Positions 1 to 64,000 of a DNA stretch of 64,000 bases are shown piece after piece (the stretch's first letter is position 1; each line of letters begins with the position of its first letter). Made by a program: the position numbers and the translations under genes. The stretch comes from Vibrio pomeroyi. Its GTDB lineage: Bacteria; Pseudomonadota; Gammaproteobacteria; Enterobacterales; Vibrionaceae. The notes below the pieces were generated by a model. That model was not told the origin of the DNA and searched no databases. It saw nothing but the letters and a program-made list of their open reading frames with translations. Location: positions 2,356,001 to 2,420,000 of the forward strand of contig NZ_AP025506.1 in assembly GCF_024347595.1 (NCBI RefSeq), written 5' to 3'.

Positions 1-342
1 AACAAACACGGCTGGTGTTTGGTAGTACTTATCAGTAAATAAGATTTTGCGCTTACGCTCTTCGGTAATACGCATAGAAGCCATGATCACATCTGACTTT
101 CTTGCCAATAGGCTTGGAATCAACGAATCCCAGCTTTGTGATACCCAAGTACAATCGAGTTTAGCTTGCTCGCACAGAGCGTCAGCTATCTCGATATCAA
201 ACCCGACAGGCACGCCTTCACTATTTTTGTAGTTGAATGGCGGATAGGTAAAGTCTGACGCCAAACGGATTTCTTTCGCCTGTACCGTTGTACCAAGTAA
301 AGCGGCCGCACAAGCAAGTCCTAGTATTATCTTTTTCATCAT
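1..342 (-). CDS. Periplasmic amino-acid ABC transporter substrate-binding protein (3' part outside window)
   Basis: The first 114 codons of a periplasmic solute-binding protein (SBP_bac_3 family) read leftward off the window edge. The N-terminus is a typical Sec signal peptide: basic MMKK, a hydrophobic stretch, then an Ala-rich end (TVQA). The mature start follows the polar amino-acid binder pattern: an IRLASDFTYPPFNYK-like segment, then GFDIEIADALC and SLLARKSDVIMASMRIT. The double ATG at 342/339 is preceded by AGGA five bases upstream, so 342 is the likely start; a third in-frame ATG at 348 is less well placed. It begins 7 bp after the stop of the aminotransferase gene, so the two are probably co-transcribed. 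Ligand class (lysine/arginine/ornithine/histidine-like) is inferred from family only; permease genes are not visible. Confidence 0.85.
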   Translation of the reverse strand, partial: MMKKIILGLACAAALLGTTVQAKEIRLASDFTYPPFNYKNSEGVPVGFDIEIADALCEQAKLDCTWVSQSWDSLIPSLLARKSDVIMASMRITEERKRKILFTDKYYQTPAVFV

Positions 343-349
343 TGCCATC

Positions 350-1483
350 CTAGATATGATCTTTGTCGAGTTGAAATTGAGGTTCTTTATCTTGAAGCTG
401 TTGAGTTTGTTGCTTCTTTTCTAATTCGGTCTGGTAACTTGTAAGTGACGCTATCACTTCCGCCATGCTCTCTGGGCTACCAATACTGATTCGAACGCAG
501 TGACGTAATGCAGGCTCATGATGTTGATTCCTTGTCACAATGCCATCTTTCGCCAATGCACTAAATAGCTCATATTCAGGCTTGTGGCGTAATAACACAA
601 AGTTGGTTGAAGACGGGTAAACCTGCTCAATGAAATCAAACTGATTGAGTTCGCAAGCAAAGCGATTACGCAGTTCAACCAGCTTTGACGTTGCTTCTTG
701 CATCACGGCAACACGCTCATGAGATAACGCCTCTAAAACTATCTGAGACGAGCAATCTGGCATTGGGTATGGCGGAATGAGCTTAGAAACATACTGCATC
801 ACATTTTGACTCGCCAAGATAAAACCACAGCGTACTGCCGCAAGTCCAAATGCCTTAGACAAGGTGCGAATCACAACCAAATGTGGGTAGCGTTCAATCA
901 GGTTCACCGCTGATGTTTGAGGTTCAAACTCAATATACGCTTCATCCACCACAACCAAAGATTTACCCTGAGTCCCTTCAAGCACCTGAATCAGATCCGA
1001 TTTCGGAATCACATTGCCTGTTGGGTTGTTCGGTGAACAAAGGAAAACAATATTGGCCAACTCGGCTTTATTCACGATGTCAGCAACGTCTAAGCTGAAA
1101 TCTTCCTGCAAAGGAGAGTCGAGCGTTTCAATCGCTAGTGCATCAGCGCAAAACTCATACATGGCATACGTTGGTGAACAGATAAGGATATTATCTTGAG
1201 CGGGTTTGCAGAATGTTCTGATCAGTAAGTCAATCGCTTCATCGGCACCACGCACCGCAACGGTTGCAGCATCAGTTCCGCAATAAGCTTGGTAAGCCTT
1301 GGCAATGTCTTGCGGTAAAAAGTCTGGGTAACGATTATGGCTGGCTTCTCCTTGAAACAGAGGGCTTTCCAATTCATTTGCGTTTAACCAGACACGTCCA
1401 TCACCACCAATTCTTCTTGCTGATTGATAAGGTATTAATTTTTTTACAGCCTGAGGCACTAAGTTATCAATAAAAGATGTCAA
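350..1483 (-). CDS. Histidinol-phosphate aminotransferase family protein (HisC-like paralogue)
   Basis: A 377-residue fold-type I PLP aminotransferase of the HisC family. Visible signatures are PYQSARRIGG near residue 18, PNNPTG at 151-156, DEAY at 180-183 and the Schiff-base lysine K210 in RTLSKAFGLA, followed by the phosphate-binding R218. The body matches HisC along its length, but a glutamine/lysine-rich tail of about 30 residues extends past the usual end. It is not in a his operon: it sits between an amino-acid binding protein gene (7 bp downstream) and a divergent LysR regulator. HisC-like enzymes also act on aromatic or other amino acids, so a catabolic or salvage role tied to the transporter is possible. 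Histidine biosynthesis by this copy is unproven. Confidence 0.82.
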   Translation of the reverse strand: MTSFIDNLVPQAVKKLIPYQSARRIGGDGRVWLNANELESPLFQGEASHNRYPDFLPQDIAKAYQAYCGTDAATVAVRGADEAIDLLIRTFCKPAQDNILICSPTYAMYEFCADALAIETLDSPLQEDFSLDVADIVNKAELANIVFLCSPNNPTGNVIPKSDLIQVLEGTQGKSLVVVDEAYIEFEPQTSAVNLIERYPHLVVIRTLSKAFGLAAVRCGFILASQNVMQYVSKLIPPYPMPDCSSQIVLEALSHERVAVMQEATSKLVELRNRFACELNQFDFIEQVYPSSTNFVLLRHKPEYELFSALAKDGIVTRNQHHEPALRHCVRISIGSPESMAEVIASLTSYQTELEKKQQTQQLQDKEPQFQLDKDHI

Positions 1484-1540
1484 GAAGCTATCCCTTTCAC
1501 ATAATCACAATGTCTTCACCACTGCTTTCATATTCAAAAA

Positions 1541-1557
1541 ATGTGATTTATACACAT
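1541..1557. promoter_or_regulatory. Candidate LysR-type operator between hisC-like gene and lysR
   Basis: ATGTG and CACAT form an inverted repeat around an AT-rich 7-bp core, containing the T-N11-A layout typical of LysR-type binding sites. It lies in the 181-bp divergent region, 58 bp upstream of the aminotransferase start and about 110 bp upstream of the regulator. Function is inferred from position and symmetry only. Confidence 0.35.
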
Positions 1558-1664
1558 ATTGAATCACTAATGATGAGTAAGTATTTACATTCAAACAGAA
1601 CACTATTGATAAATGAATCGAAATAATCACATAATAGCCATGATAAAAAATCATAGGTAACGAT

Positions 1665-2552
1665 ATGAACAACACACTCCCTTCAACCAAAACCTTGCTC
1701 GCATTCCTGTCTACCGCAAGGCATCTCAACTTTACACGCGCGGCACATGAGCTCAATGTGACGCAAGGTGCGGTGAGTCGTCAGGTATTGTCGTTTGAAG
1801 AAAGCCTTGGGTGTGATCTCTTCTATCGCCATGCTCGTGGTTTGTCATTAACGCCTAAAGGGGAAGAACTGGTTCCTCTCATTCAAGGGACCATTCAGCA
1901 GCTGCAATCAGCACTTAATCAGGTCGCGAGTTCTCCCTCTAAGATAAAACTCAATGCCCCGAGTTGTATTACCTCTTGGCTATTACCTAAGTTAATGTCG
2001 TTTCAACAAGCCTACCCTGAGATTGATGTCGAGCTCACATCGACCATCAAGCACGTTTTTGAGCCTAGCTTTGATCCCTTCGATGCGGTAATCACCTATG
2101 GCAAGAAACCAAGCCAGCACTCAATTGTTAGTCAACTGCTGTTCAACGAACAACTCGCCCCTATCTGCCAAGCACAGAGTATTGTTCCAAGCCACTTGAT
2201 TGATAGCACTTCAACTGTCATCAAGCCGCACAAGCTTGCTCAGTACACTTGGTTACACGCTAACAATGAGCAAAGTGACTGGCGACTTTGGTTAGAACAC
2301 ATCGGCAGCCATGATCTTTCCAGTAAGAATAACCAACAATTTGCCACACTCGACCAAGCGATGAACGCGGCCATTCAAGGGTTTGGGATAGCGATAGGCG
2401 ATATCACACTCGCTAAGCAAGATATCGATTTGGGTAGATTGGTGAAAGTGAGCGAAGGCAGTGTGTTCTCCGGCAACGGTTACTTCTTGCTGCAACCTAA
2501 AAATCGTCAAAATGCGTCATTATCGACTCTGGTAGATTGGCTCGTTGATTAA
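1665..2552 (+). CDS. LysR-family transcriptional regulator (GcvA-like)
   Basis: A 295-residue LysR-type regulator. The winged-helix DNA-binding part occupies roughly residues 8-68 (LLAFLSTARHLNFTRAAHEL, then VTQGAVSRQVLSFEESLG and LFYRHARGLSLTPKG), followed by a periplasmic-binding-like effector domain with LNAPSCITSWLLPKL and a glycine-rich AIQGFGIAIGD near the end. The N-terminal pattern is closest to the GcvA/AmpR subgroup. It is transcribed away from the HisC-like aminotransferase and the amino-acid binder, the usual arrangement for a LysR protein controlling its neighbour. Length is normal for the family. Confidence 0.85.
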   Translation: MNNTLPSTKTLLAFLSTARHLNFTRAAHELNVTQGAVSRQVLSFEESLGCDLFYRHARGLSLTPKGEELVPLIQGTIQQLQSALNQVASSPSKIKLNAPSCITSWLLPKLMSFQQAYPEIDVELTSTIKHVFEPSFDPFDAVITYGKKPSQHSIVSQLLFNEQLAPICQAQSIVPSHLIDSTSTVIKPHKLAQYTWLHANNEQSDWRLWLEHIGSHDLSSKNNQQFATLDQAMNAAIQGFGIAIGDITLAKQDIDLGRLVKVSEGSVFSGNGYFLLQPKNRQNASLSTLVDWLVD

Positions 2553-2891
2553 AGGAATAATTGAAACGAATCCAATAAGGTTATTTTAAACAAGGCTTTA
2601 TAAAGGGAAAGCACCCTCGCTCGTCAGAATGAGAATCAAGTGATTCCCAAATTGATGTAAGAAATCGATTCTCAAAATAAAACTATTCCTCTTCCACAAC
2701 GTATTGTTTGGGTGAGAGCAGACGAAACCTTCTATTAGCTCAATGAAAATACAAATCAAATCATTTCGTTAGGTTAAAAGATCTGTCCTCATAGAGAAAA
2801 TGGCATTCGAATTGCTTTGTCATAGATAACCCAACCAATATACAGCAGGTTGCATCTTATTCATCATGCAGCTTGTCACGGAGGATAGGCT
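2553..2891. other. Non-coding stretch after lysR
   Basis: About 340 bases without a convincing gene. The only structure I see is a spaced 7-bp inverted repeat (GAGAATC at 2631-2637, GATTCTC at 2667-2673). No T-tract follows it, so it is not a good terminator. The right end carries the strong ribosome-binding site of the next gene. Confidence 0.5.
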
Positions 2892-3140
2892 ATGACCTTA
2901 CAAAGACATACGTATTACGGCTTGATTCACCACGGAATTAAGACCTTGCTAATGGATAGAGTTGGTCACTTTACTGAACGTGAATATCACGAATATCTCG
3001 ACCTGACGACAGGAAAATCAACGTGTTTTGCCATGAGCGAGCAAGAGCTTGAGAACACCTTAGATAATCTAAAAAGCGAAGGCTATTTAGAAGACATCAA
3101 GAAGTTGATTCCTCGCTACCAAACTTCGTCAATCCGCTGA
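2892..3140 (+). CDS. Small conserved hypothetical protein (82 aa)
   Basis: An 82-residue soluble, charged protein that I do not recognise. A strong GGAGGAT ribosome-binding site lies 5 bases before the ATG, and the frame is uninterrupted, which supports a real gene. The sequence is helical in character; the C-terminal half (MSEQELENTLDNLKSEGYLE) reads like a small helix-turn-helix or helical-bundle element. There is a faint resemblance to phage GemA/gp16-like small regulators, too weak to name it. It stands alone, with the non-coding stretch 2553-2891 upstream and yciB 108 bp downstream. Confidence 0.6.
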   Translation: MTLQRHTYYGLIHHGIKTLLMDRVGHFTEREYHEYLDLTTGKSTCFAMSEQELENTLDNLKSEGYLEDIKKLIPRYQTSSIR

Positions 3141-3248
3141 CTAGTTCTTAACAAAATTAGTTTTACAGCCAATTGCCTCGGGCTATTTAGCATCGGGGCA
3201 ATTTTAGTTAGACTGTTTGCAACTCAACTAACTGGATAGTCAGTCCAC

Positions 3249-3815
3249 ATGAAACAAATTCTTGATTTCATCCCTCTCATCATTTTCTTTGCGCTCTACA
3301 AGATGTACGACATCTACACCGCGACAGGTGCGTTGATTGTTGCCTCTGCAGTACAGATTGTTTTGACGTACTTAATCTACAAAAAAGTAGAGAAAATGCA
3401 GGTGGTCACGTTCCTTATGGTTGCCGTATTTGGTGGCATGACCATCTTCTTACACGACGACAACTTCATTAAATGGAAAGTAACGATCGTTTACGCTCTG
3501 TTCGCTATTGGCCTGACAGTCAGCCACCTTATGGGCAAGTCAGCCATTAAAGGCATGTTGGGTAAAGAGATCACACTGCCTGATGCCGTATGGGGAAAAA
3601 TCAACTGGGCTTGGACTCTGTTCTTTACCCTATGCGCCATTCTCAACGTTTACGTTGCTTTCAGCCTGCCGTTGGATGTCTGGGTTAACTTCAAGGTGTT
3701 TGGCTTGCTCATCGCGACCTTGTTGTTCACATTACTGACAGGTGTGTACATCTATAAGCATTTGCCAAAAGATCAGCAGAAAGAGTTAACGGATAAAAAT
3801 ACCGACGAGAAGTAA
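3249..3815 (+). CDS. yciB: Inner membrane protein YciB (septation protein A / IspZ family)
   Basis: A 188-residue polytopic inner-membrane protein with about five hydrophobic helices, starting [18 protein letters not shown], the hallmark N-terminus of the YciB/IspA septation family. Other family signatures are [19 protein letters not shown] and the W/N-rich stretch [23 protein letters not shown]. Family members affect cell-envelope and division-linked processes; the biochemical activity is not settled. Length agrees with the family (about 180 aa). It is followed by a strong intrinsic terminator and then yciA and yciI, echoing the enterobacterial yciI-tonB-yciA-yciB neighbourhood. Confidence 0.93.
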
Positions 3816-3874
3816 CCCTAAGGGATGAGTCCTCATTCCCTTTTTGATACAATTCTTATCAATATGCTATTTAA

Positions 3875-3917
3875 CAGTGGCCAATGATACTCGTGATCAT
3901 TGGCCACTGGCTTTTTT
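3875..3917 (+). terminator. Rho-independent terminator after yciB
   Basis: A perfect 14-bp stem (3875-3888 with 3896-3909) closes a 7-base loop and is followed after GC by six T residues at 3912-3917. It ends the yciB transcript on the plus strand. Confidence 0.9.
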
Positions 3918-4082
3918 GTGTTGCGGAAACTGGTCAAAATAAAACCTATTATTTAATGACAATCTCACTAAATTAGCGGTCATCTGGTCTCTTGTTGTTC
4001 ATTGCACTCATTTGCCAATGTGCTTAACCAGTCAACACATCAGTTTTTATTTAAGATAATCAATACCACCAAGAGTACTACA

Positions 4083-4481
4083 ATGACGATTCAATCAACT
4101 TTGAACCCTATTGGTTCTTTACTTCTTCGCACATTAGCGATGCCTTCTGACACCAATGCTGCGGGTCAGATCTTCGGTGGTTGGATAATGTCTCAGCTCG
4201 ACCTAGCTGGCGGCATCTTGGCGAAAGAGATCTCTAACGGCAAGATTGTGACTGTTTCAGTATCAAGCATTGAATTCAAACAACCTGTATCGGTTGGCGA
4301 TGTGGTGTGTGTGTATGGCGACTGTACCAAAATTGGCCGTAGCTCGATGAATATCGACTTAGAAGTATGGGTTAAGCCTGTGCTTGATCACGGCATAGGC
4401 GACCGTTACAAAGTTTGTGGCGCGACCTTCAACTACGTGGCTGTTGATGAAAGTGGCAAGCCTCGCCCTATCAACAAATAG
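4083..4481 (+). CDS. yciA: Acyl-CoA thioesterase YciA
   Basis: A 132-residue single hot-dog-fold thioesterase that hydrolyses acyl-CoAs in the cytoplasm. The family motif is clear: LRTLAMPSDTNAAGQIFGGWIMSQLDLAGG near residues 14-43, with the catalytic Asp in PSDTNA, then VSSIEFKQPVSVGDVV. The reading frame stays open upstream to 4002, but the upstream 27 codons are unlike the family; the ATG at 4083 with an AAGAG element ahead gives the normal YciA length. It lies between yciB and yciI as a separate unit. Confidence 0.93.
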   Translation: MTIQSTLNPIGSLLLRTLAMPSDTNAAGQIFGGWIMSQLDLAGGILAKEISNGKIVTVSVSSIEFKQPVSVGDVVCVYGDCTKIGRSSMNIDLEVWVKPVLDHGIGDRYKVCGATFNYVAVDESGKPRPINK

Positions 4482-4509
4482 TACTTTTCACTAAGTCATA
4501 CACGTCAGT

Positions 4510-4545
4510 GGTCTTTAGTTTCAGCAAATGAAATCGCTAAAGACC
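4510..4545 (+). repeat. Inverted repeat downstream of yciA
   Basis: GGTCTTTAG at 4510-4518 pairs perfectly with CTAAAGACC at 4537-4545, with a further TTTC/GAAA pair inside. No T-tract follows, so this may be a weak or Rho-assisted terminator or an mRNA-end stabilising hairpin. Confidence 0.45.
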
Positions 4546-4675
4546 ATACTGCTCTCTCGCACCATTTCACAATTTCTTATCATTAGCCCTTCCAATACCA
4601 ATTAGTTCGCGTAAATTAGCAAGATAGCGAATTTAAACGCCCCAATTCAGTGAAGTAAAATAAGGATATCTCAAT

Positions 4676-4972
4676 ATGTGGTACGTGATTTTTTCTCAAG
4701 ACGTCGAAAATTCATTAGAAAAGCGCCTAAGTGTTCGCCCACAACATCTAGAACGCCTACAAACACTTCACGATGAAGGCCGACTTTTGACAGCAGGTCC
4801 AATGCCAGCTATTGATTCGGATAACCCTGGCGAAGCGGGTTTCACAGGTTCTACTGTGATTGCTGAGTTTAACTCTTTAGAAGACGCACAGGCATGGGCA
4901 GACGCGGACCCGTATATCGAAGCTGGTGTCTACCAAAATGTCATCGTAAAACCATTCAAGAAAGTATTTTAA
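4676..4972 (+). CDS. yciI: YciI family protein
   Basis: A 98-residue ferredoxin-like alpha/beta protein of the YciI family. It starts MWYVIFSQD, has the [22 protein letters not shown] segment carrying the conserved His-Asp pair of the proposed active site, and ends with the [23 protein letters not shown] pattern. The physiological role of YciI is not established. It is followed with only a 1-base gap by the pilotin gene, suggesting co-transcription. Confidence 0.92.
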
Positions 4973-4973
4973 C

Positions 4974-5369
4974 GTGAAAAAATGGATTATTGGCTCACTG
5001 GCGATGGCTCTGCTTGCAGGCTGTGCTTCAAGTGAGCAAGACCAACAAAGACAACTCGAGATGATGGCGCAGCACCGTGCTGGCGTTTTATCTGCAGGCC
5101 TACCGATTGAGTATGGCCCGTTGTCGGTCATGCGAGTACTCGCAAAAAACACCGTGATTGAAATCATGATGATCTACAACCAAGATGCTAAAGGTGCGAA
5201 GCCTTTAAACCAAGTTGTCGATATGAGTGTGAACAGCTACTGCACTAACTCAGAAGTAAGAGCAAACCTAGACATGGGCTTGGCTTACAACATCAAGATT
5301 CGCAACACACGCGGACAATTGATGGTTGAGAAGCTGATCAGCAAAGATACTTGCCAGAGCAGCAGCTAG
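4974..5369 (+). CDS. gspS: Outer-membrane lipoprotein, GspS/AspS-type type II secretion pilotin
   Basis: A 131-residue lipoprotein. The N-terminus MKKWIIGSLAMALLAGC has a lipobox (LAGC) with Cys17, and Ala at +2 favours outer-membrane sorting. The mature part (EYGPLSVMRVLAKNTVIEIMMIYNQD, then two Cys at NSYCTN and KDTCQ that could form a disulfide) matches the vibrio AspS/GspS-beta pilotin, which guides the secretin GspD of the type II secretion system to the outer membrane. In Vibrio cholerae the same gene lies next to metE, as here. The gene is remote from the main gsp operon, which is usual for this pilotin. The name should not be confused with aspartyl-tRNA synthetase aspS at 52-54 kb. 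Confidence 0.8.
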   Translation: MKKWIIGSLAMALLAGCASSEQDQQRQLEMMAQHRAGVLSAGLPIEYGPLSVMRVLAKNTVIEIMMIYNQDAKGAKPLNQVVDMSVNSYCTNSEVRANLDMGLAYNIKIRNTRGQLMVEKLISKDTCQSSS

Positions 5370-5390
5370 ATTCGAACATATATAAACGTC

Positions 5391-5416
5391 AAAGCCTCGC
5401 AGTCGCGAGGCTTTTT
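5391..5416. terminator. Bidirectional terminator between gspS and metE
   Basis: An 8-bp stem AGCCTCGC/GCGAGGCT with a 4-base loop, flanked by AAA on the left and five T residues on the right. It serves the converging yciI-gspS and metE transcripts. Confidence 0.85.
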
Positions 5417-5444
5417 GTTTTGAGTCATCTAGCTCTAATGATAG

Positions 5445-7790
5445 TTAAGCTTCTGCTGACTCCCACTCTTTACGCAACTCCTTAGTCGCAGAGACTAAAT
5501 TAGTCAGTGCTGCTTCTGTTTCTGCCCAATTGCGAGTCTTCAGGCCACAATCTGGGTTTGCCCATAAGCGTTCTGCCGGAATTTTCTCCGCTGCTTTCTT
5601 CAACAGACCAATGATCCACTCTTGCGATGGAATGTTTGGCGAGTGAATATCGTAAACACCTGGGCCAATCGCATTCGGGTAATTGAACTCTTCAAACGCT
5701 TTAAGCAGTTCCATGTTCGAACGAGAAGTCTCAATGGTAATCACGTCGGCGTCTAGTGCAGCCACTGAATCAATGATTTCGTTGAATTCGCTGTAACACA
5801 TGTGAGTATGAATCTGCGTCTCTGGCTTAGCACTCGCGGCTGAGATCTTAAAGGCATCTACCGCCCACTCTAAGTATTCTGCGTGGTCGCGTTTTTTCAG
5901 AGGCAAACCTTCACGAATCGCTGGTTCATCAATCTGAATAATGTTGATTCCCGCATCTTGTAGGTCAGACACTTCATCACGCAGCGCAAATGCCAATTGG
6001 TTAGCGATCTCTTTACGTGAGATATCTTCACGTGGGAACGTCCAACACAAGATAGTGACAGGACCAGTAAGCATGCCTTTCATTTGTTTAGAAGTTAGAG
6101 ATTGTGCGTAGGTCGACCACTCCACCGTCATCGGTTTTTCGCGCTCGATATCTGCCACCACAATCGCAGGTTTCACGCAGCGAGAACCATAGCTTTGCAC
6201 CCAACCAAATTTGGTGGTTTGAAAGCCTGCTAGATTCTCAGCAAAATATTCCACCATATCGTTACGTTCCGCTTCGCCATGCACCAACACATCTAAGTCG
6301 AGTGCTTCTTGGCGTTTCACCGCATCCGCGATGTGACCTTTTAATGCGGTGGTGTATTCCGCTTCGCTCAACTTTCCTGTGCGATAAGCGCTACGTTGAA
6401 CACGGATCTCGCCAGTCTGTGGGAACGAACCAATGGTTGTGGTCGGCAGTAAAGGTAAACCTAAAACCTCAGATTGGTGTGCAGCGCGTTCTGCATAAGG
6501 TGCACTGCGCTCCGCTAATGCTTTGGTAATAGTATTAATACGAGCCTGTACCTGCCGCTTATTTACGTGAGTCGCGCTCTTGCGGGCAACAATCGGCTGG
6601 CTATAAGTCTCACACGCTAAAATGGCATTTTGATCGCCGTCTAGCGCCGCACCCAATAAGCTAACCTCTGTGACTTTCTGTTTCGCGAAAGCAAACCAGC
6701 TTTTCACTTCATCGCTAAGCGAATCTTCCAACTCTAAGTCAACAGGGCTGTGCAGCAGCGAACATGAACTCGCCACCCAAAGCTTATCGCCTAGCTTCTC
6801 TTTCACAGGTTGCAGTTTCGCTAGCTGGGTAGCCAAGTCTGCTCGCCAAACATTGCGTCCGTTGATGACACCAGCAGACAGTACCCACTCGTCCGGTAGT
6901 TTACTCACGACTTCATCGAGCTGTTGTGGCGCAGCGGTTAAATCAATATGTAAGCCATTCACTGGCAGTTTGACGATTTTGTCTAAGGTGTCCGTCACCG
7001 AATCAAAGTAAGTGGTCAATAGTAGCTTCACATCACCTTGAATTACTTGATAAGCCAATTTGAATGAATCGGCCCACTGCTTTTCAAGCTCAAGCGACAG
7101 AATAGGTTCGTCGATTTGCACCCACTCAACACCCAGTTTGGCAAGCTTAGCTAAAATCGCTTGGTAGGCAGTCAGCAAGCGCGGCAACAAGGCTAAGCGA
7201 TCAAAGCCCTCTTCTACTTCCTTACCCAAGTACAAGTAAGACAACGGACCAAGAAGGACTGGTTTAACCTTATGTCCAGCTTGAATGGCTTCATTCACCT
7301 CATCAAACAGTTGCGGCCAGCTCACTTCAAACGAATCATCTTTACTGAATTCTGGAACAATGTAGTGATAGTTAGTATTGAACCACTTGGTCATGTCAGA
7401 TGCAGCAGCACCGTCTTGAGCGCTTTCTGAACCATGCTTCCCACCACAACAAGTAGCTTCAACTTGTGATTGCCCACGTCCCACTCGGAACAAGGTATCT
7501 AAGTCTGGGAAGGCTTTTTCTTCTTCAGATCCACCAGCGTGGCGTTGTGGCACATGACCTAAAAGCAAAGTCGTAGTTAACACATGGTCGTACCATGCGA
7601 AGTCACCCGCAGTTGCAAAGCTTAGATTCGCGTCGGCTTGTACATTCCAGTTACGATTTCTCAGTTCGCTGCCGAGCTGCTTAAGTTGTGATTGGTCAAT
7701 ATCACCACGCCAGTACTTCTCTAATGTGAATTTGAGTTCGCGTTTTTCACCGATGCGTGGGTAGCCAAGAATATGCGTTGTCGTAGTCAT
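5445..7790 (-). CDS. metE: Cobalamin-independent methionine synthase MetE
   Basis: A 781-residue zinc enzyme transferring a methyl group from 5-methyltetrahydropteroyltri-glutamate to homocysteine in the cytoplasm, the last step of methionine synthesis. Two (beta/alpha)8 halves are visible: the N-terminal [14 protein letters not shown] start and the catalytic C-terminal half with [28 protein letters not shown], and the zinc ligands in [14 protein letters not shown] and NPDCGLKTR. Residues about 108-131 form an insertion rich in Cys, Gly and Ala (with ATCCGGKHG) that is absent from the E. coli enzyme. It is transcribed divergently from metR, and MetJ-like boxes lie in the shared upstream region. 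Confidence 0.96.
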
Positions 7791-7861
7791 GAACCTGTTC
7801 CTTATTCAATAATTGTTAGTATCTTTTCAGACCACCTGTTGAAAATTTCGCTTTTTCAAAA

Positions 7862-7877
7862 AGGCGTCTGGATGGCT
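7862..7877. promoter_or_regulatory. Candidate MetJ operator (metbox pair) near metE
   Basis: AGGCGTCT at 7862-7869 matches seven of eight bases of the MetJ box AGACGTCT and is followed directly by GGATGGCT, a weaker five-of-eight match. It is 72 bp upstream of the metE start. MetJ repression of metE is known in gamma-proteobacteria; the site itself is my reading. Confidence 0.5.
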
Positions 7878-7913
7878 AAACTATCCACCCAATCTGAATA
7901 ATGAACAACGTCC

Positions 7914-7949
7914 AAATATTCATCTTGTTTATTAAAAATATTCATCTTG
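7914..7949. repeat. 14-bp direct repeat in metE-metR region
   Basis: AAATATTCATCTTG occurs at 7914-7927 and again at 7936-7949. The 22-bp period is two helical turns, placing both copies on one face of the DNA. This is a plausible recognition element for the LysR-type activator MetR, although it is not a perfect fit to the TGAA-N5-TTCA consensus. Confidence 0.5.
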
Positions 7950-7974
7950 AATAAACCAAAGATGAGGTAATTAA

Positions 7975-7998
7975 ATCCATCTGGACATCTAGACGTTT
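7975..7998. promoter_or_regulatory. Candidate MetJ operator (three tandem metboxes) upstream of metR
   Basis: Three adjoining 8-mers, ATCCATCT, GGACATCT and AGACGTTT, match the MetJ box AGACGTCT at five, six and seven positions. Tandem 8-bp spacing is the diagnostic layout of MetJ operators. The site ends 73 bp before the metR start. Confidence 0.6.
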
Positions 7999-8071
7999 AC
8001 AAATGATAAAAAACCCCGTAGGGTGATTATTAAGAAATATTGAATTGGCTTAGGGAATATGAGGAATACTC

Positions 8072-8983
8072 ATGATAGAGCTTAAACACCTTCGAACATT
8101 GACTACCTTGAGAGACAGCGGCTCACTGACAGCAACCGCAACCTCTCTTCATTTGACGCAGTCGGCGCTTTCTCACCAATTGAAAGACCTTGAGGCGCGT
8201 ATTGGCGGTCAGCTTTTCCTACGTAAAACTAGGCCAGTTAAGTTCACTTCTGAAGGTGAGATTTTGCTTAAGCTCGCCGATGAGATACAGCCAAGAATCG
8301 CTAAAGCAGAGAACGAACTCGCAAGCCTGAAAGAGGATGTGAATGGTCGTTTACACATGGCGATCGAGTGTCACTCATGCTTCCAATGGTTAATGCCCGC
8401 TTTGAAGGAGTACCAAGTTGCTTGGCCAAGCGTGACATTAGATTTTTCATCGGGCTTTGGTTTTGAGCCTCTACCCGCATTAATGGCTGGTGAATTAGAC
8501 TTGGTGATCACCTCCGACATTCAGCCACGTTCAGAGGTTCACTATGAGCCACTTTTCGATTTCGAGATGCGTTTGATCACTGCAATTAACTCGCCTTTGG
8601 CCGACAAACCAAGCATTGATCCGCAAGATCTTAGCGATCTCACTATGCTCTCCTACCCTGTTCAAAAGCAGCGCTTGGATGTGGTGAAGCACTTTTTACA
8701 ACCTGCAGGCATTGAACCGAAGAAATGGAAACAGGCAGACAACACATTGATGTTGGTACAAATGGTATCGGCAGGATTAGGTGTCGCGGCATTGCCAAAT
8801 TGGGCGATCAGTGAGTTTTCAAGACAGGGCTTAATCGCCAGTAAACCTTTAGGTAAAGGGCTTTCAAGAAGACTGTTTGCAGCGGTAAGAAACTCAGAAA
8901 AAGACAAGCGCTACCTGCAAGCATTCTTTAGTACGGCAAGGCAACAGAGTAAGAGTCACCTTGATGGTATTGAGGTCGTTTAA
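8072..8983 (+). CDS. metR: LysR-type methionine regulator MetR
   Basis: A 303-residue LysR-type activator of methionine genes that uses homocysteine as co-effector. It begins MIELKHLRTLTTLRDSGSL, followed by the recognition helix region LHLTQSALSHQLKDLE and FLRKTRPVKFTSEG. The effector domain carries AIECHSCFQWLMPAL and SSGFGFEPLPALMAGELDLVITSD, both typical of MetR. Divergence from metE is the conserved arrangement in enteric and vibrio genomes. Candidate MetJ boxes lie just upstream, as expected for a gene that is also repressed by MetJ. Confidence 0.95.
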   Translation: MIELKHLRTLTTLRDSGSLTATATSLHLTQSALSHQLKDLEARIGGQLFLRKTRPVKFTSEGEILLKLADEIQPRIAKAENELASLKEDVNGRLHMAIECHSCFQWLMPALKEYQVAWPSVTLDFSSGFGFEPLPALMAGELDLVITSDIQPRSEVHYEPLFDFEMRLITAINSPLADKPSIDPQDLSDLTMLSYPVQKQRLDVVKHFLQPAGIEPKKWKQADNTLMLVQMVSAGLGVAALPNWAISEFSRQGLIASKPLGKGLSRRLFAAVRNSEKDKRYLQAFFSTARQQSKSHLDGIEVV

Positions 8984-9044
8984 CGATAACCATCATCAGC
9001 TAGCTCCTCTTACACCAAGCACAAGAGACAACCGTCAGAAACAA

Positions 9045-9073
9045 AAAAAGTCACAGATAATCTGTGACTTTTT
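9045..9073. terminator. Bidirectional terminator between metR and DUF4250 gene
   Basis: A 13-bp perfect stem (AAAAAGTCACAGA with its complement) around a 3-base loop, with A- and T-tracts on both sides. It serves the two converging genes. Confidence 0.9.
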
Positions 9074-9122
9074 AGTTTCAGTACCGATAATTTTCGATAT
9101 CTGTTGATTCGCGAAAAATAGA

Positions 9123-9323
9123 CTATCTTGCGTAAGATTTAAACTGGTTAGTCAGTGGGTCGTATTGATAGCCAAGCATATCCAGCTTACCGACGACACT
9201 TTCTATATCCATCTCATACATGCTAATGAGCTCTTCAAAACTGTCGCACTCTAAGCGCAGTTTCTCGTTCACGATTCCCAGCAAGATAATGCTATCCAGA
9301 CTTTTGACGTTGCTTAAATCCAT
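9123..9323 (-). CDS. DUF4250 domain-containing protein
   Basis: A 66-residue protein matching the DUF4250 pattern: a hydrophobic SIILLGIVNEKLRLE start, an acidic SFEELISMYEMD middle, and the conserved LGYQYDPLTNQF near the C-terminus. The function of DUF4250 is unknown; the sequence suggests a small helical, possibly DNA-binding-like fold. It stands as a single gene with a convergent terminator shared with metR. Confidence 0.8.
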   Translation of the reverse strand: MDLSNVKSLDSIILLGIVNEKLRLECDSFEELISMYEMDIESVVGKLDMLGYQYDPLTNQFKSYAR

Positions 9324-9436
9324 CTCGTACTCCTTACGAACACACTAACTAGAATTAAGTTTAGAACGCTTACCAAGGTCACGCTAAAAAACAGATCACA
9401 CTTCTTAAATCAGATACGTGGTTACCATACCCAAAG

Positions 9437-10117
9437 TTACATTGCCCAAACTGGCGTTAAACCAACAGCGGCCGCTAATAACATCAGCAATGAAACTGTC
9501 AGTTGAAGCTTTTCAGGTGTCTTAACAAACAATAGATGCCAACACCACACTACGATAGAAGAGATCAACAAAGCGAAGCTAAATAGTAACGTGGAAATTA
9601 CTGGCTCTAACTGAGCTTCAGAGAGTGAGTAAACGTTCACGACTGTCGCCAGTACCACCAGCATCCCCGTCAATACACCCACCACAGGCAAAACACGGTG
9701 GAATGCTTGCAAACGCGTTCTTGCGATCGTCAGCAGTAAATGGCCAAACGCAGCGCCTAACAATACCACCAACAGCAGAGTTGTAATGATGCCGACTGTG
9801 GTTGCTTGCTCAGTCGCTTGAATAGCAACGTACGACAATGCCAAACCACACGCCAAATACATAACCCAAATAGGGCCAGAATCACGTGTCTTTTTGGTTT
9901 GAACTTGAGAATAGAAATAAAAGATTGCGAACACGACCAGAAAGGCTTCAATTTTCACTGAAGCAACCGCTAGCCAAAGCACGCCAATTGCAGGCAACAT
10001 CTTGTGAATACGGCCACGTTGTCCCGGGCAAATATCCCCTTTCACCAAGATGAGGGTTAAGATCAGTTGGGCTCCTAAAAGCATTGGAGCAAATTGTACT
10101 AATAACGTTTCGACCAT
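9437..10117 (-). CDS. Conserved inner-membrane protein of unknown function
   Basis: A 226-residue integral membrane protein with about seven hydrophobic helices spread over the whole length. Polar loops are short, with basic residues in [17 protein letters not shown] and ARTRLQ marking probable cytoplasmic sides. No catalytic motif or transporter signature is visible, and I do not recognise a named family. It is transcribed away from ygiQ with a separation of about 240 bp. Confidence 0.7.
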
Positions 10118-10320
10118 TGTGGATCTACTTCTTCAGACTTATTTTCGCGAATAATATCAAAAACTGCTGCGAACACTAATCAAAATCACAAATTAGCGAC
10201 GTTATTCAAGGCTTCAACTATGCTGTTGTATGGCTCTTTTGCTGCTTTTAAAAGCGATATAGCGAAAGACACCAGAACTAACAGGGGCATGTTCTACTGG
10301 CTAGTCAGGGCGCATGCCGC

Positions 10321-10326
10321 TATAAT
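10321..10326 (+). promoter_or_regulatory. Candidate -10 element of the ygiQ promoter
   Basis: A perfect TATAAT sits 29 bp before the ygiQ start. A transcript from here would begin near 10333, inside the open frame extension, which supports the downstream ATG. The hexamer 17 bp upstream (TGGCTA) is a poor -35. Confidence 0.4.
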
Positions 10327-10354
10327 TCCCGCCTCAAAAATCAGAGGTCGAAAT

Positions 10355-12757
10355 ATGTACAGCGATATCACTCCTATTCACGAACACAAAAAATACTGGG
10401 CCGAGTGCTACGGAACTGCACCCTTTTTGCCTACCAGTAGAAAGGAGATGGATGCTCTTGGATGGGATAGCTGTGACATTATTATTGTAACTGGTGACGC
10501 GTATGTCGATCACCCGAGCTTTGGTATGGCTATCATTGGCCGTCTTCTTGAAGCTCAAGGTTTCCGCGTGGGCATTATTGCTCAACCTAAGTGGGACAAT
10601 AAAGATGCCTTCATGAAGCTAGGTAAACCTAACCTATTCTTCGGCATCACAGCGGGTAACATGGACTCCATGATCAACCGCTACACCTCTGATCGCAAAT
10701 TACGTCACGATGATGCTTACACGCCAAATAACGAAGGTGGTAAGCGCCCTGACCGTGCAACTCTGGTTTATTCTCAGCGTTGTCGCGAAGCCTACAAAGG
10801 TACACCAATCGTACTTGGTGGTATTGAAGCGAGCTTGCGTCGTGTTGCGCACTACGACTACTGGTCGGATAAAGTTCGTCGCTCTGTATTGTTTGATGCG
10901 AAAGCAGACATCCTTCTTTTTGGTAACGCTGAGCGTGCATTGGTTGAAGTAGCACACCGCATTGCTGATGGCGAAGACATGTCAACGCTGACAGACATTC
11001 GTGGTACGGCAATCAACCTTGCTGCAGCGCCTGAAGGCTTCAAAATCATAGACTCTTCTCGTATCGAAAAGCCGAACAAAGCTTACGTGCCGGTAAACCC
11101 GTACGAAGTGGAAACGCAATGTGATACTAAGAAAGATGAGAAAGAAGAAGTAAAAGCGCAGCCGATTACGATTCGCCCTTCTCGTCACGATGCAAAAACA
11201 ACAGCCGTTCGTATCCCAGGTTACGAAAAGCTAAACAACGACCGTATTCTTTACGCTCACGCTAGCCGTATCTTGCACCTTGAGACAAACCCGTATTCAG
11301 GTCGTGCTTTGATTCAACGTCACGGTGACCGTGAACTTTGGGTTAACCAAGCACCAATTCCATTGACGACTGAAGAGATGGATTACGTGTTTGGCCTTGC
11401 TTACAAGCGTGTTCCTCACCCTATGTACGGCAAAGCGAAGATTCCTGCATACGACATGATCAAAACCTCGGTGAACATCATGCGTGGTTGCTTTGGTGGC
11501 TGTTCTTTCTGTTCAATCACAGAGCACGAAGGTCGTATCATTCAGAACCGTTCGAAAGAATCTATCTTGGATGAGATCGAAGACATTAAAGATAAAGTAC
11601 CTGGCTTTACCGGTACGATTTCTGACTTGGGTGGTCCAACGGCAAACATGTACCGTTTGGGTTGTTCAGATCCGAAAGCAGAAATTAACTGTCGTCGTCC
11701 ATCATGTGTGTTCCCTAAGATCTGTGAGAAGCTGAACACAGACCACCAACACACGATTGACCTGTACCGCTCTGCGAGAAAAGTACCGGGCGTTAAGAAG
11801 ATCATGATCGCGTCTGGTGTTCGTTACGACTTGGCGATTGAATCTCCAGAATACGTACGTGAGCTTGTAACGCACCACGTAGGTGGCTACTTGAAGATTG
11901 CTCCTGAGCATACTGAAAAAGGCCCTCTGGATCTGATGATGAAACCGGGCATGGGCACTTACGATCGTTTCAAAGAGATGTTCGAGAAGTACAGCGCTGA
12001 AGCCGGTAAGAAGCAGTATCTGATTCCTTATTTCATCTCAGCTCACCCGGGCACAGAAGATGAAGACATGCTTAACCTTGCGTTGTGGCTTAAAAAGCAC
12101 AACTACGAGTGTGACCAAGTACAGAACTTCTACCCATCACCAATGTGTAATGCAACGTCGATGTACTACTCAGAGACGAACCCTCTGAAGCGTGTGAAAT
12201 ATAAAAAGCGTGAAGATGTGCCAGTGCCTAAAGGTGACCGTCAACGTCGTCTGCATAAAGCACTGCTTCGTTACCACGATCCAGAAAACTGGAAGATCAT
12301 CCGTGAAGCGCTAATCGATATGGGTAAGAAACACCTTATCGGTGACAAGCCGGGCTGTTTGATTCCAGAAGAAGACTTTGATGCACAAACACCTGCACAA
12401 CGTCGTAAGTCTGGTCGTCACGGTTCACAACGTTTTGCAACGAAGCACAGTAAATCTCAACCGGGTTTAGGCGGCGAGAAACCGCGTAACCATTCCAAAT
12501 CTGGTAGCAATAAGCCTGGTGGTAAAAAGCCGAATGGTAACGGCAACGGTAGCCAAGGCAATGCTAACCAAGGTAACGGAAAGCAAAACGGTGGCGGTAA
12601 TGGCAACGCTCGTAAACCAGCGACTGGCTTCATTAAGAAAGCCCCTGGTGGTCAATCACAAGGCAATGGCGGCGGAAACCGCAACAAAGGCGGCAATGCT
12701 CAAGGTGGTAAACCTGCTAGCAACGGAAAAAATCGCCAACGCGCGACACAACGTTAA
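10355..12757 (+). CDS. ygiQ: YgiQ family radical SAM protein
   Basis: An 800-residue member of the YgiQ radical-SAM family (UPF0313). The N-terminal domain ([22 protein letters not shown]) precedes the radical-SAM core with the cluster motif C379-x3-C383-x2-C386 in [17 protein letters not shown]; additional Cys residues follow ([13 protein letters not shown]). Its substrate is unknown. The ATG at 10355 has AGAGG seven bases ahead and matches the family start; the frame stays open back to 10220, but those codons do not look like the family. The last 100 or so residues are a Gly/Asn/Lys-rich low-complexity tail, longer than in E. coli YgiQ (about 740 aa). Confidence 0.93.
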
Positions 12758-12795
12758 TATTGTGAGCCAATAAACTTAGTCATAATAAAATACAA

Positions 12796-12822
12796 AGCGC
12801 AGCTATTTAGCTGTGCTTTTTT
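12796..12822 (+). terminator. Rho-independent terminator after ygiQ
   Basis: A 9-bp stem AGCGCAGCT/AGCTGTGCT with one G-U pair, a 4-base loop, and a run of six T residues. Confidence 0.85.
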
Positions 12823-12858
12823 GTGTCTTGAAGGTTTTCCAAGCCGTAACTAGCACAG

Positions 12859-13497
12859 TTATGAACGCTGCCATTGGTCAGGATAATGGATGATGTTATG
12901 GAAAACAGCTTGTTCAGTTCCAATGTTCTTGTATCCATGAAGTTGTTCGGCATTAAAGCGTACCGCTTGTCCCGGGCTCAATTCATACCAGCTATCATCG
13001 AAGAACACCGCCATACGACCTGAAATACACAGTATATGCTCGATCACCCCAGTGCTGTGTGGTTCAGAAAAATGCTCATAGTTCTCTGCTAGCCCAAGCT
13101 CATACACTTCAAAGCCTAACGAGGGTTCAAAAGGAAAAACAACACTGACTGAGAAGCCCTTATTCAGGCTTTCATCACGCAGTTCATTAGCGTCTCGGAA
13201 CAAGCTCACTAATTCATCACTAGAGCAAGACAGGATCAAACTCGAAAACGAAACGTTCAAGCCCGTCGCGATTTGCCACAACTTGGCTACGGTCGGACTA
13301 GACTCTCCACGCTCAATCTGACCGAGCATTGCTTTACTGACTCCTGTCGCCTTTGAGGTCGCGTCTAGGCTCCACCCTTTCTCTTTACGAATGCGTTTTA
13401 AGTTGTGGCTGACTTGCAACTCGTCTTGACCACTCAAACTCTCTTTGAGATTAACGCTAGCTTCTACATTCACGTTCTTCGGCATGTTTTCGTTCAT
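12859..13497 (-). CDS. XRE-family regulator with C-terminal cupin domain
   Basis: A 212-residue repressor-type protein. Residues about 30-85 form a Cro/CI helix-turn-helix (NLKRIRKEKGWSLDATSKATGVSKAMLGQIERGESSP), and residues about 125-205 a cupin-2 barrel (EHILCISGRMAVFFDDSWYELSPGQAVRFNAEQLHGYKN). Such regulators sense a small ligand through the cupin and control an adjacent transporter or catabolic gene. It is divergent from the BenE-type transporter, and palindromes plus direct repeats lie between them, so it most likely regulates that gene and itself. The exact start among two N-terminal Met codons is not certain. Confidence 0.88.
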   Translation of the reverse strand: MNENMPKNVNVEASVNLKESLSGQDELQVSHNLKRIRKEKGWSLDATSKATGVSKAMLGQIERGESSPTVAKLWQIATGLNVSFSSLILSCSSDELVSLFRDANELRDESLNKGFSVSVVFPFEPSLGFEVYELGLAENYEHFSEPHSTGVIEHILCISGRMAVFFDDSWYELSPGQAVRFNAEQLHGYKNIGTEQAVFHNIIHYPDQWQRS

Positions 13498-13553
13498 CTA
13501 CCTACTTAAGTTTGCTCACGACTAAAATTATCACGAACAAAATTTATACAAAT

Positions 13554-13583
13554 AGCACTTGTACGCTATAACGCACAAGTGCT
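13554..13583. promoter_or_regulatory. Palindromic candidate operator upstream of benE-type gene
   Basis: AGCACTTGT at 13554-13562 and ACAAGTGCT at 13575-13583 form a perfect 9-bp inverted repeat with a 12-bp spacer. Within and after it, TATAACGCACAA occurs at 13567-13578 and again at 13603-13614. These elements lie between the XRE-cupin regulator and the transporter and are good candidates for its binding sites. Confidence 0.55.
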
Positions 13584-13628
13584 AAGTTAGTTCTATGTAT
13601 GTTATAACGCACAACAAGAGTGGTTAGT

Positions 13629-14843
13629 ATGGGGCAGATTAAGTTTTCTCACATCAGTACTGGTTTTATTGCGGTATTTATCGGTTATGCGAGTGCGGCG
13701 GCGATCATCTTCCAAGCGGCGACCAGTGCAGGAGCAAGTCAGCAACAGATCGCTTCATGGTTTTGGGCGCTCGGAATTGGTATGGGTGTGTCGACGATTT
13801 TGCTTTCGTGGCGATACAAACAGCCAGTCGTGACCGCATGGTCTACGCCGGGTGCTGCGCTACTTATCACCTCATTGGATGGGCTCAGCGTAGAGCAAGC
13901 TGTGGCTATCTTCCTATTTAGCTCGCTGCTGATCACCATTACGGGTCTAACTGGCATCTTTGACACGCTACTTAAGCGAATCCCTACATCGATTGCCTCT
14001 GCAATGCTAGCGGGCGTGTTGTGGATGTTTGGCATCGGGATATTTACCTCTTTGTCTCAAGAAGCGATTATCATCGGCACCATGTTAGCCGCGTATATTT
14101 TTGCTAAGCCTAAGTTTGGTAATTTGTTGATTCCGTTTATCTTATTGCTTGCCGTCATCATGAGTGGAGTCGCGGGGAAGCTCGATTTATCGGATGTGAA
14201 CTTAACGCTGACTCAGCCTATGTTCATCACCCCAGATTTTGACTTGGCGTCGCTGTTGAGTGTTGGTATTCCGTTATTTGTGGTGACAATGGCATCACAA
14301 AACCTGCCTGGGTTCGCGGTATTAAAAGCCAATGGCTATAACCCACCAGCGTCACGCATTATCACCACAACAGGCATCACGGGGTTATTACTTGCTCCCT
14401 TTGGCGGCTTTGCCTTTAACTTGGCAGCGTTAACAGGCGCAATATGTATGAGCCCAAATGCCGATCCTAATCCGAAAAGTCGCTACAAGGCAGCACTAGC
14501 GATGGGTGGTTTCTATCTGTTAGCAGGGATATTAGGCACAACCTTTGTGTCTCTGTTCTCATCGGTTCCGCAAGCCATCATTATAACCATTGCGGGATTG
14601 GCATTATTGCCAACTCTTGCGAACTGCCTAACAACGGCACTTGCTGATGAGACGCATAGAGAGGCTGCACTCCTCACCTTCTTGCTTACCGCTTCTGGGA
14701 TTAATTTTGCCGGAGTTGGCAGCGCATTTTGGGGATTGTATTTAGGGTTAATTTGCTACGCGATAAAGAATTGGCAACTAAAAGCCGCTCGAACAAAACA
14801 GGCTCAACCTACACAAGCGAACCAAGGCAAAGAGCAGAGTTAA
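13629..14843 (+). CDS. BenE-family (benzoate/H+ symporter-like) inner-membrane transporter
   Basis: A 404-residue membrane protein with about 11-12 helices. The BenE/YdcO family pattern is visible at the N-terminus (HISTGFIAVFIGYASAAAIIFQAA), in TAWSTPGAALL, and in GFAFNLAALTGAICMSPNADPNPKSRY. Family members are annotated as benzoate:proton symporters, but substrate varies and no benzoate genes are present here. A GTG three codons earlier (13620) is also in frame; the ATG at 13629 has the better spacing from the AAGAG element. Probably controlled by the adjacent XRE-cupin protein. Confidence 0.88.
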   Translation: MGQIKFSHISTGFIAVFIGYASAAAIIFQAATSAGASQQQIASWFWALGIGMGVSTILLSWRYKQPVVTAWSTPGAALLITSLDGLSVEQAVAIFLFSSLLITITGLTGIFDTLLKRIPTSIASAMLAGVLWMFGIGIFTSLSQEAIIIGTMLAAYIFAKPKFGNLLIPFILLLAVIMSGVAGKLDLSDVNLTLTQPMFITPDFDLASLLSVGIPLFVVTMASQNLPGFAVLKANGYNPPASRIITTTGITGLLLAPFGGFAFNLAALTGAICMSPNADPNPKSRYKAALAMGGFYLLAGILGTTFVSLFSSVPQAIIITIAGLALLPTLANCLTTALADETHREAALLTFLLTASGINFAGVGSAFWGLYLGLICYAIKNWQLKAARTKQAQPTQANQGKEQS

Positions 14844-14878
14844 ATTTACTCTTATAGCTATCCCAGAGATTCAATAAA

Positions 14879-14907
14879 AAAGGCAAGTCATTAGAAGACT
14901 TGCCTTT
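14879..14907. terminator. Bidirectional terminator between benE-type gene and gtrA-like gene
   Basis: An 11-bp perfect stem (AAAGGCAAGTC and its complement) with a 7-base loop, A-tract on the left and T-rich tail on the right. Confidence 0.88.
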
Positions 14908-14918
14908 CTTTTTCTTTT

Positions 14919-15356
14919 TTAGCGGGTAAAGACCCAATACTGACTAAACAAGTAGTTAGTCACCATGCCGACCAAAATACCCACGGCCATCGCGATAAAC
15001 ACAGCCCCAGTAAACGCTGGCAGTAATTCAGTCATCAACTTAAAGCACAGTAGATTAGGCACTGCTGATATCGACGCTGAGAACATGAACTTTTGCCACT
15101 GAATCAGTTTATCAGACCAACTACCCTGCCCTTTGAACCCGAAAGTCAGCACACGATTACCAAACCAAGTTGTCGTTGCAGCCGCAATGAAAGACCCAAT
15201 TCGCGCCGTCATTAAAGGCAAACCAACAATGTAATGCAGCAAGGCAAATACTACACAATCAACAACAAACCCACCAACACCAACCACAGCAAACCGAACC
15301 ATCTTGTGATGGGACTGGAGCCTTTGACTGTGTGCCTGAAGCTTGTTGTTGAACAT
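14919..15356 (-). CDS. GtrA-family membrane protein
   Basis: A 145-residue, four-helix membrane protein of the GtrA family, proposed to flip or handle polyprenyl-linked sugars made by a GtrB-type transferase. The family pattern is seen in VRFAVVGVGGFVVDCVVFALLH at the start, TTTWFGNRVLTFGFKG in the middle and TNYLFSQYWVF at the end. The ATG at 15356 has AGGG six bases upstream and follows the stop of the previous gene; an upstream in-frame ATG at 15383 would overlap it. It is the last gene of a three-gene glycosyltransferase operon. Confidence 0.85.
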   Translation of the reverse strand: MFNNKLQAHSQRLQSHHKMVRFAVVGVGGFVVDCVVFALLHYIVGLPLMTARIGSFIAAATTTWFGNRVLTFGFKGQGSWSDKLIQWQKFMFSASISAVPNLLCFKLMTELLPAFTGAVFIAMAVGILVGMVTNYLFSQYWVFTR

Positions 15357-15369
15357 TTGCAGCCCTGAG

Positions 15370-16857
15370 TTAACGCTGAACATCACTTGCACTTCTAATG
15401 TGGCTCAGCGACAAATTTGGTTTGATGTTTTGGCTATGGCAACTAAACAAAGCGCGCTTTATTTTCACCGTTGGTTCCAAAATACACGTTAACGCGTTGT
15501 CTTTAATCTTGGTTTCTACTTCTGCTCTTTTACCAATCAAATAGAACTTGTCGATGCCATCTAGTTGTTCGATATCAAGCAGTTTTTTCGCTTGCCCGTG
15601 GCTATAAAACTGCCCAGAGAACGGTCGTTTACCGACATAAAAACTTGGTGATGAATCGGTGATCTGTTCAAAGATGATACGGTCACTCTTCTCGTTCGCC
15701 TTGCCTAAATTCAGGTAAACCATCGCTATCATCAGCAACACAGGCAGAACTAACGCAACGCTCGAGAACCACTTCTTATCTTTTTCCACCACAAGTATAG
15801 CAACCAACAAGCCAAGGGCTGGAATACCCGGTAACACGTAAGCAGGAAGAATATTGCCCGCCATGGTGAAAAGAATCAGAGGTGAAATCAACCAACACAC
15901 AAGAAATGAAAACAGCCCGCTATTCTCAGCGTTAATTTCCGCAATTTTCTTACGTCGAGCAAACGCCAGTATCGGCAATACAATCGACCAAGGCGCAGCA
16001 GCTTGGATCCAGAATACCCAAATCATGCCTCGAGTTTCGTCATGAGCGGATCCGTAAAGATCCCCTTCCCAGCCACTCACAACAAAGCGCTTAAAGTGTT
16101 CGCCAACAATAAAGTAATCAATAAAACCCGGTGTCGCCATTTCTGCCATGATGTACCAAGGCAGAGCAATCACTAACATCACACCTAAACCAGACAACAA
16201 TGGGAAACGTTGCCAAAGCGCTTTAAAAGCACCAAAGAAGCCATGTTGTAAGACCAACCAAGGGAACACTGCGATACCCATGATGACAATCGCTACCGGC
16301 CCTTTTGCAAGTAAGCCTAGCGCTAAACCAATAAAGCCAACGTAACCCCAATTTCTATTGGTCTTCGCATTCCCTTCGCCTTTCCGACCCTCTCCTCCTA
16401 GCCAACATAAATAGAAACCCAGCATGGCAATAGTCATCGCCAAGGTTAACGCTATGTCTGTCATCACCGCACCCGCAGCGATAGAGAAAATACCGCATGT
16501 CGCCAATACAACAGCTGCAACCAAAGCGCTTTGCCCTGTTCGCTTCGCCATGTATGCAGTCAGCAGAATTGTTACTACGCCCGCTAACCAATGGGGTGCA
16601 CGAACGGCAAATTCACTCAGGCCGAACAGCTCAATACCCGCAGCGCTCATCCATGTAAACAATGGCGGCTTACCCCAGAAAGGAATACCGTAGTCGAATT
16701 GCGGTGTTAACCAGTTTCCTGTTTCCACCATTAAACGAGCCATTTCACCATAGCGCGCTTCGGTGGTGTCCATTAACGGATAAGTTGCCAGAGATAAAAG
16801 CCTTAGAACCAATGCAAAAGCCAACAAATACCATAGGTGCGTTCGGTTCAGGCTCAT
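15370..16857 (-). CDS. GT39/ArnT-like membrane glycosyltransferase
   Basis: A 495-residue polytopic protein of the PMT/ArnT superfamily, which moves a sugar from a polyprenyl-phosphate carrier to an acceptor on the periplasmic side. The first extracellular loop has the conserved acidic motif DTTEARYGEMARLM and the GIPFWGKPPLFTW segment; AVMTDIALTLAM follows. About 11-12 membrane helices are seen, with a soluble C-terminal region after residue about 385. Start codon overlaps the stop of the preceding GT2 gene (ATGA). ArnT proper modifies lipid A with aminoarabinose, but the aminoarabinose pathway is not in this window, so the sugar and acceptor are open. Confidence 0.85.
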   Translation of the reverse strand: MSLNRTHLWYLLAFALVLRLLSLATYPLMDTTEARYGEMARLMVETGNWLTPQFDYGIPFWGKPPLFTWMSAAGIELFGLSEFAVRAPHWLAGVVTILLTAYMAKRTGQSALVAAVVLATCGIFSIAAGAVMTDIALTLAMTIAMLGFYLCWLGGEGRKGEGNAKTNRNWGYVGFIGLALGLLAKGPVAIVIMGIAVFPWLVLQHGFFGAFKALWQRFPLLSGLGVMLVIALPWYIMAEMATPGFIDYFIVGEHFKRFVVSGWEGDLYGSAHDETRGMIWVFWIQAAAPWSIVLPILAFARRKKIAEINAENSGLFSFLVCWLISPLILFTMAGNILPAYVLPGIPALGLLVAILVVEKDKKWFSSVALVLPVLLMIAMVYLNLGKANEKSDRIIFEQITDSSPSFYVGKRPFSGQFYSHGQAKKLLDIEQLDGIDKFYLIGKRAEVETKIKDNALTCILEPTVKIKRALFSCHSQNIKPNLSLSHIRSASDVQR

Positions 16858-17873
16858 GCTGACTCCTCTAATTTAAAGTGTGTTTTTAATGCAGGTGTAT
16901 CGACCACGGATTGGATCAGATACAAAGGGCGATTCTTGGTTTCGATGAAAATACGACCTATGTATTCCCCCATTAAACCAATACTCAGAAGTTGAATGCC
17001 GCCAAGGGCAAGTTGAACGACCATCATTGATGGGTAACCCGTGATTGGCTCACCAAACATCAAGGTTTTGAACACGATGACCATCCCATACACAAAAGCC
17101 GTTAGGGCAACGAGGCCACCGACTGCCGTTGCAATTCGCAGTGGTCGGATAGAGAACGAGGTAATGCCGTCCATCGCCAAGCCAATCAACTTCAAGTAGT
17201 TCCACTTGGTCTCACCACAAAAGCGAGCGTCGCGCTTAAATTGGATTGTCGCTTGTCTGAACCCCGGCCATGAGAAAATGCCTTTCATGTAGCGATTACG
17301 TTCAGGAAGTTGATTGATATGGTCGACGACTTCACGACTCAGCAGTCTAAAATCACCGACATTTTCAGGAACATCGATCTTGGCAGCCACGTTCATGACT
17401 TTGTAAAAGCTCGCCGCTGAAAACTTCTTAAACCAGGTTTCACCGTCACGCTGGCTGCGCTGCATGTTGACGACGTCATAACCTTCGCGCCACTTAGCAA
17501 CCATTTGTGGGATAAGCTCAGGCGGATCTTGTAGGTCTGCATCTAACAAAATCACCGCTTGTCCGCGACAATGCTCAAGGCCAGCGCTCATGGCTGACTC
17601 TTTACCAAAGTTGCGGCTTAAACCAATCACCGAGATCGAGCTATTGATTGAAGTGAATGAACTCACCAAGTCCAAGCTGTTGTCTTTGCTGCCATCGTCG
17701 ACATAAACAATCTCACTCGTTATCGGTAAGCTATCGAGAACCTTAGTGAGGCGAGAATGGAACTCTTCCAACACCTCTTGTTCATCGTAAAAAGGCACAA
17801 TGATAGATAACGAGACCGCAGGGTTGATCTGCGATGTGGTTATCTTAGGGCGGCTAATATGAAGTTCAGACAT
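16854..17873 (-). CDS. GT2-family polyprenyl-phosphate glycosyltransferase (GtrB/DPM1-like)
   Basis: A 339-residue transferase. The N-terminal GT-A domain shows LSIIVPFYDEQEVLEEF, VYVDDGSKDNS, LSRNFGKESAMSAGL and the catalytic metal motif LLDADLQDPPELIP, all typical of GtrB/DPM1 enzymes that load a sugar onto undecaprenyl phosphate. Two C-terminal membrane helices follow (around residues 240-305) and then the ETKNRPLYLIQS motif characteristic of this subgroup. It is the first gene of the operon with the ArnT-like and GtrA-like genes. It is transcribed divergently from a two-component system, 125 bp away. Confidence 0.9.
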   Translation of the reverse strand: MSELHISRPKITTSQINPAVSLSIIVPFYDEQEVLEEFHSRLTKVLDSLPITSEIVYVDDGSKDNSLDLVSSFTSINSSISVIGLSRNFGKESAMSAGLEHCRGQAVILLDADLQDPPELIPQMVAKWREGYDVVNMQRSQRDGETWFKKFSAASFYKVMNVAAKIDVPENVGDFRLLSREVVDHINQLPERNRYMKGIFSWPGFRQATIQFKRDARFCGETKWNYLKLIGLAMDGITSFSIRPLRIATAVGGLVALTAFVYGMVIVFKTLMFGEPITGYPSMMVVQLALGGIQLLSIGLMGEYIGRIFIETKNRPLYLIQSVVDTPALKTHFKLEESA

Positions 17874-17998
17874 AATATGTTCTTCTATTTTTTAATCTGG
17901 AGCCAATCTACCCTCCCACAAGTGAAAGTTATGTTATTGACATATTTTTCACGCTCGCTCAGGATAATGTTACTGTCTATTTCTGTAAGAGAATCAAA

Positions 17999-18676
17999 AT
18001 GAAACGAGTTCTATTAGTCGAAGATAACCGTGAAATTGCAGGTGTCTTGTTTGATTATTTTGAGTGTATTGGCATGGAACTCGATTACGCGGACAATGGT
18101 GAGCTTGGCCTGCAACTCGCGTTAGATAATTCATTTGATATCATTATCTTAGATTTGATGTTGCCACGAATGGACGGCCTAACGGTATGTAATAAACTGC
18201 GAGATCAAGGCAACGCGACACCCATTTTGATGCTGACTGCACTGGATAGCCGTGAAGACATGTTGAAAGGCTTTGAACATGGTGCCGATGATTACCTTAC
18301 CAAGCCTTTTGATTTGGATATTCTGGAAGCAAGAATGAACGCGCTAGTTCGCCGTTACCGTGGAAAAGTCGCCTCTTCGAAACTCCAGTTCGATGAACTC
18401 ACCATCGACCAAAAGACTCGTAAAGCTTACCGCCAAGACAAGTTACTTGCGCTGAACCCAACCACTTACACCATACTTGAGATGCTTTGCCAAAACGCAC
18501 CTGAAGTGGTCACTCGCGAAGATATCTCATACAAACTGTGGGAAGAAGACGAACCCAATAACGATGTGTTACGCAGTCACATCTATCAACTGCGTAACCA
18601 ACTCGACAAACCTTTCGACACGCAAATGTTGATTACCGTACCTAAAGTTGGATTCCGTTTGGAGTCGGCGAATTGA
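17999..18676 (+). CDS. OmpR/PhoB-family response regulator
   Basis: A 225-residue response regulator. The receiver domain has the acidic pocket E8-D9, phospho-acceptor D52 in ILDLMLPRMDG, T80 and K102 (YLTKPFD). The C-terminal winged helix includes LNPTTYTILEMLCQNAPEVVTREDISYKLW and HIYQLRNQLDKPF. It overlaps the kinase gene by 4 bp (TTGA), so the two are translationally coupled. Its divergent placement from the glycosyltransferase operon suggests, but does not prove, that it controls it. Confidence 0.93.
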   Translation: MKRVLLVEDNREIAGVLFDYFECIGMELDYADNGELGLQLALDNSFDIIILDLMLPRMDGLTVCNKLRDQGNATPILMLTALDSREDMLKGFEHGADDYLTKPFDLDILEARMNALVRRYRGKVASSKLQFDELTIDQKTRKAYRQDKLLALNPTTYTILEMLCQNAPEVVTREDISYKLWEEDEPNNDVLRSHIYQLRNQLDKPFDTQMLITVPKVGFRLESAN

Positions 18677-19971
18677 TCTTAAATGTCCTCACGAGCACCA
18701 AGACCTTAACCGGCCGCCTAGCGCTTTTCTTTGGGTTAATGGCCGTGATTGTGTCGGCATTCGTCTATGTGGTTTTTATCGCCGCACTGTACTTATCAGA
18801 AGACCGAGTTGGTGAAAGACGCATCCTGATTGATCGCAACTATGCGGTAGGCTTATTCCAAGCCGGTGAGAGTGGCGAGTTAAGAATTGATGACCTAACC
18901 ATCGCCTACAACGACCCGTCGTTCATACCTCCAGAATACAAAAAGTACGTTGAAGGTAAAGAGAGCTTTGTTGGCGAGGTTGGTGAAGAGCCAGACTCAC
19001 GCATGGTGTATGTCGGAGAGTATTCTGATGAAGGTGAAACCCACCCAATCATCCTGCTTTCTGAAATAGACCGCGTTGAATTTGATATTTACGAATTGGT
19101 GTACGCGACCACTTTTGTACTAACCCTACTCTCCATTCTGATTTTTAGCTTTGGGGCGCTGCTCTATCGATTGTCTAAGCGCCTAATTGAACCCTTCAAC
19201 TCCCTTTCTGAACAACTCGAATCCAATAAGCTCAATCTAAACGAAGAATTTGGTGTGAGTGATGACGCCGCGGTGGAATTCCGTCAATTGACCGATCAAC
19301 TCAATCAATATCGCCGAGAAATCAATTCGTTAGTCAAACGTGAACAAGCCTTTGCTCGCTATTCAAGTCATGAATTAAGAACACCTCTGACTGTCGCTCG
19401 TGGGGCGAATAAGCTGCTCCTTCGCAGCGAAACAACCGAGTTTCAATCTCGACAGGTTGAACGCATTGATGAAGCCATTGTTCAAATGTCTGAAATGGTC
19501 GATGCTCTGCTTGGACTGGTTCGCTATGAAAGAAACAGTGACGATGCACCGCTGCGTTTATTCAGCCAGCAAGAGCTAGAGACGATCGTTTCTAAAAACT
19601 CGTTGCAGGCTGACGAAAAGAAAGTCGAGATAACCTTACAAGTTCAATCCGAACCAACCATTCAAGCCACCAGCGCGATCATGAATATGTTGGTCGGAAA
19701 CTTGTTGAGGAACGCGATTGCAGCAACCAATAGCGGAACAGTAACGATCACCCTTTCCCAAGGCAGTCTTGTTATTGAAGACCAAGGCGAAGGTCTGCAG
19801 GAACAATACAACCCGAATGGACACGGGCTAGGATTGTTGATTGTCGATGACTTGTGCCAGCGTTTTGATTGGGACTTTGAATTGTTCAATCGCAGCTGTG
19901 GTGGATGCACCGCCAAGATCACCTTCCAAGCCGATTCATCTGCATCAATATCGAACGAAAACTTGATTTAG
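18673..19971 (+). CDS. Sensor histidine kinase
   Basis: A 432-residue membrane kinase starting at TTG, with GGAG about 9 bases upstream and overlapping the regulator stop. Two membrane helices (about residues 16-40 and 142-168) enclose a periplasmic sensor of about 100 residues that is notably acidic (VEGKESFVGEVGEEPDSR). The HisKA motif is YSSHELRTPLTVARG. The ATPase domain shows GNLLRNAIAATN, EDQGEGL and GHGLGLLIVDDLC. The periplasmic domain does not match a sensor I recognise; the acidic character recalls cation- or cationic-peptide-sensing kinases, which would fit control of envelope glycosylation, but this is inference. Confidence 0.92.
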   Translation: MILNVLTSTKTLTGRLALFFGLMAVIVSAFVYVVFIAALYLSEDRVGERRILIDRNYAVGLFQAGESGELRIDDLTIAYNDPSFIPPEYKKYVEGKESFVGEVGEEPDSRMVYVGEYSDEGETHPIILLSEIDRVEFDIYELVYATTFVLTLLSILIFSFGALLYRLSKRLIEPFNSLSEQLESNKLNLNEEFGVSDDAAVEFRQLTDQLNQYRREINSLVKREQAFARYSSHELRTPLTVARGANKLLLRSETTEFQSRQVERIDEAIVQMSEMVDALLGLVRYERNSDDAPLRLFSQQELETIVSKNSLQADEKKVEITLQVQSEPTIQATSAIMNMLVGNLLRNAIAATNSGTVTITLSQGSLVIEDQGEGLQEQYNPNGHGLGLLIVDDLCQRFDWDFELFNRSCGGCTAKITFQADSSASISNENLI

Positions 19972-20024
19972 TTGGTTTACAGCCGCCTCTGGCTACTAGA
20001 TACTCGTCCGTCCTATTTGATTTA

Positions 20025-20056
20025 AAAATGCTGGCTCTTTAGTCAGCATTTTGTTT
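20025..20056 (+). terminator. Rho-independent terminator after the two-component operon
   Basis: A 12-bp stem (AAAATGCTGGCT with AGTCAGCATTTT, one G-U pair) and a 4-base loop, ending in a T-rich tail immediately before the next gene. Confidence 0.85.
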
Positions 20057-20063
20057 AAGTGCG

Positions 20064-20993
20064 ATGAAACTAAATAATAGCCCTGTAACTCAGCATCAAT
20101 TTAACGACCACACCTTTTTCTTAAAGCGTGACGATCAGCTTCACTCCCACTTTTGCGGCAACAAAGCCCGCAAGTTCATGAAGCTGCTGGAAGACGAGCA
20201 CCCAGAAACCACAACCTTGATCAGCTATGGTTCTGCGCAGGCTAACTCTCTGTTCTCACTCGCGGCACTGGCAAAGATCAAAGGTTGGACGCTTGAGTTC
20301 TACGTCGATCATCTTCCCCAGTGGTTACTAGAACGCCCAATCGGTAATTACCGTGGTGCCATTGATCTTGGCGCTAAGGTGATTTCAGTCAAAGAGACAG
20401 GCTCTGGACTTCATCCACAAGCGTATATTGAGCAAGTCAGACAACCTGACTCCCATTGCATTGTATTACCAGAAGGTGGACGCTCTCAGCTTGCTGAGTA
20501 TGGTGTTAAACAACTGGCGATGGAAATACTGAGCTGGACTCGCTTCGAAAACCAACACGATTTTGTGGTCGCACTGCCCGCAGGGACAGGCAGCACAGCT
20601 CTCTATCTTCATAAGCATTTAAAACTGCACAACATTCCAGTGTTAACCTGTGCTTGTGTTGGTGGCAGTGACTATTTAACGCAGCAATTTAATGAGCTAG
20701 GTGAAACCGATCATCCACAGATCTTATCCCTCGAAACCAAACACCACTTTGGAAAATTGTATCAACAGGATTATCAAACTTGGTTGGGTCTACAAGAGCA
20801 AACCGACATCGAGTTTGACCTGCTTTACGACCCATTGATGTGGCAATGCTTAGAACAATGGCAAGAAGATAACCCAACCAAAACCATTATCTACATTCAC
20901 CAAGGTGGCATCTTAGGTAACGAATCGATGCTGCCACGCTACCAGCGAAAATATCCAGATATGTGCCGCAGCACGACCAACGCTTCCTGGTAA
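20064..20993 (+). CDS. PLP-dependent ACC deaminase / D-cysteine desulfhydrase family protein
   Basis: A 309-residue fold-type II PLP enzyme. The PLP lysine lies in CGNKARKFMK (K34); LISYGSAQANSLFSLAALAKIKG follows and corresponds to the substrate-carboxylate loop; PAGTGSTALYL binds the cofactor phosphate; YIHQGGILG is near the end. Family members include 1-aminocyclopropane-1-carboxylate deaminase and D-cysteine desulfhydrase; in vibrios the latter type of activity is more likely, but substrate cannot be read from sequence. Single gene with flanking terminators. Confidence 0.85.
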   Translation: MKLNNSPVTQHQFNDHTFFLKRDDQLHSHFCGNKARKFMKLLEDEHPETTTLISYGSAQANSLFSLAALAKIKGWTLEFYVDHLPQWLLERPIGNYRGAIDLGAKVISVKETGSGLHPQAYIEQVRQPDSHCIVLPEGGRSQLAEYGVKQLAMEILSWTRFENQHDFVVALPAGTGSTALYLHKHLKLHNIPVLTCACVGGSDYLTQQFNELGETDHPQILSLETKHHFGKLYQQDYQTWLGLQEQTDIEFDLLYDPLMWQCLEQWQEDNPTKTIIYIHQGGILGNESMLPRYQRKYPDMCRSTTNASW

Positions 20994-21050
20994 TTGCATT
21001 CCCTCACCTAGATCTGGATATGCAAATTTCCGTAATCTAAGAACTCTGTT

Positions 21051-21086
21051 AAACAGTCATCACACTGCATACGTGATGGCTGTTTT
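21051..21086 (+). terminator. Rho-independent terminator after the PLP enzyme gene
   Basis: A 13-bp stem (AAACAGTCATCAC with GTGATGGCTGTTT, one G-U pair) around a 9-base loop, ending in four T residues. Confidence 0.8.
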
Positions 21087-21210
21087 AGCATTTCCCCTTC
21101 ATTTTTCACCTCTACTCTAACACTTCAAATTAGAAACAGAAATCTGGCGAGAATCATCGCGTTATCTATACTTTCGATTGGAACGTCATTGTCATCTAAA
21201 GGAATAACGC

Positions 21211-21948
21211 ATGCGAAAACTCACTACACTCGGCCTGTTTTCAGTTTTACTACCCTTTTCAGCAATTTCTGGAGAAAACGTCACTTACCAAGTCGACGGT
21301 ATGGACTACGAAGGTTATTGGAGTGAAGCCAGCGACCAAGCGCCTTTGGTACTACTCATTCACGATTGGGATGGCTTAACTGATTACGAAAAGAAGCGTT
21401 CTGAGATGCTCAACGAACTCGGTTACAACGTGTTCGCCATCGACCTATTTGGTAAAGGCATCCGCCCAACCGAAGTCAAAGATAAAAAGCAACACACAGG
21501 TGAACTGTATAAAGACCGAGAGAAAATGCGTGCGCTGCTCAACGCTGGAGCCATGGAAGCGAAAAGACTTGGCGGCAACTTAGATAACAACGTAATGATG
21601 GGATACTGCTTTGGTGGGGCTGCTGTATTGGAAGCTGCTCGTGCGGGCATTCCTTCGAAGGCTTACGTCACCTTCCATGGCGGTTTATCAACACCACAAG
21701 GCCAAGACTACTCGCAGACTAAGGCTCCGGTTGTCGTATTCCATGGCACGGCTGATACCATGATTTCAATGCAAGATTTTGGCAACCTTGCCGCTGAACT
21801 TGAAACGACTAAAGTTCCCCATGAAATGATCACCTACAGTGGCGCCCCACATGCGTTTACCGTGTTCGGCTCTAATAATTACCAAAATGAAGCTGACCAA
21901 AAATCGTGGGAACGATTCACGCATGTATTAGAAACCACCACCCGATAA
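21211..21948 (+). CDS. Secreted dienelactone hydrolase family protein
   Basis: A 245-residue alpha/beta hydrolase with a Sec signal peptide (MRKLTTLGLFSVLLPFSAIS). The dienelactone-hydrolase triad is visible: nucleophile Cys in MGYCFGGAA, Asp in HGTADTM and His in GAPHAFTV. The early motif LVLLIHDWDGLTDYEKKRSEMLNELGY is typical of the family. Most dienelactone hydrolases are cytoplasmic, so a periplasmic location is inferred from the signal peptide. Substrate is unknown. It stands alone. Confidence 0.87.
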   Translation: MRKLTTLGLFSVLLPFSAISGENVTYQVDGMDYEGYWSEASDQAPLVLLIHDWDGLTDYEKKRSEMLNELGYNVFAIDLFGKGIRPTEVKDKKQHTGELYKDREKMRALLNAGAMEAKRLGGNLDNNVMMGYCFGGAAVLEAARAGIPSKAYVTFHGGLSTPQGQDYSQTKAPVVVFHGTADTMISMQDFGNLAAELETTKVPHEMITYSGAPHAFTVFGSNNYQNEADQKSWERFTHVLETTTR

Positions 21949-21960
21949 AGCGCGATACTC

Positions 21961-21999
21961 AAACAAAATCAGCCCATGCTTAATAAACATGGGCTGATT
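21961..21999. terminator. Terminator between the hydrolase gene and dadA-type gene
   Basis: A 12-bp perfect stem (AATCAGCCCATG and its complement) with a 9-base loop. The A-rich left flank gives a T-rich tail on the minus strand, so it works best for the dadA-type transcript; on the plus strand the tail is weak. Confidence 0.75.
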
Positions 22000-22023
22000 C
22001 GTATGACCAAGGATTTGGATGAA

Positions 22024-23277
22024 CTACATGTAACGATGGATACTCAAGTCGTCTGCTTTTATATCGCAATCAGAACCACTGACCGCACTCGCTAGTAGCT
22101 TTCCTGAGCCACATGCCATCGTCCAACCCAACGTCCCGTGACCTGTATTGGTAAACAGATTCTTAATCGGTGTTTTGCCGATGATAGGCGTGCCATCTGG
22201 CGTCATCGGCCTTAACCCTGTCCAGTATTCTGCTTTAGAGAAATCACCCGCCTGTGGGAAAAGATCTTTAATCACCATATCAATCGTAGCTTTGCGTTTT
22301 TCTGGAATCAGGTAATTGAAACCAGCAAGCTCTGCCGTCCCAGCAATACGAATACGATCATCAAAACGAGTCATCGCCACCTTATAGGTCTCATCCATAA
22401 CCGTTGACGTCGGTGACTTATCCACACTCACGATCGGCAGTGTCAGGGAGTAGCCCTTCACTGGATAAACAGGAATCGATAAATCCACTTGCTTGAGTAG
22501 TTCACGAGAATAGCTTCCCGAAGCCACCACATAAGCGTCCGCTTTGAATTCACCTTGAGTTGTCGTAATGCTCTTGATGGTTTGGTTCTGATGATTCAAA
22601 CTCACCACTTCAGTATCAAATACAAACTGGACGCCAAGCGCCTTGGCTTTCTCAGTTAAGGCTAAACAGAACTGGTGGCAATCACCGGTTTCATCATGAG
22701 GTAAGTACAAACCGCCCACCAGCTTGTCTTTCACGTCAGCTAATCCCGGTTCCACCGAAAGACACTGCTCAACACCAAACAGCGAGTGTTCGATTCCACT
22801 CTCTTTTAGCAGCTTCATATCCTGCTGAATAGCGTCCAGTTGCTTCTCGCTTCTGAATACTTGTAAGGTGCCTTTCTGCCTCCCCTCGTAAGCCAAATGT
22901 TCACTGGTTCTTAGGTGAGTGAGACATTCTCGGCTGTAGTTTGCCACTCTTAACATACGAGACTTATTCACGGCGTATTTAGCTTCATTACAATTGGCGA
23001 GCATCTTAGTCGCCCAAGAAACTAATTCGGGAGAAAGTGACGGCTTCACTTTTAGTGGCGCATGCTCTTGGGTGAGCCACTTCATCGCTTTCAACGGAAT
23101 ACCAGGCGCCGCCCATGGTGATGAATAACCGTAAGAAATTTGCCCGGCATTCGCAAAACTGGTTTCTTTACCACTGCTATCCTGGCGGTCAATAACCGTC
23201 ACCGAGTGGCCCTCTTTCGCTAGATACCAAGCACTGGTCAACCCAATAACACCGCTGCCAATTACAATTACTTCCAT
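22024..23277 (-). CDS. dadA: D-amino acid dehydrogenase, DadA family
   Basis: A 417-residue FAD-dependent dehydrogenase of the DAO/DadA family that oxidises D-amino acids and passes electrons to the respiratory chain at the inner membrane. It has the FAD-binding IVIGSGVIGLTSAWYLAKEG at residues 4-23, the FANAGQISYGYSSPWAAPG motif typical of DadA, EYWTGLRPMTPDGTPIIG and GHGTLGWTMACGSGKLL near the C-terminus. The usual alanine racemase partner is absent here. A LysR regulator on the same strand follows it, but a 304-bp gap separates them. Confidence 0.9.
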   Translation of the reverse strand: MEVIVIGSGVIGLTSAWYLAKEGHSVTVIDRQDSSGKETSFANAGQISYGYSSPWAAPGIPLKAMKWLTQEHAPLKVKPSLSPELVSWATKMLANCNEAKYAVNKSRMLRVANYSRECLTHLRTSEHLAYEGRQKGTLQVFRSEKQLDAIQQDMKLLKESGIEHSLFGVEQCLSVEPGLADVKDKLVGGLYLPHDETGDCHQFCLALTEKAKALGVQFVFDTEVVSLNHQNQTIKSITTTQGEFKADAYVVASGSYSRELLKQVDLSIPVYPVKGYSLTLPIVSVDKSPTSTVMDETYKVAMTRFDDRIRIAGTAELAGFNYLIPEKRKATIDMVIKDLFPQAGDFSKAEYWTGLRPMTPDGTPIIGKTPIKNLFTNTGHGTLGWTMACGSGKLLASAVSGSDCDIKADDLSIHRYM

Positions 23278-23581
23278 TCTCTTCCCCTAATATCCGACAC
23301 AGCAAAATGTGTCGAACACTGTTGTCTGTTTCAAACTACTTTCGTTAATAATTTGTAACTTATTCAGCGTGCGTTGACTTAACAATGCATACAGTGTTGA
23401 TAAAAAATCAATTCACTAGTAATTAGGGAGGATGAATATGGGAAGTGTGATGTTGGGGTGCTTATAGAGCTTCAAGAAATAGGCTTATTACTAAGATACA
23501 GCCCTCTACGAGGATAGGAATACCGAAGCTTTAGCGGAATGAAGTTAGGTGCTGTGATTATCTGCACTAACCCACTTCAAC
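23278..23581. promoter_or_regulatory. Upstream region of the dadA-type gene
   Basis: About 300 bases with no gene. Immediately upstream of the dehydrogenase start is CGACAC/GTGTCG (23295-23300 and 23309-23314) with an 8-base spacer. Further up, AACACTGT (23315-23322) and ACAGTGTT (23391-23398) are inverted copies 68 bp apart. These could be regulator sites; nothing else stands out. Confidence 0.35.
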
Positions 23582-24508
23582 TTAAATATTGTGGGCGTCG
23601 TGACTTAAGAAAGTGGCGTTTTCGAGCAGGAAATCTAAAAAGGTTTCGGCTTGCAGAGTCAGAGCTCGACCTCTGAGAGATTGAACTTTCACAGTTGCTT
23701 TCGAGAACATGTCTAGCTCAGTCGCAACTACTTCTATTTGTCCGGACTTAATCTCATCGAGCACCGTGAGTTTGGGCATAAAAGTCACGCCTAGTCCTGC
23801 CGATACAAAGTTGGTTAATGCGGTTACCGAGTTGGTTTGAAGTTTTGGCTGCAAGGTAAGATGAGAGTTTTGTTCGGCCTGCTTTACTAGCCTCCCCATG
23901 CCTGTCGAATTGTCGATCAAAGCAATAGAAGCCTCTCTAATGTCTTGCAGTGTCACTGGTGTTTCTTGCATCGTCAGTACGTGCCCTTTTGGAGCGATAA
24001 GCTCTAGAGGGTGGCTACGTTCAACGTGTGAATGCAGTTTTGGGTGCGGTGCAGACGCATAGGTAATCGCGAAATCGATCTGTTGGTCTTCCAGCATTTT
24101 CACGGCATCCAATGCACCCGCAATCTCAATCGATAAATTGATATCAGGGTATCGAGCCATGAAAGTCTGCATCGGTTTAGAGACCAAGTTAGTGATAAAC
24201 CCTTCCCCAATCGCAATGCTAACGTTACCGCCCTTGAGGTTTTTCAACTTGGTTAGACGTGCAAGTACCGCCGTTTCACTGCGAACGATGGAGCGATAGT
24301 AGTTTAACAATTCGTTGCCCGCCTCAGTCAGCAGTGATTGACGATTATTGCGTTCCCACACCTTCATTTCTGCTTGTGCTTCAAGCTGCGTCAGCATTCT
24401 ACTCATTGCTGCAGGGTCAACGTTCATCATCTTAGATGCCTTACGCAGCGACCCATATTTTGATAAAGCATTCAGGTACTCAAGCGCACGGAGATTAAAG
24501 TGATGCAT
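23582..24508 (-). CDS. LysR-family transcriptional regulator
   Basis: A 308-residue LysR-type regulator. The DNA-binding part has FNLRALEYLNALSKYGSLRKASKMMNVDPAAMSRMLTQLEAQ, and the effector domain includes GGNVSIAIGEGFITNL and NFVSAGLGVTFMP. I use the ATG at 24508, which has AGGAAG upstream at good spacing; nine more codons are open upstream but lack a site. It lies upstream of the dadA-type gene in the same orientation, and is the best candidate for its regulator by position; the target is not shown by the sequence. Confidence 0.85.
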   Translation of the reverse strand: MHHFNLRALEYLNALSKYGSLRKASKMMNVDPAAMSRMLTQLEAQAEMKVWERNNRQSLLTEAGNELLNYYRSIVRSETAVLARLTKLKNLKGGNVSIAIGEGFITNLVSKPMQTFMARYPDINLSIEIAGALDAVKMLEDQQIDFAITYASAPHPKLHSHVERSHPLELIAPKGHVLTMQETPVTLQDIREASIALIDNSTGMGRLVKQAEQNSHLTLQPKLQTNSVTALTNFVSAGLGVTFMPKLTVLDEIKSGQIEVVATELDMFSKATVKVQSLRGRALTLQAETFLDFLLENATFLSHDAHNI

Positions 24509-24683
24509 ACAACTTCCTTGTGATTCGACTGACACAAGACAAGCGTCTCACAGTTTTCTCAATCGCCCATCTAGGAATTGAGTTACCGACATAGCAAGTT
24601 TGTAAGTTGTGGTCTGAGTCACCAACAAAAGTCCAGAAAGCGCGATAGACGCCATCTAAAAGACGCAAGTATTCGCCCCTAAC

Positions 24684-24726
24684 AAAAAAAACACAGCTCA
24701 ATTCAACGAAGAAATGAGCTGTGTTT
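24684..24726 (-). terminator. Terminator of the TRAP transporter operon
   Basis: A 12-bp stem (24689-24700 with 24715-24726) read on the minus strand is followed by seven T residues. It lies just after the HAD phosphatase gene and ends the leftward operon. Confidence 0.85.
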
Positions 24727-24765
24727 GATGTTAACTAACGGCTGTTTGAAGCCGATAACTAGTGG

Positions 24766-25551
24766 CTATTTTAACGTAAGCAACTTATCGACAAACTCTG
24801 AGAAACCGTACCCGCCGGGTTTGCTCATCACTACTGATGGATGATGTTCAAGTCGATCCCAATAGTGTTGGATATTGGCCACACCAACACTGTTCGGCAA
24901 AATTTCAAACATGTATTGATCGTTCATCGAGTCACCGACATAGCAACTTCGCTCGACGATCTCTTGGTCAGATAGCCCCTTCTCTTTGAGAAAAGCAGTC
25001 GATGTTGCTTTCTTAGAGTGTTCACCATACCAAGCATTAATGTGAATAGAGCTTGCTGTCGCGTGAGCGCCTAACGCGTGAATCTTAGAGACTATCTCTT
25101 CAATAATCGCATCATCAACTTTCGGACGGTTTTGACCGATATCGATCGCAACCTCACACAAACGGTAAGACTGGTCCAGCGTTAAACTGAGCTCTGGATA
25201 ATCGCTCAAAATAGCTAATACTTGTTCTTTCAGTTTTCTCTGATTGGCACTGACTTCTGGCAAAGGGATATCAGAACGCAATGTCAGATAGCCGTTTTTC
25301 TTTTCCATAATGAACGCGCCATTCTCGCCGAGAACCGCATCAACAGGCCACAGCTGAGCAATATGATCACACCAACCTGCACAAGCCCCCGTTACCGCAA
25401 CCACTTTCTTGCCCGAATCACGCAACTTGCTTAACGCAATCAAGGTTTCAGGCGGCAATTGACCTTGCCACGTTAAGGTGTCGTCCACATCGGTTAACAC
25501 CCAATCTATCTTTTTCCAATTTTGGTTCAATTCATTCGATACCGAATTCAT
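24766..25551 (-). CDS. HAD-superfamily (IIB, Cof/sucrose-phosphatase-like) phosphatase
   Basis: A 261-residue HAD hydrolase. Motif I is LTDVDDTLTW, motif II VVAVTGACAG, and motif IV CYVGDSMNDQYMFE, with a C2B-type cap between, as in Cof-like and mannosyl-phosphoglycerate or sucrose phosphatases. It dephosphorylates a small phosphorylated metabolite in the cytoplasm; which one is unknown. It is the last gene of the TRAP transporter operon, 35 bp after the large permease gene, so it likely acts on the imported compound or a derivative of it. Confidence 0.85.
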   Translation of the reverse strand: MNSVSNELNQNWKKIDWVLTDVDDTLTWQGQLPPETLIALSKLRDSGKKVVAVTGACAGWCDHIAQLWPVDAVLGENGAFIMEKKNGYLTLRSDIPLPEVSANQRKLKEQVLAILSDYPELSLTLDQSYRLCEVAIDIGQNRPKVDDAIIEEIVSKIHALGAHATASSIHINAWYGEHSKKATSTAFLKEKGLSDQEIVERSCYVGDSMNDQYMFEILPNSVGVANIQHYWDRLEHHPSVVMSKPGGYGFSEFVDKLLTLK

Positions 25552-25586
25552 TTCTACACCTCTAAATAATCAATCACTAAACAGTG

Positions 25587-26870
25587 TTAAAGCAAATTCG
25601 GTAAAAACATCACTAAGCTTTCAGAGAAAGTCAGCAACATCAGAACCGTGAGTAGTGCTAGCAACAACGGAGCCACTTCTTTCACGAAGTCGACCATACG
25701 AACTTTTAAAATCGAGCAAACCGTAAACATCATCGAGCCAAATGGCGGAGTCACACCACCAATCATGATATTCACTATCACGATAATGCCGAAGTGAACC
25801 GGGTTAACGCCTAGGTTAAGCACAGCAGGAAGCAGCAATGGCGTGAGTATGATCATCGCAGCGCCGCCTTCGATGAACATGCCAACCACTAACAGCAGCA
25901 AGTTAATCAACAACAGCAAGACTAACTTATTGTCGGTAAGCTCAATCAAAGCAGAAGCAACATTGTGTGGGATCTGCTCTAGCGTCATGTAGTAACCAAA
26001 CACCATGGCACCAATAATGATGAACATAACGCTACTGGTGCCCTGCACAGTCTCACGCATGATGAGCGGGATGTGTTTCAAACCCAATTGACGATAAACG
26101 AAAATGCCAATAATCGCGCAAAGCAATACGGCAATCGCACCCGCTTCTGTTGGCGTGAATAAACCGAAACGCATGCCCAGAATAATGCCGAACGGGATCA
26201 ACAGTGCCGGAATCGCTTTCAGGAAGTAATGAAAACGCTCTTTGGCAGATGCAGGCTCAGAACGAGAAGGTTTGTAACGACGTTTACGAGCAATGAAGGC
26301 AATAGTCACCATCAGCGACAACGCCATCAAAAATGCTGGAACGTAACCCGCAATAAACATTTGATGAACAGAAACGTTCGCTAACAAGGCAAAGATAATG
26401 AGGTTAATACCCGGTGGTATCACTGGGCTGATACTTGATGACGCAGCAGTCACAGCCGCCGTGAATGGCAAGTCATAACCACGCTTGGTCATTTCAGGGG
26501 CAAGAATCTTTGATTGCATCGCCGCATCCGCATTTGCAGAGCCAGAGATACCGCCCATCAGAGTACTCAACGCAACATTTACTTGAGCCAGACCACCGGT
26601 TTTATGACCAATCATCGAGTCGGCAAAGGCGAGTAAGCTCTTACTGATTCCCGCATAGTTCATCACCGAACCCACCATGATAAAGAACGGAATGGCCAAC
26701 AGCGGAAAAGACTCGGCAGAGCTAATAAAGCGCTGCATTACCAAGCTCACAGGAATAGAGTCATTGATAAAAAGAAAGTAAACCATCGCCGATGCAATTA
26801 GAGAAAACGCGATGGGGATGTTCAAAAGAAACAGAACAAACAGAATAAGGATTGGAAGATAGCTTTCCAT
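25587..26870 (-). CDS. TRAP transporter large permease (DctM family)
   Basis: A 427-residue membrane protein with about 12 helices, the sodium-coupled transport subunit of a tripartite TRAP system. DctM signatures are IPFFIMVGSVMNYAGIS, GGISGSANADAAMQSKILAPEMTKRGY, SSSISPVIPPGINLIIF and the C-terminal HFGIIVIVNIMIGGVTPPFGSMMF. It is 9 bp after the small permease gene and precedes the HAD phosphatase. Confidence 0.93.
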   Translation of the reverse strand: MESYLPILILFVLFLLNIPIAFSLIASAMVYFLFINDSIPVSLVMQRFISSAESFPLLAIPFFIMVGSVMNYAGISKSLLAFADSMIGHKTGGLAQVNVALSTLMGGISGSANADAAMQSKILAPEMTKRGYDLPFTAAVTAASSSISPVIPPGINLIIFALLANVSVHQMFIAGYVPAFLMALSLMVTIAFIARKRRYKPSRSEPASAKERFHYFLKAIPALLIPFGIILGMRFGLFTPTEAGAIAVLLCAIIGIFVYRQLGLKHIPLIMRETVQGTSSVMFIIIGAMVFGYYMTLEQIPHNVASALIELTDNKLVLLLLINLLLLVVGMFIEGGAAMIILTPLLLPAVLNLGVNPVHFGIIVIVNIMIGGVTPPFGSMMFTVCSILKVRMVDFVKEVAPLLLALLTVLMLLTFSESLVMFLPNLL

Positions 26871-26879
26871 GAATCGTAC

Positions 26880-27344
26880 CTACTTAGAAGAGCGCTTTAG
26901 AGAAGCGACATCGTTCGCGATAAATCGAACGGTGTGAATCGCCATCAATGAGAAACAAAGCAACAGCACGCCATTGATAACAAAATATGACACGCCCATT
27001 ACCGGCGTTACCTTGTTAGATAGCATGAGATATTGATAACTCAGAACCGCCATTAAAATGTTCAGAGCCAGTAGGAAAACGGAAACACATAACCTAAATG
27101 GGATTTTTGCTTTTTCTGGCAACATGGCAACCACCACGTCCACCCCCATGTGAAGCTTGTGTTTGTAACAGGAGCTAATCCCTAAGTAGACAGCCCAGAT
27201 GAAGCAAATAACCGACAGCTCTTCGCTCCACGGGACAACAAAGCCAAATCCATAACGCAAGACGACGTTAACGGTAACAACCAAAACGGTGATCGAAATA
27301 GCGATAGAAGCGAGGATTTCTTCAATATTTTTCAATAAAAACAA
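26880..27344 (-). CDS. TRAP transporter small permease (DctQ family)
   Basis: A 154-residue, four-helix membrane protein. Typical DctQ features are VNVVLRYGFGFVVPWSEELSVICFIWAVYLG and HKLHMGVDVVVAMLP. It pairs with the DctM subunit encoded 9 bp downstream. A stem-loop with a short T-tract lies between it and the upstream binding-protein gene. Confidence 0.92.
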   Translation of the reverse strand: MFLLKNIEEILASIAISITVLVVTVNVVLRYGFGFVVPWSEELSVICFIWAVYLGISSCYKHKLHMGVDVVVAMLPEKAKIPFRLCVSVFLLALNILMAVLSYQYLMLSNKVTPVMGVSYFVINGVLLLCFSLMAIHTVRFIANDVASLKRSSK

Positions 27345-27390
27345 AAGACTTCTCCAACGAAATACCTAATACGACGTGGGTATTTCAGGA

Positions 27391-27419
27391 ATAAAACGGC
27401 CTAAACATATTTAGGCCGT
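27391..27419 (-). terminator. Intercistronic stem-loop between TRAP binding-protein and permease genes
   Basis: A 10-bp perfect stem (27396-27405 with 27410-27419), 4-base loop, and a TTTTAT tail when read on the minus strand. It sits inside the operon and would lower permease expression relative to the binding protein, or protect the upstream mRNA end. Confidence 0.75.
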
Positions 27420-27451
27420 AATCATTAACTAATTAATTGACGTATGCAGGA

Positions 27452-28465
27452 CTACTGTGCCGCTCGAATCGTTTCCAACTCTTTCATGATCGTCGCGTGT
27501 ATACCTTCGCTCCATGTTGGGAACTGGTTGTATACATCGGCAGTCAGTTGGTTGAACTCATCAGAATTCACCTCATTGAAGGTAACGCCTAGTTCTTCAA
27601 GTTTCTGAGTGTATTCAACATCCAACTTAACTAGCTCAGCAGTGTTAGATTCAGCGCCCGCTTCTAACTCTTCATTGATGATCTGCTGTTGCTCTGGCGT
27701 AAATTGGTCCCAAAGCGTTGGTGAAATGTAGATGCCAACAGTACCTAGGAAGTGCTTAGTCAAAGACATGTTCTTTGCTACTTCGTAGATTTTGGTTGAG
27801 TACATGGTCAGGATAGAACCTTCAAGACCATCAACAACACCTTGTTGAACACCTGCATAGGTTTCAGGAAATGGTAGAGAAGCAGGTGCTGCGCCCATTG
27901 CTGAAAGCGTGCTAATGAACAGCTGGCTTTGTGGAACACGAATACGCATGCCTTTCATGTCTTCAGAGTTCACGATCTCTTTATTGGTGATCATATGGCG
28001 GAAACCAAACATGTAGTCAGCATTCAATACTTTGATGCCTTTTTCTTCGGCTTTAACTTTTAGTCCAGCGACAAAATCAGTGTCCATCATCGCTAAGTAT
28101 TCATCGTAAGTGTTGTACAACATTGGACCTGCAAGTGCTGCAAAGTCAGGTACGTAATCACCTAGGTAAGTCAAATCTTCTACAGCAATCCAGTTTGCGC
28201 CGTTAACCACTTGTTCCAAGTTATCTTTGTATACAGGTAACTGACCACCTGGGAAAACTTTAATGTTTACCGAACCATCGGTTCTTTCTCTAATTTTGTC
28301 GGTCGCTTTGATAAGCTCTTGTGTTAACAACTCATTTTGAGTGAACACAAGGCTCATGTTGATATTGATCGGCTCATCTTTAGCTTCAGAACCAGCCTTG
28401 TCAGCTTCACCACAACCAACAAGCAGCGTTGCCGCCATAATTACTGTACCTAATAGCTTTTTCAT
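27452..28465 (-). CDS. TRAP transporter substrate-binding protein (DctP family), predicted lipoprotein
   Basis: A 337-residue periplasmic binding protein of the DctP family. The conserved region GMRIRVPQSQLFISTLSAMGAAPASLPFPETYAGVQQGVVDGLEGS carries the Arg that usually binds the substrate carboxylate and the typical QQGVVDG motif. The signal sequence MKKLLGTVIMAATLLVGC ends in a lipobox with Cys18, followed by Gly-Glu; most proteobacterial DctP proteins have plain signal peptides, so membrane anchoring is unusual. It is the first gene of the leftward operon and is divergent from the glycerophosphodiesterase. Substrate cannot be told from sequence. Confidence 0.92.
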   Translation of the reverse strand: MKKLLGTVIMAATLLVGCGEADKAGSEAKDEPININMSLVFTQNELLTQELIKATDKIRERTDGSVNIKVFPGGQLPVYKDNLEQVVNGANWIAVEDLTYLGDYVPDFAALAGPMLYNTYDEYLAMMDTDFVAGLKVKAEEKGIKVLNADYMFGFRHMITNKEIVNSEDMKGMRIRVPQSQLFISTLSAMGAAPASLPFPETYAGVQQGVVDGLEGSILTMYSTKIYEVAKNMSLTKHFLGTVGIYISPTLWDQFTPEQQQIINEELEAGAESNTAELVKLDVEYTQKLEELGVTFNEVNSDEFNQLTADVYNQFPTWSEGIHATIMKELETIRAAQ

Positions 28466-28550
28466 TTTTTATCACCTTTTCGTGGCTATCGTTTTCTAAA
28501 TATAGAGGGTGTTATTAAGTTTTCGTAGAGTATGTAAGTGAATTATTACA

Positions 28551-28585
28551 TTCATATGAACATTAATCTTACCGATTTGAACATT
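28551..28585. promoter_or_regulatory. Candidate DeoR-type operator region
   Basis: The palindrome TTCATATGAA (28551-28560) overlaps the first of two TGAACATT copies (28557-28564 and 28578-28585), which are 21 bp apart, two helical turns. They lie in the 273-bp divergent region between the TRAP operon and the diesterase-DeoR operon. Assignment to the DeoR protein is inference. Confidence 0.45.
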
Positions 28586-28738
28586 GTGAGTATAAGGTCT
28601 CACTATTGTATAAACTCTGTACAACGCCTTTAAGCTAGCTCTCATTTAAAATAAGTAGATATAGCGGATAGATAATAAATCTGTAATAAAGTAGAGCTAC
28701 TGTTTCCTGAATTTTCAAATGAACATCGAGATTGAATT

Positions 28739-29443
28739 ATGATCACAGGCCACCGCGGTGCCGCTTCTTTAGCACCAGAAAATACGTTAGTGAGTATTGA
28801 ACAAGCAGCGAAAGCTGGCGCTAAATGGATTGAAATTGATACCCAGTTAAGCGCTGATGGCACCCCAATGGTTTTTCATGATAAGACGGTAAATCGTTGC
28901 ACTAACGGAACGGGCAATATCGCAGACTTAGATTTAACCGCTCTCAAAACGTTAGATGCTGGCAGTTGGTTTGGTAGTGAGTTCGCAGGAACAACTATTC
29001 CGACGTTGAGTGAAGCGCTCGACAAATGCTTAGAACTCGATGTGACCTTGAACCTTGAGATCAAAATTTATGACGATAAGGCTATCCAACCTTTAGTTGA
29101 AAAAGTTGCCGCACTGGTTGAACAAAAGCAGTTCCCTGTTGAAAAGCTACTCATCTCAAGCTTCAAAAAAGAGGCACTAAGCCTTTGCCAGCAAATAATG
29201 CCAAAGATTAAACGAGGCTTTATCTGCGAGGTTTGGAATGATTTCAGCCTAGAGTCACTTAAATCACTCGATCTTTACAGCATTCATATTGACCACCGAA
29301 TTCTTGATGAGAAAACGGCCAAAGCAATCAAAGCTTCTGGCGCCGTTCTTAAAATATGGACACTGAACGATCCTCAATTGGCGGCTAAATATTTCAACCT
29401 TGGTGTCGATAACATCATCACCGACGTACCAAACCAATTTTAG
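28739..29443 (+). CDS. ugpQ: Glycerophosphodiester phosphodiesterase
   Basis: A 234-residue GDPD TIM-barrel enzyme, probably cytoplasmic since no signal peptide is seen, like UgpQ. It hydrolyses glycerophosphodiesters to sn-glycerol-3-phosphate and an alcohol. Catalytic residues are visible in GHRGAASLAPENT (general acid/base His and Arg), EIDTQLSADGTPMVFHD (metal ligands and the second His) and NLEIKIY. The C-terminal KIWTLNDP and GVDNIITDVPNQF are typical. A DeoR regulator follows after 9 bp. The divergent TRAP transporter and its HAD phosphatase suggest a shared role in using a phosphodiester or polyol-phosphate compound. Confidence 0.92.
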   Translation: MITGHRGAASLAPENTLVSIEQAAKAGAKWIEIDTQLSADGTPMVFHDKTVNRCTNGTGNIADLDLTALKTLDAGSWFGSEFAGTTIPTLSEALDKCLELDVTLNLEIKIYDDKAIQPLVEKVAALVEQKQFPVEKLLISSFKKEALSLCQQIMPKIKRGFICEVWNDFSLESLKSLDLYSIHIDHRILDEKTAKAIKASGAVLKIWTLNDPQLAAKYFNLGVDNIITDVPNQF

Positions 29444-29452
29444 TGAACTTCT

Positions 29453-30205
29453 ATGGAACTGAACCATCGTCAGAAAGAAATACTCGCAACGCTTAAGGCT
29501 AATCAAGACATACAGATCGACCATTTAGCCGAGTTATTTTCTGTCACCACTCAAACCATTCGTCGTGACGTAAATCACCTGTGTGAACAAGGCCTTGCGC
29601 GAAGAGTACACGGAGGCGTGAGCTTACCCACTACGCTCACTAATACTAGCTACCGATTCCGTGCAGGTGTTGAGTCTGAAACAAAAGACAGTATTGCGAT
29701 GGCGGTTGCCGACGCGATACCTGAAGGTTCAACCGTCATGATGGGGATTGGTACCACCGTCACTCGCATCGCTCAGTATTTGTTGGCTAAGCCTGCATTG
29801 CGAGTGATCACCAACAACCTGCAAGTCGCTCGTATCCTTGAAGCAAATGAGCAAGTTGAAGTGTATTTGGCTGGCGGTTTGTTCAGGCGAGAACACCAAG
29901 ACATGGTGGGAAGCAGTGTAGTCCACTTCTTTTCCGATTTTGAAGCTGACATTGGCATTTGTGGTTGTGGCTCTGTAACAGACAGTCATTTCGCCATGGA
30001 ACATGAGCAAGTTGAAGCTGACCTATCCAAGTCGATAATTAACAATAGCCGTGAAAGTTGGCTTGTCGCGGACGCCAGTAAATGGGGACGCTTTGCTGCT
30101 CTCAAAGTCGCTCCGTTGGATGACTTTGATCGTATCTATACCAACAACACTCAGTTACCTTCAGAATTAAGCATTCACCTTGTCGAAGATGACGTTCAGC
30201 CTTAA
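29453..30205 (+). CDS. DeoR-family transcriptional regulator (GlpR-like)
   Basis: A 250-residue DeoR-type repressor. The N-terminal helix-turn-helix is DHLAELFSVTTQTIRRDVNHLCEQGLARRVHGGV, and the sugar-phosphate-sensing domain has GIGTTVTRIAQYL, VITNNLQVARIL and VYLAGGLFRREHQDMVGSS. Family members bind phosphorylated intermediates, which fits the diesterase it is co-transcribed with (9-bp gap) and the divergent TRAP operon. A clear terminator follows. Confidence 0.92.
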   Translation: MELNHRQKEILATLKANQDIQIDHLAELFSVTTQTIRRDVNHLCEQGLARRVHGGVSLPTTLTNTSYRFRAGVESETKDSIAMAVADAIPEGSTVMMGIGTTVTRIAQYLLAKPALRVITNNLQVARILEANEQVEVYLAGGLFRREHQDMVGSSVVHFFSDFEADIGICGCGSVTDSHFAMEHEQVEADLSKSIINNSRESWLVADASKWGRFAALKVAPLDDFDRIYTNNTQLPSELSIHLVEDDVQP

Positions 30206-30210
30206 ACCAC

Positions 30211-30240
30211 AAAAAAGCCTAGCATAACCGCTAGGCTTTT
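30211..30240. terminator. Bidirectional terminator between deoR-type gene and gltS
   Basis: An 11-bp stem AAAAGCCTAGC/GCTAGGCTTTT with a 6-base loop; A- and T-tracts allow use from both sides. Confidence 0.9.
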
Positions 30241-30268
30241 AAGTTTAGAAAATAGCTTTTGATTAGTG

Positions 30269-31483
30269 TTACATACCAACAAAGAAACTGATCACCAACG
30301 CGTTAATCAAATCGACAAAGAAGCCACAGACTAATGGCACCACGATAAATGCTTGTGGACTTGCACCATAGCGATGTGTAACCGCAGTCATGTTTACGAT
30401 TGCAGTGGCAGTTGAGCCTAGTGTGATACCACCGAAGCCAGAACATATCACCACTGAGTCGTAGTTTCTACCCATCAAGTAATAGACGACAAAGATGGTA
30501 AACAGCAGTGAAAGTAGAATCTGGATACTCATGACCACTGAGATGTAGCCAAACAGGCCGTCAAGATCCCAGATACGTAGTCCCATCAATGCCATGGTCA
30601 AAAACATGCCTAAGCAGATGTCAGAGATCATTGCTAAGCCTTTACGGCCTTGCGCGATTTTCTCTTGTGTACGGCGCTTCTTGAACAATGCACGTCCAAC
30701 GTTACCGATTAGGATACCTGCGATTAAACAGCTAACGAATAACGGCAGTTTCAAACCCATTGAGTCGATAACTTCACTCAAGCTGTAACCCAACATAAGT
30801 GTTAAGTTAAGAATCAACCAAGCCCACAGAACACCGTAGTGGCTAAGCTCTGTTTTGGTTTCACTCTCTTGGTATGCACCAACCGTCACCTCTTCTTCAT
30901 TAGATGGGCTGACCTTGTGTTTATTGAGAAGGTAATTAGCAATCGGACCACCGATGACACACGCCGCAATCAAACCAACCGTGTTCGAAGCCACACCCAG
31001 TTCTAACGCGTTAGCAATACCAAACTCTTCCACGAACATCGGTGCCCACGCCAGCGTAGTACCAACACCGCCAATCAAGCTCACTGAACCCGAGAGCAAA
31101 CCTGCTTTCGCATCCATTCCAAAGCCTGACGCGACAGCCATACCAACCACGTTTTGCAACACAATAAAAACAGCAGCAAGACATAACAAGATGAACAGCG
31201 GTCGCCCACCTTTTATCAGCGTTTTAATATCCGCTTGAAGTCCGATGCCAGCAAAAAAGTAAAGAAGCAAAAAGTCTCTGACATCTAGGCTAAAAGTAAT
31301 CTGAATTTCAAACAGATAGTAAAGCGCTGCTACGGTTGCAGCACAAACGAAGCCGCCAATAACCGGCTCTGGCAGTGAGTACTTCCTTAATACTTCCGAT
31401 CGCTCGATCAGGCCTTTACCGATAAACAGTAAAGAGATGGCGATCGTAAAGGAGAGCATTGGAGAAACGAGGGTTTCTGTCAT
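30269..31483 (-). CDS. gltS: Sodium/glutamate symporter GltS
   Basis: A 404-residue inner-membrane sodium/glutamate symporter with about ten helices in two inverted repeats. GltS signatures are YSLPEPVIGGFVCA, LLLYFFAGIGLQADIKTLIKGG, SLIGGVGTTLAWAPMF and the matching C-terminal SGFGGITLGSTATAIVNM, both with the glycine-rich re-entrant loop. Length is as in E. coli (401 aa). Monocistronic, with its own terminator. Confidence 0.95.
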   Translation of the reverse strand: MTETLVSPMLSFTIAISLLFIGKGLIERSEVLRKYSLPEPVIGGFVCAATVAALYYLFEIQITFSLDVRDFLLLYFFAGIGLQADIKTLIKGGRPLFILLCLAAVFIVLQNVVGMAVASGFGMDAKAGLLSGSVSLIGGVGTTLAWAPMFVEEFGIANALELGVASNTVGLIAACVIGGPIANYLLNKHKVSPSNEEEVTVGAYQESETKTELSHYGVLWAWLILNLTLMLGYSLSEVIDSMGLKLPLFVSCLIAGILIGNVGRALFKKRRTQEKIAQGRKGLAMISDICLGMFLTMALMGLRIWDLDGLFGYISVVMSIQILLSLLFTIFVVYYLMGRNYDSVVICSGFGGITLGSTATAIVNMTAVTHRYGASPQAFIVVPLVCGFFVDLINALVISFFVGM

Positions 31484-31703
31484 GAGGTAATAAATTCCTA
31501 GTGGTAAGATTATTCATAATGTTGCTTACCCTTAATAATCAAGATCTAGGCCAAAAAATCAAGCATTTATCGGTGACAAAAACGGCTAATATGGATCAAT
31601 TTACGTCAGTATAAATAGAAGAAATAACTACTCAGGAATGATTAAAGAAAGTCATGTTAAGGAAGTATGAAGGTAGTGCGGAATATAGGGGCTCTAAAAC
31701 GAG

Positions 31704-31731
31704 AAAACCCTAGCATTTCTGCTAGGGTTTT
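31704..31731 (-). terminator. Terminator of the tRNA-Ser gene
   Basis: A perfect 11-bp stem AAAACCCTAGC/GCTAGGGTTTT with a 6-base loop, 6 bp past the tRNA 3' end on the minus strand. Confidence 0.8.
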
Positions 31732-31737
31732 GAATAG

Positions 31738-31828
31738 TGGTGGAAGGATGGGGATTTGAACCCCAGATACGCTATAAACGTATACTCGCTTTCCAGGCGA
31801 GCGCCTTAAGCCACTCAGCCATCCTTCC
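31738..31828 (-). tRNA. tRNA-Ser(GGA)
   Basis: A 91-nt class II tRNA read on the minus strand. The acceptor stem GGAAGGAT pairs with ATCCTTCC, followed by the discriminator A and an encoded CCA. The anticodon arm CTCGC-CTGGAAA-GCGAG gives anticodon GGA, decoding UCC and UCU. The long variable arm and the GGTTCAAATCC T-loop are both present. Confidence 0.97.
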
Positions 31829-31866
31829 ACAAATTGTGTGTTGAGCTTGTCACTCAACGAGGCGCT

Positions 31867-31895
31867 ACTTTATTGATTCTGCTTGCTTTGGTCAA
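31867..31895 (-). promoter_or_regulatory. Sigma-70 promoter of tRNA-Ser with GC-rich discriminator
   Basis: On the minus strand TTGACC (31890-31895) and TAAAGT (31867-31872) are 17 bp apart. The bases after the -10 (AGCGCC) are GC-rich, as in stringently controlled tRNA promoters. A leader of about 30 nt would precede the tRNA. Confidence 0.65.
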
Positions 31896-31989
31896 GGGGC
31901 ATTCTCAAAAAAAGTGCCTTTTTCAGCTTGTTCGATTACAAATTAACTCATTAGATCAAAAACAAACCATATTTTATTCTATCGCTACA

Positions 31990-32020
31990 CTTAAGCTTGT
32001 TGCTTTTCTTAAGCTTGTTG
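31990..32020. repeat. 13-bp direct repeat at the 3' end of alaE
   Basis: CTTAAGCTTGTTG occurs at 31990-32002 and 32008-32020, an 18-bp period. The right copy encodes the last codons and stop of alaE; the left copy is just beyond it. It looks like a small tandem duplication. Confidence 0.7.
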
Positions 32021-32458
32021 ATAGTAGCCTGGAACTCTAAACCATTTGCGGCACATATCTAAGAAGTAACCGTAAAGTACGCCCATACCACATGAGATAA
32101 CTGCATTACTGGTTACCGCGGTCACGATCTGATCGCTTGAAGCGCCCACCGCCAACAAAATACCCGCATACACAGGCGATTGGAATAACACGTAAGCCAT
32201 AAGATCAGACAAGTTCTTCATCAACGAACTTTGTGAAAGTTTTGCACCATTGCGCAAGAACCAATCACGAAAGACACCATAAGGCCATGCGATAGCAATG
32301 TTTACCGGAATAGATAGCGTTCGTGAAGCAAGAGATTGCTCAAACGTCATTCCTGAGATAAACACTTCTACGATCATGCCAGAGATAAAACAGAAAACTA
32401 CCATAGCAAATGTATCCGCCGCTGCGTTACGGATACAAAATGGACCACGAGACTTCAT
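32009..32458 (-). CDS. alaE: L-alanine exporter AlaE
   Basis: A 149-residue, four-helix inner-membrane exporter, the same length as E. coli AlaE (YgaW). Matching stretches include [70 protein letters not shown] and [20 protein letters not shown]. The frame opens at a TTG three codons earlier, but the ATG at 32458 gives the family length. It protects cells from excess intracellular L-alanine. Monocistronic. Confidence 0.94.
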
Positions 32459-32706
32459 TGATGCCAAACCTAAAATATATCACTACCTATTTAGTGATTT
32501 AGTAACATATAAATAAGGTGTTTCCACACCCCACCAGATAATGTCGCTATTAAATCACAAGATAGGTAGTCATACATTCCAAATTCAAAATCAAGTTGTA
32601 AATTAACAACCAAAAACCACTTAAAAAGCAGTCACTTCCACCAATAAATCACATAAAGGTCAAATAATGGACAATTCGTTGTTTACTTTCTGTAATTAAA
32701 CAACAA

Positions 32707-35340
32707 CTAGGCCATGGGTAGATTGACAGTAATGATATTAATAACATCTTGAGTAGGAGGAGCGCCCTGAGAAACCTGCTCTAAAGCCTTATCCACTTGG
32801 TAGGTCAGTTCAGCATTGTTCATAGGTTTGACATGAACACGCAAGCTCTCTAAGGCAAATTGAATTAACTCAAGGTTGTTGTCTTCAAGAGCCACATAAA
32901 GTGTTACTAACAACTCTTCAGTATTGTCTTTGTTTCGTAGGTCAGGTTTAGGCAGCGAGCGACTTTGACTCTTTTGCCCATGAAGGTGTGTTTTTGGATT
33001 TTTAGCGTTATTGCTTTCTAGCTCATGGTTTTCCGTTCCATGACTTACTCTTTCATCAATAGCTTGATCATCGCTATAGTCGTCACTGTCGCTCTGCTCA
33101 TCATTGCTCTCTTCCTCGTGGAACTGGTAAAGCTTATTCGAATAACGGAATAAAGCATCGTCGAGCTCTCGCTCATCGATTGGTTTTGCAATGATGTAGT
33201 CGACACCCGCACCGAGCATACGCTCGCGAGTCTCTTTAAACACATCAGCAGTACAACCAAATATTAAGACGGATGAAACATCGCCAATTAAAGCGCGAAT
33301 CGCAGTGGTTGATTCCACACCGTCCATCACTGGCATGTGGTTATCCATCAACACCAAATCAAAATGCTCAGCAACAACGGCTTGTATAGCAAGCTCACCG
33401 TTTTCTACGCTCTTACACGTGAACCCTTTGCTGCTCATGAAGGTTTCGATGATGACGGTATTGGTTCGGTTATCCTCAACAATCAGCACTTTCAAACCGG
33501 AGTAATCTAATTTCTTGTGTGGCAAGCTCTCTATCTCACCAGGCTGACACGGTTGAATCTTCAATCGAACATCAAAACTAGTGCCTATGCCCTCTTCACT
33601 GGTGACGGTAATACTGCCATCCATGAGCTGGGCAATCTTCTTCACAATCGCTAAGCCAAGGCCAGTACCACCAAAACGTCTTGTGGTCGACGATTCTGCC
33701 TGTTCGAAAGGTTTGAAAATACGTTTTTGAGCTTCTTTAGAAATACCTATGCCGGTGTCACGAACTCGAATACTCAGATAGGTATCACTGCCCTCGACGA
33801 TTTCTTTAAAGTACACCTCAACAAAGCCTCTAGAAGTGAACTTCACGGCATTATTCAATAGGTTAAATAAGATTTGGCGAAGACGTGCTTTATCCGAAAA
33901 GTACCAACGACCCGACGGCACTTCAGAGTAAACTTTGAATTGAAGACCTTTTTCAGAAGATAAGGTGTAGTAGACACTGTTAATACTGCCGATGATCGAG
34001 TCCAGAGGGAATCGAGTTTCATCGAGATCCAACCTGCCCTGCTCGATCTTTGAGAAATCCAAGATCTCATTAAGCAGTGTCATCATGTGATCGCCTGACT
34101 CATACAGGCTCTTTAGGTGCTTCTCTTGTTCCGAGTTTAAAGGCGTTTTCAATAGGATTTGAGCGGTGCCCAATACACCATTCATCGGCGTACGGATTTC
34201 ATGTGACAGGGTCGCGAGGAAAGCCGTTTTGGCATTGGTTGATGCCTGAGCCTTAACCTTTTCCGCTTCGAGGTAGATGGTCTTCTCGTTGAAGGTTTTA
34301 ATCAAGTGACCAATTTCGTCGTCACTTGAATATTCAACATCGATGATTTCACCCGCTTTAGAACCGCCTACCTTAGCGGCAATATTGGTAATTGGGCTAA
34401 TCAAGTAACGGTTCAGCAAGTAATAACCTGCCATAACACACAGTAGTAGCAGCGGAACAATACCGCCCTCGATACTCATGACCTGACGAAACACTTCATC
34501 AGCTACGCGTGATTTTGAGTTAACCACATCGACTTGCCAGCCAAACTCACCAAATTGGTTACTGCTGATGTAGATCCCTTCAACGAGATTGAAGTTATGC
34601 GAAACCAAGACTTGGTTGAGTTTATCTCTGAGGGTGATACCAAGATTGTACTCTTCTGCGTGGTTTTTAATGAAACCCAACAACTCTTCGAGCGAGAGAT
34701 CCACCGTCGCAATACCAGCAAAAGTGCCGTCATAGTAATAAGGTGACGAAGCCGTAATCATTCGAACGTGAGTATAGGGATCGATATAGACATCGCTCCA
34801 GGAGATGGTTCCCTGTGGCTTGTCTACCACCGAGGTATACCAATACTCTTCGTGATAAGGGGCGTTTTTAGGGTTGTTGTATGAAAAAAGCTGGTCAATC
34901 GTACCATCGTCAGCTTTGTTGAAAAAATAGCTGTTTAAAAGCTTGTCGGAATCCAGCGCATAAGGTTCTGGCCAAATACCAGCACTCACAATTGTGTCAT
35001 CGCTCGCTGCTAACATCGACTTGAATAGCGGGATGACATCTTCACCTTTACGATGTGCCTGAGCAAAACCAACTAAACTATCAACAAAGCCTTGAGAGCT
35101 GCTGAGTGGCTCTGTAATCAATGCGGATAACAGTTGCGTACGCAAGTCGAGGTTTTGCTGTAATTTGGCGCGCACGGGGGATTCTACGACGTAATACGTC
35201 ACACTACCGACAATGGCAATAAACATAGCAAGGTATAGCCCAAGCGCTACCATGCTTTTTTTCTTAAGAGACGACCGTATCTGCATAATTCTTTTATTGT
35301 TTTCTTTTCTGTTAAAACTAGTGTTTATCATCCATGACAT
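32707..35340 (-). CDS. Hybrid sensor histidine kinase/response regulator with periplasmic Cache-type sensor
   Basis: A kinase of about 877 residues. A membrane helix near 32-53, a periplasmic double-Cache-like sensor up to about 290 (with YWYTSVVDKPQGTISWSDVYIDPYTHVRMITASSPYY) and a second helix near 295-315 are followed by a HAMP region. The HisKA motif is SHEIRTPMNG; the ATPase shows NLLNNAVKF, DTGIGI and GGTGLGLAIVKK. A receiver domain follows (IVEDNRTNT, phospho-Asp in LMDNHMPVMDG). The C-terminus has a Ser/Asp/Asn-rich linker and an alpha-helical segment that may be a degenerate phosphotransfer domain. Possible starts are the ATG at 35340 or those at 35331 and 35286; none has a strong ribosome-binding site. 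No dedicated response regulator is adjacent. Confidence 0.88.
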   Translation of the reverse strand: MSWMINTSFNRKENNKRIMQIRSSLKKKSMVALGLYLAMFIAIVGSVTYYVVESPVRAKLQQNLDLRTQLLSALITEPLSSSQGFVDSLVGFAQAHRKGEDVIPLFKSMLAASDDTIVSAGIWPEPYALDSDKLLNSYFFNKADDGTIDQLFSYNNPKNAPYHEEYWYTSVVDKPQGTISWSDVYIDPYTHVRMITASSPYYYDGTFAGIATVDLSLEELLGFIKNHAEEYNLGITLRDKLNQVLVSHNFNLVEGIYISSNQFGEFGWQVDVVNSKSRVADEVFRQVMSIEGGIVPLLLLCVMAGYYLLNRYLISPITNIAAKVGGSKAGEIIDVEYSSDDEIGHLIKTFNEKTIYLEAEKVKAQASTNAKTAFLATLSHEIRTPMNGVLGTAQILLKTPLNSEQEKHLKSLYESGDHMMTLLNEILDFSKIEQGRLDLDETRFPLDSIIGSINSVYYTLSSEKGLQFKVYSEVPSGRWYFSDKARLRQILFNLLNNAVKFTSRGFVEVYFKEIVEGSDTYLSIRVRDTGIGISKEAQKRIFKPFEQAESSTTRRFGGTGLGLAIVKKIAQLMDGSITVTSEEGIGTSFDVRLKIQPCQPGEIESLPHKKLDYSGLKVLIVEDNRTNTVIIETFMSSKGFTCKSVENGELAIQAVVAEHFDLVLMDNHMPVMDGVESTTAIRALIGDVSSVLIFGCTADVFKETRERMLGAGVDYIIAKPIDERELDDALFRYSNKLYQFHEEESNDEQSDSDDYSDDQAIDERVSHGTENHELESNNAKNPKTHLHGQKSQSRSLPKPDLRNKDNTEELLVTLYVALEDNNLELIQFALESLRVHVKPMNNAELTYQVDKALEQVSQGAPPTQDVINIITVNLPMA

Positions 35341-35424
35341 CAAGGCTTTTTAGATTGAAGCTTGATTGGCACAAGTTCATTGGTACTATAAGCGCAAATA
35401 TGTTCCCTTTTACGGTACCTCACT

Positions 35425-35994
35425 TTGACTTTACAAGATATTCTTGCGCTTCCAGAGTTGGAAGGAAAGCTAATCACAGAACACAAAACCATCGGATTTG
35501 TCACTGCAATGGCAGCGGCACCTAATGTGTTAACCCCGCATGAGTGGCTACCGTTCCTTTGGGGTGGCGAAGAAGTCGCTCCTTTCACTGATGGTGAGCA
35601 ACTTGAAAGCTACATTGAAGTTATCATCGCGCTTTGGAATAAGACACGCCCAGAGCTGATCGAAGGCACTTGGGTTTGGCCTGAAGCTTGTCAGTTGGAT
35701 GATGAAGAAGTCGTTAACACAGCGGCTCGCGATTTTTGTGAAGGCTTGCTTCAAGGCTGGCAGGTTGCCCGTGATGATTGGGAAACACTGATGCCTGAAG
35801 ACAGCGAAGACAATGCACTGGTTGGAGGCGTACTGCTTTCGCTGAGCATGCTTTACGATCCAGAAACCTCAATCGCAACGCTTGCTGAGCAAGGTATTGA
35901 AGGTCTAGAGCAGTTCGAAGAGATCTTTAACGCGGTCCCTGTGATGCTTTGCGGTCTAACGCAGCGTGGCATCGCATTGGCAGAAGCTCAATAA
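35425..35994 (+). CDS. UPF0149 (YgfB/YecA) family protein
   Basis: A 189-residue, acidic, all-helical protein of the YgfB/YecA family (UPF0149) without a C-terminal SEC-C zinc motif. Conserved elements are HKTIGFVTAMAAAPNVLTPHEWLPFLWGG, the AARDFCEGLLQGW segment, and ALVGGVLLSLSMLYD. Its cellular role is not established. The only start giving the full domain is TTG at 35425; no ATG is in frame upstream. It is divergent from the hybrid kinase with only about 84 bp between them, and ends at a strong terminator. Confidence 0.85.
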   Translation: MTLQDILALPELEGKLITEHKTIGFVTAMAAAPNVLTPHEWLPFLWGGEEVAPFTDGEQLESYIEVIIALWNKTRPELIEGTWVWPEACQLDDEEVVNTAARDFCEGLLQGWQVARDDWETLMPEDSEDNALVGGVLLSLSMLYDPETSIATLAEQGIEGLEQFEEIFNAVPVMLCGLTQRGIALAEAQ

Positions 35995-36051
35995 TCTCAA
36001 TAAGCTCTGCAAAAGAATTAAGCTCACTGCTTAACTCGATCAGACCATAAC

Positions 36052-36078
36052 AAAAAGGCCTCTAACGAGGCCTTTTTT
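36052..36078. terminator. Bidirectional terminator between UPF0149 and potassium channel genes
   Basis: An 11-bp stem AAAAAGGCCTC/GAGGCCTTTTT with a 4-base loop and T-tract; usable from both sides. Confidence 0.9.
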
Positions 36079-36101
36079 CGTTTTGAAAGTAATTAGCTGA
36101 T

Positions 36102-37133
36102 TTAAAAGCCTTTCCAATCAAAATGATCAATTCGTTCATCGGCAATATAGAACAGCTTAGTGCCGCTGCTGACAACTTGGTCGAGTTCTGGGTTAAGTTC
36201 AATACCACTTCCCGTATCAATCGCAATCAAAGTGGCTTGATACTTCTCTTTAAACACCGAGAAAATCGGCGCAACCGTCACAGGCTCAGAATTCTCTGGG
36301 TAATAGGTCGAGTACTGTGTCATGCCCCTTGTTGAGCTCAATAACTCTTGGTGAAGCGCACTCGAACCCGGGTCTACCGCAGCCTTAGCCAACATTTCTG
36401 CACCCACCGCTGGAATACATTCTGAGTTAGGACAATGCTTGTGTAGCAAGTCACTCAATGCTTCGTCTTTAAAGTAAACAAGAAGATGAGCTTTAGGGTT
36501 ACGGTTCGCACAGTAAAGCGCCGCAGATAATGTAATGTCGTCTTCTGGGTTATCAATAAGAATACAACTGGCAGACTCGATGCCCGTTTTTTCCATTTCT
36601 TTGCCATCTGTGTAGCTGTTTACTTTAACGAAATTGATTTCGCCGGGTAACGGATTCTCGATATCTGAACGAGTACATAACACGATTGGTCGCTTGCCCG
36701 TTTCTTCATGTTGTAACATACGAATGAGGTGAATGGTTCTTTGCTCATTCCATCCAAGCATCAAAATGTGGTTGTCCACTCTAACTCTCCTTTTTCCTAG
36801 CAAGCCCGCTCGCCAATATTCAACACCTTCTGTCGCTACCTTACCAAGCAAGGCCGCGAAAAGACTCAGTCCACCCGGAATCACAAACAATATAACGATC
36901 CATTGTCCAGCCTCTGTCGTTGGTGATAAATCACCGTAACCCACCGTAGATGCAGTCACGACTAGGTAGTAAGCGAACGTGGTAAACGAGCTGGTTAGCG
37001 CTGTTTCACCCGCTAAATACAAACTCGACCACGACAGAAATACGTAGCCTAAGAAGGTCAACAGTAAGTTTTTTCCATTCAAAACAAAGATATTTGCTTT
37101 GACCCAACGTTTGAGTTGTAACCAGATTATCAT
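36102..37133 (-). CDS. Potassium channel protein with RCK/TrkA-N domain
   Basis: A 343-residue two-helix potassium channel. The selectivity filter TVGYGD is at residues 63-68 between two membrane helices; after the second helix comes a regulator-of-potassium-conductance domain beginning NHILMLGWNEQRTIHLIR, a Rossmann-type fold with LIDNPEDDITLSAALYC. The C-terminal region (about 255-343) resembles the ligand-binding extension of such channels. The initiator Met at 37133 gives a normal short cytoplasmic start. Single gene. Confidence 0.9.
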   Translation of the reverse strand: MIIWLQLKRWVKANIFVLNGKNLLLTFLGYVFLSWSSLYLAGETALTSSFTTFAYYLVVTASTVGYGDLSPTTEAGQWIVILFVIPGGLSLFAALLGKVATEGVEYWRAGLLGKRRVRVDNHILMLGWNEQRTIHLIRMLQHEETGKRPIVLCTRSDIENPLPGEINFVKVNSYTDGKEMEKTGIESASCILIDNPEDDITLSAALYCANRNPKAHLLVYFKDEALSDLLHKHCPNSECIPAVGAEMLAKAAVDPGSSALHQELLSSTRGMTQYSTYYPENSEPVTVAPIFSVFKEKYQATLIAIDTGSGIELNPELDQVVSSGTKLFYIADERIDHFDWKGF

Positions 37134-37255
37134 TCGAGCCTCAAATCCTTCGATCTTACTTACATGCTAGAAAAAATACCTGATATCAACAAGATGTATC
37201 ATCAGAAAAAGATACATGACCACAATATTGATAGTAGCGACCTATCTTTAGGTAC

Positions 37256-37284
37256 AAAAAAACCAGCACTATTGGCTGGTTTTT
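37256..37284. terminator. Terminator downstream of nadA (bidirectional)
   Basis: A 7-bp GC-rich stem AACCAGC/GCTGGTT, extended by flanking A and T runs, with a 7-base loop. Seven T residues follow on the minus strand, ending nadA. Confidence 0.85.
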
Positions 37285-37307
37285 CGTTGGTTAGATAAAA
37301 GAACGGC

Positions 37308-38369
37308 TTACGCGTTACCTTTTACCTGCACATTTAATTGCTCAGCAAAATCTAGCATGCGGTTCAGCGGGATAAGAGACTTCACACGTAGTTCGTCAGA
37401 AACGAAGATCTCGTGTTGCTCACCACCGTTCTCAAGCGCATTTTCAATCGCTTCAAGGCCGTTCATCGCCATCCAAGGACAGTGTGCACAGCTACGACAA
37501 GTTGCACCAGCACCAGCTGTTGGCGCTTCAATCAGTTCTTTTTCAGGAACCAATTGCTGCATCTTGAAGAAGATACCTTTATCAGTCGCAACAATCATCT
37601 GTGGATGAGGAAGCTCTTTCGCCTTCTTAATCAGTTGGCTTGTTGAACCTACAGCGTCAGCCAGTTCAACCACACTTGCTGGTGATTCTGGGTGAACCAA
37701 AATAGCCGCTTCTGGGTATACCGATTTCATTTTCTTCAAAGCATCAGCTGAGAACTCATCATGAACGATACACTCACCTTGCCAAAGCAACATGTCAGCG
37801 CCAGTTTGATTTGCGATGTAAGAACCTAGGTGACGGTCTGGGCCCCAAATAATGGGTTTGCCTTCAGCGTCTAGGCTTTCAACGATTTCTAAAGCGATAC
37901 TCGACGTAACCACCCAGTCTGCACGAGCTTTAACAGCCGCAGAGGTGTTCGCGTATACAACCACTGTGTGGTCAGGGTGAGCATCACAAAATTCTGTAAA
38001 TTTATCAGCAGGACAACCAAGGTCAAGTGAACATTCAGCTTCAAGTGTTGGCATTAGAATGCGTTTTTCAGGAGTAAGTATCTTTGCAGACTCACCCATA
38101 AAACGAACACCAGCGATGATCAAAGTGCTTGCTGAGTGACGGTTACCGAATTTAGCCATTTCTAATGAATCGCCAACGAAACCACCAGTTTCTTCTGCCA
38201 GAGCCTGAATTTCAGGATCTGTGTAGTAGTGTGCAATTAGAACTGCATCTTTTTCTTGAAGTAGTTTTTTGATGTTTGCGATGTGGGCCTGTTTCTGAGC
38301 GTCGCTCAATGAAACTGGCTTAGGCGGAAACGGGTAAACTGTATCGATTTTATCTAGTATATGACTCAT
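37308..38369 (-). CDS. nadA: Quinolinate synthase NadA
   Basis: A 353-residue [4Fe-4S] enzyme that condenses iminoaspartate with dihydroxyacetone phosphate to quinolinate in NAD synthesis. The three cluster Cys are in [25 protein letters not shown] and its vicinity; [30 protein letters not shown] and [17 protein letters not shown] are family hallmarks. The ATG at 38369 gives [18 protein letters not shown], the normal vibrio start; an upstream TTG is in frame but unlikely. Placed just after the tol-pal-cpoB operon, as in E. coli. Confidence 0.96.
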
Positions 38370-38482
38370 TGCTCTTGCTCTACGCAACTTCTTCCGAGAA
38401 TCCGAGTATTCTACACAGGACAGCGATTGGGATCAAAAAGGATTGGTTGTAAGCAAGTACGGATAAGTATTAAAGAGGGTAT

Positions 38483-38507
38483 AAAAAAGAGGCGCCTAAG
38501 CACCCCT
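38483..38507 (-). terminator. Terminator of the tol-pal operon
   Basis: On the minus strand an 8-bp stem AGGGGTGC/GCGCCTCT (two G-U pairs) with a 4-base loop is followed by at least five T residues, directly after cpoB. Confidence 0.75.
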
Positions 38508-38515
38508 ATTTTGTT

Positions 38516-39304
38516 TTATAAGTGGGTTTTCGCCACTTTTGCCGAAGCACTATTTGGGTACTCGGTCACGACTTGTTGGTAATATTTCTTAGCTTGCGTC
38601 GCGTTGTTGTTGCGCGCAGCTATGTCACCAAGCTTAACCAGTGCATCTGCTCGCTTGTTTGAGTCTTTGTACGACACAACAGCGGCAAAGCTCTTCACGG
38701 CTTCTTTATCTTGCTTCTTAGCGAAATAAAGCTGACCTAACCAGTAATGTGAGTTAGGTGTGAAGGTTGAATCTGGGAAGTCTTTTTGAAACTTTTGGAA
38801 TGCGGCAATCGCACCCGTGTAGTCTCGTTGCTTTAGAATCATATCTACAGCATTTTGATAAGCGGTTTGCTCATCGACATCAGTACTGAACGTACCAGAA
38901 GCATCTTTAGAGCCTTCACTCGCTGCCACTGCTACCGTTGCGGTTCCTGCTGCTTTCACCTCACCTCTTACACGATCCAGTTCAATGAACAGTTCACGTT
39001 GGCGCTCTAGCATTTGCTTCATATCGTAGCTGTTTCGTTCCAGCTCACCACGAAGTTCACTGATCTCCAGTGCCATGTCGTCGATTTGCTGTTGCATTTG
39101 AAGCTGAACAAGGTTGCGATTTTGAAGCAGGCGTTCTAAACGCTCAATATCTGATTCGTTAGATGCAGACGCTGCTCGAGAGGAAGATGATGAATTGGTT
39201 GCGGTGCTATTGAGATCGGATACTGGAGCTGGTGCAGCGAACGCGGTGTTCGCTGCACTTGCCAGTAACGAAAGCAAAATGACTCGCTTTGTGTTACTGA
39301 ACAT
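38516..39304 (-). CDS. cpoB: Cell division coordinator CpoB (YbgF)
   Basis: A 262-residue periplasmic protein. The signal peptide is MFSNTKRVILLSLLASAANTAFA; a coiled-coil trimerisation region follows (about residues 45-105, SDIERLERLLQNRNLVQLQMQQQIDD...), and the C-terminal 120 residues are tetratricopeptide repeats beginning YQNAVDMILKQRDYTGAIAAFQKF. It coordinates Tol-Pal and PBP1B in septal peptidoglycan synthesis. The start at 39304 has AGGA eight bases ahead; a longer TTG start is less likely. Last gene of the tol-pal operon. Confidence 0.93.
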   Translation of the reverse strand: MFSNTKRVILLSLLASAANTAFAAPAPVSDLNSTATNSSSSSRAASASNESDIERLERLLQNRNLVQLQMQQQIDDMALEISELRGELERNSYDMKQMLERQRELFIELDRVRGEVKAAGTATVAVAASEGSKDASGTFSTDVDEQTAYQNAVDMILKQRDYTGAIAAFQKFQKDFPDSTFTPNSHYWLGQLYFAKKQDKEAVKSFAAVVSYKDSNKRADALVKLGDIAARNNNATQAKKYYQQVVTEYPNSASAKVAKTHL

Positions 39305-39337
39305 GAGGCAATTCCTCAATTATATAGCCTACTAAAA

Positions 39338-39880
39338 TTAGTAAACTAGTACTGCGCGACGGTTTTTAGCGTACACATCTTCAGATTGACCTAGAAGAAG
39401 TGGCTTCTCTTCACCGTAGCTTACGATAGAGATTTGGTCTGCTTGAACACCTAGAGCTTGTAGGTATTTCGCTACAGCTTGTGCACGACGCTCGCCAAGT
39501 GCGATGTTGTACTCAGGAGTACCGCGCTCATCAGCGTGACCTTCGATAGTAACGTTAATGTCAACGTTCTTAACTAGGTAAGCTGCGTGAGCTGCTAACA
39601 TTTCTTCGTAATCGCCAGCGATAGTCGAGTTATCGAATGCGAAGTAGATTGTTTGAGTTTCACGTAGCGCTTGCTCTTTAAGCTCTTGCTCAGACAGTTG
39701 ACCGTTAGCGTCAATTGGCGTTACAACAGTTGTGTCTACGTTGCCTTCTGAACCTGAAGTTGTTTGGTTGCTTTCAGTACCAGATGTTGCAGATGTTGCT
39801 TCATCAGTTGAGCTACATGCCGTTACTGCCATCACTGGTAGTGCAATCATCAAGCCTTTAAGAACTTTGTTAAGTTGCAT
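39338..39880 (-). CDS. pal: Peptidoglycan-associated lipoprotein Pal
   Basis: A 180-residue outer-membrane lipoprotein. Lipobox VTAC (Cys22), followed by a Ser/Thr-rich linker and an OmpA-like peptidoglycan-binding domain with [40 protein letters not shown] and VSYGEEKP. It joins the outer membrane to peptidoglycan and TolB. Sits between tolB and cpoB. Confidence 0.97.
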
Positions 39881-39991
39881 CTTTTTTTCCTTACGTTATC
39901 AAACTTAGTTTCTACAGCGACTAAGTGCTATAGATAGTTAATTGCCACAATAGTTAACACTATCAATAGCTAAAAGAATGTATCACTTAAA

Positions 39992-41344
39992 CTAGAGGAA
40001 CGGAGACCATGCAGGCGCTCTTACGCGTCCGTTGGTTGCCGGTAATCTAGCTTTGAAACGGCCATCGATAGAAACCATCGATAGTACGTTTGTCTTGTTG
40101 TAAATAGAGCTATAGATAACCATACCTCCATTCGGTGCAATACTTGGAGATTCGTCTAACAATGTTTTTGTTAGTACCTGAACCGCACCTGTTTCCAAAT
40201 CCTGCTTAGCCAAGTTAAAACCTGAGTTGCTGCGATTTACCATGATTAGGAATCGTCCATCAGGTGTGATCTGGCCACCTAAGTTTTGGCTACCTTGCCA
40301 AGTAATACGAGAAGTCGAATTATTTGACAAATTTACATTATAAATCTGTGGTTTACCACCACGATCCGATGTGAAAATTAGAGACTTGCCATCTGGGTGC
40401 CAGAATGGTTCAGTATTATTCGAACGGCCGCGGGTAATTTGAGTCAGCTTACGGCTAGCAAGGTCAAGTGTGTACACCTGAAGGCTGCCCGTTTTCGACA
40501 ATACCAATGCCAATGTTTTACCATCTGGCGAGAATCTTGGCGCACCATTGTGACGAGGGTATGACGTCACTTTCTCACGTTCACCGGTGTAAATATTCAT
40601 GATGAATATTTCAGCTTGGCCATTCTGGAAGCTCACATAAGCCAGTTTTTTACCGTCAGGTGACCATGCAGGTGACATAAGAGGCTGCTTAGAACGAAGT
40701 ACTAAACGCTCGTTAAAGCCATCGTAGTCTGCAACACGAAGCTGGTACGGGTACTTATCTTTATCGTTCACTACCACGTAAGAGATGCGAGTTAAGAACG
40801 CGCCTTTCTCACCAGTTAGCTCTTCATACACTAAGTCAGAAATACGGTGTGCGTACTCTCTCAAGCGCTTGCCAGGAACCGTAGCCTTCTTATTGAACAA
40901 CACGTGATCTTTAGAAAGAACCAATTGGCCTTCATCGCTAAGTGCACGGCTTTGTCCTTTAGTCAGTTGACCACGAACAATGTCGATCAATTGGTAATTC
41001 ACCACATACTGCCCTTCGGCATTTTTAGTGATGCTACCTGTAAGCAGTGAGTCAACGCCTAGGTTGGTCCAAGCATCAAAGTTCACCTCAGTTTCGCTGT
41101 AAGGCGTTTGAGGCATTTTGCTTGTCGCAACTGGGCTGAATTTACCACTACGTTGTAAGTCAGAAGCGATAACTGCTGATACATCGTGTGGCAGTGGCTC
41201 TGCGCCTTCCCAACGGAAAGGTACAATAGCAATAGGTCGTGCAGAGTTAATGCCGTCTGTAATAACCAGCTCCAGCGCCGCATGTGCAAACTGGCTGCTT
41301 GTCGCTATTACAAAAACAAAACTCAGTAATAGTTTTTTTAACAC
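39992..41344 (-). CDS. tolB: Tol-Pal system protein TolB
   Basis: A 450-residue periplasmic protein with a signal peptide ending in SQFAHA, an N-terminal alpha/beta domain (to about residue 165), and a six-bladed beta-propeller with repeated [15 protein letters not shown] blade motifs ([43 protein letters not shown]). It interacts with Pal and TolA. 112 bp separate it from pal. Confidence 0.97.
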
Positions 41345-41356
41345 AAGTTCGTCCTT

Positions 41357-42424
41357 TTACTCTGGTGATACAGTTAAGTTGATGTCTTTCAATGATTTCA
41401 CAATGTCAGGGTCTTTAGGCAATGGGTAAGATTGCACTTGTGCCACCGCACGCTTGGTTGCTGCGCATAAACGGCTATCGCCATCCAAGATACTTAAGCT
41501 ACCCAAAATCGCGTTTGAGCCCGTTGGAATAAGCTTCAAGTTCACTCGGCACGAGCGCCCTCTGTAGCTGTCTTCTAACAGTAGGTTCTGCTGAATCAGT
41601 TGGGTATAAATAGCGCCGTAACGCTGTGCTTCATCACTAATAAATTGTTGTCTTGCCGAAGAGTTTTGAGTCGCTTCAGTTTCAAGGCCAGCAAAGATGT
41701 CATTCAATGCCGCTTCTTGTTGTTTGCGCTCTTTTTCCGCTCTCGCTGCCGCTTCCTTCGCCTTACGGGCTTTCTCTGCTGCAGCTGCGGCTTCTTTCTC
41801 TTTCGCTATGCGTTGCTTCTCAGCACGCTCAGCGGCTTCTTTTTCTTTACGAGCTTTTTCAGCTGCCTCTTGCGCGGCTTTTTCTTTTGCCACGCGTTCT
41901 TGTTCAGCTTTCGCGATAGCAGCTTCTTTGGCTTTACGCTCATTTTCAGCTTTCACCAACGCCGCTTCTTTCAACTTGCGGTCAGCTTCTGCTTTAGCAG
42001 CTTTCTTTTGCTCTTGCTGCAAACGTGCCTCTTCAGCTTTGCGTTTCTTCTCGTTCTCGACACGTCGTTTTTCAGCCTCTCGAGCGGCTTTTGCATCCTT
42101 CGCTTGCTGTTCTTTCAGCTTACGAATGTTTTCCTCTTCCGCTTTGCGATTCTTTTCAAGTCGTTCACTTTCACGTCTGAGCTTGTCTAGGCGCTCCTGC
42201 TCTTTCTTGCTCGCGGCTTCTCGCTGTTGACGAATCTGTTGAGCTTGCTGGCGAACCAACTGAGGATCAATCACCACAGCCTGAACCATTTGGCCAGTTG
42301 GCTTAGGTTCTGACATCGTGAAATCCGCTCCCCAAATGAGCGCAACGAATAGAATAACGTGCAGCCCAAGTGAAATAAGAAGCGGTTTTCTGAAACTATT
42401 GGATTTTTTATTAGTCGCTTTCAT
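41357..42424 (-). CDS. tolA: Tol-Pal system protein TolA
   Basis: A 355-residue inner-membrane protein that spans the periplasm. One N-terminal membrane helix (FRKPLLISLGLHVILFVALIWGA) is followed by a long charged helix rich in Ala, Lys, Glu and Arg (about residues 60-240), with repeated KAAEKARKAKE-like units, then a globular C-terminal domain with two Cys (RSCRVNLKL, RLCAATK) that probably form a disulfide. The antisense frames across the repeats are long but are composition artefacts. Operon order tolQ-tolR-tolA-tolB. Confidence 0.96.
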   Translation of the reverse strand: MKATNKKSNSFRKPLLISLGLHVILFVALIWGADFTMSEPKPTGQMVQAVVIDPQLVRQQAQQIRQQREAASKKEQERLDKLRRESERLEKNRKAEEENIRKLKEQQAKDAKAAREAEKRRVENEKKRKAEEARLQQEQKKAAKAEADRKLKEAALVKAENERKAKEAAIAKAEQERVAKEKAAQEAAEKARKEKEAAERAEKQRIAKEKEAAAAAEKARKAKEAAARAEKERKQQEAALNDIFAGLETEATQNSSARQQFISDEAQRYGAIYTQLIQQNLLLEDSYRGRSCRVNLKLIPTGSNAILGSLSILDGDSRLCAATKRAVAQVQSYPLPKDPDIVKSLKDINLTVSPE

Positions 42425-42437
42425 GAATGCTACGGAG

Positions 42438-42881
42438 CTATTCCCTTATATCCGTTAAAAGGCCAACCTTTGGCACACCTGCACGGCTTAATTCATCAAG
42501 TAATAAAACCACTTCAGCGTAAGGCGTTGCGGCATCACCGCCAACCGCCACTGGAGAATTCGGCTTCAAAGACAACTCAGCTTTCACTCGGACGATAATA
42601 TCTTCCATAGATAAGCCACGTTGTACTTCTTCGTCATTAACGCTCAAACCAAGCTCACCGTCTTTGTTCACTTCAACGATAATAAAACTCGCGTTGTCGT
42701 CACCCAAAAGATCTTGTGCAGACTTAGCCGTTGAAGCCTGAGGCAATTCAACGTCGACACCTTGAGTCACGAACGGTGAAGTCACCATAAAAATAATCAG
42801 CAAAACAAGCATAACGTCGATGTAAGGTACAACGTTAATCTCTGCTGTCATTTTACGTTTTTTAGGTTGGTATCCAGCCAT
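42438..42881 (-). CDS. tolR: Tol-Pal system protein TolR
   Basis: A 147-residue protein of the ExbD/TolR family with one N-terminal membrane helix (EINVVPYIDVMLVLLIIFMVTSPF) holding the proton-path Asp, and a periplasmic domain. It energises TolA with TolQ. Only 3 bp follow tolQ. Confidence 0.97.
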   Translation of the reverse strand: MAGYQPKKRKMTAEINVVPYIDVMLVLLIIFMVTSPFVTQGVDVELPQASTAKSAQDLLGDDNASFIIVEVNKDGELGLSVNDEEVQRGLSMEDIIVRVKAELSLKPNSPVAVGGDAATPYAEVVLLLDELSRAGVPKVGLLTDIRE

Positions 42882-42884
42882 CTA

Positions 42885-43568
42885 TTATTCCCTGCCAGCC
42901 ATCGCTTGACGGTGAAGAATGCTGTGGAACTCTTCAGAGAAAGTCGCGTAGTTGTGTTCTAGCTTACCAACTCGGCTGCTGAAGCGGTTGTAGGCCATTA
43001 CTGCCGGAATAGCTGCGAATAGACCCATTGCCGTTGCAATAAGTGCCTCTGCAATACCAGGAGCAACCATAGCCAGTGTCGCTTGCTTCACTTCACCTAA
43101 TGCGATGAATGAGTGCATGATGCCCCAAACCGTACCAAATAGGCCGATGTAAGGACTAATAGAGCCGACTGTCGCTAAGAAAGGTAAGTTCGTTTCTAGT
43201 TCGTCGACTTCGCGAGCTACGGCAACGCGCATTGCACGACCAGTGCCTTCCATGATGAAGTCAGGAGACGTTGCGTTTGATTTACGAAGACGAGCAAATT
43301 CAGTGAAGCCTGCGTAGAAAATCTCTTCGGTACCAGAAAGCTCATCTTTGCGCTTATTGCTCTCTTGATACAATTTAGCCAGATCAACACCAGACCAGAA
43401 CTTATCTTCAAACACTTCAGTTTGTTTAGAAGCTTGAGATAACACTTTACTTCTTTTTATGATCATCGCCCAAGACACAACAGACATGCCCATAAGAGTC
43501 AGCATGACCATCTTCACTAGTAAACTAGCTTCTAAAATTAGGCCTAAGATTGAGATTTCAGCAGTCAC
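42885..43568 (-). CDS. tolQ: Tol-Pal system protein TolQ
   Basis: A 227-residue ExbB/TolQ-family inner-membrane protein with three helices, including [21 protein letters not shown] and [28 protein letters not shown], the conserved proton-channel helices. It starts with GTG at 43568 and overlaps the end of ybgC by 11 bp, indicating translational coupling. Confidence 0.97.
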
Positions 43569-43977
43569 TATTCGTTAGCTCCGTAAGAATAAATGTTGGC
43601 ATTGCCTTTGGTTTCATTTTTTGATTGTCGATACATGCTACCTTAACCATTGCTTTACACAATGCTTTGCCATCAGGATTTACGATCTCTTGACAGAAGA
43701 CCAAGGTAGCTCGCTTCAACTCGTAAATATTTGTAATGACTTGTAAAGAATCATCAAGGCGCGCGCCTTGAATAAAATCTATGTCCATATGTCGGACTAC
43801 AAAACCGATGTTTTGTTCTAATAATACCTGCTGAGAAACGCCAATTGAGCGCAACATCTCAGTTCGAGCGCGTTCAAAAAACTTGAGATAGTTAGAATGG
43901 TACACCACGCCACCGGCATCGGTGTCTTCGTAATATACGGTTACTGGCCACGTAAACGGCTTAGATAATCCCTGCAA
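43558..43977 (-). CDS. ybgC: Tol-Pal-associated acyl-CoA thioesterase YbgC
   Basis: A 139-residue hot-dog thioesterase. The motif [26 protein letters not shown] carries the catalytic Asp and is diagnostic of YbgC, which acts on short-chain acyl-CoAs or acyl-carrier protein in the cytoplasm. First gene of the ybgC-tolQRAB-pal-cpoB operon. Confidence 0.95.
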
Positions 43978-44073
43978 ATTGATTCCACAACCCTAAAACG
44001 GTAAAGAGATTACTATAACCTAACTCATTATCATTAATAGTATATGGCAGTGAATTTTTTGAGTTTGGAGACG

Positions 44074-44103
44074 AAAAAAAAGGCCATCTGTATAAGATGA
44101 CCT
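44074..44103 (-). terminator. Terminator of the cyd operon
   Basis: On the minus strand a 9-bp stem AGGTCATCT/AGATGGCCT (one G-U pair) with a 5-base loop is followed by eight T residues, after ybgE. Confidence 0.85.
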
Positions 44104-44169
44104 CTTTTTGACTAAAAACCCAACAGTTACCTAGGTTTACTTTGTTATAAACCTAATTCACAACCTTAT

Positions 44170-44472
44170 TTAGATAAGGCGCAGCACCGTTAGGTAGAGC
44201 AAAATTGTGAGCGAAACGTACGGGCTAAACAGCAGCTGCCACATCCAAGCTCTTGGCTTAAATCCGATACCGTAAACCATGCTTGAACATACTGCCCAGA
44301 TAAACATTGGCCCGATGATCGCGTTAAAGCCACCAATGCTTGTCGCATACGCTTCAGGATCCCACATTACCAAACCAACATGCATGAAACCCAATATTAA
44401 GGATAAAGCTCTTAACAGAGTCTTATCCATTGGTTGATGTAGCTTAGCAACTTGCTCTGCGAGATTACTCAC
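44170..44472 (-). CDS. ybgE: Cyd operon protein YbgE
   Basis: A 100-residue membrane protein with three helices (LLRALSLILGFMHVGLVMW; GPMFIWAVCSSMVYGIGF; LFSPYVSLTILLYLTVL), the YbgE family found with cytochrome bd genes; role in the complex is not established. The start is GTG at 44472 and it overlaps the last codons of cydX by 8 bp. Confidence 0.9.
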   Translation of the reverse strand: MSNLAEQVAKLHQPMDKTLLRALSLILGFMHVGLVMWDPEAYATSIGGFNAIIGPMFIWAVCSSMVYGIGFKPRAWMWQLLFSPYVSLTILLYLTVLRLI

Positions 44473-44572
44473 TGTCTTTGTCCATCATTTCTGAATGCTC
44501 TAGCCATAGAGCATTGATGATGCCGAATGCACATGCTAGAAGTACACCCAAAATCCATGCGAAATACCACAT
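44465..44572 (-). CDS. cydX: Cytochrome bd-I oxidase small subunit CydX
   Basis: A 35-codon gene too short for ordinary ORF calls. The product begins MWYFAWILGVLLACAFG and is a single membrane helix, near identical over its first 17 residues to E. coli CydX, which stabilises the haem groups of cytochrome bd. The AGGAG ribosome-binding site lies 7 bases upstream. It lies between cydB and ybgE, as in enterobacteria. Confidence 0.95.
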   Translation of the reverse strand: MWYFAWILGVLLACAFGIINALWLEHSEMMDKDSE

Positions 44573-44603
44573 AAAATTTCTCCTAAGTTATTTCACTTCT
44601 AGC

Positions 44604-45740
44604 TTAGTAAGCTGAAACGTCGTTATCTTCGATGTGTTTCTTATCTAGGCGACCGAACATTTTGTAGTATGTCCAAGTTGTGTAGCCAAGAATCACAGGA
44701 ACCATTACCGCCGCAACTGCAGTCATAAGACCAAGCGTTAGCTCACTCGCTGTTGAATCCCACATAGTCAAACTATGGTTAGGGTTCAGGCTTGATGGCA
44801 TTACGAATGGGAACATTGCAAAACCAGCCGTTAGAATAACACCAGCGTTAGATAGGCTTGAGAACAAGAATGCGAAACCACCACGCTCAAAGCGAGATGC
44901 AATCACAGCAAGCAGTGGCATTACCACACCAAGAATCGGCGCAGCCCACATTGCTGGATAGGTTTCGAAGTTTGTCATCCAAGCACCAACTTGAAGTGAT
45001 ACTTCTTTGTTTAGTGGGTTTGAATCAGCAAACGTATCGATAGTGCTTGTAATCACATAGCCTTCGATAGATTGAACCCAGAAACCACCAATAACGAACA
45101 GAGCAATAGCAATTAGGCCAGTGATCTGAGCAACGTTACGTGCACGGTTGTGCAGTTCTTCTGTTGTCTTCATTTGAAGCCATGTTGCACCTTGCATCAC
45201 GAACAACATTAGAGCCAACACGCCACATAGCAATGCAAACGGGTTTAGCAGAGCGAAGAACGTACCGTGGTACTTAGACATCATCAGGTCGTTTAGGTCA
45301 AATGGAACACCTTGCATTAGGTTACCAAATGCTACACCGAAGATGATTGGCGGAACTGTGCCACTGAAGCAAAGTGCGTAGTCCCAAGCCTTACGCCATT
45401 TTGGCTCTTCAATCTTTGAACGGTAATCAAGAGCAAGTGGACGCAGCCAAAGTGCTGCTAGCGTCACGTACATTGCGAAGTAGAAACCAGAGAAAGACGT
45501 CGCGTAAACCAATGGCCATGCAGCGAACAATGCACCACCAGCCGTAATTAGCCATACTTGGTTGCCGTCCCAGTGAGGGGCAATAGTATTCAGCATAATA
45601 CGACGTTCAGTGTCGCTCTTACCGATAACAGGAGACAGAGCGGCAACACCCATATCAAAGCCATCAGTTACGGCGAAACCAACCAGTAGAACACCGATCA
45701 ATACCCACCAAATAAGTCGTAAGCTTTCGTAATCAAACAT
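44604..45740 (-). CDS. cydB: Cytochrome bd-I ubiquinol oxidase subunit II
   Basis: A 378-residue membrane protein with about eight helices. Family features are MFDYESLRLIWWVLIGVLLVGFAVTDGFDMGVA at the start, APHWDGNQVWLITAGGALFAAWP and GAFMFPFVMPSS-like segments near the C-terminus. It forms the quinol oxidase with CydA in the inner membrane. Third-base spacing to cydA is short (13 bp). Confidence 0.97.
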   Translation of the reverse strand: MFDYESLRLIWWVLIGVLLVGFAVTDGFDMGVAALSPVIGKSDTERRIMLNTIAPHWDGNQVWLITAGGALFAAWPLVYATSFSGFYFAMYVTLAALWLRPLALDYRSKIEEPKWRKAWDYALCFSGTVPPIIFGVAFGNLMQGVPFDLNDLMMSKYHGTFFALLNPFALLCGVLALMLFVMQGATWLQMKTTEELHNRARNVAQITGLIAIALFVIGGFWVQSIEGYVITSTIDTFADSNPLNKEVSLQVGAWMTNFETYPAMWAAPILGVVMPLLAVIASRFERGGFAFLFSSLSNAGVILTAGFAMFPFVMPSSLNPNHSLTMWDSTASELTLGLMTAVAAVMVPVILGYTTWTYYKMFGRLDKKHIEDNDVSAY

Positions 45741-45753
45741 AATATTCCCTCAC

Positions 45754-47340
45754 TTATACTTCAACTGAACGGCTAACTTTGTCTTCAACAGAGTTATCGT
45801 TTTGTTCGAAGTGGTAACGGCCTGTCTTCAAGCTACTTGGACCTTTACGTGCGAATTTCAGCATTAGGTAAACTTCAGCAATCAAGAACACTGTGTACAG
45901 TGCCAGGATAGCGAATAGAGAAGTCCAAAGCTGTTCGATAGTTAGTGCTGATGCAGCAACGTTAACCGGTAAGATTTCACCAACCGCCCATGGTTGACGA
46001 CCAAACTCAGCAACGAACCAACCTGCTTCAATCGCAATCCAAGGCAGTGGGATTGAGAATAGCGCAGCTTTAAGTACCCATGGTTTCTGTTCGATCTTCT
46101 GACGACACGTTTGAACAAACGCAGCACCGAATACAAACAGCATGATGAAGCCACAAGCAACCATCAGACGGAATGACCAGAATAGAGGCCAAACTGTTGG
46201 GATAGAATCATCCGCAGCCATTTGGATTTGGTCTTCTGTTGCATCAACAACTTCGTCTGTGTAGCGCTTAAGAAGTAGACCGTAACCTAGGTCACCTTTC
46301 ACTTCGTCGAAAGCAGCCATGTTTTCTTCAGACTTGTCGCCTGCACGTAGCTTTTCAAGCAATTCGTACGCGTACATACCCGTGCGGATACGATCAACGT
46401 GGTCATCACGTAGGTCACGCAGGCCCGTTACTTCTTTATCTAAAGAACGTGTTGCGATGATACCCATTACGTAAGGAATTTTAATTGCGTAGTCAGTATT
46501 CATTGTCTCTTGGTTTGGAATACCAAAAACAGTAAATGCTGCTGGTGCTTCTTCAGTGTGCCATTCTGCTTCTACAGCAGCGAGCTTCACTTTTTGAACT
46601 TCACCAAGCTCGTAACCAGATTCATCACCTAGTACGATTACTGACAGGATCGCCGCCATACCGAAAGATGCTGCAATCGCGAAAGAGCGACGAGCAAAGG
46701 CAAGGTCACGACCTTTAAGAATGTAGTATGAGCTGATACCAAGGATGAACATTGCACCCGTTGTGTAACCAGACGCTACTGTGTGTACGAACTTAACTTG
46801 CGCTACTGGGTTTAGTACAACTTCAGCGAAGCTCACCATTTCCATACGCATGGTTTCAAAGTTAAATTCCGCACCCACTGGGTTTTGCATCCAGCCGTTT
46901 GCTACCAAGATCCAAAGCGCAGAGAAGTTAGAGCCAAGTGCTACTAACCAAGTTACCGCTAAGTGTTGACGCTTTGACAGTCTGTCCCAACCGAAGAAGA
47001 ATAGGCCAACAAAAGTAGACTCTAGGAAGAATGCAACAAGCGCTTCGATAGCTAGCGGAGCACCAAAGATGTCGCCAACATAGTGAGAATAGTAAGACCA
47101 GTTAGTACCAAACTGGAACTCCATGGTTAAGCCTGTCGCTACACCAAGAGCAAAGTTAATACCAAACAATTTACCCCAGAACTTGGTCATGTCCTTGTAA
47201 ATTTGCTTGCCAGTCATTACATAAACTGACTCCATAATGGCAAGTAGAAATGCCATACCTAAAGTCAGTGGAACAAATAGGAAGTGATACATCGCTGTAA
47301 ATGCAAACTGCAATCGCGACAGATCAACAACATCAATCAT
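45754..47340 (-). CDS. cydA: Cytochrome bd-I ubiquinol oxidase subunit I
   Basis: A 528-residue subunit carrying the haems b558, b595 and d. It starts [28 protein letters not shown], where the conserved His of the haem b595 site is seen, and has the long quinol-binding loop and GWMQNPVG segment. The ATG at 47340 has AGGAG upstream; ten extra codons are open upstream. First gene of cydAB-cydX-ybgE. The high oxygen affinity of the oxidase fits the FNR box upstream. Confidence 0.97.
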
Positions 47341-47845
47341 GGTAACTCCTTTGTGTCGGCTGAATGACACTTGTGTGATTATTCACCTCAAAAATCCATG
47401 TTAAAACAATTTATGTAATTGTTATTACAAATTGAAATTTGTAGCAAAAACGTACCGTTATAGTTAGATTATTGTTAAGCATGAGCTAATATAGCTGGCG
47501 CTAATATTACTGGTAAAATCAGTATGTTTCAAAAGGTTTATGGGAGAACCCTGCGTTGATTTGTATCAAATTTATTCGAGCAAATTAGAGTTATTTTTGT
47601 ACAATTATGATTAAAATCACACCAATTATGCTTGCCTTAATAACAGCGCATGATATCTGTGACAAATGATCAGCACCGCCTCAACATCCAAATTACAACT
47701 ACCTATAAAGTATTAACAAAAAATATGACAACTTATTTCATTTTCTGTTATCTAAATCAAACCTGAAATCAAAGTTTCCATTTTTGAGGAACCCTTTTCG
47801 ACCTTTTTATCGACTCGCTCAAAGAGTTGTTATTCAGTAAAAAGC
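47341..47845 (-). promoter_or_regulatory. Upstream region of the cyd operon
   Basis: About 500 AT-rich bases with no gene between cydA and the terminator of ruvB. It holds a perfect FNR box (47556-47569) and a weaker variant (TTGATTTAGATAAC on the minus strand, 47747-47760). I could not place a -10/-35 pair with confidence, and no clear ArcA site is visible. Confidence 0.6.
47556..47569. promoter_or_regulatory. FNR-type binding site upstream of cydA
   Basis: TTGATTTGTATCAA is an exact match to the FNR consensus TTGAT-N4-ATCAA. It is centred about 220 bp before the cydA start, consistent with a long leader or an upstream promoter. FNR and ArcA control of cyd operons is known in E. coli. Confidence 0.75.
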
Positions 47846-47876
47846 AAAAAATCCCAGCGCTTATGCAACTGGGATC
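47846..47876 (-). terminator. Terminator of ruvAB
   Basis: On the minus strand ATCCCAG/CTGGGAT form a 7-bp stem with an 11-base loop, followed by six T residues, just after ruvB. Confidence 0.8.
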
Positions 47877-47892
47877 TTTAAAAATGAATAAT

Positions 47893-48909
47893 TTAACGAT
47901 TGGAGGGTTTATCTATTCCAAAGTGTAAATACGCTCTGTCGGTCGCGATTCGGCCTCTTGGCGTTCTTTGTAGATAACCTTGCTGTATCAAGTAAGGCTC
48001 TAACACATCTTCAATGGTGTCTCTCTCTTCACCAATCGCGGCAGCCATGTTGTCGATACCCACTGGACCACCACCAAACTTCTCCATAATTGCGAGTAAA
48101 AGCTTTCTATCCATGTAGTCGAAACCTTTAGCATCGACATCCAACATGTTAAGCGCTTTATCAGCAACCTCTGGACAAATATGGCCATCCCCTTTCACTT
48201 CCGCATAGTCGCGTACACGGCGCAATAAACGGTTTGCAATACGAGGTGTACCACGAGCACGACGAGCAACTTCCAATGCGCCTTCAGACTCCATAGATAA
48301 ACCTAAGCAATCGGCACTGCGCTGAACGATGTTTTGCAGGTCTTCAACTTTGTAGTATTCAAGACGCTGGGTAATACCAAAACGGTCACGCAGCGGAGAC
48401 GTCAGAGAGCCAGCACGAGTCGTCGCGCCAATCAAAGTGAAAGGTGGAAGGTCGATCTTGATTGAGCGCGCCGCAGGGCCTTCACCAATCATGATGTCCA
48501 GTTGGTAATCTTCCATCGCTGGATACAACACCTCTTCAACGACAGGGCTTAAACGGTGGATCTCATCGATGAACAGCACATCATTTTCTTCAAGGTTAGT
48601 CAGCAATGCCGCCAAATCCCCTGCTTTCTCTAATACAGGCCCTGAAGTGGTGCGAATGTTAACGTCCATTTCATTGGCAACGATGTTCGCCAAGGTGGTT
48701 TTACCCAAGCCAGGAGGACCAAATATCAACAGATGATCGAGCGCCTCATTACGAAGTTGAGCTGCTTTGATGAAAATTTCCATCTGGCCACGGACGTGAT
48801 CCTGACCTTGATAGTCGGCTAATGCTTTCGGTCGTATCGCACGGTCAATAACATCTTCATCTTTAAAGACCGGATTATCAGGAGCAATGAGGCGATCAGC
48901 TTCAATCAT
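47893..48909 (-). CDS. ruvB: Holliday junction ATP-dependent helicase RuvB
   Basis: A 338-residue AAA+ motor that drives branch migration with RuvA. Walker [15 protein letters not shown], Walker [11 protein letters not shown], sensor motif [19 protein letters not shown] and a C-terminal winged helix are visible. The ATG at 48909 gives the usual MIEADRLI start; four upstream codons start from TTG and are unlikely. It lies 168 bp after ruvA. Confidence 0.97.
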
Positions 48910-49077
48910 AGAGGGTTCCAATTTAAGAGTGTTAACTCTGTTATCTTTAATTCTTGCTTAGTCGCTCACCAATATTGGAGCACATGAATACTAAGCATAT
49001 TCTAACGAGATAGTACTCGCTAGAGATTAACGCGATGCAGCACGGAGCTTACATCGCGGTTTCAGTGTCGGTTTTGA

Positions 49078-49689
49078 TTAAACCATCGACTTCAAGGCAT
49101 CACGAATCAGTTGTTCGCTCGTCATACCTTCTTTAGCCACTTGAGAAACAACCTTAGAAGCTTGAGTCGGCTTGTAGCCTAATGCAAGTAGTGCGCTTAC
49201 CGCTTCTTCTTCAGCGTCATGAACGGTTGGCATAGAGTCAATCGGTGCAGCATCCGTTGCAGGCGTAAACAGATCACCTGCGCCCCACCCTTTCAGGCGG
49301 TCTTTCATTTCAACAACCAGACGTTCTGCGGTTTTCTTACCGACACCCGGCAGCTTCACTAGCGTAGAAATATCTTCACGCTCAACACTCTGAACAAACT
49401 GACTCGCCGTCATACCTGAAAGGATGCCAAGGCCAAGTTTAGGGCCAACACCATTCGCTTTAATGACTTCACGGAACAGCGCACGCTCTTTAACTGTGTT
49501 GAAGCCGTAAAGCAGTTGTGCATCTTCACGAACAACAAAGTGAGTGTAGATAATTGCCTCTTCGCCAACGTTTGGTAATTCGTAAAAACAGCTCATTGGC
49601 ATTTGAACTTCATAGCCAACGCCACTCACTTCAATTAATAACTCTGGTGGCTGTTTTTCTATTAATGTACCGCGTAGACGTCCGATCAC
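49078..49689 (-). CDS. ruvA: Holliday junction branch migration protein RuvA
   Basis: A 203-residue DNA-binding protein with an N-terminal OB fold ([28 protein letters not shown]), two helix-hairpin-helix motifs ([37 protein letters not shown]) and a C-terminal RuvB-binding domain. It forms a tetramer on the junction. The MCP gene and its terminator separate it from ruvC. Confidence 0.97.
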
Positions 49690-49732
49690 AATTCACTCTC
49701 TTGATGGAATATAATTTGAGGGACAGAATATA

Positions 49733-49760
49733 AAAGAACTGGATGCTTATCCAGTTCTTT
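49733..49760 (-). terminator. Terminator between MCP gene and ruvA
   Basis: A perfect 12-bp stem AAAGAACTGGAT and its complement with a 4-base loop, ending in TTTTAT on the minus strand. Confidence 0.8.
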
Positions 49761-49781
49761 GTGTTTATTCAGGTGATTTAT

Positions 49782-51242
49782 TTACGCTTGTTTGGCTTGC
49801 GAAACCACGTTATTTAAGCTTTCGACCAGCTCTTTGACAGAGGTAACATGCCCTGTGAGTTCAGAACCATAATTTGCCACTAAGCCTGAGACAGATTTAG
49901 TTTCCGCGACACTTTGCGCCACTTCTGAACTCGCGAGATCGAGCTCTTTCAAGGAATCCATCTGCATTGCCATAATGTTGGTGAGCTGATTCACATCAGT
50001 CGAGATAGTTTGAACCTCTGAGATGATGCCGTTCATTTCATTCGCCGTGGTTTCGATTATCGCTCGGCCATGCTCCACTTCGTCTTTACTGCGGTCTAAC
50101 AGGGTTCGAATCTCTATCGCGGAATGACTGCTTTTCGCCGATAGCTCTCTCACTTGGTCGGCGACGACTGCAAATCCTCTTCCCTGCTCACCTGCGCGAG
50201 CCGCTTCTATCGCCGCATTTAATGCCAACAAGTTAGTTTGCTCCGCTACTGAAGTAATCAAATCGGCGACTTTCATGATCTCTTGATTACTTTGAATGAT
50301 CTGAGTGATAGCACTGGTTGAAGCTTCTAATGACTCAGAGCTCTTTTGCGCTTTCTCGCCGACCGCTTCACTGCGCTCTTTCAGTTCACCGACAAATGAG
50401 TTGGACTCTTCGATACCTTGAGTCATTTGGTGCAATTGTTGGCTCATCTCCTCGGCCGCACTCGCTTGAGATTCACAGTTGATGTTCAGTACTTCAACTT
50501 GAGAGTGTAAGTCTCGCGATTGTTGGTCTAGATGCACAGACACACCCTGTAAGCTTTCAGAATTCGAATTCGCTTGGTCGAGCACCACCGAGAGTCGCCC
50601 TTCACTTTGAGTCGCTTGATTGGCAACCTGTTGGCTTTCCGAAATCGCTTGTTCCGCCATTTCGATTGCTACTTCTTTTTGTTTCGCGGTAAAAGCTTGA
50701 GCAATGCAAATCACCACCAGCGGCATAATTACACCAGACCAGGTTTCAACCACCACAGCTTCCGGAGTAAGTACTAGCTGCGGAAATTCAAAGCCGTTAA
50801 GGTGAGCCGACGTCATCACCAATGAAACGCCAATCACTAACCCACTCCATACCAAGGCGACAATGCGTGTTCCTGACAAGAAAAAAGCGACCACTAACAA
50901 AGGCACCCAATAAGCCTGAGTCGATGCCACCACACCTCCACTTTGGTAGATGATGTTCAACGCGTGTACCGCCATCCCCACAAACCCAAAATTGAGTGCG
51001 AGGCTGGGTTTACTGGTAACACGCAAGAGCAGTGCGGAGATCAGTTCAAACACGATAAGGAATACAGATGTGGCGATAAGAAGTTGCTCTTCGTGCTTTG
51101 TCCATTTAATTAAGCTGTAGACACCCACAAAGAAGGCGATAAAGGTAAAGAGTAATAAGATATCGGCTTGTCTGACTTCGTTGTTATTCCACCCATTACT
51201 TTTGGGTAGAAACAACGTGCGCCACAGCTTGATAGGGTTCAT
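49782..51242 (-). CDS. Methyl-accepting chemotaxis protein with membrane-embedded N-terminus
   Basis: A 486-residue chemoreceptor. The N-terminal 200 residues contain about six hydrophobic helices with no sizeable periplasmic domain. A HAMP domain is not obvious. The cytoplasmic signalling hairpin is complete, with the invariant tip [35 protein letters not shown] and methylation-helix heptads on both sides. Such receptors may sense membrane state, energy or intracellular cues. The gene lies between ruvC and ruvA, which normally adjoin, with its own terminator before ruvA. Confidence 0.92.
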
Positions 51243-51456
51243 CAGTGATCATCCTTGATTAACTTGTTAGACCTCCGACCAATGTTAATAACATGTTAAA
51301 TGGTAAGCAATGTTATTATCTGGGTTCTGTTCGAAAGATCTCATTTCATCAAGGATTTAGCAGAGAAGTGTTTTGATATGAGCCAAACAGGGCGTGAGGC
51401 TCATCGATGGAGTAGGTCTAAAAAGCTGCAGTTAAGAGCTAACAAGAGAATGGGAA

Positions 51457-51978
51457 TTAACGGTAACGCCCTTTTCTTGCGCCTGTCGCCTTACCCGCCA
51501 GTGCAATCAAGGTTTTGTTGGTGTTAGCGTGAGTGATCGCTACGCCCAGAGCATCGGCTGCATCGGCCTGTGGTTTGGCAGGCAGCTTAAGCATGCTCAT
51601 CACCATATTCTGGACCATAGACTTATCTGCACCACCATTACCTGTCACCGCTTGCTTAATTAAACGAGCCGCGTATTCATGAACAGGCAAATCCGCATTT
51701 ACAGCCGCTACTATCGCACTGCCACGAGCTTGCCCAAGCTTAAGTGCCGAATCCGCATTCTTCGCCATGAAGACCTGCTCTATCGCAAACACATCCGGTT
51801 GGAACTGAGTGATGATTTCGCTCACACCTGCATAGATCTGCTTGAGTCGACCTGGTAGCTCTTTTTCTGAGGTGCGAATACAGCCACTCCCCAAATAATA
51901 TAGATGGCGGCCATTTTGACGAATAACACCGTAACCGGTAATGCGTGAGCCAGGGTCAATCCCTAAGATAATAGACAT
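51457..51978 (-). CDS. ruvC: Holliday junction endonuclease RuvC
   Basis: A 173-residue resolvase of the RNase H-like fold. [19 protein letters not shown] holds the first catalytic Asp, [23 protein letters not shown] the Glu, and [15 protein letters not shown] the C-terminal acidic pair. It cleaves four-way junctions with RuvAB. It is 176 bp downstream of aspS and separated from ruvA by the MCP gene. Confidence 0.97.
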
Positions 51979-52032
51979 AACTTCAAATACTGATTATTTA
52001 TACATGCTTTATGAGCTTAGTATATCGAACGC

Positions 52033-52065
52033 AAAAAAAAATGCCCGTCAAATTAACGGGCATTT
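52033..52065 (-). terminator. Terminator of aspS
   Basis: A perfect 10-bp stem AAATGCCCGT/ACGGGCATTT with a 7-base loop is followed on the minus strand by more than six T residues. Confidence 0.88.
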
Positions 52066-52154
52066 CATTGATCTAGAGAAAACTATAGCTCTATGAAAAT
52101 TTAAGCTCTATCGAAAACTTAAAGCTTCATTAGAAAGTTAAGCTAATCGTTTGA

Positions 52155-53927
52155 TTAGTCTTCTTTCTTCGCTAGTTTAACTGCGATTGCTAGCTCTTCC
52201 AGTGATGCTGGGTTAGCTAGGCTTGGCGCGTCTGTTAGTAGACATGCTGCAGCTGTTGTTTTCGGGAATGCGATAACGTCACGGATGTTCTCTGTACCAC
52301 AAAGTAGCATTGCTAAACGGTCAAGACCGAATGCTAGACCAGCGTGTGGTGGAGTACCGTATTGAAGAGCATCTAGTAGGAAGCCGAACTTCTCTTGTTG
52401 CTCTTGTGCTTCGATACCTAGGATACCGAATACAGCCGTTTGCATTTCTGCGTTGTGAATACGTACAGAACCGCCGCCTACTTCGTAGCCGTTGATTACC
52501 ATGTCGTATGCATCAGAGTTTGCAGCTGCTGGGTTCGCTTTTAGCTCTTCCGCGTTCACACCTAGTGGCGATGTGAATGGGTGGTGCATTGCGTGTAGGT
52601 TACCTTCGCCGTCTTCTTCGAACATTGGGAAGTCAACAACCCACAGTGGAGCCCATGCAGATGTGTCTGTTAGCTCTAGGTCTGTACCTAGTTTAAGACG
52701 AAGTGCGCCCATTGCTTCAGCAACGATACCCGCTTTGTCTGCGCCGAACAGAATGATATCGCCAGATTCAGCTTGAGTGCGATCTAGAATACCGTTGATT
52801 ACGTCTTCGCTTAGGAATTTAGCAACTGGAGATTGAATACCTTCCATGCCTGCAGCACGGTCGTTAACCTTCATCCAAGCTAGGCCTTTCGCGCCGTAGA
52901 TGTTTACGTGTTCTGCGTAACCGTCGATTTGCTTACGAGTTAGCTTAGCACCACCTGGTACACGGATAACCGCTACGCGACCTTTTTCGTCGTTAGCAGG
53001 ACCAGAGAATACTTTGAACTCAACGTCTTTCACTAAGTCAGCAACGTCCACTAGCTCTAGTGGGTTACGTAGATCTGGCTTATCAGAACCGAAACGACGA
53101 ATCGCTTCAGAGAAAGGCATTACTGGGAATTGACCTAGTTCAACATCTAGAAGCTCTTTCCACATATCGTGAACTAGCTTTTCAGTGATGTTACGTACTT
53201 CTTGAGAAGACATGAACGATGTTTCGATATCGATCTGAGTAAATTCAGGCTGACGGTCAGCACGTAAATCTTCGTCACGGAAACATTTAACGATTTGGTA
53301 GTAACGGTCAAAACCAGACATCATCAGCAGTTGCTTGAACAGCTGAGGAGATTGAGGAAGCGCGTAGAAGCTGCCTTTGTGAACACGGCTTGGTACTAGG
53401 TAGTCACGAGCACCTTCAGGCGTCGCTTTAGTTAGTACTGGCGTTTCGATGTCTAGGAACAGGTTCTCATCAAGGAAACGACGAACGAAGCTAGAAGCAC
53501 GTGCACGAAGCTTGATACGGTCGCTCATTTCTGGACGACGAAGATCGATGTAACGGTACTTAAGACGCTGCTCTTCAGAGTTCGTTTGGTTGAAGTCTAG
53601 TGGAAGCGCTTCTGAACGGTTGATGATCTCTAGACCAGTCGCGTAAAGCTCTACTTCACCAGTAGCCATGTCTTTATTTACTTGGCTGTCAGGACGAACA
53701 CGTACTTCACCAGTAAACTTGATACAGAATTCATTACGCAGTTGGTTAGCGATCGGGAAGATATCTTTCATATCTGGATCGACAACAACCTGAACGATGC
53801 CTTCACGATCACGCATATCAATAAAGATAAGACCGCCTAAATCACGGCGACGGTTTACCCAGCCGCACAATTCTACAGTTTGTCCCGCCAGGGACTTGTT
53901 CAGGTTACCACAGTAATGGGTACGCAT
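52155..53927 (-). CDS. aspS: Aspartyl-tRNA synthetase
   Basis: A 590-residue class IIb synthetase. The N-terminal OB-fold anticodon-binding domain begins [32 protein letters not shown]; motif 2 is the [18 protein letters not shown] region; the bacterial GAD insertion lies around residues 290-420; motif 3 is [14 protein letters not shown]. It charges tRNA-Asp. Length matches bacterial AspRS. It is one gene, with a strong terminator downstream. Confidence 0.97.
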
Positions 53928-54241
53928 AATGAATTTCCCAATCTCTTAATTATTTACTAATTTCCAAGCTGTCAGTGGTCATTCCACACAACAGAGCAAA
54001 GAAACATTTATACGCGGAAACTCGGTTAAAATCGACCTTCCACATTCGAATTTATTGTGTTTTATCTGGCTTTGCTGCTTTTTAGCCCATCAAATGCGCA
54101 AAGATTCATCAAAACCGAAAAAATTGCGATAATTATATCTCGAAAGTACCTTAATCAGCAAAACTCTCGTACAGTAGATTTTCGTTTCAACCCAAAAACT
54201 TTTTGTAATGTCTGATGGCGTGATGAATAACGGTGTAATAG
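53928..54241. other. Divergent intergenic region between aspS and yecE
   Basis: About 310 AT-rich bases holding the outward promoters of aspS and yecE. I see no gene, stem-loop or recognisable operator in it. Confidence 0.5.
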
Positions 54242-55147
54242 ATGGATAATCGTGTAATGACAACAGAAACTTTACCTTTAAGACTTGGATTAACCATGTG
54301 GTCTCACTCTGAGTGGCAAAGTCAGTTCTATGGCAAGGGGACAAAGCCTGCGGAACGCCTAGAAAAATACACCCAAGTTTTTCATACCGTTGAAGGCAAC
54401 ACGACCTTTTACGCGACACCAAGTATGTCTACCGTTCATAATTGGAAAGCCGCCAGTCACGATGATTTCAGATTCACTTTTAAGCTACCCAAATTCATCA
54501 CCCACCAGCAACAACTGAGACACTGCCAAGCCGAACTCAAAGAGTTCTTAATGACCATGTCACCCCTGCATGATCGCATTGGTCAATGGACGATTCAGCT
54601 ACCGCACAGCTTTGAGCCGAGCATGCTCCCTGCCCTGCAAAAATTTTGCACGTTATTTCCAAAAGACATGCAGTTGGGTGTTGAAGTCCGCCACTTGGGT
54701 TTCTTTGACAAAGGTGATGCTGAAAAACGCTTTAATCAGTGGTTGGTTGAAGAAGGCATCAATCGCATTATTATGGATAGCCGCCCCGTTTTTTCCGCGC
54801 CGCCAACCACAGAGGCAGTGATCGATGCACATCAGAAAAAACCGCGTGTACCCGTTCATGCTATAGCGACTGCCAACAATCCGATGATTCGCTTTATTGG
54901 CCACCCCGACCAAGAGCCTAACATCGAGTTTTTTAAACCATGGTTTAGCAAAATTCCAACCTGGCTCAATGAAGGAAAACAACCGTATTTAATGATTCAC
55001 ACCCCAGACAATAACCATGCCCCTGAACTCGCGATGGCTATTTACGAACTATTGCAAAAGCAAGTGTCTGAAAATACGTCATTAATATTGCCCGATCTTG
55101 CTCAGTTTCCTGCTCAGAAAGGCAACCATCAAATCTCTATGTTTTAA
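54242..55147 (+). CDS. yecE: DUF72 domain protein YecE
   Basis: A 301-residue TIM-barrel-like protein of the DUF72/YecE family. Conserved stretches include LGLTMWSHSEWQSQFYGKGTKPAERLEKYTQVFHTVEGNTTFYATP, FTFKLPKFITHQQQLRHC, DSRPVFSAPPTTEAVIDAHQKKPRVPVHA and FIGHPDQE. Function is unknown. A second Met five codons in (54257) is also possible; neither start has a clear ribosome-binding site. It precedes cmoA and cmoB. Confidence 0.9.
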   Translation: MDNRVMTTETLPLRLGLTMWSHSEWQSQFYGKGTKPAERLEKYTQVFHTVEGNTTFYATPSMSTVHNWKAASHDDFRFTFKLPKFITHQQQLRHCQAELKEFLMTMSPLHDRIGQWTIQLPHSFEPSMLPALQKFCTLFPKDMQLGVEVRHLGFFDKGDAEKRFNQWLVEEGINRIIMDSRPVFSAPPTTEAVIDAHQKKPRVPVHAIATANNPMIRFIGHPDQEPNIEFFKPWFSKIPTWLNEGKQPYLMIHTPDNNHAPELAMAIYELLQKQVSENTSLILPDLAQFPAQKGNHQISMF

Positions 55148-55268
55148 GTCTTCTTCTACATCTGGCTGTAATCCTCAGCAGTAATCTCAGTTTTCGTGAC
55201 AGCAGTCCTTTTTTTACGTAAAATACGTCCCCTTTTATTTGGTACGAATTCTGTGCCAATTACGCTGA

Positions 55269-56015
<747 letters not shown>

Positions 56016-56040
56016 TCTAGCTAAGTGATACTCAAGGATA

Positions 56041-56225
56041 CCCGTCATTCCCTGCAGTGAAGGTCGAACGTGATAGGGAATCTCTCTTTTTTGCTTTACC
56101 TTAATCACTAGTATTTTTTATGAGTGTCGAGCGACTCAGAAAGCGCCCCTTAACAAAACACTCTAGCATCTATTTATAGATCCCCGATGCACTCGTCGAC
56201 TCGCGCTCGAGGATGACGATAGTAT
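56041..56225. repeat. Candidate dispersed-repeat element in the cmoA-cmoB gap
   Basis: The gap holds a hairpin (ATTCCCT 56047-56053 with AGGGAAT 56075-56081, followed by a T-rich tail that could terminate cmoA) and, at the other end, GGATGACG, which mirrors the CGTCATTCC near the left end. The pattern resembles short interspersed repeats seen in vibrios, but I cannot confirm other copies from this window. Confidence 0.35.
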
Positions 56226-56254
56226 CGGGTAACAAAATTTAGGAACTTGTTCTA

Positions 56255-57226
56255 ATGTTTAATTTTGCCAATTTTTATCAACTTATTGCCCAAGATACTC
56301 GCCTTCAGCCGTGGCTAAATGTTCTTCCTCAACAGCTGACGGATTGGCAAAATGCAGAACACGGCGACTTCGACCGTTGGTTACGTGCACTGAACAAGAT
56401 TCCACAAGGTGTACCTGACCAAGTTGATCTGAAAAACTCAGTAACGATTGGCAGCTCTACACCGTTCCACACGGGTGAACTTAAAAAGTTAGAAAGCTTG
56501 CTAAAGACTTTCCACCCTTGGAGAAAAGGCCCTTACACGGTTCACGACATCCATATCGATACGGAATGGCGCAGTGACTGGAAATGGGATCGCGTTCTTC
56601 CACATATTTCTCCATTGAAGAACCGCTCGGTGTTAGATGTTGGCTGTGGTAACGGCTACCACATGTGGCGTATGCTTGGCGAAGGTGCTCGTCTAACCGT
56701 AGGTATCGACCCTTCTCACCTTTTCTTGGTTCAGTTTGAAGCGATCCGTAAGTTAATGGGCGATGACCAACGTGCACACCTGTTACCTTTAGGTATTGAA
56801 CAACTTCCAAAACTGGAAGCGTACGACACTGTATTCAGCATGGGCGTGCTATACCACCGTCGCTCTCCGCTTGATCACTTAATTCAACTAAAAGACCAAT
56901 TGGTATCTGGCGGTGAGTTAGTGCTTGAAACCTTAGTGATTGAAGGCGACGAAAATGCAGTTCTGGTTCCTGTTGACCGTTACGCGCAGATGAGAAACGT
57001 GTACTTCTTCCCTTCTGCTCGAGCACTAAAACGTTGGCTTGAACAGGTAGGCTTTGAAGACGTACGCATCGTTGACGAAAATGTCACCACAATCGGCGAA
57101 CAACGCACGACAGAATGGATGACACACAACTCTCTACCAGATTACTTAGACCCGAATGATCCAAGTAAAACGGTTGAAGGTCACCCAGCACCAAGACGTG
57201 CCATTCTTGTAGCGACCAAGCCATAA
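56255..57226 (+). CDS. cmoB: tRNA U34 carboxymethyltransferase CmoB
   Basis: A 323-residue methyltransferase-fold enzyme that transfers a carboxymethyl group from carboxy-SAM to 5-hydroxyuridine at tRNA position 34. The cofactor motif [20 protein letters not shown] and the [16 protein letters not shown] region are clear, and the N-terminal helical domain starts [22 protein letters not shown] as in the family. Terminator immediately downstream. Confidence 0.96.
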
Positions 57227-57237
57227 ATGTGATGCCC

Positions 57238-57277
57238 AAAAGCCATTATTTAGTTGATAACAGAGTAATGGCTTTTT
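57238..57277 (+). terminator. Terminator after cmoB
   Basis: An 11-bp stem AAAAGCCATTA/TAATGGCTTTT with a loop of 17 bases, followed by a T-tract to 57277. Confidence 0.75.
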
Positions 57278-57435
57278 GGTGGCTACAACGCCACCTTTTG
57301 CTTCGCTGTGGGCTTTCACAAAAATGCGCGTAAATTGAACGAAAATTGACTTATGATTAATAAGTGAGCTATTTCAAATTACAATAATTGGCGTCGCGCT
57401 CACATTGCGATTCAATATGACCAGACTCTTACAAT

Positions 57436-57459
57436 AGGATGCTTCACGCATCCTTTTTT
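57436..57459 (+). terminator. Orphan intrinsic terminator upstream of the retropepsin gene
   Basis: A 7-bp stem AGGATGC/GCATCCT with a 5-base loop and six T residues. No gene ends here: cmoB has its own terminator at 57238-57277. It could end a small RNA transcribed from near 57345 (where TTGAAC and TTGACT hexamers lie) or attenuate the following operon. Confidence 0.75.
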
Positions 57460-57514
57460 GTGGGCTAAACTTCTAAATAGTCTGAACTATTCTCTAATTT
57501 CCAAAGGTTTTTTT

Positions 57515-58255
57515 ATGTTTAAGCGATTATCGCCTATTGTGGCGGTTGGTTTGCTCTCTGGCTGTACCCTTACTAACGGTGCTGCCTACCACCAAGAAAC
57601 TCTCGATGCTATTGCCCGCTCAGAGACAAACATCGCAAATAAGGTTCAAAATCTTGAACTGCAAGTCAGTAATCAAAGTGATTACATTGAAAGCTTAGAA
57701 GACGAAATCATCACCCTTTCAAATCAGTTAGATGTCCATCTAACGAGCATGGAACACAAAGTCATTGAAGAGCTAGAGGAAGAAGAACCCGTAGCAGTTG
57801 CAGCGGCTCCTATCGCTCCTACCTCACAACCAACTATCCTTGGCGGAATCGAAAAAGTGTCTATCGACTCAATCAAACAAAGCTTTGATGCTCGAGTGGA
57901 TACTGGCGCAACAACCTCCTCTTTAAATGCCGTCGATATTAAAGAATTCGAACGAAATGGTAAGAACTGGGTTAAGTTCCACCTAGACGACCAAGGGCAA
58001 GCAGCAGAAGACCAAAAATGGATTGAAGCGCCTGTTGTACGTTATGTGAAAATCCGTCAATCAACGAATGATCAGACAGAACGTCGAGCTGTGATTGAAT
58101 TATGGGTTAAAGTTGGAAAAATCCATGAAAAAGCGCAATTTACATTGGCGGATCGCTCTCAAATGAGTCACCCTGTATTACTAGGGCGCGAATTTATCAA
58201 AGACATAGCGCTAGTAGATGTAAGTAAAAAGTACGTACAAACGGAAGTTAAATAA
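57515..58255 (+). CDS. Lipoprotein with retropepsin-like (RimK-associated, PF05618) domain
   Basis: A 246-residue predicted lipoprotein. MFKRLSPIVAVGLLSGC has a lipobox with Cys17 and Thr at +2, so outer-membrane sorting is likely. A heptad-rich coiled-coil segment (about 28-85) and an acidic/Ala-Pro linker precede the retropepsin-like domain (about 108-246), with the catalytic-type motif DTGATTSSL at 129-137, then LADRSQMSHPVLLGREFIKD. This domain was once named a zinc protease. The frame extends upstream to 57458, but the ATG at 57515 with AAAGG ahead restores the signal peptide. First gene of the operon with the 7TM and ATP-grasp genes. Confidence 0.87.
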   Translation: MFKRLSPIVAVGLLSGCTLTNGAAYHQETLDAIARSETNIANKVQNLELQVSNQSDYIESLEDEIITLSNQLDVHLTSMEHKVIEELEEEEPVAVAAAPIAPTSQPTILGGIEKVSIDSIKQSFDARVDTGATTSSLNAVDIKEFERNGKNWVKFHLDDQGQAAEDQKWIEAPVVRYVKIRQSTNDQTERRAVIELWVKVGKIHEKAQFTLADRSQMSHPVLLGREFIKDIALVDVSKKYVQTEVK

Positions 58256-58272
58256 CAATAGTAGGGTAAGCT

Positions 58273-59778
58273 ATGACGTCAAGAATTCCATTTTATATCT
58301 CTATATTCCTGCTTATCGTGGCAGGTATAACACTGAGTATGTTCAGACATACGACCTACGGTGTACCTTGGACTCCAGGGGAAACCAGACAGGTTTGGGA
58401 CGTTGAAGCTCGCATTGAGTTCAACGCAGTAGGCAAAGAAGCAAAAGTTTCCTTAGCGGCTCCTCATACTCAGTCTAACTACACACTTATCGGCGAATCG
58501 GCGTCATCACCAGGTTACGGTATTTCTTACTTAAATACTGAGTCAGGTCGTCGTGCTGAGTGGTCTATTCGTTACGCAGATGGCCCTCAAACCATCTACT
58601 ACAAGACACAATTCCTAGTCGACAACCAAGCTAAAGTGAACGACACACCACCAGAAGGTGAAGTGGTTCAACCAAGCTTCGACGGTCCGGAAGAAGCGGC
58701 GTCTCTTGCTCTGATCGACAGAGCGACAAAGCGTTCTGCAGACAATCTAACGTTCACTCGTGAGCTCATCAAAACGCTGAATGATCCAGACAGCCAAAAC
58801 TCGGCGCTGATTCTGAACAACATGACCAAAGTGGAAGCGACACACAAGCTACTTTCAGCAGCGAAAATACACAACAAAGTGGTTGGTGTTATCGAGCTAG
58901 AAGATGGCCGTCGTCGTCAATCTATTCAGAACATGATTCAGATTTGGGATAACGATGAGTGGATTCTTTTCTCTCCGGAATCGAGCGAACAGCAAGTTCA
59001 ACCAAACCTACTGATCTGGGACGAATCAAACGTGTCTCTGCTTGATGTAGTGGGCGGTCAGAACAGTAAAGTTCACTTCTCTATGATTGCTCAAGAGGTT
59101 TCACCGACTGAAGCAACCAACAGTAAAGTATCGGCTGATCAGCTGTTAAACCTATCAATTCACAGCCTACCGCTAGAAGAACAAGCGATGTTTAAAACCA
59201 TCATGCTGATTCCTATCGGTGCACTTATTGTTGTGTTCTTGCGTGTCATCATCGGTTTGAAAACGTCTGGTACCTTCATGCCAGTTCTGATTGCGGTGGC
59301 CTTTGTTCAAACACAATTGGTAACGGGTATTGTTGGCTTCCTACTGATCGTTGGTACGGGTCTTATTATTCGAAGTTACTTGTCCAAACTCAACTTGCTA
59401 CTGGTTGCCAGGATATCCGCCGTAATCATTACGGTAATCATGATTATCTCCGTGTTTACCGTGGTCGCGTTTAAAGTCGGTCTAACTGAAGGTCTATCGA
59501 TTACGTTCTTCCCAATGATCATCCTATCTTGGACTATCGAACGTATGTCTATCCTATGGGAAGAAGAAGGCGCGAAAGAAGTAATGCTACAAGGTGGTGG
59601 TTCTCTATTCACTGCGGTTCTTGTTTACTTAGGCATGACTAACCCGTTCATTCAGCACTTAACGTTTAACTTTATTGGTTTACAGCTTGTTATTCTAGCG
59701 ACCATCTTGCTACTAGGTAACTACACAGGCTACCGTCTAACTGAGCTTCGTCGCTTTAAACCGCTAGCGGAGGACTAA
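58273..59778 (+). CDS. Inactive transglutaminase-like protein fused to seven membrane helices
   Basis: A 501-residue membrane protein. One N-terminal helix (IPFYISIFLLIVAGITLSM) is followed by a soluble, presumably periplasmic, transglutaminase-like domain (about 30-305) and a C-terminal bundle of about seven helices. It matches the Pfam pair Transglut_i_TM and 7TM_transglut. The whole protein contains no cysteine, so the Cys-dependent transglutaminase activity is lost. The gene starts 17 bp after the retropepsin gene and ends 3 bp before the ATP-grasp gene. It may link cytoplasmic peptide or amide synthesis to a periplasmic partner; that is inference. Confidence 0.87.
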   Translation: MTSRIPFYISIFLLIVAGITLSMFRHTTYGVPWTPGETRQVWDVEARIEFNAVGKEAKVSLAAPHTQSNYTLIGESASSPGYGISYLNTESGRRAEWSIRYADGPQTIYYKTQFLVDNQAKVNDTPPEGEVVQPSFDGPEEAASLALIDRATKRSADNLTFTRELIKTLNDPDSQNSALILNNMTKVEATHKLLSAAKIHNKVVGVIELEDGRRRQSIQNMIQIWDNDEWILFSPESSEQQVQPNLLIWDESNVSLLDVVGGQNSKVHFSMIAQEVSPTEATNSKVSADQLLNLSIHSLPLEEQAMFKTIMLIPIGALIVVFLRVIIGLKTSGTFMPVLIAVAFVQTQLVTGIVGFLLIVGTGLIIRSYLSKLNLLLVARISAVIITVIMIISVFTVVAFKVGLTEGLSITFFPMIILSWTIERMSILWEEEGAKEVMLQGGGSLFTAVLVYLGMTNPFIQHLTFNFIGLQLVILATILLLGNYTGYRLTELRRFKPLAED

Positions 59779-59781
59779 GTT

Positions 59782-60762
59782 ATGTTTGATCAGTTTACTT
59801 CACCGTTTAGGTTGAAAGACAAAGGCATAATGGGAATGAACAAGCGTAACCATAGTTACATTGGTCGCTACAATGATCGTTCCAAGTATCCACTCGTTGA
59901 TGACAAGCTTAAGACTAAGATCATCGCTGAACAGGCTGGCGCTACCGTGCCAAAGCTGATTGGCGTTATTGGTCACCAAGCTGAAGTAAAAACAATCCAC
60001 AAGATGGTAAAAGAGTGGCCGGGTTTCGTAATCAAGCCAGCTCAAGGCAGTGGTGGTAAAGGCATACTTGTTGTGACTTCTCACAAGGACGGCGTTTATA
60101 CCAAGCCATCAGGTTCGACTATCAATGAAGAAGACGTAGAGCGTCACATCAGTAACGCTCTTGCAGGTCTTTTCTCACTTGGTGGTAAGAACGATGTTGC
60201 GGTAGTTGAAAACCTCATCAAGTTTGATGAGTGTTTCGATGGCTTTAGTTACGAAGGTGTACCAGATGTACGAATCATCGTATTCAAGGGCTACCCTGTA
60301 ATGGCGATGATGCGCTTATCTACTTCAGCTTCAGACGGCAAGGCTAACTTGCACCAAGGGGCTGTGGGCGTAGGTATTTGTATTGCGACGGGTAAAGCCG
60401 TTCGTGCGGTTCAGTTTGACCACCCAGTCACTCACCACCCAGATACGGGTAAAGAGTTGGCGCTACTTCAAGTGCCGCATTGGGAAAAACTGCTCACACT
60501 GGCATCAAGCGCTTGGGAAATGACAGGTCTTGGCTACATGGGTACTGACATGGTTCTAGACCAAGAAGAAGGCCCAATGGTACTTGAGCTTAACGCACGT
60601 CCAGGTTTGGCTATCCAAATTGCGAATGGTGCGGGTCTGCTACCTCGATTGCACCATATTGAGAACCTTGGTACGCCGGCTGAGTACCCGAAACCAGCAG
60701 AGCGCGTTGCATACGCTGCTAAGCAATTCGGTGTTCACGGCAACGAGATTGTTCCAAACTAA
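59782..60762 (+). CDS. RimK-like ATP-grasp ligase (alpha-L-glutamate ligase-related)
   Basis: A 326-residue cytoplasmic ATP-grasp enzyme. ATP-binding features are PGFVIKPAQGSGGKGILVV, VENLIKFDECFDG, DVRIIVFKGYPVMAMMRLST and the metal-binding TDMVLDQEEGPMVLELNARPGLAIQIANG. It likely joins an amino acid or amine to a carboxylate using ATP. The GGAGG ribosome-binding site precedes the ATG, within the end of the 7TM gene; the three genes form one operon closed by a terminator at 60807-60844. Confidence 0.9.
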   Translation: MFDQFTSPFRLKDKGIMGMNKRNHSYIGRYNDRSKYPLVDDKLKTKIIAEQAGATVPKLIGVIGHQAEVKTIHKMVKEWPGFVIKPAQGSGGKGILVVTSHKDGVYTKPSGSTINEEDVERHISNALAGLFSLGGKNDVAVVENLIKFDECFDGFSYEGVPDVRIIVFKGYPVMAMMRLSTSASDGKANLHQGAVGVGICIATGKAVRAVQFDHPVTHHPDTGKELALLQVPHWEKLLTLASSAWEMTGLGYMGTDMVLDQEEGPMVLELNARPGLAIQIANGAGLLPRLHHIENLGTPAEYPKPAERVAYAAKQFGVHGNEIVPN

Positions 60763-60806
60763 GCAAGTAGCTGACTAGGTCACTTGATACCTAACTAGAG
60801 CTCAAT

Positions 60807-60844
60807 AAAAAAGCTGCATAACTCTGAGAGTTACGCGGCTTTTT
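60807..60844. terminator. Bidirectional terminator between ATP-grasp and formate dehydrogenase genes
   Basis: A long imperfect stem (AAAAAGCTGCATAACTC with GAGTTACGCGGCTTTTT, one mismatch and one G-U pair) and a 3-base loop, with A- and T-tracts for both directions. Confidence 0.85.
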
Positions 60845-60872
60845 AGTCTCTGCCACTTGTTAGCGAGTTGGG

Positions 60873-63800
60873 CTAAGCTTCTGTCGCTTCAATTTCAGGC
60901 TCACGAATCGGATCAATGCGCACTGCCGCAACCTTAAACTCAGGGATCTTGGCATGCGGATCTGTCGCCGTTGTCGTCAGACGGTTCACAGGAGACTCCA
61001 CGAAATGGAATGGAATAAACACCACGCCTTTCTGCATTCGCTTCGTTACAAATGCTGCGATTTCAATTTCACCACGACGTGTTGAGACTTTGAGCATCTG
61101 ACCATTCGAGATCCCTAACGCTTCAGCGTCATGAACACTGACCATCGCACGTGGCCCTGCTAAATTATCCAGACCTTTCGTTTTACGTGTCATAGTGCCA
61201 GTATGGAATTGCTCTAAGATACGGCCTGTCGTTAATACTAACGGGTATTCCGCATCTGGCAGTTCTGCCGCATATCGAAACGGAATCGCTTCCATTTGGC
61301 CACGTCCACGAGTGAACTGAGTCTGGTGCATAATACGTGTGCCATCAGGGTTGTTTTTATTGCTTGGCCATTGCACGCCATTAACTGTGATGTTTTCCCA
61401 ACGTAAACCACCATATTGTGGCGTGACACGAGCAATCTCATTAGTAATGTCCGCAACTGAATCGTAGCTCCAACCGCCGCCCATTGCGTTGGCTAGCATT
61501 TGGATAATCACCCAATCCTCTTTCGCTTCACCTGGAGGCAATACCGCTGGGTTAATACGCTGAACGCGTCGTTCAGTATTAGTAAAGTGACCAGACTTCT
61601 CGGCGAACGAGCAAGACGGCAGAACCACATCGGCATACTGCGCCGTTTCGGTTAAGAAGATGTCTTGCACCACAAGGAAATCTAACGCTTCAAGCCCTTC
61701 AATCACGTGTGCTTGATTCGGGTCACTGAGCACAGGGTTTTCACCCATCACATATAAACCACGCACATCTCGATGACACGCCCCGTCAATAATTTCGGTC
61801 AGCGTTAACCCCGTTTCAGCAGGCAAATCAGCAACGCCCCACTCCATCGCGAATTTTTGGCGAACCATTGGGTTATACACTTTCTGATAACCCGGTAGGT
61901 TATTTGGCAATGCACCCATGTCGCATGCACCTTGAACATTGGATTGACCACGCAGCGGGTTGATGCCCCCACCTTCAATACCGATATTGCCACATAAGAG
62001 CTGTAGGTTAGCAATAGAGCGAACGTTGTCGTGACCAGTGGTGTGTTGCGTGATACCCATAGAGTAATACACCGCCGTGCGTTCTGCAGTACCTATCAAG
62101 CGCGCCATCGCGAAGATGTCTTCTGCTTTAACGCCCGTCACCAGTTCTACTTTGTCTAGTGAGTAGCTTGGTGACATCACCTCTTGTAGCAAGGTATCAA
62201 AGCCATCGACACGATCATCAATGTAATCTTGGTCATACCAACCGTGCTTGATAATCTGCTGCATCACGCCATTAATCAGCATCACATCAGTACCCGGTCG
62301 GTGTGCCAAGTAAAGCTCAGCATGGTCGGCAATATCGATTCTCTTAGGATCAGCGACGATCAGTCGAGCACCGTTATGCCTTACTGCCTGTTTGATGTGT
62401 GAGCCGATAATTGGGTGCGCGGATGTGGTGTCAGAACCAATGATAAAGATGACATCTGAGTGTTTGATGCTTGGGATATCATTGGTCATCGCTCCACTAC
62501 CTAGAGACGCTTCAAGTCCAGTCACCGTCGAAGCATGACAAAGGCGAGCGCAATGGTCGACGTTGTTGGTGCCAAGTTCACGACGAATGAATTTTTGGAA
62601 CACATAGTTATCTTCATTGGTGGTTTTAGCCGATGAGAAACCCGCCAGTGCATTACTACCAAAACCTTGTTTAATTGCTGTGAACTTATCGGCAATCAGC
62701 GTAATGGCTTCTTCCCAGCTCGCAGGTTGTAGCCAGCCATCTTTACGAATTAATGGCGTAGTCAAACGGGCGTCGCTGCCGACGAAGTCGAAACCGAAGC
62801 GTCCCTTAACACACAGCATGCCTTCGTTAACCGGAGAATCACCGCCCTCGATATAACGGATTTTGTTTTTTGCTTCGTCAACATGCATGGTCAGCTTACA
62901 GCCCACACCACAATAAGTGCAGATAGTATCGACCTTTTTGAGGATGTCGGTGTCGCCTTGTTTTCTATCTCTCGCATCTACCATCGCACCTGTTGGGCAG
63001 GCTTGAATACAAGAGCCGCATTGAACACAATTAGAGTCGCCCATTAAGGTCTTGTCAGCCCCAAAATTTGGGCGGCACTCAGGTCTTGAAGCTGGCTTGC
63101 CGTCTGACTGATTCATGAAGCTTAGAACGCCATGAACGTTCTGTTCACGACATGCTTGGATACACTGACCACAACTGATGCAGCGGTTGGCGTCAAAGAT
63201 GATGAATTCAGAGCTATCATCGACAGCAAACTTCTGCCTTGTCGAACCAACTTTGGATTCCTCTGCGCGAATGGCTTGCCAGCTCTCATTAGAAGCAACA
63301 TCGATTTTGTATTCTGGATGTGTTTGGATTGCCTTGTACTCAGTTGAGTAATCACGAAGGTCACAATCGGTATTGGCTTGGCAACCACACTCTAGACATC
63401 TTGCGGCTTCTGCGATTGCATCGGCATTATCAAAGCCCGTTTCTACTTCATCGAAGCTTTGCTCTCGCTGCTCTGGTGTTAGCTCTGGCATAATTTTGCG
63501 CGCCATGCGCTGTATCGACTTATACTGCTCGGGATCAACGGCTTTTAGCTGCTTATGCTTTCTTGAGTTAAACGGTTTAGCTGGAATGTTTTCCATATCA
63601 CCATTGAAGAATCGGTCGATCGCTTGCGCAGCAATACGCCCGTCTCCTACCGCTTCAACTGCTGTCGCTGGACCACGACGGAAGTCACCGATACTAAATA
63701 TATTGCCCGTACCTGTGTGCATGGTTTGCGGATCAGCGTCCGCGGTGTTCCAACGTGTCAGTGGGATATCAATCTCTTCGTTATCCATGAAACTTAAATC

Positions 63801-64000
63801 TGGTTTCTGCGACACTGCAGCGATAACCGTATCGAACGCTTCAACAAAGAACTCACCCGTTGGTTTTGGGCTACGACGACCAGAAGCATCTGCAGGGCCA
63901 AGTGCCATACGTTCTAATCGAATCTCAGATACATGACCATTGTCATCAGCAATATTCTCAGCCGGGTTGGTCAAGAAGTGGAACTTAACACCTTCATGTT
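60873..64000 (-). CDS. Formate dehydrogenase alpha subunit fused to GltD-like oxidoreductase (5' end outside window)
   Basis: At least 1042 codons; the frame runs off the right edge (the upstream codons stay open). From the visible N-terminus: the end of a GltD-like FAD/NAD(P) domain (GTGNIFSIGDFRRGPATAVEAVGDGRIAAQAIDRF), a Cys cluster (ARCLECGCQANTDC), two [4Fe-4S] ferredoxin motifs (CISCGQCIQACREQN; CVQCGSCIQACPTGA), the CTYCGVGC cluster, and a full molybdopterin domain with the catalytic Cys in CARLCHASTVTGLEASLGSGAM, so Cys, not Sec. The C-terminal domain has TTGRILEQFHTGTMTRKTKGL. It oxidises formate in the cytoplasm; the fused oxidoreductase suggests NAD(P) as acceptor. Partner genes lie outside the window. 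Confidence 0.92.
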   Translation of the reverse strand, partial: HEGVKFHFLTNPAENIADDNGHVSEIRLERMALGPADASGRRSPKPTGEFFVEAFDTVIAAVSQKPDLSFMDNEEIDIPLTRWNTADADPQTMHTGTGNIFSIGDFRRGPATAVEAVGDGRIAAQAIDRFFNGDMENIPAKPFNSRKHKQLKAVDPEQYKSIQRMARKIMPELTPEQREQSFDEVETGFDNADAIAEAARCLECGCQANTDCDLRDYSTEYKAIQTHPEYKIDVASNESWQAIRAEESKVGSTRQKFAVDDSSEFIIFDANRCISCGQCIQACREQNVHGVLSFMNQSDGKPASRPECRPNFGADKTLMGDSNCVQCGSCIQACPTGAMVDARDRKQGDTDILKKVDTICTYCGVGCKLTMHVDEAKNKIRYIEGGDSPVNEGMLCVKGRFGFDFVGSDARLTTPLIRKDGWLQPASWEEAITLIADKFTAIKQGFGSNALAGFSSAKTTNEDNYVFQKFIRRELGTNNVDHCARLCHASTVTGLEASLGSGAMTNDIPSIKHSDVIFIIGSDTTSAHPIIGSHIKQAVRHNGARLIVADPKRIDIADHAELYLAHRPGTDVMLINGVMQQIIKHGWYDQDYIDDRVDGFDTLLQEVMSPSYSLDKVELVTGVKAEDIFAMARLIGTAERTAVYYSMGITQHTTGHDNVRSIANLQLLCGNIGIEGGGINPLRGQSNVQGACDMGALPNNLPGYQKVYNPMVRQKFAMEWGVADLPAETGLTLTEIIDGACHRDVRGLYVMGENPVLSDPNQAHVIEGLEALDFLVVQDIFLTETAQYADVVLPSCSFAEKSGHFTNTERRVQRINPAVLPPGEAKEDWVIIQMLANAMGGGWSYDSVADITNEIARVTPQYGGLRWENITVNGVQWPSNKNNPDGTRIMHQTQFTRGRGQMEAIPFRYAAELPDAEYPLVLTTGRILEQFHTGTMTRKTKGLDNLAGPRAMVSVHDAEALGISNGQMLKVSTRRGEIEIAAFVTKRMQKGVVFIPFHFVESPVNRLTTTATDPHAKIPEFKVAAVRIDPIREPEIEATEA

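Follow-up and report, generated by a model that had tools for sequence, protein, structure and literature searches.

Three adjacent genes of Vibrio pomeroyi, encoding an anchored retropepsin, a membrane protein with a transglutaminase-like domain and an ATP-grasp ligase, are the Vibrio version of the rlo operon (rloABC) known from Pseudomonas aeruginosa. They lie in a stretch of 64,000 nucleotides, the window, whose first letter is position 1 of the coordinates given below. The system has already been described and is strongly conserved; what is new is that RloA comes in two builds, that some relatives of RloB keep an intact catalytic triad and imply a core of 7TM protein and ligase, and that a repeat is conserved upstream of the operon. 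Among these three points, the intact-triad relatives alone could, by their sequences, change understanding of the rlo system.

The available part of the published account (PMC12239564) gives the order rloA-rloB-rloC for the operon of P. aeruginosa PA14, and mentions V. cholerae orthologues too. Loss of all secreted RloA proteases in a triple rloA mutant is reported there to be lethal in low salt, and deletion of rloB or rloC to rescue this lethality; the phenotype of the operon extends over low salt, beta-lactams, biofilm and cell shape (PMC12239564). The original prediction that the three products act together holds in that organism, where all three genes serve one process. The suggested check of the DTGA aspartate also has its answer there: RloA, crystallized as dimers, cuts poly-glutamate in vitro and requires its catalytic Asp (PMC12239564). 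The accompanying statement that product and target are largely unknown was outdated as regards this cleavage and the phenotype, but still applies to the natural substrate, in a system that decides survival of P. aeruginosa in low salt and under beta-lactams.

Operon layout, conservation and upstream region

All three open reading frames lie on the + strand: rloA (57515..58255, 246 aa), rloB (58273..59778, 501 aa) and rloC (59782..60762, 326 aa), separated by gaps of 17 and 3 bp. These spacings, the lipobox, the DTGA motif, the cysteine-free 501-residue protein and the ATP-grasp ligase were all recovered as first described. Terminator-like hairpins flank the operon at both ends. The downstream one (60816..60836), between rloC and a convergent formate-dehydrogenase-like ORF, was flagged on the - strand, and its + strand continues into GGCTTTTT.

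Orthology and gene order are established here by comparison. Of 61 genomes sampled from the genus, V. pomeroyi included, 58 carry the RloB family PF14402, the exceptions being G012, G025 and G036; G012 and G036 are near-complete genomes in which a VxrA-type kinase is present. All 57 of 57 further genus loci have the trio next to one another in unchanged order (with short ORFs for rloA in L107 and rloB in L119), and so do 79 of the 80 named loci; in the remaining one, L243, the contig begins within rloB. A grouping so constant is not due to chance, and the proposal that these families recur together is very strongly upheld. At the level of the class, PF14402 occurs in 26 of 143 sampled genomes, and 18 of the 20 high-scoring loci examined have all three genes; in L162 the contig ends before rloC, and L166 is without an adjoining rloA. 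The phylum sample has PF14402 in 65 of 398 genomes, from which 20 loci were picked to span low and middle scores; 12 of the 13 loci of canonical type are complete, L216 being without rloA. The closest named relatives of RloB are Vibrio proteins of ~95% identity. Some of these neighbourhoods may, reportedly, already appear in the 2009 work of Iyer et al. on amidoligases; a literature search by family names found nothing.

The upstream hairpin (57436..57461, + strand; AGGATGC-TTCAC-GCATCCT and a T run) probably ends the transcript of the upstream, cmoB-side unit. Such hairpins occur in the 120 nt before rloA in 25 of 58 genus loci, against 0.3 expected from shuffled sequences. We also considered whether the rloA leader holds an attenuator or a small RNA, given a conserved hairpin and T run 60-80 nt before rloA, and rejected this: GCTAAACT (57464..57471, + strand), a candidate extended -10 element of the rlo promoter, follows the hairpin, and the repeat begins at the cmoB stop in several species, so that termination of the upstream unit is the simpler reading. 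Octamers similar to GCTAAACT are present in 38/58 genus loci, a raw count with no shuffle baseline. Positions 57000-61000 gave no Rfam match at E values up to 1, and VadR itself sits elsewhere, between vca0002 and vca0003.

According to the published account, V. cholerae rloABC lies in the VxrB cell-wall-stress regulon and is one of the loci that VxrB upregulates most strongly (PMC12239564). A VxrB-like candidate site, TTGAACGAAAATTGAC, was found in V. pomeroyi at 57335..57350 on the + strand; it agrees with the published motif TTGACAAAA-N2-TTGAC at 13 of 16 positions (N counted as a match), and its first half-site is imperfect. At up to three mismatches the motif occurs upstream of rloA in 29 of 58 genus loci, compared with 116 of 2900 shuffled sequences. 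A repeat, TTGAC-N6-TT[AG]AC (11-bp spacing), stands upstream of rloA in 16/58 genus loci, on one strand only (0.03 expected per shuffled set), and at the other spacings from 3 to 11 in 0, 0, 1, 0, 0, 0, 0 and 0 of these 58 loci; the loci are related by descent, and the counts are accordingly not independent. The V. pomeroyi copy, with its three mismatches, is outside the 16. A kinase of PF11884, which we take to be VxrA-type, is encoded by 59 of the 61 genus genomes, that of V. pomeroyi among them. The control regions at the starts of murJ and vxrA in the same genome contained no match at up to four mismatches, the window held 8 matches at up to three mismatches with 13.2 expected, and the whole genome held 40 at up to two mismatches versus 66 for the reversed pattern. 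Conservation upstream of rloA is thus the one thing that the site has in its favour, and VxrB control of the Vibrio operon is a lead, with a candidate site.

The three products and how they may act

RloA of V. pomeroyi has a single cysteine, Cys17 (codon 57563..57565, + strand), in the lipobox LLSG-C, a motif by which alone its export signal is assigned and whose Cys is present in 57 of 58 genus RloA sequences. In E. coli, Thr at position +2, as found here after Cys17, directs a lipoprotein to the outer membrane, and Vibrio RloA is probably anchored there. The coiled-coil-like spacer that follows (residues 22-95; 57578..57799, + strand) has hydrophobic periodicity peaking at 3.5-3.6 residues, making it likely helical, and could span roughly 11 nm. 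It leads to a PF05618 retropepsin domain (residues 108-244; 57836..58246, + strand; E 5.5e-49) with the catalytic motif D129-T-G-A at 57899..57910 (+ strand). For a protease so tethered, the site of action may matter.

Across 171 aligned PF05618-type sequences (58 from the genus, 79 named, and 34 from class and phylum that include some RimB-like proteins), two builds stand out. In 130, the V. pomeroyi protein among them, a lipobox and a long N-terminal part go with absence of the disulfide pair, and in 18 a short N-terminal part without lipobox goes with both cysteines, a soluble form; the other 23 are mixed. Neither cysteine is present in any of the 58 genus or 79 named sequences. The cysteines are said to be conserved in periplasmic orthologues, and no lipoprotein version of RloA is described in the available part of that account (PMC12239564). 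Its symmetric poly-glutamate contacts, 46, 92, 114 and 137, are all Arg in the V. pomeroyi protein (46 is Lys in the reference). The solved relatives are 9g58, 9g59 and 2pma. Against the NCBIfam models for RloA1, RloA2, RloA3 and RimB, the Vibrio protein stays under every curated cut-off (best RloA3, 114.2 versus 210 bits), and we therefore name it an RloA-type lipoprotein and not RloA1, A2 or A3. Elsewhere in the alignment the active-site Thr is replaced by Ser (DSG) in 26/79 named sequences (loci such as L261-L266 and L272-L297) and in 8/34 from class and phylum. In L118, the rloA of genome G042, DTA replaces DTG and the basic contacts are lost; this protease looks dead, with the operon retained.

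RloB has an N-terminal transmembrane helix, a periplasmic transglutaminase-like domain (residues 39-278; 58387..59106, + strand) and a 7TM domain (about residues 304-485; 59182..59727, + strand), and matches PF14400 (1e-55) and PF14402 (3.3e-109). Along its full length it also matches the NCBIfam model NF052267, 'osmotic stress tolerance membrane protein RloB', at 350.8 bits, below the 900-bit 'exception' cut-off. Invariant residues on its cytoplasmic side are 324, 367, 423-424, 431 and 491-494, candidate positions for docking with RloC. Although the first domain matches transglutaminase-fold domains, its Cys-His-Asp triad is lost, as comparison establishes. RloB is without cysteine in 52 of 58 genus loci and has one in 6, and the triad columns hold, across the genus, a gap and mostly Gln and Asn/Ser. 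The domain is thus catalytically dead, as had been proposed, and RloB does not qualify as an active transglutaminase or cysteine protease. Public records often call it 'Gonadoliberin III', a clear misannotation. Independent work on Shewanella vesiculosa came upon a gene of this type, under the name inactive transglutaminase, as one that affects membrane vesicles (PMC12096838). RloC matches PF14397 (4.6e-100) and TIGR02291 (555 bits, cut-off 314.2), and its nearest solved folds include ArgX and RimK. By the same comparison, the active sites of RloA and RloC are intact. The three parts fit best in three separate compartments, as first supposed; the envelope-signalling or secreted-conjugate role that was drawn from this split stays conjectural.

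The reading that we prefer, to which we give an even chance as a whole, is that RloC and RloB make or deliver a glutamyl-type product that RloA cuts. RloC would act as a cytoplasmic amide ligase of RimK/ArgX type, a predicted activity, and with the 7TM part of RloB would make, or pass to the periplasmic side, an acidic and probably glutamate-containing amide product. The dead transglutaminase-like domain may hold or present this product in the periplasm, where RloA, a dimeric aspartic protease on its coiled-coil spacer, would cut it; with RloA missing, the product would build up and harm the wall in low salt. Here we infer the glutamyl product, the transfer by RloB, the side of anchoring and the harm by accumulation.

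Other arrangements of the same parts can be imagined. RloC might glutamylate a protein of the cytoplasm or the membrane, perhaps RloB itself or a regulator of wall enzymes, with RloB relaying its state and RloA resetting it by proteolysis, much as RimK and RimB act on S6. This precedent is drawn in the available part of the published account (PMC12239564); ArgX and RimK both work on a protein carrier or tail, and a rimK-rimB pair occurs in the same genome and, in L162, beside rloAB. The membrane nevertheless separates ligase from protease, which means that a cytoplasmic target would need export, and no target was found; we regard this reading as unlikely, at about one quarter of full confidence. 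That RloC makes a small amide, such as a dipeptide or amino-acid conjugate, which RloB exports or senses, while RloA cuts an unrelated envelope protein and regulation is the sole link, is improbable given the strict A-B-C linkage and the reported rescue of the protease mutant by rloB or rloC deletion, from which RloA must act on something dependent on RloB/RloC (PMC12239564, available part). Slightly less probable still is a receptor role, in which RloB switches RloC on or off upon wall strain and its dead domain is a putative binder of a peptidoglycan peptide: the VxrB cell-wall-stress regulon of V. cholerae (PMC12239564, available part) and the transglutaminase-fold matches of the domain would suit it, but the intact Cys-His-Asp relatives argue for catalytic ancestry on a substrate, beyond sensing.

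Relatives of RloB with an intact triad

In eight loci (L169-L171, L199-L203), the RloB relative keeps Cys, His and Asp at the transglutaminase positions; the eight are not independent, coming from four GTDB families with five from one. Like RloB, these proteins have a transmembrane helix, a transglutaminase-fold domain, a 7TM domain and an adjoining PF14397-type ligase (8/8), and some NCBI records name them 'UUP1 family membrane protein'. PF01841 scores above cut-off in L169, the one of these loci that was scanned, and also in the L172 and L173 proteins, where the Cys is lost; the motif SC-x-G is common to all of the 120 homologues listed for the L169 protein (1167 found). Unlike rlo, the eight loci have no retropepsin within 1 kb, whereas a retropepsin lies within that distance in 111, and a ligase in 114, of the 117 other loci that encode an RloB-type protein. 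Five of the eight genomes, drafts 88 to 99% complete, gave no PF05618 match anywhere, and three have one or two such proteins elsewhere. A further difference is that all eight have a long TM-TPR gene behind the ligase (truncated at the contig end in L201; TPR confirmed by profile in L169, L171 and L199 only), followed in seven by a secreted protein of 390-400 aa, one of which weakly matches an outer-membrane barrel model, below cut-off.

Two loci of alphaproteobacterial type (L204, L205) encode a 7TM protein that lacks the transglutaminase domain, and the ligase is still present. Since the ligase stays where either the retropepsin or the transglutaminase domain is absent, 7TM domain and ligase look like the core of the system. 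The triad belongs to the wider transglutaminase superfamily; the simplest reading is therefore that RloB has lost it, which suggests that the 'inactive transglutaminase' is a derived state. Tentatively, and with well under even confidence, we propose a constant machine of 7TM protein and ATP-grasp ligase that would make or export a polymer or tag of glutamyl type, with a periplasmic cutter that can be exchanged. In one branch this cutter would be the 7TM protein's own cysteine transglutaminase-like domain, alongside TPR and barrel-like partners of the kind seen in polymer export; in the rlo branch, where this domain died, a separate retropepsin of aspartic type, in V. pomeroyi anchored as a lipoprotein, would have taken its place. 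Against such an exchange stand L166 and L216, with a dead domain and no adjoining retropepsin, L172, with neither partner, L173, which has no ligase and whose retropepsin lies on the opposite strand, and the PF05618 proteins elsewhere in three of the eight genomes. If it is true, the substrate should be open to cutting both by a cysteine enzyme of transglutaminase fold and by a glutamate-preferring aspartic protease, which narrows the search. The triad-keeping relative offers a second, independent enzyme for the substrate hunt.

Comparison with known systems

From membrane transglutaminases of TgpA type and the cysteine protease 3isr, RloB differs in having no catalytic triad and another membrane part. 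The likeness to RimK-RimB, which glutamylate and trim ribosomal protein S6, lies in the pairing of an ATP-grasp enzyme with a DTG retropepsin, RimK being among the closest solved folds of RloC. RimB and RimK, however, are cytosolic and work without RloB; Vibrio RloA, with its lipobox, is neither a cytosolic protease lacking an export signal nor the partner of a RimK, and a separate canonical rimK-rimB pair is found elsewhere in the V. pomeroyi genome (L003). In L162 (1926-5452) a divergent rimK-rimB pair adjoins rloA-rloB, which fits a proposed origin of rlo from rim.

The genome, two contigs of 5.66 Mb together, encodes two further retropepsin-like proteins. One, on contig C2 (L002:1228-1914), is a second RloA-like lipoprotein of 228 aa with an acidic, Pro-rich linker, directly after an aminotransferase gene. 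The other, on C1 at about 683-685 kb (L004:22-1902), is a secreted-looking protein of 626 aa built of four retropepsin-like units, with DTGA retained in the first and the last; its listed homologues, mostly from Vibrio, have two DTGA motifs in 119/120 cases and three in one. By analogy with pepsin, it could form a single-chain pair. The Vibrio set of RloA, these two proteins and cytosolic RimB parallels the three RloA proteases and RimB of P. aeruginosa, and by that analogy the secreted retropepsins of Vibrio may be redundant.

The closest counterpart is the rlo operon of P. aeruginosa PA14. As far as the available part of its description goes, the two share families and gene order, a secreted DTGA retropepsin with basic residues at the poly-glutamate contact positions, a dead transglutaminase-like domain joined to a 7TM domain, and a cytoplasmic ATP-grasp enzyme; Vibrio RloA differs from the Pseudomonas protein in being a lipoprotein with a coiled-coil spacer and without the reported disulfide pair.
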